A stretch of DNA of 64,000 nucleotides from Caulobacteraceae bacterium (GTDB lineage Bacteria > Pseudomonadota > Alphaproteobacteria > Caulobacterales > Caulobacteraceae), in the NCBI GenBank assembly GCA_028290905.1, contig JAQGIW010000110.1:1-64000 (forward strand). Reading direction: 5' to 3'. The notes beneath the pieces were generated by a model. It was not told where the DNA came from. It saw only the letters and a list, made by a program, of their open reading frames with translations, and made no database searches. The number at the start of each line of letters is the position of its first letter. The first letter of the stretch is position 1. A program made the position numbers and the translations under genes. Shown here in pieces: positions 1 through 64,000 of this stretch.

Positions 1-101
1 ACTTGGGGTAGCCCGACACGATGCCGGGCGCCAGTTGCGCGCCTTGGGCTCGGCGGCGGAATCGAGTGCGCCGGTCGGAAGAAAAATGATCAGGGGAAAC
101 G

Positions 102-2513
102 ATGTCGTATCGAAGCGCTCGAGCAGCGTTCGCCAGCCTGGGAGTGATTGCAACTCTCGCCGCGCCCGCAGCGGCCACCGCGCAGCCGAAGCTGACGCTG
201 GCCACCGTTCCGACGCCAGGTGCGCCGGAAATCATCAACACTCAGGTGGGTGAAGTGGTCGTGACCGCTCGCAAGCGGGACGAAGCGTTGATTTCGACGC
301 CCGTCGTCGAAACGGCCGTCGGCGGGACCGAGTTGAGGAGGCGCGCCGTCACTAGTCTGGACGGCCTCTCCAGGATCGTTCCACAGCTGATCATCGCGCC
401 TGAGACCGGCAGCGTACAGGGCGGCATTGTCACCATGCGCGGGATCAGCGGCCCGGAAGAAAATCCTTTTGCGGACCAGGCGGTGGCCTTCAATGTTGAC
501 GGCGTGCAGGTCGCCAAGGCCAGCGTGAGGCGCCTGAGCGATACGGACATAAAGCAGGTAGAAGTTCTGAAAGGACCCCAGGCGCTTTTCTTCGGAAAGA
601 ATAGCCCGGCTGGAGTCATTTCGATCAGGACGAACGATCCCTCCGACCACCTTGAGGCAGGGATAACGACCGGCTATGAATTCAACGGCCAGGAAACCAG
701 AACCGAGGGCTACGTCTCTGGCCCTATAGCTGACCACATTGATGGCCGAATTGCCGGGTACTACGCCCATATGGACGGCTGGCTTAATGATCAGACTCCT
801 CGATCTTCGCCTTATTTCAACACCAGCCGCGATCCCGCCTTGAGCGACTTCGGCGTGCGTGGGACACTGAAATGGAATCCAACGCCTAAATTGGACGCCA
901 AACTTAAGCTAAATTATGGCCAGATCGACAATAAAGATGGCGGCACTGCGACAAACGAGTATATCAATTGCGCGACCGGACATCGCCAGAGCGGTTCGGC
1001 TGGGGAATGTTCTGCGGGCAACAGCACCGTCAATACCGGCAACGGCCCGATACTCGGTACGCTGCCTGGCACTCAAAACCACTTTGGCGACGGTAAGCCT
1101 TTTGTGCATCAAAAGCAGGTGTTGGCCAGTCTAGAGGTCAATTACCACATCGGGCCATCGTTACTGTTGACCTCAGTTACCGGATACTATTACGTCGATC
1201 TTCGGCAAGCCCAAAGTTTCTCGAGTGACTACGTTTTTCTGGTGCCTAGCTATGATCCCTATCGCGATAGGGAACTCTCACAGGAGATCCGTCTTACGAG
1301 CGATTTTCGCGGGCCGATCAACTTGGCGGCGGGCGTCTACTTCTCCGACAGCCACTCGCAGACTGGGGCGCTCAGCTACCTTTTCGGTTCCAACTTCGAT
1401 CTGCTAGGGCCGGGGGTCGGGGGGCCGACAACGCCATTTCTCGTCAACGATTTCTTTCTTAAGCAACACGGTCAGTCATACTCGGCTTATCTGCAGGTAA
1501 TCTATAAGCCTGTGAGCGTCGTGGAAATAGACGTAGGAGGACGTTATTCCTTTGAGCGGAAGAGCCTTCCCCTCGTGGAAAGTAGTCAGACACCGTTTTT
1601 GGACGCCAGCTCGATCGTCAATACGCCGTTCAACCGCGCGTCGTGGCAGGATTTCTCGCCGGAGGTGACTCTTGCCTACAGGCCAAGCAATAACCTGACG
1701 CTTTTTGGGTCGTACAAACACGGCTTCCTGTCAGGCGGGTTCAATTCCGGAGCGACCGACTTTGTGGCCAATCCAAACCTCAGCTATGCGCCCGAGACCA
1801 TCGAAGGAGGCGAGATCGGCGTTAAGTCCGCGATGCTCGAAGGCGCCCTGAGATTGAACGCGGCAGCCTATATCTATGACGTCAATGACCTGCAGGTATC
1901 GCACTATCTGGATACGATATCGACTATCACGAACGCCGGTGCGGTAAATATAAAGGGGATGGAAGGCGACTTCCTGTATCGCTCCCAACTTGAAGGCCTA
2001 AACATCCACGGCGCCATATCGTACAATGATGGCCATTACACGAGATTTCCTGGCGCGCCTTGCTATGCAGGTCAACGCATCAGCGAGGGTTGCACTATCG
2101 TCAACGGAGCGCCGGTGCAAGATCTTTCGGGAACGGAGCTTATCCGGGCTCCAAAATGGAACGTCAGCGGTGGCGTCAATTTTGAGAGACGGGTAGGGCG
2201 GGGGCTTAAGCTGGGACTCTCTTCCGATGTTTCGTATAGCAGCAGCTTTCTCACCGATGCGACGTCGAACCCGAGCGGCCGAGAGCCCGCCTATACGCTG
2301 GTGGATGGCGCGCTTCGCGTTTCAAGCGAGACCGGGAGATGGGAGTTATCTCTCGTCGGCCGCAATCTGACAGATAGACACTTCTGGGTCTCTTCAGTGG
2401 GCGCGCCTTTCACAGGGAGCGGCACGGGAACGGCAATAGGAATGCACGGGGATATCTTCGGGGCGGTTAGTCGGGGGCGGGAGGTCGTCATTCGCGCCAG
2501 TTATAAATACTGA
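102..2513 (+). CDS. TonB-dependent receptor
   Basis: 803 aa; signal peptide-like N-terminus, plug-like EVVVTARKRDEALISTPV...VEVLKGPQALFFGKNSPAGVISIRT, C-terminal beta-barrel ending aromatic (YKY). Confidence 0.95.
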   Translation: MSYRSARAAFASLGVIATLAAPAAATAQPKLTLATVPTPGAPEIINTQVGEVVVTARKRDEALISTPVVETAVGGTELRRRAVTSLDGLSRIVPQLIIAPETGSVQGGIVTMRGISGPEENPFADQAVAFNVDGVQVAKASVRRLSDTDIKQVEVLKGPQALFFGKNSPAGVISIRTNDPSDHLEAGITTGYEFNGQETRTEGYVSGPIADHIDGRIAGYYAHMDGWLNDQTPRSSPYFNTSRDPALSDFGVRGTLKWNPTPKLDAKLKLNYGQIDNKDGGTATNEYINCATGHRQSGSAGECSAGNSTVNTGNGPILGTLPGTQNHFGDGKPFVHQKQVLASLEVNYHIGPSLLLTSVTGYYYVDLRQAQSFSSDYVFLVPSYDPYRDRELSQEIRLTSDFRGPINLAAGVYFSDSHSQTGALSYLFGSNFDLLGPGVGGPTTPFLVNDFFLKQHGQSYSAYLQVIYKPVSVVEIDVGGRYSFERKSLPLVESSQTPFLDASSIVNTPFNRASWQDFSPEVTLAYRPSNNLTLFGSYKHGFLSGGFNSGATDFVANPNLSYAPETIEGGEIGVKSAMLEGALRLNAAAYIYDVNDLQVSHYLDTISTITNAGAVNIKGMEGDFLYRSQLEGLNIHGAISYNDGHYTRFPGAPCYAGQRISEGCTIVNGAPVQDLSGTELIRAPKWNVSGGVNFERRVGRGLKLGLSSDVSYSSSFLTDATSNPSGREPAYTLVDGALRVSSETGRWELSLVGRNLTDRHFWVSSVGAPFTGSGTGTAIGMHGDIFGAVSRGREVVIRASYKY

Positions 2514-2563
2514 TGCCAGCGCGCGGATTTTGGTTCGGGTGCGAGCGGTGAGAGGATAGTTAT

Positions 2564-2848
2564 ATGTTCCGTTACTTTGTCGTCTCTCTTACTTTCAAGC
2601 GTGTGGCTTCGCAGGACGAGGGCCTGGCTCAGCGCCAATTCCTTCAGGATCTCGTCGAGCGCGATGTGTTGATCCTGGCTGGACCGCTGGCGGATAGCCC
2701 AGGCCACGGGTTGGCGATCGTCCGGGCCGGTTCTCTGGTAGAGGCCCGGACGATTTACGAGGGCGCTCCGATAATCAAGAAAGATATAGCGAGCTGGGCT
2801 ATCGATGAGATCAACGTAAGTTACAAATCGGCAGCGTTGTCAGAGTAG
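2564..2848 (+). CDS. YciI-like protein
   Basis: 94 aa; LQDLVERDVLILAGPLADSPGHGLAIVRAGSLVEART resembles the YCII-related domain. Confidence 0.7.
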   Translation: MFRYFVVSLTFKRVASQDEGLAQRQFLQDLVERDVLILAGPLADSPGHGLAIVRAGSLVEARTIYEGAPIIKKDIASWAIDEINVSYKSAALSE

Positions 2849-3821
2849 ATCGGGCCGACCCGGCGCTCGAGCGATCACGGGTGACCTGACCCCCTGAAAC
2901 TCATCCAGAAATGGGCAGAATCCGGTCATCTGCAGCTTGCCCGAGAGGGCAGGGTATCATGATTGGGACGATGCGGCGCGCAGCTTGCTTGCTTGCAGCG
3001 CTGGCCCGCGTTGGCTACGGCCGCGCCAGTCCTGGGCAACGGTTCCACCGCCGAACTGGCCGCCGGCGGCTTGGTTCTGCCCAAAAGCCCGGCCCTCGAG
3101 ATGCGCGCGGAAGGTCTCGCGATCTCCGCCAAGCAGGTACGCGTTCGGTACCGCTTCGTACGCGCCCGGTGATGCCGGACATCGCCGCAGTGGGCGCCCA
3201 CGACATGCCTCCCTTCTGACCCAGGATCGACGCAAGACCCTCGCCTCTCGACTAGGGTGGAGGGCACTCAGGTCGCCGCCGAGGTCGAGCATGACGATCA
3301 AGAACGGCGTCGACCGTACGGCGTACCTTCGCGGGCTTGGCGTTCCGCTGGCGCCGCATCTCGCAACGACGAAAAGAGCTCCTCGCCGGGCCAAGCCCCG
3401 CCAGCAAGGCCGAGCTTACTCGCCTGGGCCTTGCCGTCGTCGACGATTACGGCAACGGCCATAGCATGCAGAAACCCTGGGAGGCGACCTGGACGTTGAA
3501 AACCACCCACTTCCGGCGCCGGACCTTCCCCGCCGAACTGAGATCGAGGTCGGCATCGCTCTAAGCCGTCGGGGGTCAGTTGGCCCGCACGTTCTGGGCT
3601 CGTCGGCCTTCGCCAGGGATCCCACCTACACGGAGCTGCGGCGTCAGTACGGCGTGGATGACGACTTCATCGCCGCCGTTGATCGCTCGAAGAAGCCCGG
3701 GGGGATTTCGCGCCGATGCAGAGCGCGATCCCTGCCACGAACGCTTGATTATTTCCTGGAGAACCTTGCATAAGTTGACACCGTCAATGACAAGAGTTTG
3801 ATAGACTTGTCCGCACGAAGA

Positions 3822-4805
3822 TCAGAGGACCCCTTTATGATGTCGCTTACGCAAGTAAGCGGGTCCGCAGTGATTGAAGAAATCTTCGGTATATGCGCTC
3901 TCAGGCGCGGCGCGGACATGCTCGTCCACAAGCTCGGCGTCCTCGCCGACCAGAATGCGCCAGCGATCGTTGCGAACACCGTCGAGCATCAACCTTGCGC
4001 CCTGCGCCGCCGAGGTGAGCGCGGTTTCGATGACAAGCCGCGCGGCCTCGTCGCTCATGGCTTGCAGCGCCTCGTCCGACAGTTCTGCGTCATCGCTGCC
4101 CAGTATGCTGAACCGCTCGCGGAACCGCTTGATCTCATCCGGCGTCAGCACGTCAGTCGTGACACCTTCCTGAATCTTCCGCGAATTTGCTACGATTTCC
4201 GTACCGACGTGGCCAGGCATGACGACGGAACATTTGATATGGGGAGCGTTGACGGCGAGGTCGGTAAGAAGCGCCTCGGTGAAGCCCTTCACCGCGAACT
4301 TGGCCGCACTATAAGAGGTGTGGGGTGTGGTGGACCCCAAGGTGGCCCAAAAGCCATTGATGCTCGACGTATTGACGATATGAGCTTCGTCCGCCTTCTG
4401 CAACATCGGCAGGAAGGCGCGCACGCTATAGTATACCCCATACCAGCAAATATTGAATGTACGTTCCCAAGATTCCCGGCTGTCGGTGAAGAGGCTGCCG
4501 CCGCCGCCTATGCCGGCATTGTTGAAGAGGAGATGGATCTTGTCCGTCTCCATCTGCCGGGCGACGTCGTCACGGAATCTGAGAATCTGAGATTCCACCG
4601 AAACGTCCGCCATATGCGTGGTGACGCGGGCGCCGTGCGGCGGGCGATCGGCTTCACAAAGACGCCTTGTCTCCGCCATATTGGCCGCCAGGATGTCGCA
4701 CATCGCGACATTGCACCCTTCGGCGACGAGCAACCGCGCCAATTCGCGCCCCATGCCCGTACCGCCGCCCGTAATAACGGCAATCTTCCCTGCGAAATGT
4801 TTCAA
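3822..4805 (-). CDS. Short-chain dehydrogenase/reductase
   Basis: GGGTGMGRELA nucleotide-binding motif, NNAG, and YSAAKFAVKGF active site; probable TTG start at 4805 with upstream GGAGAG; ORF track extends to 4868. Confidence 0.9.
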   Translation of the reverse strand: MKHFAGKIAVITGGGTGMGRELARLLVAEGCNVAMCDILAANMAETRRLCEADRPPHGARVTTHMADVSVESQILRFRDDVARQMETDKIHLLFNNAGIGGGGSLFTDSRESWERTFNICWYGVYYSVRAFLPMLQKADEAHIVNTSSINGFWATLGSTTPHTSYSAAKFAVKGFTEALLTDLAVNAPHIKCSVVMPGHVGTEIVANSRKIQEGVTTDVLTPDEIKRFRERFSILGSDDAELSDEALQAMSDEAARLVIETALTSAAQGARLMLDGVRNDRWRILVGEDAELVDEHVRAAPESAYTEDFFNHCGPAYLRKRHHKGVL

Positions 4806-4869
4806 TGAAACTCTCCTCCAGGATTCGCCGTGTCTTGGGAATATCTCACCTACCGAAGCTCGCTTCAAT

Positions 4870-6036
4870 TTAGCGAGACGTCTCTCCCAAGGAGGCGTAG
4901 ACGGCCTTCACCAGCCCGGTGCGGCGGGGATCGCGGTCAAACAGATCGCCCATCCGGTTCATGGTATAAGCCATGGCCAAGTCAGCCACCGGGTCGGCTA
5001 GCGCGAATGAGCCCCCCCAACCCGTGTGGTAGAACGTTTCCTGGTGGGGTCCGTACAGCCCATCGGCGTTGATCATGAAGCCGGCGCCCCACCGCGAATA
5101 TATACCCTTGACCAAGTCGATTCCTTCGCTCCAGGGGCGGGTCGCCAGAGCGATTGCTTCGCGCCTGGCAAGAGCCGGCCTGCCCGGCCGATCACCCAAA
5201 AGCCGGTCGAAGAGGCCCATCATGGAGCGAGCATTGCCATATCCGTTGCCTGACGGCAGGTCCGCATCCCGCCATGCGGGGTCGTTCCCGAGCGAACCGG
5301 CAATGATCGGGTTCCGCGTCGCATTCTGCGCCGGCGTTGAGTAAGCATAGAGCTGAGCCGACTCTGGCGGCGGGATCATCTCCGCGGCCAAGTCCGCTTC
5401 TTCCCGGCCAAGGCCGATGGAAACATCCAGACCAAATGGCGCCGCGATCTCTTCGGCGACGAAGCGCTTGATGGACCGACCCTCGATACGCGAAAACAAG
5501 GCCGTGGCGAGAATGCCTATAGTGATCGGGTTATAGCCCGCGGCGGTTCCGGGTTCCCAGAACGGCGCCTGAGCTGCGAGTCGCGCAGCCGAGGCCTCGG
5601 TCCTATAGAGATCATCCACATCGGCCGGCGTCACGAACCCGGTTAATCCGGATTGATGGGAAAGCAACATTCCAACGGTTACGTCGCCTTTGCCTTCTAC
5701 CGCAAACTCGGGCCAATACTTGCTGACCTTGTCATCGTAAGCGGCAAGCCCACGATCGACGACCATCGCAAAGCAAACGCCGGTGATGGCCTTGGTCGTG
5801 GAATAAAGACAAGCCTTGGTGTCGCGCGTCCAAGGCCTCGTTCGAGCGGGGTCTTTCCAGCCACCCCAAAGTTCCACGACGGTCTCGCCACCGATCGATA
5901 CGGCGACAGCTGCCCCGAGCTCATTGTGCTCGCTAAAATGCGCCTCGAAGGCTTCTCGCACCCGATCGAATTTGGCGGAGCTGTGACCCTCGACGGCGAC
6001 ACCCGCGGGACTGCCAACTTTCTTCCCTACGCCCAT
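4870..6036 (-). CDS. Beta-lactamase-family serine hydrolase / esterase (EstB-like)
   Basis: YSTTKAITG (SxxK) motif and class C beta-lactamase-like layout; strong GGAGGAAATT SD before ATG at 6036 (ORF runs to 6117). Confidence 0.85.
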   Translation of the reverse strand: MGVGKKVGSPAGVAVEGHSSAKFDRVREAFEAHFSEHNELGAAVAVSIGGETVVELWGGWKDPARTRPWTRDTKACLYSTTKAITGVCFAMVVDRGLAAYDDKVSKYWPEFAVEGKGDVTVGMLLSHQSGLTGFVTPADVDDLYRTEASAARLAAQAPFWEPGTAAGYNPITIGILATALFSRIEGRSIKRFVAEEIAAPFGLDVSIGLGREEADLAAEMIPPPESAQLYAYSTPAQNATRNPIIAGSLGNDPAWRDADLPSGNGYGNARSMMGLFDRLLGDRPGRPALARREAIALATRPWSEGIDLVKGIYSRWGAGFMINADGLYGPHQETFYHTGWGGSFALADPVADLAMAYTMNRMGDLFDRDPRRTGLVKAVYASLGETSR

Positions 6037-6469
6037 CGCAATTTCCTCCAACAATTTTTGCCGCGACTTGCCGAAGCGCTCGCGCAGGACCATAAGCGTA
6101 TTATTGCCGCCGGGCATCCTAACTTGTCAATGAAAATGTCGATCAGGTCGGTTTCTACGGACTTGGCCGCGACCTCAGTTGAGAAATGCCCGCAGGAAAA
6201 ACCGATGGGAACTCCCATAACCCATTAAAATATCTTGTGTATCTAGGCGCGTCGAGCGATCCTCAGGCCCTTCTCGGCCCTCAAATGAAAGGCTGATTCA
6301 AGCCATTGACAAAAGCCGCTTGAAAGATACCCTAATGTCACGTTAAAGCCTCGTTGGTGCCAGTTGGTTGCCCGATGGTCGGCAGGCCGCCGACTTAAGC
6401 GCTGTGCTGGCGCGCGTGGTCGTTGAATGGCGCGCCTGGCAAAAGCAAGATGCAACAGGGAGATGATCT

Positions 6470-7099
6470 ATGAGCTTCCGCCTATCCGAGAAAAAAAACA
6501 TACGGTTTGACATTAAAGGTCTGAGCCACGTTGCACTTGTCGTTTCCGACATGCAACGGACAGTTGACTTCTATCATGGGGTCTTGGGCTTTCCGCTCAT
6601 CAAGACGTCGGAGCTGCCCGACGGAGGCGGCCAGCACTTCTTCTTCGACATGGGCGACGGCCAGGCCTCGCTGGCCTTCCTGTGGTTTCCTCACGCCTCG
6701 CCGAACCAGCCAGGCGTGATCGTTCCGAAGAACAACATCGGCGAGGTGGGTAGCTATGATGGGGCGGATGGATTCACGACAGCAATTGGTTCAATGAACC
6801 ACCTAGCGTTCAATGTATCAGCCGATAAAATAATGATTTACAAAGATAAACTGGAATCAACAGGTATTTATGTGTCGCCGGTCATGTATCACTACGCGAC
6901 GGAAACCGGCGTTGGGGATGAGCCAGATGAAACACTGTGGCTCACGTCGATATATTTCCGGGACCCGGACGGTATCCAGCTCGAATTCGGCGCGTGGTCG
7001 CGGCAACTTACGGATCAGGATGTCGGTCACACGCCCGCGACTTCGTCCACGCAGTGGGTTGCCATGATGGAGAACCGCAAAGTCGAACGAGCGGTCTGA
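6470..7099 (+). CDS. VOC family (glyoxalase/dioxygenase superfamily) protein
   Basis: LSHVALVVSDMQRTVDFYHGVLGFPL...YFRDPDGIQLEFGAW. Confidence 0.88.
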   Translation: MSFRLSEKKNIRFDIKGLSHVALVVSDMQRTVDFYHGVLGFPLIKTSELPDGGGQHFFFDMGDGQASLAFLWFPHASPNQPGVIVPKNNIGEVGSYDGADGFTTAIGSMNHLAFNVSADKIMIYKDKLESTGIYVSPVMYHYATETGVGDEPDETLWLTSIYFRDPDGIQLEFGAWSRQLTDQDVGHTPATSSTQWVAMMENRKVERAV

Positions 7100-7208
7100 C
7101 TTCGGAGCGCGCCCGGCGAGGACTTCATCCGAGCGCCACCTTCGGAGATCGGGAGACCCTCGTCGGGAAGCATGGACGCCAAGGTGGCGGAAATAGGGAG
7201 GCTCTCGT

Positions 7209-7943
7209 TTGGGAAGCATGGATGGCAAGGTAGCCATAATCACCGGGGCGGCCCGCGGCCAAGGCGCGGCCGCCGCCAGGCTCTTCGTGAAACACGGCGG
7301 AAAGGTGGTCCTGACCGACCTGAACGAGGAGGGTCGCCAGAAGGCGGTCGAGCTGGGCGACGCCGCGCTCTTCGTTCGTCACGATGTCGGCGAGCGCGTC
7401 GATTGGATCAACGTGGTGAGGCACACAGTTGAGCGATTCGGGCGTTTGGACGTGCTGGTGAACAATGCCGCCGTCTATAGTCCGGCCGCCCTGGCCGATA
7501 CCGACCAGGGGCTCTGGGACCTGCACTGCCGGGTCAATCAGCTGGGCGTCTTCCTGGGGATGCAAGTGGCGGCTGAGACGATGAGCCGGACTGGCGGCGG
7601 CGCCATCGTCAATGTCTCGTCGGGAGCCGGCCTCCTGGGCCTGCCAGGCATGTTCGCCTATGCCACCAGTAAGTGGGCGGTCCGCGGCATGACCAAGCTT
7701 GCCGCGAGCGAGCTGGCGGCGAAGCGCATTCGGGTCAACGGCGTCTACCCCGGCATGATCGACACCCCGATGCTCGCTACGAACGCTCCGGAGGTGCTCA
7801 AGGCTTATGAGAGCCGGATCGCCCTGGGCCGAATGGGGCGGCCCGACGAGGTGGCGGAGCTCGTCTTGTTTCTGTGCTCCGATGCGGCGAGCTACGTCAC
7901 CGGCGCCGAAGTCACTGTCGACGGGGGCGGCATGCTGATGTGA
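7209..7943 (+). CDS. SDR family oxidoreductase
   Basis: GAARGQGAAAARLF, VNNAAVY, YATSKWAVRGMTK, C-terminal GAEVTVDGGGMLM. Confidence 0.93.
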   Translation: MGSMDGKVAIITGAARGQGAAAARLFVKHGGKVVLTDLNEEGRQKAVELGDAALFVRHDVGERVDWINVVRHTVERFGRLDVLVNNAAVYSPAALADTDQGLWDLHCRVNQLGVFLGMQVAAETMSRTGGGAIVNVSSGAGLLGLPGMFAYATSKWAVRGMTKLAASELAAKRIRVNGVYPGMIDTPMLATNAPEVLKAYESRIALGRMGRPDEVAELVLFLCSDAASYVTGAEVTVDGGGMLM

Positions 7944-8106
7944 GCGATCAGACCTGTGGCGCGAGCCGCGGTGCGCGAACCGTGGGAGCAGTCGGGTCGT
8001 AGGGCGGAACCCATCGGCCTCCGTGGGCTCGCTCCCTACTTTTCCGTCGGCCCAGGGGCGTCGTGCGCCCCCCCGGCGCGCCGATCTCCACCAAGGCGTC
8101 GCTTGG

Positions 8107-9324
8107 TCACGGTCCACGGTTGCGTAGGCCGAGAAACAGGAACCTGCCGATCTCGTGCGCGATTTCCGGTGGCGATCGGCTTTCGTCGGCCGGCAGCCAC
8201 TGGGCGAGCAACGAATGGGCGCCGGCGGAGGCTAGGTTCATCGGCAGAATGTCCAGCGGCCGAACGGTGCCGTCCACGATGCCTCGGCGCGCAAGCTCCG
8301 CCCCACGACCGATGAGGAAGTTGCTGCGCTCGCTCAGGCGGCGCTGGAGGGTCTCCGAGAGGCTGCCAAAGCCGGTCGTTGGCCAGAGAGTATGGATCTC
8401 TTCCAACTGCGCCTCCGTCGTCAGGTGGATCAGGATCATCAGGCACTCGATCCCGGTCTTGCCGGTGCCGGCCGCATCCTGGATGGCCTCGTAGACCTTA
8501 AAGGCGCGATCGTAACAGTAAGCGACGAAAGCCGGCTTGCTGTCAAAATGGTGGTATATCGCGCCCTTGGTCAGGCCGATCTCCGCGGCCACTTCGTCCA
8601 GGGAGACGCCGTCGATCCCACGATGGTTGAAGAGGTTCGAGCCCGCTCGGGCGAGCGCCTCGAGGGTTTCGTCGCGACCAGGAGACGTCGGTATGACGTC
8701 GGCGATACGAAGCCGGCACGTTGGGACCTTGGTCCCGTCAGAAGCCATGCCATCGGCCACGATGACCGGAACCACCTTTGCCAGCCGGCCGGGGAGGGTC
8801 TCGTCCGGATTGTTGGTCCAGACCCTCGACAGGGTGCTCCAGGTGAGCATCCCGAAGACGCAATGGGCCGCAAGGTTGTGGTCGCAGGCGCGGACCGAGC
8901 CATCGCGGACACCCCCCGCTATCATGTCCCGCAGGATGCGGATGTTTTCCTGTCGCGCCGCACGCACGCGCGCTTGCTGTTCGGCGGAGAGGAAGCCCAA
9001 TTCGGTGAGCACCGCCACCGGACGGTGATGGGGATCTAGCGCCAGGTTGATAAACGCCACGACCTTGTCGAGGCTGGCGCCCGGCAATTGGGCCGCGCGC
9101 TGGAGATCCGCCTGCATGTCGGCGCAGGCGCGCAGGTAGCACTGCGTCACGAGATCTTGCCGGTCGGCGCAATAGTTGTAGAGGCCGGCTCGCGTGATCC
9201 CGATTCGGCGCGCCAGCTCCACAAGGCTGGCGCCGGCGACGCCCGCGCGATTGAACTCCAGGCTGGCCTCGTCGAGCACCGCTGCATGCCGCGCGGTGCG
9301 TGCTTCGTTCTTTAGGGACCTCAT
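8107..9324 (-). CDS. Tandem TetR-family transcriptional regulator (two TetR modules in one chain)
   Basis: Two separate HTHs: SLVELARRIGITRAGLYNYCADRQDLV and SLDEVAAEIGLTKGAIYHHFDSKPAFV in a 405 aa ORF. Confidence 0.88.
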   Translation of the reverse strand: MRSLKNEARTARHAAVLDEASLEFNRAGVAGASLVELARRIGITRAGLYNYCADRQDLVTQCYLRACADMQADLQRAAQLPGASLDKVVAFINLALDPHHRPVAVLTELGFLSAEQQARVRAARQENIRILRDMIAGGVRDGSVRACDHNLAAHCVFGMLTWSTLSRVWTNNPDETLPGRLAKVVPVIVADGMASDGTKVPTCRLRIADVIPTSPGRDETLEALARAGSNLFNHRGIDGVSLDEVAAEIGLTKGAIYHHFDSKPAFVAYCYDRAFKVYEAIQDAAGTGKTGIECLMILIHLTTEAQLEEIHTLWPTTGFGSLSETLQRRLSERSNFLIGRGAELARRGIVDGTVRPLDILPMNLASAGAHSLLAQWLPADESRSPPEIAHEIGRFLFLGLRNRGP

Positions 9325-9689
9325 CGCTCCTCTGGGCCCAGGGACTTATGGGGCCTTCTGTCGTCCGCTGTTGGACTGCCGCGCATCGGCGCATACCGGA
9401 GTGTCACTGATTTTCCAAGGCGCCTTGTGACGGCGCTGCAAAATCGGTTTGTCCTGCAAACAAAACCCATTGCTGCCGCAGATTACCCCGCCACACTGCG
9501 GGCGGCCACATTCGGCAGGTAGACTGCGGTGGCGGCTCATGCCGCGCTGCCGCTACTCTGTTATTCGGAACAAGCCACCGCGCCGAGCGCCGACGACGCG
9601 TTACGCTCCACCGAAGCCTCGGCGATGTGAATGTCTGACAGCGCGGCGCTGCCCGGCATGAGGGTCCATCGCCTCCCCCGGGCTCGCGG

Positions 9690-10958
9690 TCATAGCCGCC
9701 CATCTCGCACCGACCGGACTCGTCGGATCTTCACTCTGGGCGCGCCAGATCGTTCCGAAGCTTCGTCGGCCTGCGGGCGGGAGACGGCCTCGGATTCGTC
9801 CTCGACACCCAGCTCCCGCATGATCTCCTCGGAGTGTTGACCGAGTAGGGGCGCTGGCCGGAGTTCCACCTCGGGCAGGCCCGGGAAGCGGACCGGGGGT
9901 TGGAGCTCGAGGTAGTCGCCCTCGGTGGGGTGGGTGCGGGGCTGGAAGAAACCAACCGCCTGCAGGTGCGGATCTTCGGCGAGGGCGCCGATGTCGTTGA
10001 CCGGGGCGGCGGGAATGTCGGCGCGGGCAAGCATGTCCATGAGGTCGGCCGTAGTGCGGTTGGTCATGATCTGGGCCATTTGGCCCATCAGGCGGCCCAC
10101 GTGTCGGTAGCGGGAGGTGGCGTTGGTGAGGCCTTGCTGGGACAGCCAATCGGCCTGGCCGGCGGCCTCGAAGAGCCGAACCCAGCGCGCATCGGTATAG
10201 GGCGCGATGCAAATCCAGCCGTCGGCGGTCTTGATCGGTTGGCGGGTGGGGTCGACCTGACGCTGGTAGCAGACCGGCCCGTTGGGCGGCGTAAAGGTCT
10301 GGCCATAGAGATGCTCTTCGAGCATGAAATGCGTCACCGCCTCGAACATTGGCACTTCGACGAAGACTGGCTCACCGGTGCGGTTGCGGTGGTGCAAGGC
10401 CGCCAGCGTGGCGTAGGCGGCGTGCAAGCCAGACACCTTGTCGGCAAGCGCGGTGGGCAGGAAGCGCTGTTCCGGATGGCCGTCCACGCGCGAGAGCAGG
10501 CTGGCGGTTCCGGAGAGGGCCTGGACGACATCGTCGTAGGCCGGGCGGCCCGAGTAAGGTCCCCGCGAGCCGAAGCCCACGCAGTGGACGTAGACAATGT
10601 CTGGGCGGATTGACTTGACGGCTTCAAAGCTGAAGCCCAGCCGATCCATCGCCTCCGTGCGCAGGTTGTGGATGAAGACGTCGCTGCGGGCGATCAGCCG
10701 ACTCAATGCGGTGCGCCCCTGCATGGACTGCAGATCCCACTGGACCGACCGTTTCCCGCGGTTAAGGGTCATATGGCAGGGGCCCATGCCATGGGTCCTG
10801 GCCGGTCGGCCAACGAAGCGGAAGCTGTCGCCCTCGGGGGGTTCCACCTTGACCACCTCGGCGCCCATGTCCCCTAGGGTCTGGGTGCAGTAGGGCCCGA
10901 ACAGCACCGTGGACATGTCGGCGATGCGGACGTCGGAAAGCACCGTGCTGCCGGGCAT
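9690..10958 (-). CDS. CaiB/BaiF (family III) CoA-transferase
   Basis: LGDMGAEVVKVEPPEGDSFR, NRGKRSVQWDL, DIVYVHCVGFGSRGPYSGRPAYDDVVQALSG. Confidence 0.92.
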   Translation of the reverse strand: MPGSTVLSDVRIADMSTVLFGPYCTQTLGDMGAEVVKVEPPEGDSFRFVGRPARTHGMGPCHMTLNRGKRSVQWDLQSMQGRTALSRLIARSDVFIHNLRTEAMDRLGFSFEAVKSIRPDIVYVHCVGFGSRGPYSGRPAYDDVVQALSGTASLLSRVDGHPEQRFLPTALADKVSGLHAAYATLAALHHRNRTGEPVFVEVPMFEAVTHFMLEEHLYGQTFTPPNGPVCYQRQVDPTRQPIKTADGWICIAPYTDARWVRLFEAAGQADWLSQQGLTNATSRYRHVGRLMGQMAQIMTNRTTADLMDMLARADIPAAPVNDIGALAEDPHLQAVGFFQPRTHPTEGDYLELQPPVRFPGLPEVELRPAPLLGQHSEEIMRELGVEDESEAVSRPQADEASERSGAPRVKIRRVRSVRDGRL

Positions 10959-11051
10959 GAGAGCTCCTTGCCTCTGGGAACTAGCGTTGCGCGAAGCGTG
11001 GGCGCGCTTCGTCAGGAAGGCGATGACGCCCTTCCTCGCGGAAATCGTGGC

Positions 11052-11696
11052 TCAAGTGGCGGCCGGTTGCGGCGCGACCTGGACGGCCGTCCTCGGATAG
11101 CTCGGACGCTCCATGGCGAAAACCTCCTGGACCACCGCGAAGTCCATATAGCCGAGGCGCGACAGGGGCTTGATCCTCGTCACGTCGACGAGGCCGTCGG
11201 TGATCACCGCCTCGTCGATGTAGACACCGACGACCAAGCCGAGAACCATGGAGAAAAAGTGCGGCTCGGCCGTCGCTGACGGCAGCGGGATGGTCTGCAG
11301 ATAGGTGCACTCCAGCGCCGCCACCGCCTGCTTGATCCGTGGTGGCCGCACCAGTGTCGAAGGCGCCCCATCGAGACCGACCAGCGCGAACTCGTCGACC
11401 TCGGGCGGCGCCGGCGCCGAGGAGGCGTTCACGGCCTCGCGGAGTTCCCAGGTCGCAAGGTTGCAGACGAACTCGCCAGTCTCTTCGATGTTGCGCTGGC
11501 TGTCCTTCACGAAGGCGCTCCCGAACATGACTATAGGTGGCATGCCGGCGACGAGATTGAAGTAGCTGTAGGGTGCGAGGTTGCGGACGCCGCTCTTGCT
11601 GAGGCTCGATATCCATCCGATCGGCCGGGGTGACACGAGCGCATTGATGGGGTCGTGCGGCAGGCCGTGGTCGCCTTTCAGCGCGTCATAGAACAT
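11052..11696 (-). CDS. Flavin reductase family protein
   Basis: VSPRPIGWISSLSKSGVRNLAPYSYFNLVAGMPPIVMF is characteristic of flavin reductase-like domains. Confidence 0.9.
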   Translation of the reverse strand: MFYDALKGDHGLPHDPINALVSPRPIGWISSLSKSGVRNLAPYSYFNLVAGMPPIVMFGSAFVKDSQRNIEETGEFVCNLATWELREAVNASSAPAPPEVDEFALVGLDGAPSTLVRPPRIKQAVAALECTYLQTIPLPSATAEPHFFSMVLGLVVGVYIDEAVITDGLVDVTRIKPLSRLGYMDFAVVQEVFAMERPSYPRTAVQVAPQPAAT

Positions 11697-11726
11697 GGCG
11701 GCCTCCGGCCAGAGGACAGGTCGAGC

Positions 11727-12926
11727 TCATTCAGCGGGCTTGAAAGCGATGACCTTCGCGGCCTGCCGCTCCGGCTGCGGTGCGTCCGGCGCGTAGGCGA
11801 GAGCGTCTCGCCAGGCGTTCGCATACTCACCGAACTCGCCGTCGGCCAAGCCGGGGTCCACGTGCACCGCCGCGCGGGAGTCGATCAGGACCGCGTAGTG
11901 GTTCGACTTCACCACGGGCGAGTTGAACATGTACTCCATGTGTTGCGGATAGACGCCGTGTGTGAGGCCGGAGGGTGCGAGGGTCATCGTCCCCTCTCCC
12001 AGGTCTTGGTGCCCGCCCGGGAAGCCCCGGTGCATGAACACCACTTCGTCGTAGTCGTCGTTGTTGTGCCAGAAAGGAATCTTCATCGCGGGCGGATCGG
12101 TGGCCGTTACCGTGGGTGGGAGCGTACACACCAGGAAACGGTTGGCGGTGAAGGTGACCGTCGCCGATGGCGGTACGTGGTAGCCATCGGCGTTCACTGG
12201 CCGGAAGTCAGTTATGTTGAGCCGCAGGACGGAGCGGTTGCCCTGCCACCCTACGGCGTCGAGCGGGTTGAAGGCGTAGTCTATCGTCGTTAGCTGTTCG
12301 TGCCGCTTCACGATGAGCCGCCATGCACCTCCACGCGTCTGATTGGTGAAGGCGCTGTCGAGCTTTGGGCGGTCGAGCATTCCCGGGTCGAACAGGGCGT
12401 GCGGCCCCAGGAGACCACGGTCGGGCATGGCATAGGCGCAGTCCGTGGCCTCCACCAGTAGGAACTCGTTTGGGACCTTCGTCTCGATCCGCCACATGGT
12501 GCCGCGGGGGATGACGATGTAATCGCCCGAACGATAGGTGAGATGGCCGTAATCGCAGAAGAAATCGCCCTCGCCGTGGTGGACGAAAATGAGGTCGTCG
12601 CCGTCGGAGTTGCGGAAGAGTCGGCCGTCGGTCTCCGAGAATACCCAGTAGCGCATCTTCATGACGTCGCTGTGCATGACCGGCCGCGCGTCGACGCGCG
12701 CTCGGCTGGGCCGGGTAGTCTTCAGATCGAATGCCCGGGGCCGCAGCGGGCCGTTGATGCCCGACCAGGCGGTGGGTGGGTTGCGATGATACATCATCGT
12801 CGCGGGCCCCTCGAAGCCCTCCGCCCCAAGCTCCCGCTCGAACGTGCTATGCGGCGGGGCGACGTGAGCCTGCCGGGAAAACTCGCCCTCGCCATGCGGA
12901 AGATGGAACCGCAACGAGTGTGCCAT
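11727..12926 (-). CDS. hmgA: Homogentisate 1,2-dioxygenase-like protein
   Basis: 399 aa; DDLIFVHHGEGDFFCDYGHLTYRSGDYIVIPRGTMWRIE and FWHNNDDYDEVVFMHRG...HGVYPQHME metal-ligand regions. Confidence 0.8.
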   Translation of the reverse strand: MAHSLRFHLPHGEGEFSRQAHVAPPHSTFERELGAEGFEGPATMMYHRNPPTAWSGINGPLRPRAFDLKTTRPSRARVDARPVMHSDVMKMRYWVFSETDGRLFRNSDGDDLIFVHHGEGDFFCDYGHLTYRSGDYIVIPRGTMWRIETKVPNEFLLVEATDCAYAMPDRGLLGPHALFDPGMLDRPKLDSAFTNQTRGGAWRLIVKRHEQLTTIDYAFNPLDAVGWQGNRSVLRLNITDFRPVNADGYHVPPSATVTFTANRFLVCTLPPTVTATDPPAMKIPFWHNNDDYDEVVFMHRGFPGGHQDLGEGTMTLAPSGLTHGVYPQHMEYMFNSPVVKSNHYAVLIDSRAAVHVDPGLADGEFGEYANAWRDALAYAPDAPQPERQAAKVIAFKPAE

Positions 12927-12952
12927 CTAAACTTTCTCCCTCATTCGACGAC

Positions 12953-13276
12953 TCAAATTCTAGGGGAACATCCGGATATGTCAATCTCATTTACGAGATA
13001 GTATGTCCGCCGGGGCAAGGCTCTTTGCCGCATCTCGCGGGATGTCTTTGTGTCCGGTGGCGGCGCAGCTCTGAGAGAAACGCAAATGATTTCCTGACCG
13101 CTTGAGAGCCCGAATATCAACATCAACCAGGGATATCCTCCCCAATCCGGTCCGGAGAGAGTCTCCATCAGGGGAAGTTGCAAGACTTCACGATGGAAAC
13201 GCAAAGTGCTGACTGGGTCGCGCGCTGGAAACACAACGTGATCAAGTCGCATATGCAACACCAATCGGTGGCCCAC
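12953..13276 (-). pseudogene. Truncated VOC-family (glyoxalase-like) remnant
   Basis: N-terminus LDHVVFPARDPVSTLRFHREVLQLPLMETLSG then loss of homology and short unrelated tail; no C-terminal module. Confidence 0.6.
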
Positions 13277-13323
13277 TCGGGTGGTGGTGGAAAGTTAACA
13301 TTAGCCGTCGGCGACTGAGAGCA

Positions 13324-13400
13324 CCAGAGTTCGGTTCACCGCCAACCCGTATCGCGCGCTCGACAACTACACCGCAGTGCGGTTGCGCCGGTGGCTGAAC
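13324..13400 (+). pseudogene. Group II intron maturase C-terminal remnant
   Basis: Translation VRFTANPYRALDNYTAVRLRRWL resembles the domain X region of group II intron-encoded proteins; no intact ORF. Confidence 0.45.
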
Positions 13401-13496
13401 TCGAACGCGCGCTTCGCGATTTCGATCTAGTCCTTCTCGATGACGACTCCACGGAGATCGGCGACTTCATCGCCATTGGCGAGCGACGCCTCGCCA

Positions 13497-13880
13497 TTAC
13501 CGCCGGATCAAATGAAAGATCACAGCCTCGTAGCGCGGCCATGTGACGGCTGCGACTAGCATGACCGTCGCCGCCGCCATGATTACGACAGTGGACCGAG
13601 CCGGGCGGCGCCGAGTGCGATATGTCTGCACTCCGACCCAGGCCCACGCGGCGACCACGGCGAAAATGGCGATCGGCGTCAGCACCGTGGCAAGGCTCGC
13701 AAACCAAGCGATGAAACCCCCGCTCACGGCCAGGATCGCGGCGGGGAGGGCCAAGGGCAGCACACAACAAACGCCGCAAGCAAGCGCGCTCGTGGCCGCT
13801 AGTGCGGCCGTCGCGCCGACCGCGACGCTGCGCCGGCGATGCGCTGGCGTTGCGTCCGACAAGTCGACAGGCGCTGTCAT
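13497..13880 (-). CDS. MerT-like membrane protein
   Basis: ALACGVCCVLPLALPAAIL plus further hydrophobic helices; CC motif in TM1 as in MerT-type metal transporters. Start probably 13880 (MTAPVDLS). Confidence 0.6.
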   Translation of the reverse strand: MTAPVDLSDATPAHRRRSVAVGATAALAATSALACGVCCVLPLALPAAILAVSGGFIAWFASLATVLTPIAIFAVVAAWAWVGVQTYRTRRRPARSTVVIMAAATVMLVAAVTWPRYEAVIFHLIRR

Positions 13881-14178
13881 GCCGTGCCCCCTAAGCAACA
13901 TCCGCAACCCGCCGCCGCCTTGAACGTCTGCTGCTGGAACGGTTCGAACACCGTGTCCGCTGCGACGCGGGCTCTCTCTGGCGCTTCGATCGTGAGCGTC
14001 ACCGCGTCAGAGGTTTCCTGCACGGTGAAGATGAGAAATGGGCAACACTCCCGCTCACGATCGACCAACTGCAGAACCTTGTCGCGCGCGGCCGGCGCGT
14101 AGCTCAATTCAAGCCGCAGGTCATCGCGCCGCTCATGCTGAAGCGCGGTCGCGTTGAGGTCCGCAATCCAGGCAAGAC
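13877..14178 (-). CDS. Cys-rich small protein upstream of MerT-like gene (possibly 5'-truncated)
   Basis: Open frame continues upstream of the listed ATG (14107): RLAWIADLNATALQHERRDDLRLELSYAPAARDKVLQLVDRERECCPFLIF...CGCCLGGTA; in-frame TGA just upstream, no clear ATG. Confidence 0.45.
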
Positions 14179-14409
14179 GTTTTCAGCCGAATCTCCTGCC
14201 ACCTTAGCTTGTTTCGACTTGCGAAGGCCGCCGCGGCCTGAACCCTGGGCCTGCCAGGGCGGGCGGCATGATCAGGTTATCGCCGGCGATGATCGCAACG
14301 TGCCCTGGGGCTGGCGCGACGTCCGCCAAAGGCGGTTGAGCTGCGACCACTCCGGTGATCATCTGATAGACCTTCGGATCGAGCGTGCGGACGCCGTCGC
14401 GCCACATAT

Positions 14410-15474
14410 TTGGGTATTTGCTGCGGTATTATGTATCAAACGGACCAAGCCAAAAACTTGGCCGCCGACCCGCCTCCATCGCGAATCGAAGCGTTGCCGA
14501 CCGGCGGAGACTCCCGTCACGATCGGGGCATGTGGAGGTGGATCAAAGAGAAAGACGCGAAATGGGCCACTCAGGCGCGGGCCTATTGGGCGCGTCAGTT
14601 CACGAGAAGGAGGGCAATCGACTGGCTTGTTTTGTCAGCGGCCACGGCATTCACTGTCTGGCTTTCGTATCATACGATCCCCCCTGGATGGTCTATCGGC
14701 ACCCTCGGTACGGTTGCTTTGATCATGACCTTCTCCAGACCAAGTCCCCTTCAGCGCGGATGCGTGATTATCCTTGCCGTATCCCTGTTGGCTATCGAAA
14801 TGCGATCAATTTATATGGACCGAGAGGCACAACGTAAAGCTGCAGATGCATCATTGCAAAGTATACTCTCAGACAATCAACAACGTTTTGCGGCAACGGA
14901 ACAAGGTTTCTCCTCAGTATTATCCGACGATAACCACATAAAGAACACAGCGCGTAATAATCTGTCTGCTACCAGGAAAAGCCTGGAAAATATCACCGGA
15001 GGCCATTCATATGCCGTTTTGATCCCGCGGGTTGAATTGGCACAATATCCCGTGCCAATTGTCATGTGGAACCGCGGAAACAACCTCTTAACTGGCGTAC
15101 ATGTTGTGGTGTACACCGTACAAATAAAACAATCTCACATGACAATTGTTGACGAGTTTGACGTCGGAACAATAGCGCCGCAGGGGCGGAGAAGAATTCA
15201 ACCTGCATATTGGCTCAGCCCTGAGATATTACAGGATTACATGATCGAAATCTATGAGCAAAATGGGGTGTTCGAAGAGACATTACAGATGATACAAAAT
15301 CCTAAGAGCAAACGATTCATTTACCGTTACGGCGTTAGGAAGACAACAATTGAAAAGAGAAGCGGCCACGAGACGGAAATGGGAAGCCGTCTGTTGGAAG
15401 TCCGCGAATTCGACGGTAAAGAATTTCAAAAGCTTCGCAAGGACGCTGAAGGCGTGCCAGCGATCCCAGACTGA
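14410..15474 (+). CDS. Orphan membrane protein, unknown function
   Basis: 354 aa (alternative ATG 14530); two N-terminal hydrophobic segments (WLVLSAATAFTVWLSY, GCVIILAVSLLAIEM) and a long soluble C-terminal part; visibly lower GC than neighbours. Confidence 0.6.
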   Translation: MGICCGIMYQTDQAKNLAADPPPSRIEALPTGGDSRHDRGMWRWIKEKDAKWATQARAYWARQFTRRRAIDWLVLSAATAFTVWLSYHTIPPGWSIGTLGTVALIMTFSRPSPLQRGCVIILAVSLLAIEMRSIYMDREAQRKAADASLQSILSDNQQRFAATEQGFSSVLSDDNHIKNTARNNLSATRKSLENITGGHSYAVLIPRVELAQYPVPIVMWNRGNNLLTGVHVVVYTVQIKQSHMTIVDEFDVGTIAPQGRRRIQPAYWLSPEILQDYMIEIYEQNGVFEETLQMIQNPKSKRFIYRYGVRKTTIEKRSGHETEMGSRLLEVREFDGKEFQKLRKDAEGVPAIPD

Positions 15475-15719
15475 TCGACCTCGTGCAACCGGACAGTGTG
15501 CGCTCCGATGGCGGTCATACACTGTAGGAGGAAGGCGGCGGTAAAGCCGCCCCGGCTGATCTTGTTGTTCAGGTTCCGCTCGTTCTCGGAAACCCCCATA
15601 GCCGTCAGCCTCTCAGCTAGCTGGGCGTAAGTCACACCCCGCCGCTTTAGCTCGGCCTTCAGAAGGTTCTTCGCCTTTTCCTCATATTCGGCGTTGACGG
15701 GGTGCGCTTTGGCCACCAT
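15426..15719 (-). CDS. DUF6471-like small HTH-type protein
   Basis: EYEEKAKNLLKAELKRRGVTYAQLAERLTAMGVSENERNLNNKISRGGFTAAFLLQCMTAIG. Confidence 0.75.
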   Translation of the reverse strand: MVAKAHPVNAEYEEKAKNLLKAELKRRGVTYAQLAERLTAMGVSENERNLNNKISRGGFTAAFLLQCMTAIGAHTVRLHEVDQSGIAGTPSASLRSF

Positions 15720-15741
15720 CGGATGTGCTCCTAAAAATCAT

Positions 15742-15815
15742 CGTATCCGATGATATATACCCTTGACACTGATGATACAAGTCGGCGTATCCAGTGAGCA
15801 ATATCACTGGATACG
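15742..15815. promoter_or_regulatory. Putative operator: three copies of CGTATCCRRTGA
   Basis: 15742-15753 CGTATCCGATGA; 15786-15797 CGTATCCAGTGA; inverted copy 15804-15815 TCACTGGATACG (perfect 12-bp inverted repeat, 6-bp spacer). Confidence 0.55.
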
Positions 15816-16084
15816 ATGATGTCTCGTAACCAACCCGGCCGACATTTCCTTCTCTCCGCCGCCGCGCGGACCCTGTCGCTGGCCAAGGTGATGCGGATGA
15901 CCGATGATCAAGCCTTCGACGCCTTCAAGGCGATCCGCTGGGCCCCGACCAATGGCGCGCCGCTCTGCCCCCGTTGCGGTTGCGTCGAGGTCTACGCCTT
16001 CGCGACCAGCCGCCGCTTCAAGTGCAAGGCTTGCGGCCACAAATTCAGCGTGACCAGCGGGACGATCTTCGCGAGCCGGAAAAT
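15816..16084 (+). pseudogene. IS1595-family transposase, 5' fragment interrupted by IS6-family element
   Basis: MRMTDDQAFDAFKAIRWAPTNGAPLCPRCGCVEVYAFATSRRFKCKACGHKFSVTSGTIFASRKM zinc ribbon, then runs into the IS6 left end. Confidence 0.8.
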
Positions 16085-16916
16085 GGGTGCTGTCAGTCCA
16101 ACGGCAACTCTTCTCCACTTTGGCGCAATGGGCCCAAACCCGATGAAAGTTTATCCCATGACTACGCGCCACTCGGCCAGGGCGGCGGGGCGCCTCTCCT
16201 TGTAGACTTCCCGGCTGACGAGGTGGCGCTCCTGTTGAAAATGGTTGTGGACTGAACCGTGGACGGAGGCGAATTTCTGGAGTGTTTTCATCCTCTGAAA
16301 TCGCAGCATGGCCCGCTCGCGTCGTCGAAAGGGGAGGTGGGAATTCTCGGCCCGGTTGTTCAACCAGCGCCCGGTCTCCTGAAGATCGGCGGCGCCAATC
16401 TCTTTGAGGGGGGCGCCATAGGAACGCAGCCCGTCGGTGACGATGGCACCTGTGCGACCGTGCCGTTTCATCGCCTTCTTGATGAATTTCAGGGCCGCGG
16501 CCTTGTCTCGCGTCTTCGTGACAAAGGATTCCAGCACCTCGCCCTCGTGGTCAACAGCCCGCCACAGGTAGCGCATCTCGCCGTTGATCTTCACGTAGAC
16601 CTCGTCCAGATGCCAGCGCCGGTGGGTATAGGCGCACATCTGCTGAACCCGTTTGCGGCGGATCTCGCCCGCGAACATCGGGCCGAACCGGTTCCACCAC
16701 AGCCGTACCGTCTCGTGACAAATGTCGATGCCGCGTTCGAACAGCAGGTCCTCAACATTGCGGAGCGAGAGGGGATAGCGAACGTACATCATGACGACCA
16801 GGCGGATTACCTCCGGCGAGCTGTCAAAATATCGAAACGGGTTCTTCGCCTTGGCCATCATCGTGGCTAACCCGGCGCCCGTTAGCGCGGCATGAATCGT
16901 TGGGCTGACAGAACCC
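16085..16916 (-). mobile_element. IS6-family insertion sequence (copy A)
   Basis: Imperfect terminal inverted repeats GGGTGCTGTCAGTCCAACG (left) / GGGTTCTGTCAGCCCAACG (right, reverse complement) around one transposase ORF; no 8-bp target duplication visible. Confidence 0.85.
16151..16861 (-). CDS. IS6-family transposase
   Basis: FRYFDSSPEVIRLVVMMYVRYPLSLRNVEDLLFERGID...RWHLDEVYVKINGEMRYLWRAVDHEGEVLE...NRAENSHLPFRRRERAM. Confidence 0.95.
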   Translation of the reverse strand: MMAKAKNPFRYFDSSPEVIRLVVMMYVRYPLSLRNVEDLLFERGIDICHETVRLWWNRFGPMFAGEIRRKRVQQMCAYTHRRWHLDEVYVKINGEMRYLWRAVDHEGEVLESFVTKTRDKAAALKFIKKAMKRHGRTGAIVTDGLRSYGAPLKEIGAADLQETGRWLNNRAENSHLPFRRRERAMLRFQRMKTLQKFASVHGSVHNHFQQERHLVSREVYKERRPAALAEWRVVMG

Positions 16917-17862
16917 TTCGCGCCTCTATCGGTGAAATGCCGTAGCGCGACCTGTACGCGCGCGAGAAGTGGCTGCTGCTGCGGAAGCCGCAGGCGATGG
17001 CGACAGACGTGATCGACAGGCCGGTTTTTCGAAGCAGTTGGTCGGCCTGGTCGAGCCGGATGCGGCGGTAGCAGTCGTTGACGCTCTCGCCGAGGTGGGC
17101 GGCGAACAGCCGCTCCAGCTGCCGAAGCGACACGCCGGCGACGCGCGCCAGCGCCGCGCGGGGCTCGGGCTCTTCCACCGTCGCCTCCATGCGCGCCAGC
17201 ACCTTCAGCACCCGGTCATTGGCGACTCCGTAACGCTCGCGCAGGCTCGCCCGTTGCGGCTGGTCGGCGGCGCGGGATTCCGTGTGGATGAACCAGTCGC
17301 CGACCCGGGTCGCTAGCGCATGACCCTGCTCACGCTCGATCAGCTCGATGGCCAGATCCAGGCCGCTCGTGCCGCCCGCGCAGGTCACCCGGCGGCGGTC
17401 GATCACATAGAGGCTGGGCTCGACCGAGATCTCGGCGAAGCTCTCGGCGAAGGTCGGGCGGTGATCCCAGTGGATGGTGGCGCGATGCTTGTCGAGCAGT
17501 CCGGCGTGGGCGAGCAGGAAGGGCCCGCCGGAGACCCCGGCCAGGGTGGCGCCCTGGCGGGCGATCTCGCGCAGCCACGCGAAAGTGGCCGCGTCCCGGA
17601 ACCGCGCGGGATCTCCGGCGGCGAAGACAAACAGGGTGTCGCAGGCGAGCGGCTGGCCAACGGCCTGATCGGCGACGACGCTCGCGCCGTTCGAGGCGCG
17701 CACCGGCCGGCCGTCGATCGAGACATGGATCCAGCGGTAGAGCTCCTCGCCGGCCAGCACATTGGCGGCGCGATAGGGCTCGATGACCGAGGCGTAGGAC
17801 ATCAGGGCGAAGTCATCGATGAGCAGGAGCCCGAGCATTCGAGCGGCGGAAGGCTGTGTCAT
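16882..17862 (-). CDS. GlxA-type AraC-family transcriptional regulator
   Basis: DJ-1/PfpI-like N-terminal domain and AraC HTH (GLSITSVAIACGFRSSSHFSRAYRSRYGISP); last codons lie in the IS6 end. Confidence 0.92.
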   Translation of the reverse strand: MTQPSAARMLGLLLIDDFALMSYASVIEPYRAANVLAGEELYRWIHVSIDGRPVRASNGASVVADQAVGQPLACDTLFVFAAGDPARFRDAATFAWLREIARQGATLAGVSGGPFLLAHAGLLDKHRATIHWDHRPTFAESFAEISVEPSLYVIDRRRVTCAGGTSGLDLAIELIEREQGHALATRVGDWFIHTESRAADQPQRASLRERYGVANDRVLKVLARMEATVEEPEPRAALARVAGVSLRQLERLFAAHLGESVNDCYRRIRLDQADQLLRKTGLSITSVAIACGFRSSSHFSRAYRSRYGISPIEARRVLSAQRFMPR

Positions 17863-17960
17863 TGTCGCTGTGAGGCAGGCAAGCGCCGCTCCTGGTAAAA
17901 ACTCTGGTCTGGCTCAGACCTATCATCAGGACGCCAAGCTTACGAACTCCGCCGGCAGCC

Positions 17961-19217
17961 ATGACCCGCTTTTCCGTCTTCAGCCTCGCCAAAAACGCGC
18001 TTTCCGGCCACCGGCTGTGGGAGCGGACCTGGCGCGACGCCGCGCCCCGCGACGCCTACGACGTGGTGATCGTCGGCGGCGGCGGCCATGGCCTGGCGAC
18101 CGCCTACTATCTCGCCAAGGAACACGGCGTCCGCAGCGTCGCGGTGGTCGAGAAGGGCTGGATCGGCGGCGGCAATGCCGGGCGAAATACCACCATCATC
18201 CGCTCTAACTACGAGCTCGAGGGCAATGCGGCCTTCTACGAATGGTCGATGAAGCTTTGGGAAGGCCTCGAACAGGACCTCAACTACAACGCCATGGTCA
18301 GCCAGCGCGGCGTCCTCAACCTCTGCCATTCGGACGCCCAGCGCGACGCTTACGCCCGGCGCGGCAACGCCATGCGCATGAATGGCGTCGACGCCGAGCT
18401 CCTGGACAAGGAGGGCGTGCGCCGGCTCGCGCCGTTCCTCGACTTCGATCAGGCCCGCTTTCCGATCCAGGGTGGAATGTACCAGCCGCGCGGCGGCACG
18501 GCGCGGCATGACGCCGTCGTCTGGGGCTATGCCCGCGGCGCCTCCGATCGCGGCGTCGACATCATCCAGAACTGCGAGGTGACCGGCTTCCTGCGCGGCG
18601 CCGACGGCCGCATCACCGGCGTCGAAACCACCCGCGGCGTCATCGCCGCCGGCAGAGTGGGCGTCGCCGTCGCCGGCAATTCATCGCGCGTCGCGGCCAT
18701 GGTGGGCCTGCGGCTGCCCATCGAGAGCCATGTCCTGCAGGCCTTCGTGTCGGAAGCGCTCAAGCCCGTCCTGCCCGGCGTCATCACCTTCGGCGCCGGC
18801 CACTTTTATGTCAGCCAGTCGGACAAGGGCGGGCTGGTCTTCGGCGGCGATATCGACGGCTACAACAGCTATGCGAGCCGCGGAAACCTGCCCGTCGTCG
18901 AGGATGTCTGCGAGGGCGGTATGGCGATCATGCCGATGATCGGGCGCGCGCGCCTGCTGCGCAGCTGGGGCGGCATCTGCGACATGACCATGGACGGCTC
19001 GCCGATCATCGACCGGGCCCCGGTCGATGGCCTCTATCTCAATGCCGGCTGGTGCTACGGCGGCTTCAAGGCGACGCCGGCCTCCGGCTGGTGCTTCGCC
19101 CATCTCATCGCCACCGACCAGCCGCATGAGACCGCGACCCGCTACCGGCTCGACAGGTTCGCCACCGGCCATCTCATTGACGAAAAGGGCCAGGGCGCCC
19201 AACCCAATCTTCACTGA
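17961..19217 (+). CDS. soxB: Sarcosine oxidase beta-subunit-like / N-methylglutamate dehydrogenase subunit
   Basis: DVVIVGGGGHGLATAYYLAKEHGVRSVAVVEKGWIGGGNAGRNTTIIRSNY; gene order B-D-A-G. Confidence 0.92.
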   Translation: MTRFSVFSLAKNALSGHRLWERTWRDAAPRDAYDVVIVGGGGHGLATAYYLAKEHGVRSVAVVEKGWIGGGNAGRNTTIIRSNYELEGNAAFYEWSMKLWEGLEQDLNYNAMVSQRGVLNLCHSDAQRDAYARRGNAMRMNGVDAELLDKEGVRRLAPFLDFDQARFPIQGGMYQPRGGTARHDAVVWGYARGASDRGVDIIQNCEVTGFLRGADGRITGVETTRGVIAAGRVGVAVAGNSSRVAAMVGLRLPIESHVLQAFVSEALKPVLPGVITFGAGHFYVSQSDKGGLVFGGDIDGYNSYASRGNLPVVEDVCEGGMAIMPMIGRARLLRSWGGICDMTMDGSPIIDRAPVDGLYLNAGWCYGGFKATPASGWCFAHLIATDQPHETATRYRLDRFATGHLIDEKGQGAQPNLH

Positions 19218-19230
19218 GGACGCAGGATCG

Positions 19231-19482
19231 ATGCGACTGCCTTGCCCCTTCTGCGGTGACCGCGACGCCTCCGAGTTCGTCTATCGCGGCGACGCCGCCC
19301 CGGTGCGGCCGGCGACCAGCGAGGGATTCTATGATTATGTCTATCTGCGCGAGAACCCGGCCGGCCCGATGCGGGAGCACTGGTACCACGCCCAGGGCTG
19401 CCGCAACTGGCTGGTGGTGACGCGCGATACCCGCACCCACGAGGTCTTCGGCGCCGTCCTGGCGCGAGGCGCGGCGCAATGA
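19231..19482 (+). CDS. soxD: Sarcosine oxidase delta-subunit-like / N-methylglutamate dehydrogenase subunit
   Basis: MRLPCPFCGDRDASEFVYRGDA...YVYLRENPAGPMREHWYHAQGCRNWLVVTRDT; ATG at 19231 inside the longer listed ORF 19027-19482. Confidence 0.92.
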   Translation: MRLPCPFCGDRDASEFVYRGDAAPVRPATSEGFYDYVYLRENPAGPMREHWYHAQGCRNWLVVTRDTRTHEVFGAVLARGAAQ

Positions 19483-22433
19483 GCCGACTGGCGTCCGGCG
19501 GCCTCATCGATCGGACGAGGCCGCTGTCTTTCACCTTCGACGGGCGGGCATTGAGCGGGTTCGCCGGCGACACCCTGGCCTCGGCCCTGATCGCCAACGA
19601 TGTCCGGCTGGTCGGCCGCTCCTTCAAATACCATCGTCCGCGCGGGATCCTGACCGCTGGGTCCGAAGAGCCGAATGCGCTGGTCGCCATCGGCGCCGGC
19701 GCCGCGGCGGACCCCAACAGCCGGGCCACAACCACAACCCTGTACGAAGGCCTCCAGGCGACGAGCCAGAACCGCTGGCCGAGCCTTGGCCTCGATCTCA
19801 TGGCGGTGAACCAGCTCGCCGCCCCGCTGTTCGTCGCTGGCTTCTACTACAAGACCTTCATGTGGCCGACGAAGCTGTGGGAGGCGCTCTACGAACCCTT
19901 GATCCGGCGCGCGGCGGGCCTCGGCAGGCTCTCGATGGAGCCGGATCCCGACCAGTACGACCGCAACCACGCCTTCTGCGACCTGCTGGTCATTGGCGCC
20001 GGCGCCGCCGGTCTCTCGGCGGCCCTGGCTGCGGCCCGGGCCGGCCTGCGCGTCATCGTCGCCGACGAGGACGGCCGGCTGGGCGGCCGGCTGCTCGCGG
20101 AACGCCATGAGGTTGACGGGAGACCAGCCGCCGACTGGGCGCACGAGGTGGTGGACGAACTCGCCTCGCTCGGCGTGCGGTCCCTGGCGCGCACGACCGT
20201 CTTTGGCGTCTACGACGACCGTGAATACGGCGCGATCGAGCGCGTCACCGACCATCTCAGCGCGCCCGCACCCGGCCAGCCGCGCCAGCGGCTCTGGAAG
20301 ATCGTGGCGCGCCGCGCGGTGCTGGCCTCGGGCGCAATCGAACGGCCCCTGGTCTTCGGTGGCAACGATCGACCGGGGGTGATGATGGCGGCCGCCGTTT
20401 CAACCTACCTCAACCGGTTTGCGGCGGCGCCCGGTCGTCGCGCGGTGGTGTTCACGACCACCGATAGCGGATGGGCCACGGCGGAGGACCTGTTGGCGTC
20501 AGGCGTCGGCCTTGCCGCCGTCGTCGATGCCCGGGACGTCGCGCCCGTCGCCGCCGAGCGGGTGCGCGCCGCCGGCGTGGAGATCCTGCTCGGCGCCAGC
20601 GTCACCGCCGTTCACGGTCGCGAAGTCAGGGCGGTCGATGTGCGCACCGGCGACGGAGGCAGCCGGCGGATCGCTTGCGATCTGCTCGCCATGTCCGGGG
20701 GCTGGAACCCGGCGATCGGGCTCGGCGGCAACCTTGGTGGCCGGCCGGTCTGGTCCGACGCGATTCACAGCTTCCAGATCGAAACCCCACCGCCCGGGAT
20801 GACGCCGGTCGGCGCCGCGATAGGGCATTTCTCGCTCGCCGAGGCGCTGAGGGATGGCGCGCTGGCCGCCGCGGTGATCGCCAGCGACCTCGGCGTGACC
20901 GGCCCGATCGCCCAGCCGCCGCGCTCCAGCGACGATCCCAGCGGCGCTTCGCCCCCCGGCCAGGCGCGAATGAAGAAGAGCAAGGCCTTCGTCGACTTCC
21001 AGCACGATGTCACCGTCGCCGACATCGAACTGGCGGCGCGTGAGGGGTTCGTCTCGGTAGAGCACCTCAAGCGCTACACCACGCTCGGCATGGGCACGGA
21101 TCAGGGCAAGACCAGCCAGCTGAACGGCCATGCCGTGCTCGCCGACGCCACCGGCCGGTCGATCGCCGAGGTCGGGGCCATCCTGTCGCGGCCGCCCTAT
21201 CTGCCCGTCGCCATCGCCGCCTTCGCGGGTCATCATCGCGGCCGGCACTTCCGTCCCGAGCGGCGGACCGCAGGGCACGACTGGGCGGTCGAACGGGGGG
21301 CAAGCTTCGTCGATGCTGGCCTTTGGAAGCGCGCGCAATGGTTTGCCAGGCCCGAAGACGGCGACTGGCTCGACACCGTCAACCGCGAGGTCAACACCAC
21401 GCGCGGCGGGGTCGGGATCTGCGACGTCTCGACCCTGGGTAAGATCGACGTGCTGGGCCCCGACGCCGGTCGGCTGCTCGACCGGCTCTACATCAACACC
21501 TTCTCCACCCTGCCGGTCGGCAAGGCGCGCTACGGCCTGATGCTGCGCGAAGACGGTTTTGCGATGGATGACGGCACGACCACCCGGTTTGCCGAGCACC
21601 GCTTCTTCGTCACCACCACCACCGACAATGCCGCCACGATCATGCAGCATATCGACTATGCGCGGCAGGTCCTCTGGCCCGATCTCGATGTCCAGGCGAC
21701 CTCGGTCACTGAGCAGTGGTCGACCTATTCGATTGCCGGGCCGCGGTCGCGGGCGTTGCTGCAGCGGGCCTTCCCGGACATTGACCTCTCCGACGAAGCG
21801 ATCCCCTTCATGGCGGCGACCGAATTCCGTTGGCAGGGCGAGACCGCGCGCCTCTTCCGCCTCTCTTTTTCGGGCGAAATGGCCTTCGAGCTGAGCGTGC
21901 CGGCGGCGCTCGGCGACGGCTTGATCCGTATGCTGTTCAACATGGGGCGGATTTTCGATGTCGCGCCCTACGGCACGGAAGCCCTGGGCGTGATGCGCAT
22001 TGAGAAGGGGCATCCCGCGGGCAACGAGCTCGACGGACGCACGACCGCAGGCGACCTCGGCATGGGTCGGATGATGTCCAGGAAAAAGGACTTCATCGGG
22101 CGCGCCCTGGCCGAACGGCCGGGCTTGGTGGATCCCGATCGCCCGAGGCTGGTTGGGCTGAAGCCGCTCTCAGGCGAGGTCCGGCTGCGGGGCGGGGCGC
22201 ATCTTGTCGGCCTCTCGGACCGGCCCACGATCGAGAATGATCAAGGCTACATCACCTCGGCCGCCTGGTCTCCGACGCTGGGACACTCGATCGCGCTGGC
22301 GCTGCTCCGACGCGGGCCCGAGCGGCATGGCGAACGGATCTGTGTCCACGACCCGGTGCGGGGCGCGGATGTCGAGGCCGAGGTCTGCTCGGCCGTTTTC
22401 GTGGATCCGGAAGGGGTGCGGGTCCGTGGCTGA
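19479..22433 (+). CDS. soxA: Sarcosine oxidase alpha-subunit-like / N-methylglutamate dehydrogenase subunit
   Basis: 984 aa; LSFTFDGRALSGFAGDTLASALIAN...SFKYHRPRGI, FAD domain, C-terminal GcvT-like module. Confidence 0.94.
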   Translation: MSRLASGGLIDRTRPLSFTFDGRALSGFAGDTLASALIANDVRLVGRSFKYHRPRGILTAGSEEPNALVAIGAGAAADPNSRATTTTLYEGLQATSQNRWPSLGLDLMAVNQLAAPLFVAGFYYKTFMWPTKLWEALYEPLIRRAAGLGRLSMEPDPDQYDRNHAFCDLLVIGAGAAGLSAALAAARAGLRVIVADEDGRLGGRLLAERHEVDGRPAADWAHEVVDELASLGVRSLARTTVFGVYDDREYGAIERVTDHLSAPAPGQPRQRLWKIVARRAVLASGAIERPLVFGGNDRPGVMMAAAVSTYLNRFAAAPGRRAVVFTTTDSGWATAEDLLASGVGLAAVVDARDVAPVAAERVRAAGVEILLGASVTAVHGREVRAVDVRTGDGGSRRIACDLLAMSGGWNPAIGLGGNLGGRPVWSDAIHSFQIETPPPGMTPVGAAIGHFSLAEALRDGALAAAVIASDLGVTGPIAQPPRSSDDPSGASPPGQARMKKSKAFVDFQHDVTVADIELAAREGFVSVEHLKRYTTLGMGTDQGKTSQLNGHAVLADATGRSIAEVGAILSRPPYLPVAIAAFAGHHRGRHFRPERRTAGHDWAVERGASFVDAGLWKRAQWFARPEDGDWLDTVNREVNTTRGGVGICDVSTLGKIDVLGPDAGRLLDRLYINTFSTLPVGKARYGLMLREDGFAMDDGTTTRFAEHRFFVTTTTDNAATIMQHIDYARQVLWPDLDVQATSVTEQWSTYSIAGPRSRALLQRAFPDIDLSDEAIPFMAATEFRWQGETARLFRLSFSGEMAFELSVPAALGDGLIRMLFNMGRIFDVAPYGTEALGVMRIEKGHPAGNELDGRTTAGDLGMGRMMSRKKDFIGRALAERPGLVDPDRPRLVGLKPLSGEVRLRGGAHLVGLSDRPTIENDQGYITSAAWSPTLGHSIALALLRRGPERHGERICVHDPVRGADVEAEVCSAVFVDPEGVRVRG

Positions 22434-22953
22434 GCCGCTGCAGATCACCGCGCGCGGGAAGGTCGCGCTTGCAACGGTCATGGCGCGCAAGGGTGTAGAC
22501 GCCGCCGCGATCGGCGCCAGCTTGGGGCTGACGCCGCCGACAGGCCCGCTCACCGCGCAGGACGAGACCATGACCTTGATCGGCGTCGGGCCCGGCGCCT
22601 GGCTCGCTATCAGCGAATATGGGCAGGCCGGCTGGGCCGCCATGCTCGGCGGGAAGCTGGCGGGGATCGCCTCGGTCTCGGACCAGACCTCCGGCTATAT
22701 TGTTCTTCGCGTGAGCGGGGAGGGCGCTGGCGATCTCCTGCAAAAAGGCGCCTTCATCGATCTCGACCGCACGGCGTTCGGGGTCGGCGCCGCCGCCACA
22801 ACCGTCATCGCCCATATCGGGGTCATCCTCTGGAAGGTCGACGACGCGCCGACCTTCGATGTCGCCCTGTTCCGCAGCTTCGCCGACAGCTTTCGCGACT
22901 GGATCGCGGCCAGCGCCCCCGGCCTCGCCGCCCCATCATCCCCCGTTCGTTGA
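22426..22953 (+). CDS. soxG: Sarcosine oxidase gamma-subunit-like / N-methylglutamate dehydrogenase subunit
   Basis: GTG start at 22426 overlapping the soxA stop; position and size fit SoxG. Confidence 0.82.
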
Positions 22954-22961
22954 GGCCGCAG

Positions 22962-23822
22962 ATGTCCAGCCCCGCCTATCTCCTGACGCTCGCCTGTCCC
23001 AACCAGGCCGGCATCGTTGCGCGTGTCACCGCCGAGCTGTTCCGCCATGGCGGCAACATCCTCGAGGCGCATCAGTTCGACGATGTCGAGGGCGGGCTCT
23101 TTTTCACGCGCATCGTCTTCAATTTCGCCCACGACGATAAATCTGATGCGGTGATCGAAGGGTTCGCGCCAATCGCCGAGCATTTTGGCATGGACTGGGC
23201 GATCCGCCCGCGTGACGAGCGCCGCAAGGTGCTGTTGCTCGCGTCGCGCTTCGACCATTGCCTGGTCGATCTGCTCTACCGCTGGCAGATCGGCGAGCTG
23301 AAGATGGATGTCGTCGGGATCGCCTCGAACCATCCCCGTGAAACCTATGCCGGCACGGATTTCGGCGGCGTGCCCTTCCACCATCTGCCGGTCACCAAGG
23401 ACACCAAACCTCAGCAAGAAGCGCAGATCAAAGCGATCGTGAACGAGAGCCGCGCAGAGCTGGTCGTGCTGGCCCGCTACATGCAAATCCTGTCGGACGA
23501 TCTTGCGAGCTTCCTGTCCGGCCGCTGCATTAATATCCACCACAGCTTCTTGCCGGGCTTCAAGGGCGCTAGGCCCTATCACCAGGCTCACGCCCGCGGT
23601 GTGAAGCTGATCGGCGCCACCGCCCACTACGTTACGGCTGACCTCGACGAAGGCCCGATCATCGAGCAGGACGTCGAGCGGATCAGCCATCACGACGGAC
23701 CCGACGATCTCGTTCGCAAAGGACGCGACATCGAGCGCCGCGTGCTCGCCCGGGCCGTCAGCTTCCATCTCAAGGGACGTTCGTTCGCCAACGGTCACAA
23801 GACCGTGGTCTTCAGGGACTGA
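22962..23822 (+). CDS. purU: Formyltetrahydrofolate deformylase
   Basis: [34 protein letters not shown] (ACT) and [36 protein letters not shown]. Confidence 0.95.
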
Positions 23823-23824
23823 GC

Positions 23825-24672
23825 ATGAGCGCCAGCATCATCGATGGCAAAGCCATCGCCGCACGCGTGCGCCGCGAGGTCGCCGATCGGGTTTCGGTGC
23901 TCGACTTCCAGCCCGGCGTGGCCGTGGTCCTGGTCGGCGACGATCCGGCCAGCCAGATCTATGTGCGCTCGAAGGCCAAGCAAACGGCCGAGGTTGGCAT
24001 GGCCTCGTTCGAGCACTGGCTCGGCTCCGAAACCAGCGAGGCGGTGCTGCTCTCATTGGTCGAGGACCTCAACCGGGACCCGGCCGTCGACGGAATCCTC
24101 GTCCAGTGCCGCTGCCGCCGCAGATCGACGCCGCCAAGGTGCTTCGCGCCATCGATCCCGCCAAGGATGTCGATGGCTTCCATCCGGTCAATGTCGGCCT
24201 TGTCGCGACCGGCGCCGGCGGGATCGCGCCGTGTACGCCGCTCGGCGCCATGACCCTTATCAAGACGGGCAGGAGCGACCTGTCCGGCCTCAACGCCGTG
24301 GTGATCGGTCGCTCGAACATCGTCGGCAAGCCGACGGTGCAGCTTCTGGTTCAGGAAAACTGCACCGTCACACTGGCCCATTCCCGCACCGCCGACCTGC
24401 CGGCGCTCGCGCGATCAGCCGATATCCTGGTGGGCGGTCGGTAGGCCCGAGGTGGTGAGGGGAGACTGGATCAAGCCGGGCGCCATCGTGATCGACGTCG
24501 GCATCAATCGCCTGCCCGACGGCCAGAAAACTCGCCTTGTCGGGGATGTCGCCCACGCGGAGGCCATGGCGGTCGCCGGCGCTATCACGCCCGTGCCCGG
24601 CGGGGTCGGCCCTATGACGATCGCACCCTGCTGCAGAATTGCCTTTCCGCCGCCATCGCACGGCGCGGGTGA
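23825..24672 (+). pseudogene. folD: folD (methylene-THF dehydrogenase/cyclohydrolase) with three apparent frameshifts
   Basis: Homology is continuous across three frames: 23825-~24105, ~24106-~24432 (GFHPVNVGL...[14 protein letters not shown]), ~24433-24672 ([24 protein letters not shown]...[14 protein letters not shown]). Confidence 0.85.
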
Positions 24673-24801
24673 GACGGGGGGTGCGCCTGGAAGGCATGGC
24701 CATCTTCCCCTTTACGCGCGGACTTGCCACGATCGGGCCATGCGCCTGTGCCTGACGTCCTCCCGGAGCCTGCCAACCAGCTCTTGTCCGCGGGCCAGAA
24801 G

Positions 24802-26505
24802 ATGTGGGTGAGGCCGGCTGGCGATCTGCGGCTGGCAATCGGCCTGGCGAGCAAGGCAGGGCGACGCCCTGACAATCAGGATTTCGTCCTTGTCAACGAG
24901 GCGACGTCCGCCGAGCGCATCACGCATGGCGCGGTCGTGGCGCTCGCCGACGGCATGGGCGGGACCAAGGGCGGACGCATCGCCGCCGAGCTGGTCTGCC
25001 GCACCTTCATCGACGCCTATTACAGCCTGCCCGCGACGCTCGGGATCGCGGTCGCCGCCGAGCGGGCGCTGAGCAGCTTCAACAGCTGGCTGCACGGCAT
25101 GGCCGCGGTGGATTCCGAGATGGCGGGGGCCGCAACCACATTCTCCACGCTGGTGCTTCGGGGGCGGTTCGCCCACCTGATTCACGTTGGCGACAGCCGT
25201 GTCTGGCATCTGCGCGATAGCGTGTTCGACCAGATCAGCACCGACCACAACCTGTCGCAGCCGGAACACAGCCATATCCTCTATCGCGCCGTCGGCCTGG
25301 AGCCGACCGTACGGCTCGACTATGCGGTGCGCACCCTGGAACCGCACGACCGGCTGCTTTTGACCAGCGACGGCGTGCACGGTGTCGTTTCGGAGCAGGT
25401 GCTGGAGGATCTGCTTGGCCGGCGCGGGCCGCCCGATCTCGATGCCGCCGCGATCGTCGACGCCGCCATCGCCACCGGGTCATCGGACAATGTCAGCGCC
25501 ATCGTCATCGACGTCGTGGCGCTTCCGGACCCCGATCATGGCGGCCTGGCCGCGCTGGCGGCCGGGCTTCCGGTGCTGGCGCCGCCTGCCGTCGGCGACA
25601 GCATCGATGGCTTCAGGATCGAGCGGCAGCTGGCCGTTGGTGAGCAAAGCCGCTCATTCCTTGCCCACGGCGGCGCGTCCGGCGAGGACAGGTTCGTCCT
25701 CAAGTTCCCAAGGCCGGACATGCTGACCGAGCATGGCGCTCGGGAGAGCTTCGTGCGCGAGATGCTGATCGGCGCTCGGGTGGACAGCCCCTATGTCGGC
25801 GAGATCATCCAGCTTCCGCCCGAAAGTCAGAGCCAGGTCTATACCGTGGCGCCCTTCTACGAGGGCACGACGCTGGAGGCTGTGTTGCGCCGCGGAACCA
25901 TGTCCTTCGCCGCCGGTCTGGCGGTCGCAGGCAAGCTTGCCCGCGGCGTGATCGCCCTGCATCGGCTGGGCGTCATTCACCGCGATATCAAGCCCGAGAA
26001 CGTCCTGGTTGACGATCGCGGCGGCGTGCGGCTGCTCGATCTCGGCGCGGCGCGAATTCCGAACATCGAGGATCTGCCTGGCGTGGAGACGCCTGGAACC
26101 CAGGGCTATCTGGCGCCGGAACTCTACAAGGGCGATCGCGGCACGGAGGCCAGCGATCAGTTCGCGCTTGGCGTGACCCTCTATCGCATGTTCACCAACC
26201 GGTTCCCGTTCAGCGACCTGCAGGCCTTCAATCGACCGGGCTTTGACAGTCCCGCCGACCCGACAGAGCGGCGCGGGGACATGCCGGCCTGGCTTGCCTT
26301 CGCCCTGCGTCGCGCGGTGCAGGTCAGGCCGGAGGACCGGTTTGGCGACGTCACCGAGCTGTTGCACACGCTTGAGACGGGGGGCGCCAAGGCGACACCG
26401 CGACCTGCGGGCCCTTCGCTGACCGAGCGCAATCCGGTGTTGCTGTGGCAGTTGATCGCGCTGGGGCTGGGGCTAGCGCTGATCGCGGCGCTCATCTTCC
26501 GCTGA
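24802..26505 (+). CDS. Bifunctional PP2C-type phosphatase / Ser-Thr protein kinase with C-terminal membrane anchor
   Basis: PP2C signatures ([30 protein letters not shown]), kinase [26 protein letters not shown]-terminal helix [24 protein letters not shown] track start 24724 uses TTG. Confidence 0.92.
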
Positions 26506-26514
26506 AAGCGGCGA

Positions 26515-26546
26515 TCCCGGCCCCGGGTGCGGACCCGAGGCCGGGA
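26515..26546. terminator. Bidirectional hairpin between convergent genes
   Basis: TCCCGGCC-(C CGGGT GCGG ACCCG A)-GGCCGGGA: perfect 8-bp outer stem and 5-bp inner stem, between kinase and permease stops. Confidence 0.6.
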
Positions 26547-26554
26547 CAGGCGGC

Positions 26555-27940
26555 TTATTTCGCGCCCAACAGCACGCCTTCCAGGTCTTGCTCGATGCTG
26601 AGCAGGATTTGAGGCTCGCGGCGCTTCAGGATCAGGAACCAGACCACGCCGACAAGCATGTAGGCGGCGAAGCCATAGGGGAAGTAGATCAGCGGTGCGG
26701 CTGGTATTGGATAGACGCTGCCCGCCAGCGCCAGGACCATCAGGACGCAGCCGACCACGCCCATGGTGTAGACCATCGGCGTGGCTTCGCCGGTCTTGCG
26801 CAGTAGCGCGGGCGCCGCGACCGAGCACAGGAAATATACCACGATGAAGCCGAAGCTGGCGATGGTGCCGAACCAGCCCAGCAGGTCGGTATTGGAGTGC
26901 CGCCAGAAGATAGCGCAGACGACGAAGTTAAGCAGGACGCCGATCGCCACAGCGTAATGCGGCGTTTGGTGCTTGGCGTGGATGTTGCCCATGGTCTTGT
27001 GGACGAACTGGTAGCGACCAAGCGAGAACAGGATGCGCGAAAAGCTGTTGATAGAGGCGAGCGCGCAGGCGAAGCAGCTCACCATGGCCCCGATATAGAC
27101 CAGGATGGTCAGGAAGGCGCTCTTGCCAGGCACGATGTCCGCCAGCGGGCCGGTGCTGGCGCCGAGCTTGGCGGTGTCGTCGCTGAAGCCCTGTGTGATG
27201 AGATAGGTGGTCACGATGAAGACCGCCCCCGCGAGGAGCGGCGTCAGGATCACGGCCCTTGGGATGACGGTCTTGGGATTGCGCGTCTCCTGGCCCAGCG
27301 TCGCGGCGCTTTCGAAGCCGACATAGGAGAAGATGCCGAACACGATCGATTGCGCGATCGCGCCGAGGTTCGCGCCCACCAGGTGGTTCTGCTTGGCGTC
27401 GAGCGCGAAGCCGTGAGCCTTCCAGGAGAGGAAGCAGACCAGGGCGATGATGGCGACGGAGATGACCTCGAGGCCAAGTCCAAGCCGCGATGAGAAGCGG
27501 ATGTCCCGGACCGCGAAGAGGTAGACCAGCACCGAAATGCCGAAGAACAGCGCGTAGTTGGGTATGACCAGCGCGGGGATCAGGGCGGTGACCAGCGACT
27601 GTACGAACAGCGCCGTCGCGGCGGTGAGCGCCATCGCGGTGAAGACGTAGGCGGCGAGCATGGCCCAGCCGGCCAGCATGCCGGCCGCCGGATTGAGACC
27701 GCGGGAAATATAGATGAAGAAGGAGCCTGCGGCGGAGATCTTACCGGCCAGTTTGCCGATGTTGTAGCCGACAACCACAAGCGCGATCGTGGCCAGGACA
27801 TAGACCAGCCAAGAGGCGGTCCCAGCCGTCGCCACCACCACCGCGACGGCGATGGCGGGGGTTAGCGTAGGCGACACATTTGCGATGGATTGCCCTATCG
27901 CCTCAACGAAACTCAAACGATCGGCTCTTAGCTGGGACAT
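26555..27940 (-). CDS. APC-family amino acid/amine permease
   Basis: 461 aa, 12 hydrophobic segments; SFFIYISRGLNPAAGMLAGWAML, FGIFSYVGFESAATLGQETRNPKTVIPRAV. Confidence 0.92.
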   Translation of the reverse strand: MSQLRADRLSFVEAIGQSIANVSPTLTPAIAVAVVVATAGTASWLVYVLATIALVVVGYNIGKLAGKISAAGSFFIYISRGLNPAAGMLAGWAMLAAYVFTAMALTAATALFVQSLVTALIPALVIPNYALFFGISVLVYLFAVRDIRFSSRLGLGLEVISVAIIALVCFLSWKAHGFALDAKQNHLVGANLGAIAQSIVFGIFSYVGFESAATLGQETRNPKTVIPRAVILTPLLAGAVFIVTTYLITQGFSDDTAKLGASTGPLADIVPGKSAFLTILVYIGAMVSCFACALASINSFSRILFSLGRYQFVHKTMGNIHAKHQTPHYAVAIGVLLNFVVCAIFWRHSNTDLLGWFGTIASFGFIVVYFLCSVAAPALLRKTGEATPMVYTMGVVGCVLMVLALAGSVYPIPAAPLIYFPYGFAAYMLVGVVWFLILKRREPQILLSIEQDLEGVLLGAK

Positions 27941-28041
27941 GGGGGAAAGGCTCCGGTTAGTTTCCCTGCAGTGAAATGTATTGCCTAGGGCTAAACACGA
28001 GTTTGTGGGGTCGTCAACCGGCTCCGGCCGGGTGAGGTCAC

Positions 28042-28818
28042 GTGTCGGGCGACATGTCCAAGAGGCAGGCGCCGCATTTGATCTGCGGGCGCATCCGGGA
28101 CTACCTAGAGGAAGAATGGCTCGTCTTCAGGGGCCGGACGGACCCTTGGGAAGCCAGGATGCCCGCGAAAAAACAAAGCGAACCTCCAACGACCGAGGAG
28201 GGCGGCGACTACCTCACCGGCTCCAACGCCCCCGCCGTCAACGAGCGCGCGCTCGAACGCGCGCTGGGCGCCCAGGTTCGGACCCTGCGCCGCCAGCAGG
28301 ACCTGTCAGGCGCCGATCTCGCCGCGGCCGCGGGCATTTCGCTGGGCATGATGTCCAAGATCGAGAATGGCCAGATCTCGGCTTCGCTCGGAACGCTCAA
28401 GTCGCTGGCGGCAGCCTTGTCGGTGCCGCTGAGCTCGCTATTCGCCATGTTCGAGGAACGCCAGGACTGCTCCTTCGTCCGCGCGTCCCAGGGGGTCGTG
28501 ATCGACCGGCGGGGAACCAAGGCCGGACATGTCTACCAGCTGCTCGGCCACGTGTTGCGCGGCGACGTCGTTGTGGAGCCTTATCTCATCACCCTGAGCG
28601 AGGGCGCGGTTCCCTACACAAGCTTTGCGCATGGCGGGGTCGAGTTCATCTACATGCTTGAAGGCCAGGTCCGCTACCGGCACGGCACGGACGCCTACGA
28701 CCTCAATCCGGGCGATGCGCTGCTCTTCGACTCGAGTGCGCTCCATGGCCCTGAGACGCTGCTTAAGCACCCGATGCGCTACCTATCGGTCATCATCTAT
28801 CCCCGCCACCCGGCCTAA
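28042..28818 (+). CDS. XRE-family regulator with C-terminal cupin domain
   Basis: QVRTLRRQQDLSGADLAAAAGISLGMMSKIENGQISASLGTLKSLAAAL plus cupin GVEFIYMLEGQVRYRHGTDAYDLNPGDALLFDSSALHGPE. Confidence 0.92.
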   Translation: MSGDMSKRQAPHLICGRIRDYLEEEWLVFRGRTDPWEARMPAKKQSEPPTTEEGGDYLTGSNAPAVNERALERALGAQVRTLRRQQDLSGADLAAAAGISLGMMSKIENGQISASLGTLKSLAAALSVPLSSLFAMFEERQDCSFVRASQGVVIDRRGTKAGHVYQLLGHVLRGDVVVEPYLITLSEGAVPYTSFAHGGVEFIYMLEGQVRYRHGTDAYDLNPGDALLFDSSALHGPETLLKHPMRYLSVIIYPRHPA

Positions 28819-28917
28819 CTCATCTTCTTGTAGAGAAAGTTACATTCCCTACAGTTGACATGCGCGGAAGGCCTGCGGTAGGGGTTGGGCATCGCCAACC
28901 ACCTCGGGACCAGCGTA

Positions 28918-29793
28918 ATGTGCGGAATTGTCGGGCTGTTTCTGAAGGACCCGGCGCTCGAACCCAGGCTGGGTTCGATGCTGGCCGGCATGCTCGAGGT
29001 GATGAGCGACCGCGGCCCCGACAGCGCAGGCTTCGCCGTCTATGGCCAGGGAAGGCCGGACCGGCTGAAGCTGACCGTTCGAGGCGGCCGCCTCGAGGAG
29101 GTCGTGAACGCCCTCGGCGGCGAGGTGGAGAGCCGGCTGCGCGACACCCATCTGGTGCTGTCGCTGCCCAGCGCCGAGGAGCATCGGGTTCGGGGATGGC
29201 TGGCGACCGAGCGGCCGGACCTGGTCGTCACCGGCGCCGGCGAACGCATCGAGATCTACAAGGATGTCGGCCTGCCCGCCGCCGTCGCCAGGCGCTTCGA
29301 CCTGGCCGGCATGGCGGGCACCCACGGGGTTGGCCACACGCGCATGGCCACCGAAAGCGCCGTCACCGTCGATGGCGCGCATCCCTTTTCGACGGGCGCC
29401 GACCAGTGCCTGGTCCACAACGGCTCCCTGTCCAATCATCGCAGCCTGCGCCGTGTGCTGGAGCCCGCGGGAATGGCCTTCGCCTCCGACAACGACAGCG
29501 AGGTGGCCGCGGCCTATCTGAGCGTCAAGCTGCGCGAGGGCGCGACGCTTTCCGAGGCGCTGGAAGCCGGCCTGAAGGATTTCGACGGCTTCTTTACCTT
29601 CGTCATGGGGACCAGGGACGGCTTTGCGGTGTTGCGCGACCCGGTGTCCTGCAAGCCGGCGGTGATGGCCGAGACAAATCGGTATGTCGCCTTCGGCTCG
29701 GAATACCGCGCGCTTGTCGACCTGCCGGGCATCGAGGACGCCCTGGTGTTCGAGCCGGAGCCGGCCCGCGTCTATGCCTGGGAGCGTCACTGA
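28918..29793 (+). CDS. glxB: Class II glutamine amidotransferase (GlxB / MgsA-like)
   Basis: MCGIVGLFLKDPALEP...GHTRMATESAVTVDGAHPF...CLVHNGSLSNH; ATG at 28918. Confidence 0.9.
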   Translation: MCGIVGLFLKDPALEPRLGSMLAGMLEVMSDRGPDSAGFAVYGQGRPDRLKLTVRGGRLEEVVNALGGEVESRLRDTHLVLSLPSAEEHRVRGWLATERPDLVVTGAGERIEIYKDVGLPAAVARRFDLAGMAGTHGVGHTRMATESAVTVDGAHPFSTGADQCLVHNGSLSNHRSLRRVLEPAGMAFASDNDSEVAAAYLSVKLREGATLSEALEAGLKDFDGFFTFVMGTRDGFAVLRDPVSCKPAVMAETNRYVAFGSEYRALVDLPGIEDALVFEPEPARVYAWERH

Positions 29794-30482
29794 TGCAGGT
29801 CGTCGATCTTGCCGAGACCAAGCTGCGCGCTTTGAATGCACGGCTGCATAGCCTTTCGGCAAACACCAACGAGACCGTGTGGCGGGTCGAGAATCCGGAT
29901 GGCCAGCACGCACTCGCGGTAGGCCTTGATGCGCCCATCACCGTCGAGATCGCCGGTCACGCGGGCTACTACTGTGCAAGCATGAACATGCAGGCGACGG
30001 TGATCGTCGAAGGCAATGCCGGCGTCGGCGTCGCCGAGAACATGATGTCCGGCATGGTCCATGTGAAGGGTGACGCCAGCCAGTCGGCGGGCGCCACGGC
30101 GCACGGCGGTCTCCTGGTCATCGACGGCAGCGCGTCGGCGCGCTGCGGCATCTCGATGAAAGGCGTGGATATCGTCGTCAAAGGCTCGATCGGGCCGATG
30201 AGCGCCTTCATGGCCCAGGCCGGCAATCTGGTGGTCCTCGGCGACGCCGGCGATGCGCTCGGCGACTCGATCTACGAGGCCAGGCTCTATGTGCGGGGAG
30301 AGGTGAAAAGCCTCGGCGCCGATTGCGTCGAGAAGGAGATGCGCGACGAGCACCGCGTGGAGCTTCGCAAGCTGCTCGACGCCGCCGGGCTGGGCGAGAC
30401 CGTCCAGGTCGACGCCTTCAGGCGCTACGGCTCGGCCCGCAGCCTCTACAACTTCCACGTCGACAACGCCGCCGCGTACTAG
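29793..30482 (+). CDS. glxC: GXGXG-type protein (GlxC / MgsB-like)
   Basis: NMQATVIVEGNAGVGVAENMMSGMVHVKGDASQSAGATAHGG repeated-glycine helix; ATGA overlap with upstream gene. Confidence 0.88.
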   Translation: MQVVDLAETKLRALNARLHSLSANTNETVWRVENPDGQHALAVGLDAPITVEIAGHAGYYCASMNMQATVIVEGNAGVGVAENMMSGMVHVKGDASQSAGATAHGGLLVIDGSASARCGISMKGVDIVVKGSIGPMSAFMAQAGNLVVLGDAGDALGDSIYEARLYVRGEVKSLGADCVEKEMRDEHRVELRKLLDAAGLGETVQVDAFRRYGSARSLYNFHVDNAAAY

Positions 30483-30493
30483 GCAGGGCCCAG

Positions 30494-31825
30494 ATGGACT
30501 CCACCAACATCCCGCGGACCCTGCCTCGCTTTTCGGCGACCTTCGATCCCCACACGCTTTCCGAGATCCGCCGGGCCGCGGCGACCGGCATCTACGACAT
30601 CCGCGGCGGAGGCGCGAAGCGAGCCCTGCCGCACTTCGATGACCTGCTGTTCCTCGGCGCGTCGATCTCGCGTTATCCGCTCGAAGGTTATCGCGAGAAG
30701 TGCGCCACCGACGTCTGGCTTGGCGGTCGCCATGCCTCCAAGCCGATCCACCTGAAGATCCCGATCACCATCGCCGGCATGAGCTTCGGCTCGCTCTCGG
30801 CCCAGGCCAAGGAGGCGCTCGGCCGCGGTGCCACCATCGCCGGCACCTCCACCACGACCGGCGACGGCGGCATGACGGCGGAGGAGCGCGGCCAGTCGCA
30901 GATCCTGGTCTACCAGTACCTGCCATCCCGCTACGGCATGAACCCGGACGACCTGCGCAAGGCCGATGCGATCGAGATCGTCGTCGGGCAGGGGGCCAAG
31001 CCTGGCGGCGGCGGCATGCTGCTCGGCCAGAAGATCTCCGACCGCGTCGCCGAGATGCGGACATTGCCCAAGGGCATCGACCAGCGCTCCGCCTGCCGCC
31101 ATCCCGACTGGACGGGTCCGGACGACCTCGAGATCAAGATCGAGGCCCTGCGCGAGACCACCGACTGGGAAAAGCCGATCTACGTCAAGATCGGCGCGAC
31201 GCGGCCCTATTACGACGTAGCCCTGGCGGTGAAGTCGGGCGCGGACGTCGTCGTCCTTGACGGGATGCAGGGCGGCACCGCCGCCACCCAGGACGTGTTC
31301 ATCGAGCATGTCGGCATCCCGATCCTGGCGGCGATCGGGCCGGCCGTGAAGGCGCTGCAGGACCTCGGCATGCATCGCAAGGTGCAGCTCATCGTCTCCG
31401 GTGGCATCCGCAGCGGGGCGGACGTCGCCAAGGCGCTGGCGCTGGGCGCCGACGTCGTCTCGATCGGCACGGCGGCGCTGGTCGCGCTCGGCGACAACGA
31501 TCCGGCGCTGGAGGCCGAGTACAACGCCATCGGCGCGACCGCCGGCGCCTATGACGACTGGCACGAGGGCCGCGATCCGGCCGGAATCACCACCCAGGAC
31601 CCGGCGCTGACGGCGCGGCTGGATCCCGTCGCGGCGGGGCGGCGGTTGGCCAACTATCTGGCCGTGCTGACCCTGGAAGCGCAGACCATCGCCCGCGCCT
31701 GCGGCAAGAGCCACCTGCACAATCTGGAACCCGAGGACCTCGTCGCCCTGACCATCGAGGCGGCGGCGATGGCGGGGGTGCCGCTCGCCGGGACCGACTG
31801 GATCCCCGGCAAGACCAAGTTCTGA
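30494..31825 (+). CDS. glxD: FMN-binding glutamate synthase-like protein (GlxD / MgsC-like)
   Basis: MSFGSLSAQAKEALGRGATIAGTSTTTGDGGMTAEER...GAKPGGGGMLLGQKIS...VVVLDGMQGGTAATQ. Confidence 0.93.
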   Translation: MDSTNIPRTLPRFSATFDPHTLSEIRRAAATGIYDIRGGGAKRALPHFDDLLFLGASISRYPLEGYREKCATDVWLGGRHASKPIHLKIPITIAGMSFGSLSAQAKEALGRGATIAGTSTTTGDGGMTAEERGQSQILVYQYLPSRYGMNPDDLRKADAIEIVVGQGAKPGGGGMLLGQKISDRVAEMRTLPKGIDQRSACRHPDWTGPDDLEIKIEALRETTDWEKPIYVKIGATRPYYDVALAVKSGADVVVLDGMQGGTAATQDVFIEHVGIPILAAIGPAVKALQDLGMHRKVQLIVSGGIRSGADVAKALALGADVVSIGTAALVALGDNDPALEAEYNAIGATAGAYDDWHEGRDPAGITTQDPALTARLDPVAAGRRLANYLAVLTLEAQTIARACGKSHLHNLEPEDLVALTIEAAAMAGVPLAGTDWIPGKTKF

Positions 31826-31869
31826 AGCCCTCCGGGCCGCCGAGTCAGCCCCCTGAACGAGATCGAAAC

Positions 31870-33168
31870 ATGCCTCTAGACCTTGCGGCCATCGCCAAAG
31901 AAAAGGGCATCAAGTACTTTTTGATCTCCTACACTGACCTGTTCGGCAATCAGCGGGCCAAGCTGGCCCCGGCGTCGGCGATCGGCGGCATGCAGAAGGC
32001 CGGCGCCGGCTTTGCGGGCTTCGCCACCTGGCTCGACATGTCGCCGGCCGATCCCGACCTGTTCGGCCGGCCCGATCCCGAAAGCCTGATCCAGCTGCCC
32101 TGGAAGCCGGAGGTAGGCTGGCTGGCCGCCGACCTCTGGATGGATGGCAAGCTGGTCGAGCACGGCCCGCGCAATGTGCTCAAGGCGCAGCTGGCGCGCG
32201 CGGCGGCTCTCGGGTTGCAGATGAAGACCGGCGTCGAGTGCGAATTCTTCCTGGTCGCGCCCGACGGCTCGGCCATCGCCGATGGCGCTGATACCCAGTC
32301 CAAGCCCTGCTACGATCAGCAGGCGCTGATGCGGCGCTACGACGTAATCACGGAGATCTGCGACTGCATGCTCGCGCTTGGCTGGGCGCCGTATCAGAAC
32401 GACCACGAGGACGCGAACGGCCAGTTCGAGATGAACTGGCTCTACGACGACGCTCTGGTCACCGCCGATCGCCAGGCCTTCTTCAAGTACATGGTCAAGT
32501 CGCTGGCCGAAAAGCACGGTCTGCGCGCCACATTCATGCCGAAGCCCTTCGTCCATCTGACCGGCAATGGCTGCCACATGCACGTCTCGATGTGGAAGGG
32601 CGCGGCCAACGTGTTCGAGGACGCGGGCAGCGAGAGCGGCCTGTCGCAACTCGGCCTGAACTTCATCGGCGGCGTCATCCATTCCGCCGACGGCCTGGCC
32701 GCGATCCTCAATCCCACCGTCAACAGCTACAAGCGGATCAACGCGCCCCGGACCAATTCCGGCGCCACCTGGGCGCCGAATACGGTGACCTGGACCGGCA
32801 ACAACCGGACCCACATGATCCGCGTGCCGGAGGGCGACCGCTTCGAGCTGCGCCTCGCCGACGGCGCGGTGAATCCGTATCTGATGCCCGCCGCTGTGCT
32901 TGCGGCCGGCCTTGACGGTCTGGAGAACAAGCGCGATCCCGGGCCGCGCCTGGATATCAACATGTACATTGAGGGCCACACGGTCAGCGGGGTGAAGACC
33001 TTGCCGCTCAATCTGCTCGACGCCCTGCGGGCGCTGGACGGGTCCGTCGTTCTCAAGCAGGCGCTGGGCGCGCTCGTACCGGCCTATCTGAAGCTCAAGC
33101 AGGGCGAATGGAACGACTTCTCCAGCCACCTCACCCAGTGGGAGCGGCAGACGAGTCTGGATTGCTGA
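31870..33168 (+). CDS. gmaS: Type III glutamine synthetase / gamma-glutamylmethylamide synthetase-like
   Basis: ECEFFLVAPDGSA, NGCHMHVSMWKG, NRTHMIRVPEGDRFELRLADGAVNPYL; cluster context favours gmaS over glnT. Confidence 0.8.
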   Translation: MPLDLAAIAKEKGIKYFLISYTDLFGNQRAKLAPASAIGGMQKAGAGFAGFATWLDMSPADPDLFGRPDPESLIQLPWKPEVGWLAADLWMDGKLVEHGPRNVLKAQLARAAALGLQMKTGVECEFFLVAPDGSAIADGADTQSKPCYDQQALMRRYDVITEICDCMLALGWAPYQNDHEDANGQFEMNWLYDDALVTADRQAFFKYMVKSLAEKHGLRATFMPKPFVHLTGNGCHMHVSMWKGAANVFEDAGSESGLSQLGLNFIGGVIHSADGLAAILNPTVNSYKRINAPRTNSGATWAPNTVTWTGNNRTHMIRVPEGDRFELRLADGAVNPYLMPAAVLAAGLDGLENKRDPGPRLDINMYIEGHTVSGVKTLPLNLLDALRALDGSVVLKQALGALVPAYLKLKQGEWNDFSSHLTQWERQTSLDC

Positions 33169-33199
33169 TCGGCCGCGAGCGCGAAATTCACTCAAACCC

Positions 33200-33391
33200 T
33201 CGTCGGAACTATCTTGCGGGGGCCCCGATATTGGAAGCTTGCAAGTTTTCCGTGATGCTGGGTCTCGGCATCAGCCAGGAGGAGCTGGCGAACGTCATGG
33301 AGGTGCAGCAGCCGGCCATCTCAAAGCTGGTCCGCCGCCCCGACATGAAGGTCAGCACATTGCGCGACCTGATCGCGGCTATGGGCGGCGA
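33200..33391 (+). pseudogene. XRE/HigA-like antitoxin-type HTH remnant, 3' end removed by IS6 copy B
   Basis: FSVMLGLGISQEELANVMEVQQPAISKLVRRPDMKVSTLRDLIAAMGGE, homology lost exactly at IS left end; no clear start. Confidence 0.65.
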
Positions 33392-34217
33392 GGGTGCTGG
33401 CAGTCTAACGCTAACCTATCTCCGGTTCAGGGCTTTTCGGCCCGCGAAGCGGGGGAGGGGCCGTGCAGCCCATTTCGTTCAAGCGTCACCGGTTCCCACC
33501 GGACGTGATGCGGTACGCCGTGTGGCTGTATTTCCGCTTCACGCTGTGGATCCGCGACGCCGAGGAGCTGCTCGCCGAGCGAGGGATCGACGTCAGCCGC
33601 GAGTCTGTGCGCTGCTGGGTGATCAAGTTCGGGCCCCTGATCGCGGCCAACCTGCGCCGGCGCCGCGGACCGCCCAGCCCTCGTTGGCATCTCGATGAGA
33701 TGGTGGTGAAGATCAACGGCCGGCGCATGTGGCTCTGGCGTGCGGTCGACGACGAGGGCGAGGTTCTGGACATGCTGGTCCAGAAGCGGCGCAACGCCCA
33801 TGCCGGGATGAAGCTTCTGAGGAAGCTGCTCAAGCGCCAGGGGATCCATCCCGAGACGATCACGACGGACAAACTGTCCTCGTACCGAACTGCGATGAGG
33901 AAACTCGGGCTGAAGGACCGTCACCGCCCTGGCGGTATGCGGGCGAACAACAGGGCCGAGAACAGTCACCTGCCAATCCGGCGGCGCGAACGAAAGCAGC
34001 TGAAATTCAAGAGCCAGGGATCCGCCCAGCGCTTCCTCGGCGCCCACGCCGCCATCTATAACACCTTCAACCTTCAACCCCACCTCGTTAGCCGATCGAC
34101 CCTCCGCCGGTTCAGAGCCGCGGCCCACGAGGCATGGGCCGCGGCCACCGCAGCAGCGTGACAACGGGGTGGGGGAGGGGCATCCTGCGCCCTGGCCGAG
34201 TTAAGCTGTCAGTTCCC
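33392..34217 (+). mobile_element. IS6-family insertion sequence (copy B, distinct from copy A)
   Basis: Terminal repeats GGTGCTGGCAGTCTAAC (left) / GGGAACTGACAGCTTAAC (right, reverse complement) around one transposase. Confidence 0.8.
33463..34161 (+). CDS. IS6-family transposase
   Basis: FKRHRFPPDVMRYAVWLYFRFTLWIRDAEELLAERGIDVSRESVRCW...PRWHLDEMVVKINGRRMWLWRAVDDEGEVLD...NNRAENSHLPIRRRER. Confidence 0.95.
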   Translation: MQPISFKRHRFPPDVMRYAVWLYFRFTLWIRDAEELLAERGIDVSRESVRCWVIKFGPLIAANLRRRRGPPSPRWHLDEMVVKINGRRMWLWRAVDDEGEVLDMLVQKRRNAHAGMKLLRKLLKRQGIHPETITTDKLSSYRTAMRKLGLKDRHRPGGMRANNRAENSHLPIRRRERKQLKFKSQGSAQRFLGAHAAIYNTFNLQPHLVSRSTLRRFRAAAHEAWAAATAAA

Positions 34218-34253
34218 TTTGGCGAGATCAAGACCGATCGTGATAATCTTCAT
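34218..34253 (-). pseudogene. IS110-family transposase N-terminal fragment
   Basis: MKIITIGLDLAK then immediately the right end of IS6 copy B; only 12 codons. Confidence 0.45.
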
Positions 34254-34299
34254 GGTGGACGGTTCCTGCTTAGGTGGTGGCTTCAACAACGACCATCCT

Positions 34300-34475
34300 A
34301 TGGCGCATCGACGCCGGACACACGAGGTGGCGCTCCCGGTTGAAGTGGTGGTGAACTGAGCCGTGAGGAGGTCCTCCACGTTGCGCAGGGACAGGGGGTA
34401 CTTCACGTACATCCTCACCACGAGGCGGATCACCTCCGGCGACGAGTTGAAGCAGCGAAACGGGTTGGTCATCCA
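34300..34475 (-). pseudogene. Internally deleted IS6-family transposase remnant
   Basis: MTNPFRCFNSSPEVIRLVVRMYVKYPLSLRNVEDLL (transposase N-term) joined near 34363-34372 to C-terminal SVHHHFNRERHLV. Confidence 0.75.
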
Positions 34476-34751
34476 GCGAACGTAGGGCAGGTCGGTTACC
34501 GACCAGCCAATTGGTCTGACAGTTCCTCGGCTGGGCATTTGGCGGTAGCCGGATACCCATGGTCGAGGAGTGGCTGTTCGGATCGGGCACAACGGGCTAA
34601 GGCGCAGCGGCTCCCGGCGGGCAGCCTGCAGGCAGCACGGGTGTCCCGCCTGGGAACTCGCGCTCGGTGATGCGCGGGGCCGGCTCTGTCTCCCGCGGCT
34701 GCAGCGGGCTATCTTCAGCAGCTTCCAGCGGATGGCGGCGCAAGGTGTTGA

Positions 34752-37655
34752 TTAGCACTTAGGCGAAGGAAGCGAACCACAGGCGTCGAGGAGCTCTCGG
34801 GCAGCGCGCAGATCGACGGTGTCCATACCCTGGGTGAACCGTGTGTAGACCGGGGCAAGCGCGTCGTGGGCGGCGGCGCGGCGCCCCTGGTCCAGCCGCA
34901 AGCGGGCGATCGCCATGGCTGTGCGCAATCCCCAGCCCAAAGCCCCCTGTTGGCGGGCGAGAGCGAGCGACCGATCAAAGCAATCTTCGGCGGCGGCCAG
35001 GTTCGACGAACCCATCTTCGCCAGGAAGACGCCCTTGAGGCGCAGCATTTCCGGCATGTCGAAGGGCGACACGCTTTCGACATCGGACACGGCCTCGTCG
35101 ACCGTCGCCAACGCCTCGTCAAGCCGCCCGCTCATCGCCAGGCCTTCCGCAAGGGCGCCGGTGAAGAGTGGCGCAGATGGCGCGTAACGCCGCGTGCGCA
35201 TGGTTTCCACGCTACCGCGCAGGAGTGGGACAGCGGTCGTGGCGTCGCCCCGGCGGAGGGTGAGATCGCCAAGCAAGGCCTGCGCCACAGCCTGGTAGGG
35301 CGTGAGCGAATGGGTCTGCGCGTCCGAGGCCACTTGCGCAATGATCGCCTCTGCCTCGGGCAAGTTCCCGACCCAGAGGAAGACAAACGCCGCGTAAAAG
35401 CGGGCGACGCACGAGCTTACGGGATCGCCGAGGGAGTCCGCCTCGGCCACGGCATAGCGCGAGGTCTCCACGGCCTCGTCCGCATCCCCGCACGCCCACT
35501 GAGCCCAGGCCAAGGCGCCAAGTGCGCGTATCCGGGGGCTGAGGCCATGGCGCATGAAATCAGCATGCGGGTTGGCGACCGGGCGCCGCCAAGCGCTACG
35601 ACAGTGGATGACCACGCTTCTTTGATCTCCTTCTGTGTGTTGGGAGAGGCCCACCATCCATTCGGCCACCTCAAGCGCCGCCGGATCGGCCATCTTGCGG
35701 GCGACTTCGAGGGCGACGTTCGCCAGCGCGGCTGCGCCGCGATAATCGCCCGACCGATAGTGGTAAAGGTTGAGGCACCCGATCAATCGCAGCTGCTGGC
35801 CGAGCTCGCCGAGCCGTTCGGCCAGGTCCCGCGCCCGCGTGATTGCGGCGAGTGCGGCTTCGCCGTTGCCTTCGGTGAACATCAGCGACAGGCCAAGCAA
35901 GGCCTGTAGCTCCATTTCGATGCGCGGGTCGCCCGCGGCCGCGTCGTATGCGTCGAGCGCCCGTTCGGTCCAGCGGCGGCACTCCGTCAGAAGGGACATG
36001 TCAATAAATAGAGGCGCGGCAGCCGCCGCCAGGGCCGTTCCAACTCCGACGTCGCCCTCGTCCGAGAAGCTCCATTCCAGCGCCGAGCGGATATTGCCGA
36101 GGTGCTCGCCGTAGGCGGTGAACCCGCGCGACTGGGAGAGCGGCTCGGCCTCGGAGCCGATCTGGCCGAGGAAGTCGCGGAAGAACTCGGCATGACGCCG
36201 GGCCGCCATCGTGATTTCACGGGGATCGGCCAGCTTTCCGCGCAAATAGGCGCAGGTCGTGTCCAGCAGTCGGTAACGGCGCTTGCCGTGGTGTGGGTCG
36301 GACATGACCAGAGACTTGGCGACCAGGCTTGCGATGACCTCGATGACCTGGTCGCCGTCAACCTGATCGTCCTGGGCGACAGCCTGGGCGGCCTCCAGCG
36401 CGAAGGCCCCGGTGAGGACGGCCAGCCGCCGCAAGATCGTCCGCTCGAGGTCGGTGAGCAGGTCGAAGCTCCAGTCGAGCGCCGCGTTCAGCGTCTGATG
36501 GCGGGGCAGGGCGGTGCGCCGCCCTTGCCATAGCAGGCTCAGTCGGCTGTCCAGCAGGGCCTCGACCCCCACCACACCGTGGGCGTCAACCCGGCCGGCG
36601 GCCAGTTCGATGGCAAGGGCGATCCCGTCGAGCTTGCGGCAGATGCGCGCCACCGCCGGCGCGTCGGCGTCCAGCAGGGCGAAACGGTCCGAGTCGGCTG
36701 ACGCCCGGTCGGCAAATAGCTGCACGGCCGAAAATCTCAGGGACTCGGCCGCCGTCAGCGCGTCGCTCACCGGCGGGCAGTCCAGCGGCGCCAGCCGATG
36801 CACGTGCTCGCCGTCGATCCGCAGGACTTCGCGGCTCGTCGCCAGGATGTGAACCTCGCCCGCCTGCTCGAAAATCGCCTCGGCCAGCCCCGACACCGTC
36901 TCGATGACATGCTCGCAGCTGTCCAGGATCAGCAGCATCCGCTTGCCGCGCAGGAAGGCGAGCAATCTCGGCAACAGGTCGTCGGAGTTGACGACGACGC
37001 CCAGCGCCGCCGCCAGCGCGCTCGCCGCCAGACCCGGGTCGCTCAGGGACCCCAGATCGGCAAAGCAGACGCTTCCATAGTCCGCGGCATACGCATGGCC
37101 GACCGAGACGGCGACGGTCGTCTTGCCGATGCCGCTGGGGCCGACGATGGTCACGAAGCGCCGGCTCGCCAGCAGCGCGGCGATGGCCGCCACCTCGACG
37201 TCGCGGCCCACCACGCGCCTGAGCCGCGGCGGAATGGTGCGCGTCATGAGGGCCGACCCGGCCTCCGGTGGGCTCTGGGGAGGCAAGGGCCGCGCCATCG
37301 GACGCACGAAGCAATAGCCGCGGCCCGGGACGTTTGTGATGTAGCGCGCGCCGTCGACACCGTCGCCAAGCGCCTTGCGCAGCGCGGTGACGTGGAACCG
37401 GAGGCGTGCGTAGTCGACGAACGTCCGCGGCCAGATCTGATCGGCGAGTTCCTGATTGCTGAGGACTTCGCCCGGACGAGCGGTCAGGGCCACAAGCAAG
37501 TCCAGAGCCCGTCCTCCCAGCGGTACGACGGCGCCGTCTCGCTCCAACAGCCGTTCACCGAGCCGAATTCGGAACGGCCCGAATGCCCTGACCTCGTCGC
37601 CCGCCGGATGATCTGTCATCTTGATACTCGTGTTGCGCGGGCCCTGATTCCGCAT
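34752..37655 (-). CDS. Winged-helix (OmpR-type) DNA-binding / large NTPase-TPR transcriptional regulator, paralog 1
   Basis: 967 aa; N-term wHTH RALDLLVALTARPGEVLSNQELADQIWP...RYITNVPGRGYCF, P-loop VGPSGIGKTTV, ILDSCEHV, C-term repeats. Confidence 0.93.
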   Translation of the reverse strand: MRNQGPRNTSIKMTDHPAGDEVRAFGPFRIRLGERLLERDGAVVPLGGRALDLLVALTARPGEVLSNQELADQIWPRTFVDYARLRFHVTALRKALGDGVDGARYITNVPGRGYCFVRPMARPLPPQSPPEAGSALMTRTIPPRLRRVVGRDVEVAAIAALLASRRFVTIVGPSGIGKTTVAVSVGHAYAADYGSVCFADLGSLSDPGLAASALAAALGVVVNSDDLLPRLLAFLRGKRMLLILDSCEHVIETVSGLAEAIFEQAGEVHILATSREVLRIDGEHVHRLAPLDCPPVSDALTAAESLRFSAVQLFADRASADSDRFALLDADAPAVARICRKLDGIALAIELAAGRVDAHGVVGVEALLDSRLSLLWQGRRTALPRHQTLNAALDWSFDLLTDLERTILRRLAVLTGAFALEAAQAVAQDDQVDGDQVIEVIASLVAKSLVMSDPHHGKRRYRLLDTTCAYLRGKLADPREITMAARRHAEFFRDFLGQIGSEAEPLSQSRGFTAYGEHLGNIRSALEWSFSDEGDVGVGTALAAAAAPLFIDMSLLTECRRWTERALDAYDAAAGDPRIEMELQALLGLSLMFTEGNGEAALAAITRARDLAERLGELGQQLRLIGCLNLYHYRSGDYRGAAALANVALEVARKMADPAALEVAEWMVGLSQHTEGDQRSVVIHCRSAWRRPVANPHADFMRHGLSPRIRALGALAWAQWACGDADEAVETSRYAVAEADSLGDPVSSCVARFYAAFVFLWVGNLPEAEAIIAQVASDAQTHSLTPYQAVAQALLGDLTLRRGDATTAVPLLRGSVETMRTRRYAPSAPLFTGALAEGLAMSGRLDEALATVDEAVSDVESVSPFDMPEMLRLKGVFLAKMGSSNLAAAEDCFDRSLALARQQGALGWGLRTAMAIARLRLDQGRRAAAHDALAPVYTRFTQGMDTVDLRAARELLDACGSLPSPKC

Positions 37656-37913
37656 CAGAGCCCGACCTGGACGAACGTCATCAGTCGCGCCCGTTCGCCC
37701 GCGTCGTCGGTTAGCTCACCGAGCTCGTACGAGCGCAGGATCTTGGACCGGATCTCCTCGGCGTTGGCCAGGGTCTTCAGGCCCAGCACGTGGGCGGCGA
37801 ACCCGTCGTGGCCGAAGTAGCTCGGGCGCACGCCCCTGGCGAGGATCAGGTAATCGAAGTCGATGGCGACCGCCCTGCCTTCCGCGCTGGAGAGTCCCAG
37901 CAAGCGGGCCGCC
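37656..37913 (-). pseudogene. Type II NADH dehydrogenase (FAD oxidoreductase) internal fragment
   Basis: VAIDFDYLILARGVRPSYFGHDGFAAHVLGLKTLANAEEIRSKILRSYELGELTDDAGERARLMTFVQVGL, lacking both ends. Confidence 0.75.
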
Positions 37914-40727
37914 TCACAGCTCGCCCAGGAGGCGCCTGGCCTCTGAAATATCGCCGCACTCGCAACTGGATCTGAACTGGTCGAGCGTGGCGGAGAGCAG
38001 AGCGCGGGCCTCGTCCCAGCGCCCGAGGTTGCGCAGGAACTGGGCATAGCTCGTAGCGGTTCGGAGTTCCCAGAAGAGGGCGCCGTCCGAACGGGCGATG
38101 CCGAGCGCGGAAGAGAAGACTTGCTGGGCCTGAGATACTGAGCCTGGGCCCTGGAGAGCAAAGAGCTCGGCCTTGACGCGCAGCAATTCCGCCAGAAACA
38201 GGTAGCGGCTGTTCGGCCACGTATCCTCGAATACCTTGATCGCCGCGAGACCACGGTCCGCGTGGCCCGCGAGTCCAAGCGACATCGCCAGGCCTCCAAT
38301 GAAATAGGGACGGAAGGTGCCGATCCCTGCGCTTATGATGCCATCCAGCGCGCCTTCAAAGAGGCTTGCCGCGGTCTCGGCGTCGCCCCGCCGCAACGCC
38401 AGCGCGGCGCTCAATCCCTTGGCCAATCCAATGAACTCCGAGGCCCTGAACTTCTCCCCCCTGCTCATCAGGTCTCCCACGATGGGTTCGATCTCGGCCG
38501 CGGGTCGCCCGGCCCAAAGTCGCACGTAGCCGTCACGCGCGATCGCGATGTTCAGCGGAATTGGATATCCGGTCGCCTCGGCTTCCAGGAGGGTTTCGGC
38601 GGCCAGGTGAAGCGCTTCGTCGGGAAAGCCGCTCTGCCAGAGCGAAAAAGTCAGCAGGTTCCGGGCGTCGATGCGCCTGCAAAATCCATACCGGGCGAGG
38701 TACGCCTTACTGGCCTCGGGCCGGTCGATTTCCAGGGACCGGATGAGGCAGGTGTGGGCTTCGGCGACCGACCCCATGCAGGTCAGTGTGTTGCCCAGCA
38801 TGTAGCTGGCCAGCGCCAGCGCCGAGGGCGTGGCCAGGGCCATCGCCAATCCATTGTAGCGGCGGCAATGTTTCAGAGCTTCCGCGATGTTGGGGTGGCG
38901 CACCTCATGCGCCCACATGAACATGACGGCCTCCGCTTCCAGCTCCGGCTGGTCCAGCTTGCGCGCCACGGCCGCCGTTTCCTCCCAGTTGGCGTAGACC
39001 TCCGCCGTCATGCCGCGCGTGAACATCACCGCCATGGCGCGAGTGGCGCGAATGACCAGCTCCTGACTGGTCGCGGGAGCGCCGGCCCCGATCGCCGCCA
39101 GCCCCTTGACCATCCAGTCGCGACATTCCGCGAGCAGTGACATGGCTGTCCAAAGCGGCGCGGACGCGGCGACGAGGTCCACCGCCAGCGATTTGTCGCC
39201 TCTGGCTGACAACGCCCAGTTGAGCGCGGCTCGAATATCGTCGATTTCTCCTCGAATCGCCAAAGGATTGTTTTGCGCCTTCGGATCCGGATTGCAGAAC
39301 CGTCTAAGCAATTGTAAGAAATACAGGGCGTGGGACCGCCGGATGAGGTCCACCTCCGCGTCTTCGTCGAGGCGCTCGACCGCGAAAGCGCGGGTGGTCT
39401 CCAGCAGGCGAAATCGAGACTCGGCGTCGCCCGTGTCCGCAGAGATCAAGGACTTTGAAGCCAGCTCGAACACGTCGTCGGCGACGTCGCGCCCGGCGAC
39501 CGCGTTAGCGGCTTCCAGCGTGAAGGGTCCGGCGAAGGCGGCCAGGAGTCTCAATGTGCTCTTCTCCCCCTCGCTGAGCAGTCGATAGCTCCAGTCGAGC
39601 ACCGCGCCCAGGGTCCGGTGCCTGGGGTCCGCCGTGCGGCGCCCGGCGGCGCGCAACGGGAGGCGCTCGTCCAGCAGCGCCGCGAGACCTAGGACGCCAA
39701 AGGCGTCGATGCGCGCTGCCGCGAACTCGATAGCCAGCGGAAGACCGTCTAATTTGCGGCAGATGGCGCCGGCGCTCATGGCGTCGGCGTCATCGAGGAC
39801 GAAGGTGTCCAGGCTCGCCGCCGCCCGCTCGACAAATAGCTCAATGGCGGGATAAGCCAGGGCCTCGGCGGTGGTCAGAGGGACGGACGGGGGCGGACCC
39901 GGGAGCGGCGCCAGGCGGTGCACATGCTCGCCCTCCACGCGCAGCGGTTCCCGGCTCGTCGCCAGGATCCTGATGCCATCAGAAGCGCTGAGGATCGCCG
40001 AGGCGAGGGCGACCGCGGCCTCGATGACGTGCTCACAGTTGTCGAACACCAGCAGCATGTACCGCTCGCGAAGCGCCTCGGCCAGGGCCGAGACGGGCGC
40101 GTCGGACTTCACCTCCAGTTTGAGCACCGACGCCATGGCGCTCGGTACGAGTTCGGGGTCGGCGACACGGGCCAGGTCGATCAACCACACTCCATGCTCA
40201 TAGGAGGAGATCAGTTCCTCGGCAACCTTCAGGGCGACGGCCGTCTTGCCAATTCCGCCCGGCCCCACCAACGCGAGCAATCGATGTTCTGTTAACTGAC
40301 GAACGAGATCGGCGACCACTCCGCTCCGGCCGATCAGTCGAGTCAGCTTGGCCGGAAGGTTGTGCGGGCCATGGGGAGGCAAGGGCCGCGCCATCGGACT
40401 CACGAAGCAATAGCCACGGCCGGGGACGTTTGTGATGTAACGCGCGCCATCGACACCGTCGCCAAGCGCCTTGCGCAGCGTGGTGACGTGGAACCGGAGG
40501 CGTGCGTAGTCGACGAACATCTGCGGCCAGACCTGATCGGCGAGTTCCTGATTGCTGAGGACCTCGCCCGGACGGGCGGTCAGGGCCAGCAAAAGGTCGA
40601 GCGCGCGCCCGCCCAGCGAAACGACGGCGCCGTCACGCTCCAACAGACGTTCACTGAGACGAAGCCGGAACGGCCCGAATAGCCTCACCTCGTCGCGCGC
40701 CGGGAGATCCATCGTCGTCAAACTCAT
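37914..40727 (-). CDS. Winged-helix (OmpR-type) DNA-binding / large NTPase-TPR transcriptional regulator, paralog 2
   Basis: 937 aa; same wHTH as paralog 1, P-loop VGPGGIGKTAV, FDNCEHVIEA, TPR-like C-term. Confidence 0.93.
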   Translation of the reverse strand: MSLTTMDLPARDEVRLFGPFRLRLSERLLERDGAVVSLGGRALDLLLALTARPGEVLSNQELADQVWPQMFVDYARLRFHVTTLRKALGDGVDGARYITNVPGRGYCFVSPMARPLPPHGPHNLPAKLTRLIGRSGVVADLVRQLTEHRLLALVGPGGIGKTAVALKVAEELISSYEHGVWLIDLARVADPELVPSAMASVLKLEVKSDAPVSALAEALRERYMLLVFDNCEHVIEAAVALASAILSASDGIRILATSREPLRVEGEHVHRLAPLPGPPPSVPLTTAEALAYPAIELFVERAAASLDTFVLDDADAMSAGAICRKLDGLPLAIEFAAARIDAFGVLGLAALLDERLPLRAAGRRTADPRHRTLGAVLDWSYRLLSEGEKSTLRLLAAFAGPFTLEAANAVAGRDVADDVFELASKSLISADTGDAESRFRLLETTRAFAVERLDEDAEVDLIRRSHALYFLQLLRRFCNPDPKAQNNPLAIRGEIDDIRAALNWALSARGDKSLAVDLVAASAPLWTAMSLLAECRDWMVKGLAAIGAGAPATSQELVIRATRAMAVMFTRGMTAEVYANWEETAAVARKLDQPELEAEAVMFMWAHEVRHPNIAEALKHCRRYNGLAMALATPSALALASYMLGNTLTCMGSVAEAHTCLIRSLEIDRPEASKAYLARYGFCRRIDARNLLTFSLWQSGFPDEALHLAAETLLEAEATGYPIPLNIAIARDGYVRLWAGRPAAEIEPIVGDLMSRGEKFRASEFIGLAKGLSAALALRRGDAETAASLFEGALDGIISAGIGTFRPYFIGGLAMSLGLAGHADRGLAAIKVFEDTWPNSRYLFLAELLRVKAELFALQGPGSVSQAQQVFSSALGIARSDGALFWELRTATSYAQFLRNLGRWDEARALLSATLDQFRSSCECGDISEARRLLGEL

Positions 40728-40804
40728 GTCGACCGGCGCGCCGCAGTCCCGGGCGGATTGGATCGCCCAGCGCGTCCCATGGGGAGCTAAGATTCCCTAG
40801 GGTA

Positions 40805-40824
40805 TCTCGCCTCGAAAGGCGAGA
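40805..40824. promoter_or_regulatory. Perfect hairpin in regulator/hydrolase divergent region
   Basis: TCTCGCCT-CGAA-AGGCGAGA. Confidence 0.5.
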
Positions 40825-41045
40825 CTCGTCCCGGTCGGTCCGCGTGGTCGGCGCTCTCTGAGTTCTTGGCCGAGGCTTGAAACTTTCAGCCGTCAGAAAC
40901 GGGACGAATCTTCAAGCGTCACCGCTGACACCCTGCGCTTGATGAGCCGTGACATCAGGACAGGACGACCCGATCATGAAGACGCCGCGCAATGGAGATC
41001 GGCCGAAGCGCTTTCGCCCGGCAGCATCGACCTAAGGAGACAGAA

Positions 41046-42011
41046 ATGATCCCGTCCCCTCACCAGGCTTCCCGTCGGAACATCATGACCGCGAGCCTGG
41101 GGCTCGCCGCCGCGGCCTCGCTGCAGGTCGCCCCTTCAGCGCAGGCCGCTTCGCAGTCCTCGTCAGGAGCCAAGACCATGAGTAGCAGCACCATCACCAC
41201 CAAGGACGGCACGCAGATTTTCTACAAGGACTGGGGGACGGGTCAGCCGATCATCTTCCATCACGGCTGGCCGCTGAGCGCCGACGACTGGGACGCCCAG
41301 ATGCTGTTCTTCCTGGGCCAAGGCTACCGGGTCATCGCCCACGACCGTCGCGGCCACGGTCGTTCGAGCCAGACGGCGACCGGGAACGATATGGACACCT
41401 ACGCCGCCGACGTCGACGCGCTCGCCGCCCACCTCAACCTGAAGAACGGTATCCACGTCGGCCACTCGACTGGCGGCGGTGAAGTCGCGCGGTATGTGGC
41501 GCAGTACGGCGGCGCCGACCGGGTCTCCAAGGCCGTGCTGATCGGCGCGGTGCCGCCGATCATGCTGAAGACGGAGGCCAATCCGGGCGGCCTGTCGATG
41601 GAGGTCTTCGACGGCTTCCGCGCCGCCCTGGCCGCCAACCGCGCCCAGTTCTTCCGCGATGGCCCCGCCGGTCCGTTCTACGGCTTCAATCGTGTGGGCG
41701 CGAAGGTGTCACAAGGGGTCATCGACAACTGGTGGCGCCAGGGGATGATGGGCGGCGCCCAGGCTCACTACGAGTGCATCATGGCCTTCTCGGAGACCGA
41801 CTTTCCCGAGGACCTCAGGAGGATCGAGGCGCCGGTGCTGGTCATGCACGGCGACGACGACCAGATCGTGCCGATTGCGGATGCGGCCCTGCTGTCGATC
41901 AAGCTGCTCAAGAACGGGGAGCTGAAGGTCTACCCAGGCTTCCCGCACGGCATGGCCACGACCCACGCCGACGTGATCAACAAGGACCTGCTGGCCTTCT
42001 TCAAGGCCTAG
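41046..42011 (+). CDS. Exported (Tat-type) alpha/beta hydrolase, non-heme chloroperoxidase-like
   Basis: [26 protein letters not shown] leader; [45 protein letters not shown]. Confidence 0.9.
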
Positions 42012-42102
42012 GGCCTCGGCGCCGAAGCGCCTCTCCGAACGCTCGGCGCCAACTTGCAAGGCATCAGGATCGGCGGACGGTCCCAGAGAGCGCCTGTAGA
42101 GC

Positions 42103-42777
42103 CTAGGCTGCGACATCGCCCGACAGTCCGGTCGAGGGGGGCGGAGAACAGTCCCGCCCAAGGCTCCGGCGACTCGCGGAGGCGGGGCCTGACGCGTCAT
42201 GGTCCGCAGGCCGGTTGGCCCGACGCCACGCGCTCGGAGCTGAGCCCATCGCGCGTCGGAAGGTGCGCGCCAGGTGGGCCTGGTCGGCGAAGCCGCAGGA
42301 CAGGGCGATCTGCGATAGGGGGTCGTGACCCTCCAGCATTTCGCGGCGGGCGCGTTCGACACGCCGGCCAAGGATGAAGGCATGGGGAGCCTGTCCGAAG
42401 GTCCCCCTGAAGGCCCGCGAGAAGTGGCTGTTGCTCAGGCTGGCCACCCCCGCCAATTCGCCGATCGGCAAGGCCCGGTCGAGATTGCCCTCAATGTACC
42501 TCGCGACGCGCTTGGCCTGCCAGGGCGCGAGCGCCGCCCCGGCCGTAGCCGGCGTTGCCAGGTCGGGACGCGCCGCGCGCGACCGCAGCAGGGCGCGGGC
42601 CTGACGCAGGAGCGCGCGCGATTGTTCTTGATCGACATCGAAGGCGTCCGACGCCGCCTCGAGGAGTTCGGACAGGACCGTCGACAGCGGCGCCGGCTCA
42701 GCGGGGGACGCGGGCGGCTCCCAGGCCGCGCGCTCCGAGATGGTCACCCCGGTCTCCCATAGGTTTCGCATGTCCAT
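42103..42777 (-). CDS. AraC-family transcriptional regulator
   Basis: IGELAGVASLSNSHFSRAFRGTFGQAPHAFIL...DPLSQIALSCGFADQAHLARTFRRAMGSAPSAWRR; probable start 42777. Confidence 0.88.
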   Translation of the reverse strand: MDMRNLWETGVTISERAAWEPPASPAEPAPLSTVLSELLEAASDAFDVDQEQSRALLRQARALLRSRAARPDLATPATAGAALAPWQAKRVARYIEGNLDRALPIGELAGVASLSNSHFSRAFRGTFGQAPHAFILGRRVERARREMLEGHDPLSQIALSCGFADQAHLARTFRRAMGSAPSAWRRANRPADHDASGPASASRRSLGRDCSPPPSTGLSGDVAA

Positions 42778-43043
42778 AGTCGGTTCCTCGCGTTCGGCGC
42801 CCGGTACGGGAGGCCAGCGACGATCGCCTCCTCGGGAGGTCTTCGCGCCAGGCCGTCGCCGAGATGACGCTGCAGCATGGACCGGGCGCGATCGGCCGGC
42901 ACATGAGGCGTTAGGAGAAGTTGTGAGGTGCTGCGCGAGGCGCTGACGGGCCTCGCGACCGCCCCCGAAGGCCGCGACGCGAAAGGCGCCTGCCGACACT
43001 GCTGCGCGCGGCGAGCGATCAGGCGGGTGACCGACCTGCACGA

Positions 43044-43268
43044 TCAGGCTCGGCGGACGGCCGCCTCCAAAATCAGATCGGCTATCTCGTCCGCGTGGGA
43101 AATGATGCCCAGGTGGCTAGCCGCCACCTCGATAGTCTTGGCCTTCATGGGCTTGGCCATGAACCGCTCGAGGTCCGGGTTGATCGTCCGGTGCCGTAGG
43201 TGATCGTCCGAAACACCCATTTGAGCAAATCGGGTCGATAGTAAAACGCGGCGACAATCAATCCCCAA
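43044..43268 (-). pseudogene. Alpha/beta hydrolase C-terminal remnant
   Basis: HRTINPDLERFMAKPMKAKTIEVAASHLGIISHADEIADLILEAA; no N-terminal/catalytic half. Confidence 0.65.
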
Positions 43269-43333
43269 GCCAGGATGGCGGTGCTGATGCGGAACGAATG
43301 CACTTTCGCATGATGGCCGCCGTGAAACCCTGT

Positions 43334-44194
43334 CTATGCCACAACTTCCCTCAAAAACTCCTCGATGGTGGCGTTGACCGCTTGTGGAGATTCCACGGCA
43401 GCAAGATGTCCGACCTTGGGTAACACCCTGAACTGACCGCCCGGGATGGCATCCGCCATCGCGCGAGTTTCGGCGACCGGGAACGTTCGGTCCTCCTCAC
43501 CGGCCACCACCAGAACAGGCTTTCGAATGGCGCCCAAAAGGGCATGGTGATCGGTGCGGCGCGGAACGACGCTATCGATCGCCCAGCAGACGGAGTCCGG
43601 ACGGGCTGCGGCCACCGTCGAGCGGATGAATTCCACGACTTCAGGCTTCGTGCTTTCGGTCGTCGCACCGGCAAAGGCCTTGACTGTACGGGTGACGATC
43701 GGTTTTGGGACCGTACCCAGTCGGTGCAGTAATGAAGTCATCACCAGGAATTCCATCTTCTGGCGCCAACCACACGCCGAAGCCGTACAGTTCATCAATA
43801 TGGCGGCCCGTATCCGGGTCGGATACAAGGCAGCAAAGACGCCGCCCATCATTCCGCCCCAAGAGTTGCCGAGCAGGACGCAGTTCTCGATCTCCAATCT
43901 ATCAAGGATCTGGCTTAGACAAAGGGCGCATTCCTCAAGGGTGAAATGCCGTTTCAAGGGATCGCTTTCGCCGTGGCCGGGCGAGTCGATCAGAACCATC
44001 TTATGGCTGCTCGCGAAGTGATTGACTTGTCCCCGCCACATAAGTCCTGTCATCATAAGGCTTGGCCAGCAAATCATGGCCGGACCGTTGCCGACGACCT
44101 GAACATTGATTTCTCCCAGCAGAGTGGCAATGCGCTGCTTGCGGAGGGTAGAAACGCTTTGATGTTCGGTCATCTGCATGAGAGGCTCCTTCAT
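43334..44194 (-). CDS. Alpha/beta hydrolase
   Basis: DSPGHGESD, LLGNSWGGMMGG, VLVVAGEEDRTFPV; start 44194 or 44179. Confidence 0.88.
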   Translation of the reverse strand: MKEPLMQMTEHQSVSTLRKQRIATLLGEINVQVVGNGPAMICWPSLMMTGLMWRGQVNHFASSHKMVLIDSPGHGESDPLKRHFTLEECALCLSQILDRLEIENCVLLGNSWGGMMGGVFAALYPTRIRAAILMNCTASACGWRQKMEFLVMTSLLHRLGTVPKPIVTRTVKAFAGATTESTKPEVVEFIRSTVAAARPDSVCWAIDSVVPRRTDHHALLGAIRKPVLVVAGEEDRTFPVAETRAMADAIPGGQFRVLPKVGHLAAVESPQAVNATIEEFLREVVA

Positions 44195-44238
44195 TTGAGA
44201 TAGAGCTATCACCAAATTTTGGTGACGGCCGTGGCTTT

Positions 44239-45102
44239 TCAGCCGCGCCATGGTTCGAGGAACGCCTGAAGGGCCGCGTTGACGTCCGCGGGCCTTTCCT
44301 CGTGCGGCAGGTGCCCCGCCCACGCGATCGGCGCGGTCGTGAGATCGTCGGCCAGGGTTCGCCAGATGGCGGCCATGTCCACCATCTTGGCCGCCTCGAA
44401 CTCACTTCCCCACAGCGCCAGCGTTGGGCAGCCAAGCATGACGTCCTTGTCGACCTCATCCTGCGCCAGATCCTCGCGCCAGGCGCCGTAATCGGAAAAC
44501 GGCCCCCGCAAGCCCCCCGGCTGCGCATAGGCCTGGACGTAGGTTGCGATGTCGGCGTCGCTCAACGCCCCGGGATCGTAGGTCCAGCTCGACAGTAGGT
44601 AGCGCAGCCAGAGTTCCTCGCGGCCCTGAATGAGCGCCTCGGGCAGGTCACGGACGGCCTGGAACATGAAGAACCAGCTGGCGTTGGCCACATTGGCGTT
44701 CATGGCGCCGAACAGCAGGCGCGTCGGGATGTTGTCCAGGGCGGCGAACCGCGCCACCGCGTCGGGGTGATCCTTGCAGAACCGCAGGCCCACGCGCGCG
44801 CCGCGATCATGTCCGATGATCGCTGCTTTCTCGATGCCGAGGTTCGTCATCAAGCTGCGGATGTCGTTCGCCATCGAGCGCTTGTCATAACCGCTCGCCG
44901 GCTTTTCGGTCGCGCCATAGCCCCGCAGGTCCGGGATGATCAGTCGATACTGCTGGGCGAGGACGGGGATCTGATGGCGCCAAGCGTACCAAGTCTCCGG
45001 GAAACCATGAATCAGCACGACCGGTGGACCCTCGCCCGCCTCCGCGTAGTGCATCTTGATGCCGTTCGCCACGGATCGGTGGTGGGCAACTGTGTCCGTC
45101 AT
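44239..45102 (-). CDS. Alpha/beta hydrolase (epoxide hydrolase/haloacetate dehalogenase-like)
   Basis: VVLIHGFPETWYAWRHQIP, PDLRGYGATEKP, IIGHDRGARVG. Confidence 0.9.
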   Translation of the reverse strand: MTDTVAHHRSVANGIKMHYAEAGEGPPVVLIHGFPETWYAWRHQIPVLAQQYRLIIPDLRGYGATEKPASGYDKRSMANDIRSLMTNLGIEKAAIIGHDRGARVGLRFCKDHPDAVARFAALDNIPTRLLFGAMNANVANASWFFMFQAVRDLPEALIQGREELWLRYLLSSWTYDPGALSDADIATYVQAYAQPGGLRGPFSDYGAWREDLAQDEVDKDVMLGCPTLALWGSEFEAAKMVDMAAIWRTLADDLTTAPIAWAGHLPHEERPADVNAALQAFLEPWRG

Positions 45103-45202
45103 CTCGAGCCCTTTGTGACGTCTGGCAGAAACCGCATCGGCGAACTTCTGGCCTCAGTGTCGCCGCGACGAAATCCTGACAGGCGCGACGGCGTCGCCGT
45201 AT

Positions 45203-45217
45203 CCCCCGTATGGGGGG
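45203..45217. promoter_or_regulatory. GC-palindrome site A (CCCCCGTATGGGGGG)
   Basis: Context GTCGCCGTATCCCCCGTATGGGGGGC; one of six similar intergenic sites. Confidence 0.55.
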
Positions 45218-45359
45218 CGATGCAGCGGAAGCGTAGTCGCTGGCTCGCACGGCTCTATATTCTCTTCGCAAGATCGGACGTTCGCCAGTTTTCCAATCCG
45301 GGCGTCCGCTTGATAGGAGATACGCCATACATCCCCACAACTCGGTGCTGCCGGACTCA

Positions 45360-45677
45360 ATGGCCGTCATTGAGGTCGTCCGGCCAGGTGGGCCGGAGGT
45401 TCTGGTCGCCTCCCGTCGCTCCGTCCCGCACCCGAGACCAGGCGAGGTGCTGATTCGGCACCACGCGGCCGGGATCAATGGTCCAGATGTGCTGCAGCGG
45501 AAGGGCCTATACGCACCGCCCCCGGGCGCTTCGGATTTGCCCGGCCTGGAGGTGGCGGGGGAAGTGGCTGCGCTTGGTGAGGGCGGTACCCGGTTGCGGC
45601 TCGGCGATCGGGTGACTGCGCTACTGCCGGGCGGCGGGTATGCCGAATACAGCGCTGTCAGCCAAAGAGTGGATTGA
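45360..45677 (+). pseudogene. Truncated quinone oxidoreductase/zinc-type dehydrogenase N-terminus
   Basis: MAVIEVVRPGGPEVL...GEVLIRHHAAGINGPDVLQRKGLYAPPPGASDLPGLEVAGEV...GDRVTALLPGGGYAEY then stop; catalytic/Rossmann part missing. Confidence 0.85.
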
Positions 45678-45762
45678 CGTCCGACCGTGACACCCTGGCG
45701 GCCTTGCCGACTGGCTGAAGACTTTGAAGCACTCCGCCAAGTGGCAATCCGCGGTCGCGGGG

Positions 45763-48714
<2,952 letters not shown>

Positions 48715-48819
48715 TGGACATCCTGCTTGAGCGGGGTCAAAGCGCCGATCTTGGAACGCCCGGCGCCAGGCGGCTTTGAGACGCGGGGGTCCACGCACCG
48801 GCCCAGATCAAGTTGCCGC

Positions 48820-49719
48820 TCATTCACCGTTTCCGCGGGCGTCGGCGGGAGCGGAGTTGGTCACGTCTGCGTCGTCCACGATCGGGTTCGAGAGTGTGCC
48901 GATCTGTTCGATTTCCACTTCAAAGACGTCGCCGGGCTTCATGAAGAGCTTGGGGTTGCGCGCCCAGCCGATGCCGCCAGGCGTGCCGGTGATGATGACG
49001 TCGCCTGGCTCGAGGGTGAGGGTCGTGCTCAGCGACTCGATGAGCGTGGCGACGTCGAAAATCAGCAGGTCGGTATTGGAGTCCTGCAGCGTCTGCCCGT
49101 TCAGTCGCCCCTGGATGCGCAGGCCCTTGGCGCCCGGGGGCAGTTCGTCGGGGGTGACGAGCCAAGGCCCGAAGGCGCCGGTTCGGTCGAAGTTCTTCCC
49201 CATCGTCCACTGCGGCGTGCGCCCCTGGTAGTCACGGAGCGTCGCGTCGTTGAACATCGAGTAGCCGGCGACATGGTCCAACGCCCGATCCTTGGCGATC
49301 CGACGCCCACTCCGTCCGATCACCACCGCCAGCTCCGCCTCGTAGTCGAGCATGTTCGATTCCGGCGGGCGCAGAATGGCCGCTCCGTGGCCTAGCAAGC
49401 TGGTCGCGAAGCGGGCGAACACCTCGGGATATTGAGGCTTCTTCAGTCCGGACTCGGCGAGATGTTCGTCGTAGTTGAGCCCAAGGCAAAGGATCTTCGA
49501 CGGCCGCGGGATGGGCGGCAGCAGCGTCACAGCGCGTTCGTCGATCCGAGGACCACGGCTCAGCCCTCTGGCAACTTCCGCCAAGTCCGCATTCGATGTG
49601 ATGAGGTCCGAAAGGGTGCCGGGGTATCCCGGCTCATCCCGCGTCAGACCGTGGAAGCCCTGGCCGGTATCGACTGCGACGCCGGCCCGGTCTTCCGCTT
49701 CGAAATTGATGAAACGCAA
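48820..49719 (-). CDS. Fumarylacetoacetate hydrolase family protein
   Basis: KILCLGLNYDEHLAESG, YEAELAVVIGRSGRRI, GDVIITGTPGGIGWARNP. Confidence 0.93.
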   Translation of the reverse strand: MRFINFEAEDRAGVAVDTGQGFHGLTRDEPGYPGTLSDLITSNADLAEVARGLSRGPRIDERAVTLLPPIPRPSKILCLGLNYDEHLAESGLKKPQYPEVFARFATSLLGHGAAILRPPESNMLDYEAELAVVIGRSGRRIAKDRALDHVAGYSMFNDATLRDYQGRTPQWTMGKNFDRTGAFGPWLVTPDELPPGAKGLRIQGRLNGQTLQDSNTDLLIFDVATLIESLSTTLTLEPGDVIITGTPGGIGWARNPKLFMKPGDVFEVEIEQIGTLSNPIVDDADVTNSAPADARGNGE

Positions 49720-49737
49720 GGGTCGGCCTCCTGTGGC

Positions 49738-51486
49738 TCAGTGGAAGAGATTGGTGCGGGCGAGGTCGAGGATCTCGGCTCCGCGGCCGTCGAGGACCGC
49801 CTTGGCGGTCCACAGGCCGAAGCCCTTCACCTGCGCCGCTTCGATATGGGGCGGCATCGAAAGCTCCTGCCGTGCGCAAACGGCGTCGAGCAGCGCGGGA
49901 CCGTCATGCGCCAGCACCGCAATCAAGGCCTCGGCAAGGTCCCCGGGATTCTCCACGCGTTGGGCGAAGAGCCCGGCGGCTCGCGCGAGCGCCGCGAAGT
50001 CGGGGTTGGTCAGGTCGACCCCGGTGTCGAGAATCCCCGACGCCTTCATCTCCATCTCGACGAAGCCCAGGGTCCCGTTGTTCAGCACCACAATCTTCAC
50101 CGGCAGCCGCTCCTGGACGAGTGTCAGGAGGTCGCCCATCAGCATGGCAAAGCCGCCGTCGCCGGAGAAGGAGATCACCTGGCGGTCGGGAAACGCTGAC
50201 TGTGCGCCGATCGCCTGCGCCAGGGCGTTGGCCATTGAGCCATGGTTCAGCGAACTGACCAGCCGGCGGCGGCCATTCATCTTCACATAGCGGGCGGTCC
50301 AGATCGCCGGGGTTCCCACGTCATAGGTGATGACGGCGTCGTCGGCCGCCAGGTCGCTCATGGTCTTGGCGAGGAACTGCGGGTGGAGCGGTCCCCGACC
50401 GGCGTGGCCGGTCGCCAGCGCGTCCAAGTCCTTCCGGGCTTTCTGGTAGTGCGCGAGACTGCCGTCGAGGAAGTCGCGATGCGCCTTCGTCTGCAGCCGC
50501 GGCAACAGGGCGTCGATCGTCGCGCCGACATCGCCGACGACGCCGAGGTCGAGCCGGCAGCGGCGGCCGAGGTTGGCGCCCCGAAGGTCGATCTGGAGGA
50601 TCCGGACCCCCGTGGGATAGAACTGGCGATAGGGAAAGTCCGTGCCGAGCATCAGCAAGGCGTCGCAGTCCATCATGGCGTGATAGCCGGAGGGGAATCC
50701 GATGAACCCAGTCATCCCGACATCAAAAGGATTGTCGTACTCGATGAATTCCTTGCCCCCGAGCGCGTGCACGATGGGCGCCTTGAGGGCCTCCGCCAGC
50801 GCGAGGACCTGCTCGCGCGAATACTGACATCCCCGTCCGCAGAGCAGAGTCACCCGCTCGGCCCCGTTCAGGCGGTCGGCAAGCGTATCGAGTTCCGTGT
50901 CCGGTGGCCGAACGATCGGCGCGGCGGGGATCAGGGACGTCGAGGGCTCGACATGGGACGGCAAGGCGGCGAACGCCACGTCGCCGGGCAGCACCACCAC
51001 GGACACGCCACGCTCGGTGACGGCGGTGCGGATCGCGCTCTCGAATACGCCCGGCAACTGCCCCGGATTGGAGACGAGCTCGCAGTAGTGACTGCACTCA
51101 CGGAACAAATCCTGCGGGTGAGTCTCCTGGAAGTAGCCCCGGCCGATCTCCGCGCTCGGTATGTGCGCCGCAATCGCCAGCACCGGCACCCGCGAGCGAT
51201 GGCAGTCGAAGAGTCCGTTGATGAGGTGGAGGTTGCCTGGGCCGCAGCTGCCGGCGCACGCCGCAAGGCGTCCGGTCAGGTGCGCCTCCGCGCCGGCGGC
51301 GAACGCCGCGGCTTCCTCGTTCCGGGTGTGAACCCAATCGATGCCGCCGTGCGCGCGGAGTGCTTCCGTGGCGGCGTTCAGACTGTCGCCGACGACCCCG
51401 TAGATTCGTTGCACGCCGGCGGAGGCGAGGGTGGCGATCAGGAGTTCGGCGACATTTCCCTTGGGCGTCATGGCCACTTCGCTCAC
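49738..51486 (-). CDS. poxB: Ubiquinone-type pyruvate dehydrogenase/oxidase (ThDP)
   Basis: AACAGSCGPGNLHLINGLFDCHRSRVPVLAIAAHIPSAEIGRGYFQETHPQDLFRECSHYCELVS is near PoxB signature sequence. Confidence 0.92.
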   Translation of the reverse strand: MSEVAMTPKGNVAELLIATLASAGVQRIYGVVGDSLNAATEALRAHGGIDWVHTRNEEAAAFAAGAEAHLTGRLAACAGSCGPGNLHLINGLFDCHRSRVPVLAIAAHIPSAEIGRGYFQETHPQDLFRECSHYCELVSNPGQLPGVFESAIRTAVTERGVSVVVLPGDVAFAALPSHVEPSTSLIPAAPIVRPPDTELDTLADRLNGAERVTLLCGRGCQYSREQVLALAEALKAPIVHALGGKEFIEYDNPFDVGMTGFIGFPSGYHAMMDCDALLMLGTDFPYRQFYPTGVRILQIDLRGANLGRRCRLDLGVVGDVGATIDALLPRLQTKAHRDFLDGSLAHYQKARKDLDALATGHAGRGPLHPQFLAKTMSDLAADDAVITYDVGTPAIWTARYVKMNGRRRLVSSLNHGSMANALAQAIGAQSAFPDRQVISFSGDGGFAMLMGDLLTLVQERLPVKIVVLNNGTLGFVEMEMKASGILDTGVDLTNPDFAALARAAGLFAQRVENPGDLAEALIAVLAHDGPALLDAVCARQELSMPPHIEAAQVKGFGLWTAKAVLDGRGAEILDLARTNLFH

Positions 51487-51634
51487 CGGTTTGGACTCTA
51501 CAAACTCCCGGCCGGTTCGCGCCCGCCGCGAGGCGAAAGCTTGCCGCGTTATGCTGCGCGGCTTGAGAGCCCGAAACCGGGGCGCCGGAACAGAAGGCCG
51601 CCATCTATAGATTTTCGCGAGACGGTCGCGGCAT

Positions 51635-51649
51635 CCCCTGAATGGGGGG
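51635..51649. promoter_or_regulatory. GC-palindrome site B (CCCCTGAATGGGGGG)
   Basis: Context GTCGCGGCATCCCCTGAATGGGGGGC, upstream of poxB. Confidence 0.55.
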
Positions 51650-51675
51650 CTCGACCCTACTTTGATCGACCGCCC

Positions 51676-51850
51676 TGATCCAGGCGGCCCGTCGGGTCAT
51701 CGCCGTCGGTGGGGTCGCGCGGCTGTCCCTGCGTGAAGCCGCCCGCGACGTCGGCGTCAGCGCCGGCGCACCCTATCACCACTTCAGATCCAAAGAGGAC
51801 CTTGTCGACGCGGTCGCCACCTCCGGCTGGATTGAGTTGCTGACCGCTGT
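51676..51850 (+). pseudogene. TetR-family regulator N-terminal fragment
   Basis: LIQAARRVIAVGGVARLSLREAARDVGVSAGAPYHHFRSKEDLVDAVATSG then unrelated sequence. Confidence 0.7.
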
Positions 51851-51851
51851 C

Positions 51852-51945
51852 TCAATGGAAGCCCGGTCCGGCATCGGCCGCGACGCCAACCTGCTCGCCC
51901 GCTTCGAAATTGATGAAACGCAAGGGCCGATCTCCTGTGGTCAGC
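51852..51945 (-). pseudogene. Duplicated 5' end of the FAH-family gene
   Basis: LRFINFEAGEQVGVAADAGPGFH matches MRFINFEAEDRAGVAVDTGQGFH at 49719; shared nucleotide core TTCGAAATTGATGAAACGCAAGGG. Confidence 0.75.
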
Positions 51946-52191
51946 GACGCGGGGGCTGGGGCGGATCCTGGGCTATCGACTTGGGGCTGTTCTGTGTGGC
52001 TCCGGCGTGCCGGCCAAGAGTGCGACCGGGGCCCTACTGCGCCTATCACCCGTTCGGGGGATGCTGGCCTGTCGCGGGAGCGCCGCTTGATGCCTCATCT
52101 CCCATGCACCGGCGGATGGTCGGGGAGACTGACGTCTCTAACCTGCTTAGCCGACGGTAAATGGCCTTTTAGGCCGCGCCCAAACGAGATA

Positions 52192-52665
52192 TCACTTGGC
52201 ATTCCTACCGGTCTGCAAAGGATCGTCGCGCCGGCGATCTTTTTGTTTTTGAACGACCCAGGCGATGAACTTTGGATGGGTCGCAAATTCCCGACTAAGC
52301 ACGGACCACTCTCGGCGAACCGTGTCGGTATCCAGCAGGCGATCGATGTCGGGCTCCCAGACTCGCCAGATTTCCCGGTCCACATACCCATGGCGCTTGA
52401 GTGCGTGAAGCTCAAACACCAGTTGAAGAAGTTCCAAGACATCACGTCTCGTTTCAAGACTTAGTTCGGCGTCAAGACCGGATGTCAACCGACTACTGTA
52501 CGCATCGTCGGATAGAGAGCGTCTAATCGTGTGGAGTCGGTCGGAATAGGCGAGGAAAATTTGCGCCCCCAGTTGGCGACTGTTGTTTCGTAGCGCCGTA
52601 TAGATTGCGGCTCCTCCGACTATGACGCTGCTGAGCGTGACGAATCTCAGGATGATGTCAATCAG
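52192..52665 (-). CDS. Membrane-anchored protein of unknown function (DUF4760-like)
   Basis: IDIILRFVTLSSVIVGGAAIYTALRNNSRQLGAQIFLAYSDRLHTIRRSL; single N-term TM; start codon unclear. Confidence 0.5.
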   Translation of the reverse strand: MIDIILRFVTLSSVIVGGAAIYTALRNNSRQLGAQIFLAYSDRLHTIRRSLSDDAYSSRLTSGLDAELSLETRRDVLELLQLVFELHALKRHGYVDREIWRVWEPDIDRLLDTDTVRREWSVLSREFATHPKFIAWVVQKQKDRRRDDPLQTGRNAK

Positions 52666-52793
52666 TGAAGCCTCCCTCGTTCGCTTGGACGTCCGCGAGG
52701 GCGCCGGTGAAGAGTGGCGCAGATGGCGCGTAACGCACCCGAGACCAGGGCGCCGGAGCAGCAGGCCGCCATCTATTGACCGCGCTTTGCCCC

Positions 52794-54446
52794 TCACATG
52801 TTTGGATAACCGGGGCCGCCGCCGCCTTCGGGTGGAACCCAAGTAATATTGGCGTTGGGGTCCTTGATGTCGCACGTTTTGCAGTGCACACAATTCTGTG
52901 CGTTTACGACATACTTTACGTCTTTCCCTTCGCCCACCCACTCGTAGACCCCAGCGGGGCAATATCGCGCCGACGGGCCGTCAAAGACATCATGCTCGGA
53001 CGATTTTTGGATGGCGGTATTGGCGATATGCAAATGAATTGGCTGGTTTTCGACATGATTTGTATTGGATAGGAATACTGATGAAAGTCGATCGAACGTG
53101 AGCTTGCCATCGGCCTTCGGATAGTTGATCGGCTTGCAGTTGACGGCCGGCTTCAAGGTTGCATTGTCGGCGTGCCCGTGATGGAGCGTACCGAAGAGGC
53201 TGAAGCCGAGGGTGTTGGTCCACATGTCCATGCCGCCGAGGCCGACGCCGATGACTGTACCGAGCTTCGACCACAGTGGCTTGACGTTCCGGACCCTTCG
53301 CAGGTCCTTGCCGATCGCCGTGCCGCGCCACTGGACCTCGTAAGGCGTAAGTTCATCGTGAGCCCGCCCCGCTTTGAGGGCCGCCGCCGCCTGCTCGGCA
53401 CACTGGATCGCCGAGAGCACGGCGTTGTGGCTGCCCTTGATACGCGGAACGTTCATGAAGCCGGCTGAACAGCCGATCAGCGCGCCGCCGGGGAAGACCA
53501 ATTTCGGTGTCGACTGCCAACCGCCCTCCGTTAACGCCCGCGCGCCGTAGGCCAGGCGCTTGCCGCCTTCGAAGAACCCGCGGATCGCCGGGTGGGTCTT
53601 GAAACGTTGCATTTCCTCGAACGGTGAAAGCCAAGGGTTCTGATAGTTGAGGTGAACGACGAACCCGACTGACACCAGATTGTCACCCCAGTGGTAGAGG
53701 AACGAACCTCCGCCGGTCTTCAGATCGAGCGGCCAGCCAAAGCTGTGTTGAATCAACCCGCCTCGATGTTTTTCCGGGCCGACCTGCCAGAGCTCCTTGA
53801 TGCCAATGCCGAACTTCTGCGGATCGCGCCCCTGATCGAGGCCGTAGCGGGCGATCAGGGTCTTCGAGAGGCTGCCGCGCGCGCCCTCAGCGAACAGGGT
53901 GTACTTGCTGCGCAGCTCTATCCCGCGGGTGAAGCCCTCGCGTGGCTCCCCTGAATTACCGATTCCCATGTCGCCAGTGGCTATGCCGAGAACCTCTCCG
54001 ACATCTCCGTAGAGCACTTCCGTCGCCGCGAAGCCGGGATAGACTTCGACTCCGAGAGCCTCGGCCTTCCGGCCCAGCCAACGGCAAACGTCGCCCAGCG
54101 AGACGATGAAGTTGCCCTGATTGCTCATCAGCGGCGGCATCAGGATGTTCGGCAGACGCACCGCCGAGTTCGAGGTCAGCCAATAGAACCGATCGTCCAG
54201 CACGGGCTGCTGGAGCGGACTGTCTTCGTCCCGCCAGCTGGGCAGAAGGGAATCGATGCCGATCGGATCGACGACGGCGCCGGAAAGAATATGTGCGCCG
54301 ACTTCGGAGCCTTTTTCCACCAGCACCACGGAGAGATCGGGCGCGAGCTGCTTGAGCCGGATAGCGGCCGACAAACCCGCGGGCCCCGCGCCGACGATCA
54401 CGACGTCAAAGTCCATTGCCTCGCGCGGGGCCGGATCGTTGGCCAT
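52794..54446 (-). CDS. Electron-transfer flavoprotein-ubiquinone oxidoreductase
   Basis: DVVIVGAGPAGLSAAIRLKQL...GSEVGAHILSGAV; C-term CVHCKTCDIKDPNANITWVPPEGGGGPGYPNM. Confidence 0.95.
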   Translation of the reverse strand: MANDPAPREAMDFDVVIVGAGPAGLSAAIRLKQLAPDLSVVLVEKGSEVGAHILSGAVVDPIGIDSLLPSWRDEDSPLQQPVLDDRFYWLTSNSAVRLPNILMPPLMSNQGNFIVSLGDVCRWLGRKAEALGVEVYPGFAATEVLYGDVGEVLGIATGDMGIGNSGEPREGFTRGIELRSKYTLFAEGARGSLSKTLIARYGLDQGRDPQKFGIGIKELWQVGPEKHRGGLIQHSFGWPLDLKTGGGSFLYHWGDNLVSVGFVVHLNYQNPWLSPFEEMQRFKTHPAIRGFFEGGKRLAYGARALTEGGWQSTPKLVFPGGALIGCSAGFMNVPRIKGSHNAVLSAIQCAEQAAAALKAGRAHDELTPYEVQWRGTAIGKDLRRVRNVKPLWSKLGTVIGVGLGGMDMWTNTLGFSLFGTLHHGHADNATLKPAVNCKPINYPKADGKLTFDRLSSVFLSNTNHVENQPIHLHIANTAIQKSSEHDVFDGPSARYCPAGVYEWVGEGKDVKYVVNAQNCVHCKTCDIKDPNANITWVPPEGGGGPGYPNM

Positions 54447-54483
54447 CGGGGATTCGCTTTCTGGACTGGGGCCCGCTGAACGA

Positions 54484-56280
54484 TCAGAAGGCTTCGGCGG
54501 GGAGCGCCATGGTGCTGGCCGACCCCGATTCGATCCGGGCCAGGTGCGCGGCGGTGTCTGGCAGCAGACGCTCCATGTAAAAGAGGCCAATGGCCAGCTT
54601 TGTGGTGAGGCGCCCGGCCTGGTCGCTGGTGGCCTCTGGGAGCTTGGCCGTGGCCGCTTCCACCATGCGGCACCACATGTAGGCGAAAGCGACGAGGCCG
54701 AAGAGCTGCATGTAGTCGTAGGATCCCGCTCCGGAATCGTCAGGGTTCGCGGTTCCGTGCTTGGCGAGCCAACCGCTGGCCCGCTGAAGATGACCTAGGG
54801 ATTCGCGGGTGGGCTTGATCAACGGAGCCATGGCCTCGTCCCCGGCCTTCTCGGTGAGATAGCCATCGACTTCGGCGAAGAAGGCCATGAGCGCGCGCCC
54901 GCCGTTCAGGGCCAGCTTCCGACCGACCAGGTCGAGAGCCTGGATTCCGTTCGCCCCTTCGTAAATCTGGTTGATCCTCGCGTCGCGGACGAACTGTTCC
55001 ATGCCGTTCTCGGCGATATAGCCGTGTCCGCCATACATCTGTTGCGCCATGACGGCGTTGACGAGGCCGCAGTCGGTGCAGAAGCCTTTCACCACTGGCG
55101 TCAGCAAGCCCATGTGATCTTCAGCCGCCTGGCGCGCGGCCTCGTCGTCGGAGCGGGTGGCGATATCGTGGCGCAGGCCGGTCCAGACAATGAGGGCGCG
55201 CGCCGCCTGGGTGAGGGCCCTGATGGTCATCAAGGAACGCCGAACGTCCGGGTGCACAATGATTGGATCGGCTGGTTTCTCCGGGAACTTCGCGCCGGTC
55301 AACGAGCGACCCTGGAGACGCTCCTTCGCGTAGGCGGCGGCGTTCTGGTAGGCGACCTCCGAGATGGCCAGGCCGTGAGTGCCGACACCCAGGCGAGCAT
55401 GATTCATCATCGTGAACATCGCGTTCAGGCCGCGATTCTCTCCGCCGATCAGCCATCCCGTGGCGTCGTCGTAGTTCATCACGCAGGTGGAGTTGCCGTG
55501 AATCCCCATCTTGTGCTCGATGGATCCGCACGAAACCTGATTGCGATCATCCGGCGCGCCATTTTCATCCAGAATGAACTTCGGCACGATGAAAAGCGAG
55601 ATGCCATGAACGCCGGCGGGCGCTCCCTCGATCCGGGCGAGAACGAGGTGGATGATGTTCTCCGCCATGTCATGTTCACCCGCCGAGGTGAAGATCTTGG
55701 TGCCCGTGATCTTGTGGGAGCCATCCGCCTGCGCCTTGGCCTTGGTGCGCAACATGCCCAGGTCAGTCCCGCAATGGGGTTCGGTCAGGTTCATGGTGCC
55801 GGTCCACTTGCCGGCAATCATGTTGGGCAGATAGGTGGCCTTCTGGTCGGCCGATCCGTGATCGATGATCGCGGCGATGGCGCCCTGAGTAAGGCCCGCA
55901 TACATCCAGAACGCCAGGTTGGCCGACGCCAGAAACTCGCTTACCACGCCCCCGAGCACCGTCGGGAAGCCCATTCCGCCGAAATCCGTCGGTGAGGTAA
56001 TGCCGACCCAGCCGCCATCGGCAAGCTGGCGGAAGGCGTCCCTGAAACCCCTGGGCGTGGTGACGCTCGCATCGTCGTGACGCGTGCAGCCCTCGACATC
56101 GCCAACCCGGTTCAGGGGCGCAATCACCTGTTCGCAGAGCTTTGCGGCCTCCGTCAGCGTGGCCTCAATGATGTCTGGAGACAGGTCCGAAAAACCCGGT
56201 AGGTTAGCATATCGATCGATGCGGAAAACGTCATTCAAAAGGAACAACGAATCCTCGACTGGTGCTTTGTAGGACGGCAT
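54484..56280 (-). CDS. Acyl-CoA dehydrogenase (long, C-terminally extended type)
   Basis: MNLTEPHCGTDLGMLRTKA, FTSAGEHDMAENIIHLVLAR, MAQQMYGGHGYIAENGMEQFVRDARINQIYEGANGIQALDLVGRK. Confidence 0.94.
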   Translation of the reverse strand: MPSYKAPVEDSLFLLNDVFRIDRYANLPGFSDLSPDIIEATLTEAAKLCEQVIAPLNRVGDVEGCTRHDDASVTTPRGFRDAFRQLADGGWVGITSPTDFGGMGFPTVLGGVVSEFLASANLAFWMYAGLTQGAIAAIIDHGSADQKATYLPNMIAGKWTGTMNLTEPHCGTDLGMLRTKAKAQADGSHKITGTKIFTSAGEHDMAENIIHLVLARIEGAPAGVHGISLFIVPKFILDENGAPDDRNQVSCGSIEHKMGIHGNSTCVMNYDDATGWLIGGENRGLNAMFTMMNHARLGVGTHGLAISEVAYQNAAAYAKERLQGRSLTGAKFPEKPADPIIVHPDVRRSLMTIRALTQAARALIVWTGLRHDIATRSDDEAARQAAEDHMGLLTPVVKGFCTDCGLVNAVMAQQMYGGHGYIAENGMEQFVRDARINQIYEGANGIQALDLVGRKLALNGGRALMAFFAEVDGYLTEKAGDEAMAPLIKPTRESLGHLQRASGWLAKHGTANPDDSGAGSYDYMQLFGLVAFAYMWCRMVEAATAKLPEATSDQAGRLTTKLAIGLFYMERLLPDTAAHLARIESGSASTMALPAEAF

Positions 56281-56330
56281 GTGACTCTCCAGAGTGTCAT
56301 AGACAAATTATAGATATAATCTATTGTAAG

Positions 56331-57275
56331 TTATATTCCGATGCGCGCGAGCTCCGTCTCGAGTTCCGGAAGTGCAGTATAGAGGTCCGCAACGAGACCA
56401 TAGTCGGCCACCTGAAAGATCGGCGCATCCGGGTCTTTATTGATGGCAACGATTACTTTGGAGTCCTTCATCCCCGCCAAATGCTGAATGGCGCCGGAAA
56501 TGCCGACGGCGATGTAGATCTCGGGCGCGACAATCTTGCCGGTCTGTCCCACCTGCCAGTCATTGGGCGCGTAGCCCGCGTCGACGGCCGCTCGCGAGGC
56601 GCCAACGGCGGCGTGGAGCCGCTCCGCCACCGGGTCGATGTACTTGGTGAAGTTTTCGCGGCTCTGCAGCGCGCGCCCCCCGGACAGCACGATCCTTGCG
56701 CTGGTAAGCTCAGGGCGCTCGGACCTGGAGAGCTCTTCGCTGACGAAAGTCGAGATTTCAGGCGTATCGACTGCATCGAGCAGTTCGACGGAGGCTTGGC
56801 CGCCTTGACCAGCGGCCTGGAACGCGGTGACCCGGACGGTGATGACCTTCTTCGCATCCCGCGAACGGACGGTCTCGATGACATTGCCGGCATAGATCGG
56901 CCGCTCGAACGTGTCCGGAGCGAGCACGTTCATCATGTCGGAAATCTGCATGACATCCAGCAACGCCGCCACGCGCGGCATGACGTTCTTTCCCGTCGTG
57001 GTCGAAGGCGCCAGCAAAGCGTCGTAGGATGGCCCCAGCGAACTGATCAGCACGGCCAGCGGCTCTGGAAGCATATGCTCGTACCGCGGCGATTCCGCGT
57101 GCAGCACCTTGGCGACGCCATCGATTTTCGCGGCGGCGTCCGCGGCCGGGGCGCAGTTCAGGCCCGCGACAAGGATATGGACGTCTCCACCGAGTAACAC
57201 CGCCGCCGTGACGGCCTTCGCGGTCGATTCTCTCAACGACGCGTTGTCGTGATCAGCCAGCACCAGCACGGCCAT
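56331..57275 (-). CDS. etfA: Electron transfer flavoprotein alpha subunit
   Basis: VLSGGRALQSRENF, GQTGKIVAPEIYIAVGISGAIQHLAGMKDSKVIVAINKDPDAPIF. Confidence 0.95.
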   Translation of the reverse strand: MAVLVLADHDNASLRESTAKAVTAAVLLGGDVHILVAGLNCAPAADAAAKIDGVAKVLHAESPRYEHMLPEPLAVLISSLGPSYDALLAPSTTTGKNVMPRVAALLDVMQISDMMNVLAPDTFERPIYAGNVIETVRSRDAKKVITVRVTAFQAAGQGGQASVELLDAVDTPEISTFVSEELSRSERPELTSARIVLSGGRALQSRENFTKYIDPVAERLHAAVGASRAAVDAGYAPNDWQVGQTGKIVAPEIYIAVGISGAIQHLAGMKDSKVIVAINKDPDAPIFQVADYGLVADLYTALPELETELARIGI

Positions 57276-58024
57276 CAGAGCACTCCTGCTTCGGTTCTGA
57301 GTTTGCTGACGAGTTCAGCGACGGAGGCGACTTTGACGCCGGCCTTGCGATGGGGCGGCTCGGCCATCTTCAGTATTTCCAGGCGAGGAGCCGTGTCGGA
57401 GATGAGGCTCTCGATCGGCTTCTTGTCGATGGGCATTCTCTTGGCCTTCATGATGTTGGGAAGGCTGGCGTAGCGCGGCTGATTGAGGCGCAGGTCGGCG
57501 GTGACGATCGCGGGAAGCTTGAGTCTCACGGTCTGGTGACCGCCATCGACCTCGCGGGTGACGACGACGTCCGAGCCGTCCACCTCGACTTTCGAGGCGA
57601 AGGTGCCCTGAGGCCAGCCGAGCAGGGCAGCGAGCATCTGGCCAGTCTGATCGCAGTCGTAGTCGATCGCCTGCTTGCCCAGAAAAATCATGTCGGGTTT
57701 TTCGTCGTCGGCGACGGCCTTGAGAGCTTTCGCCACCGCGAGGGGCTCAAGCTCCCCATCGAAGGTGACGAGTATCCCGCGCGTCGCGCCCATGGCCAGG
57801 CCGGTGCGGATGACGTCTTCGGACTGGGCGGGTCCTATGGAGACGCAGACGACATCGGTCGCGACACCCCTCTCCTTAAGGCGGACGGCCTCCTCGACGG
57901 CGATCTCGTCGAAGGGGTTGATCGACATCTTGAGATTGGAAAGCTCAACGCCAGTGCCGTCGGCCTTCACATGAACTTTGGCGTTAAAATCAACGACACG
58001 TTTGATAGGGACGAGTATTTTCAT
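57275..58024 (-). CDS. etfB: Electron transfer flavoprotein beta subunit
   Basis: [23 protein letters not shown]...[19 protein letters not shown]...[24 protein letters not shown]. Confidence 0.95.
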
Positions 58025-58136
58025 GATCTCCACTCAGCGATAATGGATGGGTCAGCGGCATCGCGAAGGCGGTCTTGCGGACATCTTCCTCGGCCATGGT
58101 CTCAACCTTCTCCAGAGGGCGCGGGCGTCGTCGGCA

Positions 58137-59363
58137 TCAGTCCGACGCGGCCACGACCGTGCGGATGTCGTGCAGCCGGGCTCTGGCGGCGTCGTCGAAG
58201 CCCAGCTCCGACAGTATTTCATCGGTATGTTGGCCGAGCCGGGGGGCCCGCCGCGGCGGGACCTTGGTGAAGCCGACCACCTGCACGGGGCTGTTGACCG
58301 TGTGCGTCGCAGTGCCGTTTGGCTCCGCGAGCGGCAGCAACACCTCGTTGATCAGCATCTGCGGATCGTTGACGACCTCGTCCATCGTCTGCACCACGCC
58401 GAAGGTGACTCGCGCGGCGTCGAGCTTTTCCCGCCAGTGCGCGAGCGTCTCGGTGACGAACAGCGCGTCGAGGATCTCGACCAGCGCGGCCGAGTTGGTC
58501 ACGCGCGCGCTCACGTCCGCGAACCGCGGATCTTGCAGCAGGTCCGGGCGGTCGATGGCCGCTGCGAATCCCGGCCAGTCTTTCGGCTGAAGCACGCACG
58601 GCAAGATCCAGCGACCATCGCTGGTGCGGTAGGGATTCACCAACGCGCTTGGCGGCGCCTCGCGCTCGTGCTGGCCGTAGAAGCGTGCGCCATGCAGCGC
58701 GCCCTCCACCCAACTGCCGGCGGCCCAGACGCCCTGGGCGATCAACGACGTGGTCGCATGGCCGCCCTTGCCGGTCCGCTCGCGGACATAGAGGGCGGTC
58801 ACGATCGAGGCGTAGAGAGCGGTGGCGGTGGCGTGATCACCTATGCCGGGCACCGGCAGGGTCGGGGCGCTGGCTGCGTCATGGATAACGTCCATCAGGC
58901 CGCTGCGGGCCCAGAAGGCGGTGATGTCGAAGCCGGGCTTGTCCGCCTCGGGGCCGGCCGCGCCGTAACCGGTGACGTCGGCATAGATCAGGCGCGGGTT
59001 GAGCGCTGTGAGCGCCTCGTAGGTGAGTCCGAGCGCCTGCCTGACTTTCGGCGGGTAGTTGGTGACCAGGACGTCGGCCCACCGCACCAGGCGGTGCAAG
59101 ATCTCGACCGCGTCAGGCGACTTCAGGTCGAGGACGATCGCCCGCTTGTTGCGGTTCTCGAGCTCCCAGGCGTAGTTCACTGGCGATGTCGGGTTCGGCG
59201 GCGCGAGGTGGAACAGTCGCTGCGGATCGCCCAGGCCGGGCGGCTCCACCTTGATCACGTCCGCGCCATAGTCGGACAGGATGGTGGTGGCCGCCGGTCC
59301 GGCGATGAAGCTTGCGATGTCCAGGACCTTGAGTCCGGAGAAGATGTTCGGGCTGGACGACAT
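58137..59363 (-). CDS. CaiB/BaiF (family III) CoA-transferase
   Basis: GLKVLDIASFIAGPAATTILSDYGADVIKVEPPGLGDPQR...NRNKRAIVLDLKSPDA. Confidence 0.92.
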   Translation of the reverse strand: MSSSPNIFSGLKVLDIASFIAGPAATTILSDYGADVIKVEPPGLGDPQRLFHLAPPNPTSPVNYAWELENRNKRAIVLDLKSPDAVEILHRLVRWADVLVTNYPPKVRQALGLTYEALTALNPRLIYADVTGYGAAGPEADKPGFDITAFWARSGLMDVIHDAASAPTLPVPGIGDHATATALYASIVTALYVRERTGKGGHATTSLIAQGVWAAGSWVEGALHGARFYGQHEREAPPSALVNPYRTSDGRWILPCVLQPKDWPGFAAAIDRPDLLQDPRFADVSARVTNSAALVEILDALFVTETLAHWREKLDAARVTFGVVQTMDEVVNDPQMLINEVLLPLAEPNGTATHTVNSPVQVVGFTKVPPRRAPRLGQHTDEILSELGFDDAARARLHDIRTVVAASD

Positions 59364-59461
59364 GGTCGGTATTCCTCGGATTGACTCGGTTTCTCTCGGA
59401 CGTGACGCGGTTATCGCGGGGAGAAGGCCACCCGCCCGCCCCTCAGCACGCACCGGCCGCG

Positions 59462-60256
59462 TCAGCGCCCCACGAACGTCGGTTTGCGTTTTTCCAGGAA
59501 GGCCTGGGCGCCTTCCTCCAGGTCTTCGGTGGTCGCGCAGAGCGCGAAAAGGGCCGCTTCAAGCTGCATGCCGTCCGCCTGGCTCATCTCGGCGCCCTGG
59601 TGCACCGCCTGCTGAGCGAACCGCACCGCCACCGGCGCGTTGGCGGCGATCTGCGCCATTAGAGCTTCGGCCCGCGGAATGAGTTCGGGCGGGGCGAGCA
59701 CCTCGTTCACCAGTCCGAGCCGGTAGGCCTCGGCGGCGTTGATCGTCTCACCCGTCAGGATCAGCTGCAGCGCGGCGCCCTTGCCGATCAGGCGCTGCAG
59801 CCGTTGGGTGCCGCCATAACCCGGGATGACGCCGAGCTTGACCTCGGGCTGTCCGAACATCGCGGTCGCGGAGGCGAGGCGGAGGGTGCAGGCCATGGCG
59901 ACCTCACAGCCGCCGCCGAGCGCCAGACCGTTCACGGCGGCGATCACCGGCTTGCCGAGGGTCTCGATGAGATTGAGCACCGCGTGTCCGGCGCGGGCGG
60001 ACTCGGCGGCGTTCAGGGGCGTCATCTGGATGAACTCGCTGATGTCCGCGCCCGCGATGAAGGCGCGGTCACCGGCCCCGGTGAGGATCGCGCCATGGAT
60101 CGCGGCGTCGTCCCGCACGTCCCGGAACGCCCCGCCGAGGTCTCGAATGGCCTGGCCGTTCAGCGCGTTCATCTGCTGGGGCCGGTTCACGGTGACGTAG
60201 GCGACGCCGGCCCGCTTCTCGTAGAGGAGGGTCTCGAACGGGGACGGCTGACCCAT
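59462..60256 (-). CDS. Enoyl-CoA hydratase/isomerase
   Basis: GDRAFIAGADISEF, ALGGGCEVAMACTLRLASATAMFGQPEVKLGVIPGYGGTQRL. Confidence 0.95.
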   Translation of the reverse strand: MGQPSPFETLLYEKRAGVAYVTVNRPQQMNALNGQAIRDLGGAFRDVRDDAAIHGAILTGAGDRAFIAGADISEFIQMTPLNAAESARAGHAVLNLIETLGKPVIAAVNGLALGGGCEVAMACTLRLASATAMFGQPEVKLGVIPGYGGTQRLQRLIGKGAALQLILTGETINAAEAYRLGLVNEVLAPPELIPRAEALMAQIAANAPVAVRFAQQAVHQGAEMSQADGMQLEAALFALCATTEDLEEGAQAFLEKRKPTFVGR

Positions 60257-60350
60257 ATTCGTCTCCAGCGGCGCCGCCTCCCAAGTCCGGTGCAGCAGCG
60301 CGCCGAAGGAGGACGTCCAAACCTAGGTTGTGGCCGGACGGCCGCGGTAT

Positions 60351-60362
60351 CCCCTGAATGGG
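60351..60362. promoter_or_regulatory. GC-palindrome site C (CCCCTGAATGGG)
   Basis: Context GCCGCGGTATCCCCTGAATGGGTGAG. Confidence 0.5.
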
Positions 60363-60402
60363 TGAGACAGGCCGATTCGGAGCCGATCGCTGCGGCCCAC
60401 CG

Positions 60403-60415
60403 CCCCCGTTCGGGG
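60403..60415. promoter_or_regulatory. GC-palindrome site D (CCCCCGTTCGGGG)
   Basis: Reverse complement TCCCCGAACGGGGGCG. Confidence 0.5.
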
Positions 60416-60513
60416 AGGCGACGCAGGCCGGCCAGCGGGCGCATATGCCGAGCGGGCGTTGTCGCGCCGGCCAATGACGTGGCGCGGAGCAGGTCGCTCA
60501 GGGCGCGACTGCT

Positions 60514-60527
60514 CCCCCGTTTAGGGG
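60514..60527. promoter_or_regulatory. GC-palindrome site E (CCCCCGTTTAGGGG)
   Basis: CTCCCC-CGTTTA-GGGGAG; reverse complement CTCCCCTAAACGGGGGAG. Confidence 0.5.
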
Positions 60528-60621
60528 AGTCGACCGCGAACACCTTCTCGATAGCCTTTGGAGACGCGACCGCCGCGCCGATCCTGGGCGCTGTTCCCTC
60601 GCTTCATCGTGGAGACCGACC

Positions 60622-61584
60622 GTGCCAGCTCTTACCTCGGACCGTTCATATGCCGGCAAGACGGTCGCTATCATCGGCGGCGGCGTGATCGGCGCATCAT
60701 GGGCCGCGCTGTTTCTCGTCAACGGGCTTAAGGTGATCGTCAGCGATCCCGATCCGGAGATAGAGTCGAAGGTGCAGGCCCTTATGGCCGCCGCCTTACC
60801 GGCGCTTCAGGCGTTGGGCTACGAGGCCGTCGACGTCGCGGCGAACCTATCCTTTGAAAAGGACAACGCGCGGGCGGTGGCGCACGCCGATATCGTCCAG
60901 GAGTGCGGGCCCGAGAAGCCCGAGTTCAAACAGGCGCTCTGGAAGATCATCGAAGCGGCCGCGCCGAAAGGCGCCTTGCTGTGCTCTTCGAGCTCGACCA
61001 TTCCCGCCTCGGTGCAGTTCACTCAGATGGCGGACCAGTCACGCCTTCTGGTCGGCCATCCCTTCAATCCGCCTCATCTGATGCCCCTCGTTGAGGTCGT
61101 TCCGACGCCGAAAACCGACCCGGCGATCACGGCGCGGGCGCTCGCCTTTTACAGGGGCGTGGGAAAGGTCGCCCTGGAGATCAAGAAAGAGGTCCCGGGC
61201 TTCGTGGCCAATCGCCTCCAGGCCGCGATCTTCCAGGAATCCGTCTTCCTGGTCGCGGAGGGCGTGGTGAGCCTCGATCAGCTCGATGACGTGGTCACCA
61301 ATTCGCTGGGAATCCGCTGGGCGACTTCGGGGCCCTTCCTGTCATTCCATCTTGGCGGAGGCCCTGGCGGCCTGCCGCACTTTCTGGAGCATTTGGGCCC
61401 GCCGATGGAGGCTGCCTGGAAGTATCTCGGCAAGGCGAGCCTGGATGACGCCACAAAGGCGCGCCTGATCGATCAACTTGGCGCGTCCTACGGCGCCTCG
61501 TCTTTCTACGCCCTGTCGGAAACCCGCGACGAGAAGGAAGTGGCGGTCATCAACGGGCTGGCTCACGTCCAGCACGCCAGTTGA
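60622..61584 (+). CDS. 3-hydroxyacyl-CoA dehydrogenase, NAD-binding type
   Basis: VAIIGGGVIGASWAALFLVNGLKVIVSDPDP, SSSSTIPAS, VGHPFNPPHLMPLVEVV. Confidence 0.94.
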   Translation: MPALTSDRSYAGKTVAIIGGGVIGASWAALFLVNGLKVIVSDPDPEIESKVQALMAAALPALQALGYEAVDVAANLSFEKDNARAVAHADIVQECGPEKPEFKQALWKIIEAAAPKGALLCSSSSTIPASVQFTQMADQSRLLVGHPFNPPHLMPLVEVVPTPKTDPAITARALAFYRGVGKVALEIKKEVPGFVANRLQAAIFQESVFLVAEGVVSLDQLDDVVTNSLGIRWATSGPFLSFHLGGGPGGLPHFLEHLGPPMEAAWKYLGKASLDDATKARLIDQLGASYGASSFYALSETRDEKEVAVINGLAHVQHAS

Positions 61585-61679
61585 GTCCGGCGCCCCCGAA
61601 GACGGCGGAAACGGTCCCCGTCGGCGGGGGCGCGGCCGCGGCGGGGCGCTCCGAACCGCATCAGATTCCGATCCTGGAG

Positions 61680-62600
61680 ATGAACACCATGACCTCGACT
61701 TCGGGCAGGCTCCTTCTGCTCAATGTCGGCCATCCGTCCCGCCTCTTGTCGATGGCCGCCGATGGCGACGACGTCCGGGCTCTGATACCTGATCTTGGCT
61801 TGGCGGCGCCCGACGGGGTCGCGATCGACCCAATTCACCGGCACATCTTTTGGACCTTCATGGGGAAGATCCATGACGGCGAAGACTTCCCGATCAACGA
61901 CGGTTCGCTTGAACGAATGGATTTCGACGGCGGGAACCGCACAGTCATCGTTCCGGAGGGCATGACCTTCACGCCGAAGCAGCTGCAATGTGATCCGGAG
62001 AACGGATTCATCTATTGGTGCGACCGAGAGGGCATGCGCGTCATCCGCGCCCGGACCGATGGCTCGGAACTGACGATCCTCGTGCAGACTGGCGCGACGG
62101 ACGAACACCGGCGCGACCGCCGCCGGCATTGCGTGGGGGTGGCGGTCGATCGGAAGGGCGGCTTCCTCTATTGGACGCAGAAGGGCAAGCCCAACGGCAA
62201 CGAGGGGCAAATCCTCCGCGCAGCCCTGGACCTCCCGCCTGGCATGGATCCGGCAAATCGCTCCGACATTGAATTGCTTTTCGACAACCTGCCGGAGCCA
62301 ATCGACCTCGAGTTGGTAGAGGAGACCGGCTATCTCTACTGGACCGATCGCGGCGATCCGCCGGCGGGAAACACCCTCAACTGCGCGATCATCCGTCCTG
62401 ACCAGCCAATGCTCCGCGAGATCATCCTCACCGGACTGCAGGAAGGCATCGGCCTTGCGATCGACCGCAGGAACAAACGCGTCTTCGTCAGCGACCTGGG
62501 CGGATTCGTCCGCGTGATGAGCCTCGAACATCCGGACAACGGTAAAATCGTCTTCTCAGGTCACGGCCCCCTCACGGGGATCGCCTACCTGGAAGCATGA
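61680..62600 (+). CDS. YWTD/LDLR class B-like beta-propeller protein
   Basis: Repeated GFIYWCDREGMRV, GFLYWTQKGK, GYLYWTDRGD, AIDRRNKRVFVSD; ATG at 61680 or 61689. Confidence 0.8.
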   Translation: MNTMTSTSGRLLLLNVGHPSRLLSMAADGDDVRALIPDLGLAAPDGVAIDPIHRHIFWTFMGKIHDGEDFPINDGSLERMDFDGGNRTVIVPEGMTFTPKQLQCDPENGFIYWCDREGMRVIRARTDGSELTILVQTGATDEHRRDRRRHCVGVAVDRKGGFLYWTQKGKPNGNEGQILRAALDLPPGMDPANRSDIELLFDNLPEPIDLELVEETGYLYWTDRGDPPAGNTLNCAIIRPDQPMLREIILTGLQEGIGLAIDRRNKRVFVSDLGGFVRVMSLEHPDNGKIVFSGHGPLTGIAYLEA

Positions 62601-62756
62601 ACTGGCGCGTCAAGCCTATCACGCACGTCTGAGAACGTTGATATCGGCTGCAACCGCCGAGGCTCTTCTGGATGTCCTAATAGGCGAGCGACAGATCTCG
62701 CGCGTGGGTTCCCTCAAGGCCTCGCCGCGATCTACAGCCGCCGGTCAACGGGGAAG

Positions 62757-62771
62757 CCCCCCTTTCGGGGG
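62757..62771. promoter_or_regulatory. GC-palindrome site F (CCCCCCTTTCGGGGG)
   Basis: Reverse complement CCGCGGCATCCCCCGAAAGGGGGGC matches sites A/B/C. Confidence 0.55.
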
Positions 62772-62880
62772 ATGCCGCGGGCGCGAGCCGGGGCCTAGCC
62801 TCAACGCCGAGTTACGTAGCTCAGGCGCCGGTCGCAGCGCGCTGGCGGGCGCCACCCTCCGAACCGACGTGGGATCGCAG

Positions 62881-64000
62881 ATGTCAGGGAGCCTGCCGCC
62901 GAATGGAGGAAACTATGAGTTCTCTCCGCAGGAACGGCCCTTCACGCCAGGCTCTCCCTATTCGCCAACGCATACGGCCTGGCGCCGCACAGCCTATGCG
63001 GGCGTGGCCTTGCTCGCCGGCGCGGGCGCCACCTTCCCGAGCGCTCTGACGTCCGTCAACGTGGGTTCGATCTCCGGCTCCCTCGGCGCCTATGCGGCAG
63101 AGGCCAGCTGGCTTCCTGCGATCTATTTCGCCGCCAATGCGAGCGCCAATCTCACCCTGATAAAGGCCCGAGCGCAGTTCGGCATTCCAGCGGTGACCCA
63201 GACGTTCTTGATCATTTTCGCCGCCGCGGCCCTGCTCGAGCTGGTCCATCCGACGCTTGTGACGGCGGTCCTCGCACGCGCCTGCAATGGCATGGCGGCC
63301 GCAGGGCTCGTGACGCTCGCCGTCTACTACCTGATGCAGATCTTCCCCCCCAACCTCAGGCCAGTCGGGCTGGTGATCGGCCTCGGCCTGTCGCAGCTCG
63401 GAACGCCCTTGGCGAGGCTGGTTCCGGTGGACCTGTTGGGCGCCGACCGCTGGTTCGGCATGCACCTCTTGGAACTGGCGATCCCCCTGGGGCTGCTGGC
63501 GGCCACTTTGGCGGTCCCCCTTCCGCCGAGCGAACGGGTCCGGACGTTTCGAGGGCTCGATCTCGTGACCATCGGCTTTGCCGTTCCGGCCATTTTCCTG
63601 GTCTGCAGCGTCCTGGGCCTTGGCCGGGTGGTTTGGTGGACGGATGCGCCATGGCTCGGCTGGATGCTTGCCGCCGCCGTGCCCTTGTTCACCATCGCTT
63701 GGCTGGTGGAGGCGAACCGGACCCATCCGCTCATTCAGTTCGGATGGATCGGGACCCGGGACATTCTGCGGTTCGGCGCGGTCGCGCTCCTCGTCCGCCT
63801 GGCGCTTGCGGAACAGACTTTCGGGGCCGTCGGCCTCCTCACCTCCGGAGGGCTGACCAACGATCAGCTCAGGACATTGTTCGCCTGGGTCTTGGCCGCG
63901 ATGCTGGCGGGCATCGCAGCGGCGGCGCTCACTCTCTCCGAGCGGCGGCTGCCCTGGCAGCTCATGGTCGCGGCGCTGTTCATAGCCCTTGGGGCCTGGC
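62881..64000 (+). CDS. MFS transporter (EmrB/DHA2-like), partial, runs off window
   Basis: Open plus-strand frame from ATG 62881 without stop: AYAGVALLAGAGATFPSALTSVNVGSISGSLGAYAAEASWLPAIYFAANASANLTLIKARAQFG...; absent from the supplied ORF track. Confidence 0.8.
   Translation, partial: MSGSLPPNGGNYEFSPQERPFTPGSPYSPTHTAWRRTAYAGVALLAGAGATFPSALTSVNVGSISGSLGAYAAEASWLPAIYFAANASANLTLIKARAQFGIPAVTQTFLIIFAAAALLELVHPTLVTAVLARACNGMAAAGLVTLAVYYLMQIFPPNLRPVGLVIGLGLSQLGTPLARLVPVDLLGADRWFGMHLLELAIPLGLLAATLAVPLPPSERVRTFRGLDLVTIGFAVPAIFLVCSVLGLGRVVWWTDAPWLGWMLAAAVPLFTIAWLVEANRTHPLIQFGWIGTRDILRFGAVALLVRLALAEQTFGAVGLLTSGGLTNDQLRTLFAWVLAAMLAGIAAAALTLSERRLPWQLMVAALFIALGAW

Follow-up and report, generated by a model that had tools for sequence, protein, structure and literature searches.

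Evidence for exchange of the DNA-binding head between neighbouring STAND-type regulators with different sensors in a Caulobacteraceae bacterium

Two large regulator genes lying side by side in a Caulobacteraceae bacterium code for proteins that are very similar in the domain that reads DNA and only distantly related in the rest, which raises the question of how this came about and whether it has regulatory meaning. A sequence-only reading of the locus had proposed that the DNA-binding module was swapped or underwent gene conversion. We have followed this up in the window (the whole 64,000-nucleotide stretch that was analyzed, 64 kb of contig JAQGIW010000110.1), in the source genome (G000, 5.23 Mb, a fragmented assembly of 317 contigs) and in other genomes. 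The two genes, designated here A and B, are the following:

34752..37655, minus strand: gene A, an intact ORF of 967 aa with a winged helix-turn-helix (wHTH, aa ~20-118), a STAND NTPase and a TPR sensor.
37914..40727, minus strand: gene B, an intact ORF of 937 aa with a wHTH, a STAND NTPase and a TPR sensor.

The two proteins are paralogous transcription regulators of the STAND type, in which an OmpR/CadC-type winged helix is combined with an NTPase acting as a nucleotide switch and a TPR sensor. In Pfam searches the OmpR-type wHTH (PF00486) was found at the N-terminus of A and B with 56.1 and 55.3 bits (cut-off 26.2), the NTPase passed the cut-off as NB-ARC in B and as AAA_22 in A, and TPR_12 was above the cut-off in both. 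The P-loop GxGxxGKT was invariant in the alignment of wHTH-STAND-TPR regulators, which are widespread in rhizobia and their relatives. In the AlphaFold model of B (pLDDT 90) the C-terminal region consists of helical repeats, the gap between wHTH and NTPase is of ~15 residues, and the fold matches STAND structures in the PDB (6mfv, Apaf-1, CED-4 and MalT, 8bob), while the closest solved relative of the head is CadC (5ju7, E 5e-11). The start of gene A is more likely at codon 13 (ATG at 37619), since the homology between A and B centres there. A reading of A and B as a defence system was rejected, as PADLOC gave no match for either of them and only weak ones for C287a and C287b, a second pair of the same genome described below.

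With MalT and the LAL activators, A and B share a STAND NTPase and a TPR-like sensor that control a DNA-binding domain. MalT carries a LuxR-type HTH at its C-terminus, whereas the DNA-binding domain of A and B is N-terminal and of the OmpR/CadC type, and no Pfam match to a C-terminal LuxR-type HTH was found in either protein. The head resembles the wHTH regulators of the CadC, HilA and ToxR type, among which its closest solved relatives are found; to our knowledge these families have no STAND NTPase. The overall order of domains (OmpR-type winged helix, STAND/NOD NTPase, TPR sensor) is that of AfsR, the large SARP of Streptomyces. According to the part of the literature consulted (PMC10936776), the DNA-binding part of AfsR is modulated by its NOD and TPR domains, and the presumption for STAND proteins is that they stay inactive until an inducer binds. 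Unlike the SARPs, A and B are proteobacterial, pass through a short linker straight to the NTPase and have no Pfam match to the BTA domain that defines SARPs.

At the nucleotide level A and B are related by a single blastn block that runs from the start codon of B to just past the RPLPP linker:

37270..37633, minus strand: homogenised wHTH tract in A, 87.9% nucleotide identity over 364 nt to the tract in B, with the breakpoint at A aa ~136.
40366..40729, minus strand: homogenised wHTH tract in B, partner of the tract in A in the same blastn block.

The block is slightly wider than the close matches that had been noticed by eye around 37290-37580 and 40380-40670. The estimate of ~90% identity between the wHTHs and the sharp drop past RPLPP, also made by eye, agree with the codon alignment, in which amino-acid identity was 88-90% in the wHTH, 49% in the NTPase and 27% in the C-terminal (TPR) half, i.e., far from even along the length. 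Third-codon-position identity followed the same course (~80-81, 47 and 37-38%), and the dS values (NG86) were 0.27-0.30 in the head, ~0.97 in the NTPase and 1.4-1.5 in the C-terminal half, the last being near saturation. Because synonymous divergence climbs from the head to the NTPase and to the TPR, these values point to an event at the DNA level, beyond protein conservation. The best-matching segment was equalled in 0 of 2000 permutations, both with nucleotides and with third positions. Within the tract dN/dS was ~0.2 and third-position identity was uneven, with 11-13 matches of 20 near A codons 29-60 rising to 18-20 of 20 near codons 59-100, which suggests that the exchange probably took place more than once.

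We compared these values with the family at large (122 members, 7,212 between-locus pairs). Among the between-locus pairs with an NTPase identity below 55%, head identity reached a maximum of 73%, versus 90% for A/B and 91% for C287a/b, and none of the 7,212 was comparable to A/B. Other heads of the family are typically 40-65% identical, so that a wHTH always conserved at ~90% is not what the family shows. The source genome has about eleven relatives of A and B, and the heads of its paralogs are 38-63% identical when A/B, C287a/b and the subgroup C251b/C15a/C15b are left out. In three paralogs of this genome (L036 311-3250, L036 12859-15306 and L035 10482-13469) identity declines from 5' to 3', with third positions ~80% identical in the heads and ~35% in the C-terminal half for C15b.

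The comparison that separates the history of the heads from that of the bodies came from the second tandem pair of this genome:

Contig C287, locus L033, 4207-7080 and 7178-10090: tandem pair C287a/C287b.

C287a and C287b are 83-91% identical in the head, 46% in the NTPase and 36% in the C-terminal half. C287b is close to A in the NTPase (71%) and the C-terminal half (65%), but their heads are just 55-62% identical. In maximum-likelihood trees of 36 members, the bodies of A and C287b grouped with full support, and C287a and B were placed elsewhere; the AU test, with figures from a quick tree in the case of the bodies, rejected A+B (1.3e-57) and C287a+b (2e-64). The head tree paired the genes by locus (A+B 100/100, C287a+b 98/91), and here A+C287b was rejected (AU, 7.5e-5). 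Actually, at the sites of A that are informative between B and C287b, 87% are B-like up to A aa ~136, in the linker, and 23% thereafter; the Fisher p at this switch point (1.8e-44) is optimistic because the breakpoint was picked as the best fit. The borders of the tracts coincide with the domain linker at both loci. The head of C287a is 65% identical to heads of the A clade versus 51% to those of its own body clade, suggesting that C287b was probably the donor to C287a. A segmental duplication of an A/B pair was rejected, since the order differs (B-A and C287b-C287a) and the bodies of B and C287a are not sisters. The locus of C287 also carries an acetoacetate decarboxylase gene, found as well near members of the family in Bradyrhizobium and Sinorhizobium, and an AraC-type regulator that is 72% identical, over the matched part, to the one of the 64-kb window.

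A local drop of synonymous divergence with defined borders, and discordant trees on either side of them, are the hallmarks of gene conversion, and both are found in A/B. At the level of sequence comparison, these data show that a wHTH block of ~360 nt was copied between the neighbours A and B long after their bodies had diverged, by ectopic gene conversion or by a domain-transfer recombination ending in the linker, and that similar copying between neighbours also occurred at C287a/b and in other genomes. The exchange first proposed for this locus is thus strongly supported by the AU tree conflict, the sharp breakpoint, a dS that is low in the tract only and the further instances, and we consider the homogenised head to be the product of a real and well supported DNA-level exchange.

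The instances in other genomes described here come from Bradyrhizobium. An orthologous tandem pair was found in two genomes, CSA207 (L095, G638) and G539 (L129, L140). In the sensor half of gene 1, third-position identity is 80% between species versus 46-49% between paralogs; the heads are 86 and 79% identical within genomes versus 77 and 66% between the matching genes, a modest difference over ~100 codons. Two species with orthologous pairs show, as judged from these identities, homogenisation of the heads within each genome. Two paralogs of G546, separated by 2.2 kb, have third positions 99% identical across head and NTPase, nucleotide identities of 0.5-0.8 in the middle of the TPR and ~0.9 again at the very C-terminus; a plasmid trio of Bradyrhizobium sp. 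Ash2021 has a similar, milder profile. Bradyrhizobium paralogs with this constant-variable-constant profile, in which head and NTPase are near-identical, the middle of the TPR diverges and the C-terminus is similar once more, are located at L130 (2328-5228, 7420-10311), L131 (2386-5298) and L121 (5921-14874). The extent of the copied block differs, reaching through the NTPase in the G546 pair and covering the head alone in A/B. By our threshold, homogenisation was present in 5 of the 27 pairs lying co-directionally within 5 kb and in none of 15 inverted pairs, a difference that amounts to no more than a trend (Fisher p 0.14). Homogenisation is a minority event among the tandem pairs of this family, and the many pairs without it indicate that adjacency alone is not the cause and that shared targets are not universal. 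In Pseudomonas (L059, L062, L067, L068, L072, L074, L076, L077, L093 and L094) a full-length and a short (~490 aa) member are arranged convergently with overlapping 3' ends.

What the shared head could act on is suggested by the region upstream of B:

40728..40991, no strand: intergenic region separating the divergent B and hydrolase genes, by its position the likeliest place for a shared operator, with weak inverted repeats only.
40992..42011, plus strand: alpha/beta hydrolase (Pfam Abhydrolase), divergent from B, a probable target.

Near family members, homologues of the hydrolase recur in loci of three proteobacterial classes (alpha, beta and gamma), and in Pseudomonas they are often divergent. 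A and B have an identical wing and a recognition helix identical but for A Ala91/B Thr83, which from our alignment we take to be a DNA-contacting position in PhoB, so that identical specificity is likely, not certain. The recognition helices of C287a and C287b are alike and differ from those of A/B, as would be expected for locus-specific operators. It is plausible that the two proteins use common operators, for which their sensors might then compete as first suggested, and the region 40728-40991 is the most likely place for a candidate site, although sequence scans gave no convincing operator and the best inverted repeat was not enriched genome-wide over the control pattern.

Our preferred reading, to which we give a probability of about 0.72, is that exchange between neighbours homogenised the head and that selection keeps both heads on one nearby promoter where two signals converge. 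For neighbours in direct repeat, the most conserved segment would be the easiest place to recombine, and selection (tract dN/dS ~0.2) would hold the heads of A and B alike because both act at one nearby promoter, most likely that of the B/hydrolase divergent region. Extending AfsR-type control to A and B, we infer that the ADP state would keep each protein inactive until its own inducer opened it through the TPR domain; the opened proteins would bind shared sites as homo- or hetero-oligomers, and two different signals would thereby converge on one target. The regulatory consequence of the homogenised head is thus put forward as a hypothesis. It is possible, if rather less probable, that the transfer was real and without regulatory meaning, the conversion being due to the similarity of tandem genes and A and B controlling different genes. 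The low fraction of co-directional neighbours that pass the threshold, the inclusion of the NTPase in the copied block elsewhere (the head is not always the unit) and the outcome of the operator scans would fit this reading; the low dN/dS with both reading frames intact, borders that fall at the domain linker at two loci and a recognition helix and wing nearly the same within each locus argue against it.

The surroundings of the two genes bear on whether the exchange was a single event:

37661..37903, minus strand: gene fragment in the spacer from B to A, 81 codons with no stop, both ends truncated, same direction as A and B.
33463-34161: IS6/IS240-type transposase, just downstream of A.

The fragment fills nearly the whole spacer and is 57-60% identical to an intact frame of 480 aa that lies on contig C288. 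Judged by eye, it seems to come from the interior of a gene for an NAD(P)/FAD oxidoreductase of the NDH-2 type, although family searches gave no name for it, and it is a rearrangement scar. A scan of the A-B spacer gave no promoter-like site. At E <= 1e-150 none of 59 relatives gave a match to B, with short matches only at the DNA level, which suggests that the A/B locus is probably a lineage-specific gain. Short repeats link the locus to distant parts of the window (35135-35190 with 52681-52736, 91% over 56 nt; 34366-34466 with 16743-16843, 76% over 101 nt). The spacer fragment and the transposase, as scars of recombination, together with the absence of matches in the 59 relatives, are what would be left by a one-off fusion, in which assembly of the locus brought a foreign body together with a copied 5' end of the partner gene and no conversion followed. 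We regard this as unlikely, given the uneven third-position identity inside the tract, the same outcome reached by A/B and C287a/b in opposite gene order and the recurrent homogenisation in Bradyrhizobium. Finally, strong purifying selection acting on the wHTH alone, with no transfer, is hardly credible and we count it as refuted: conservation across the family is usually a little higher in the wHTH than in the NTPase (median difference ~7 points), but the step is also present in third positions and dS, C287b, sister of A by its body, has a much more different head, head and body trees conflict, and the family-wide comparison rejects plain conservation as well.

The building blocks of A and B are known, and what appears new, relative to the open-access literature, is an exchange limited to the head between STAND regulators that lie side by side and differ in their sensors; term searches of open-access papers gave no account of it, and the part of PMC10936776 consulted does not describe exchange of heads between neighbours for AfsR-type SARPs. 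Exchange between paralogs has been reported for STAND families of eukaryotes, such as the NLR clusters of zebrafish (PMC4852459, as far as consulted). A and B differ from these in being transcription regulators of a bacterium in which homogenisation has affected the DNA-binding output domain. One might tentatively extend exchange between neighbours to clustered bacterial NLR-like regulators in general, as arrays of constant output and variable sensors in which recurrent conversion would keep the head (sometimes with the NTPase) alike while the TPRs differ, several sensors would serve each promoter and the head would co-evolve with locus-specific operators, a generalization that we consider doubtful. 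For A and B themselves, a nearly identical head on very different sensor halves means that a single target gene may respond to two signals. If true, this would offer a natural example, open to testing, of the way in which bacteria can connect a new signal to a regulatory target they already have, by copying the DNA-reading head onto a different sensor next door.
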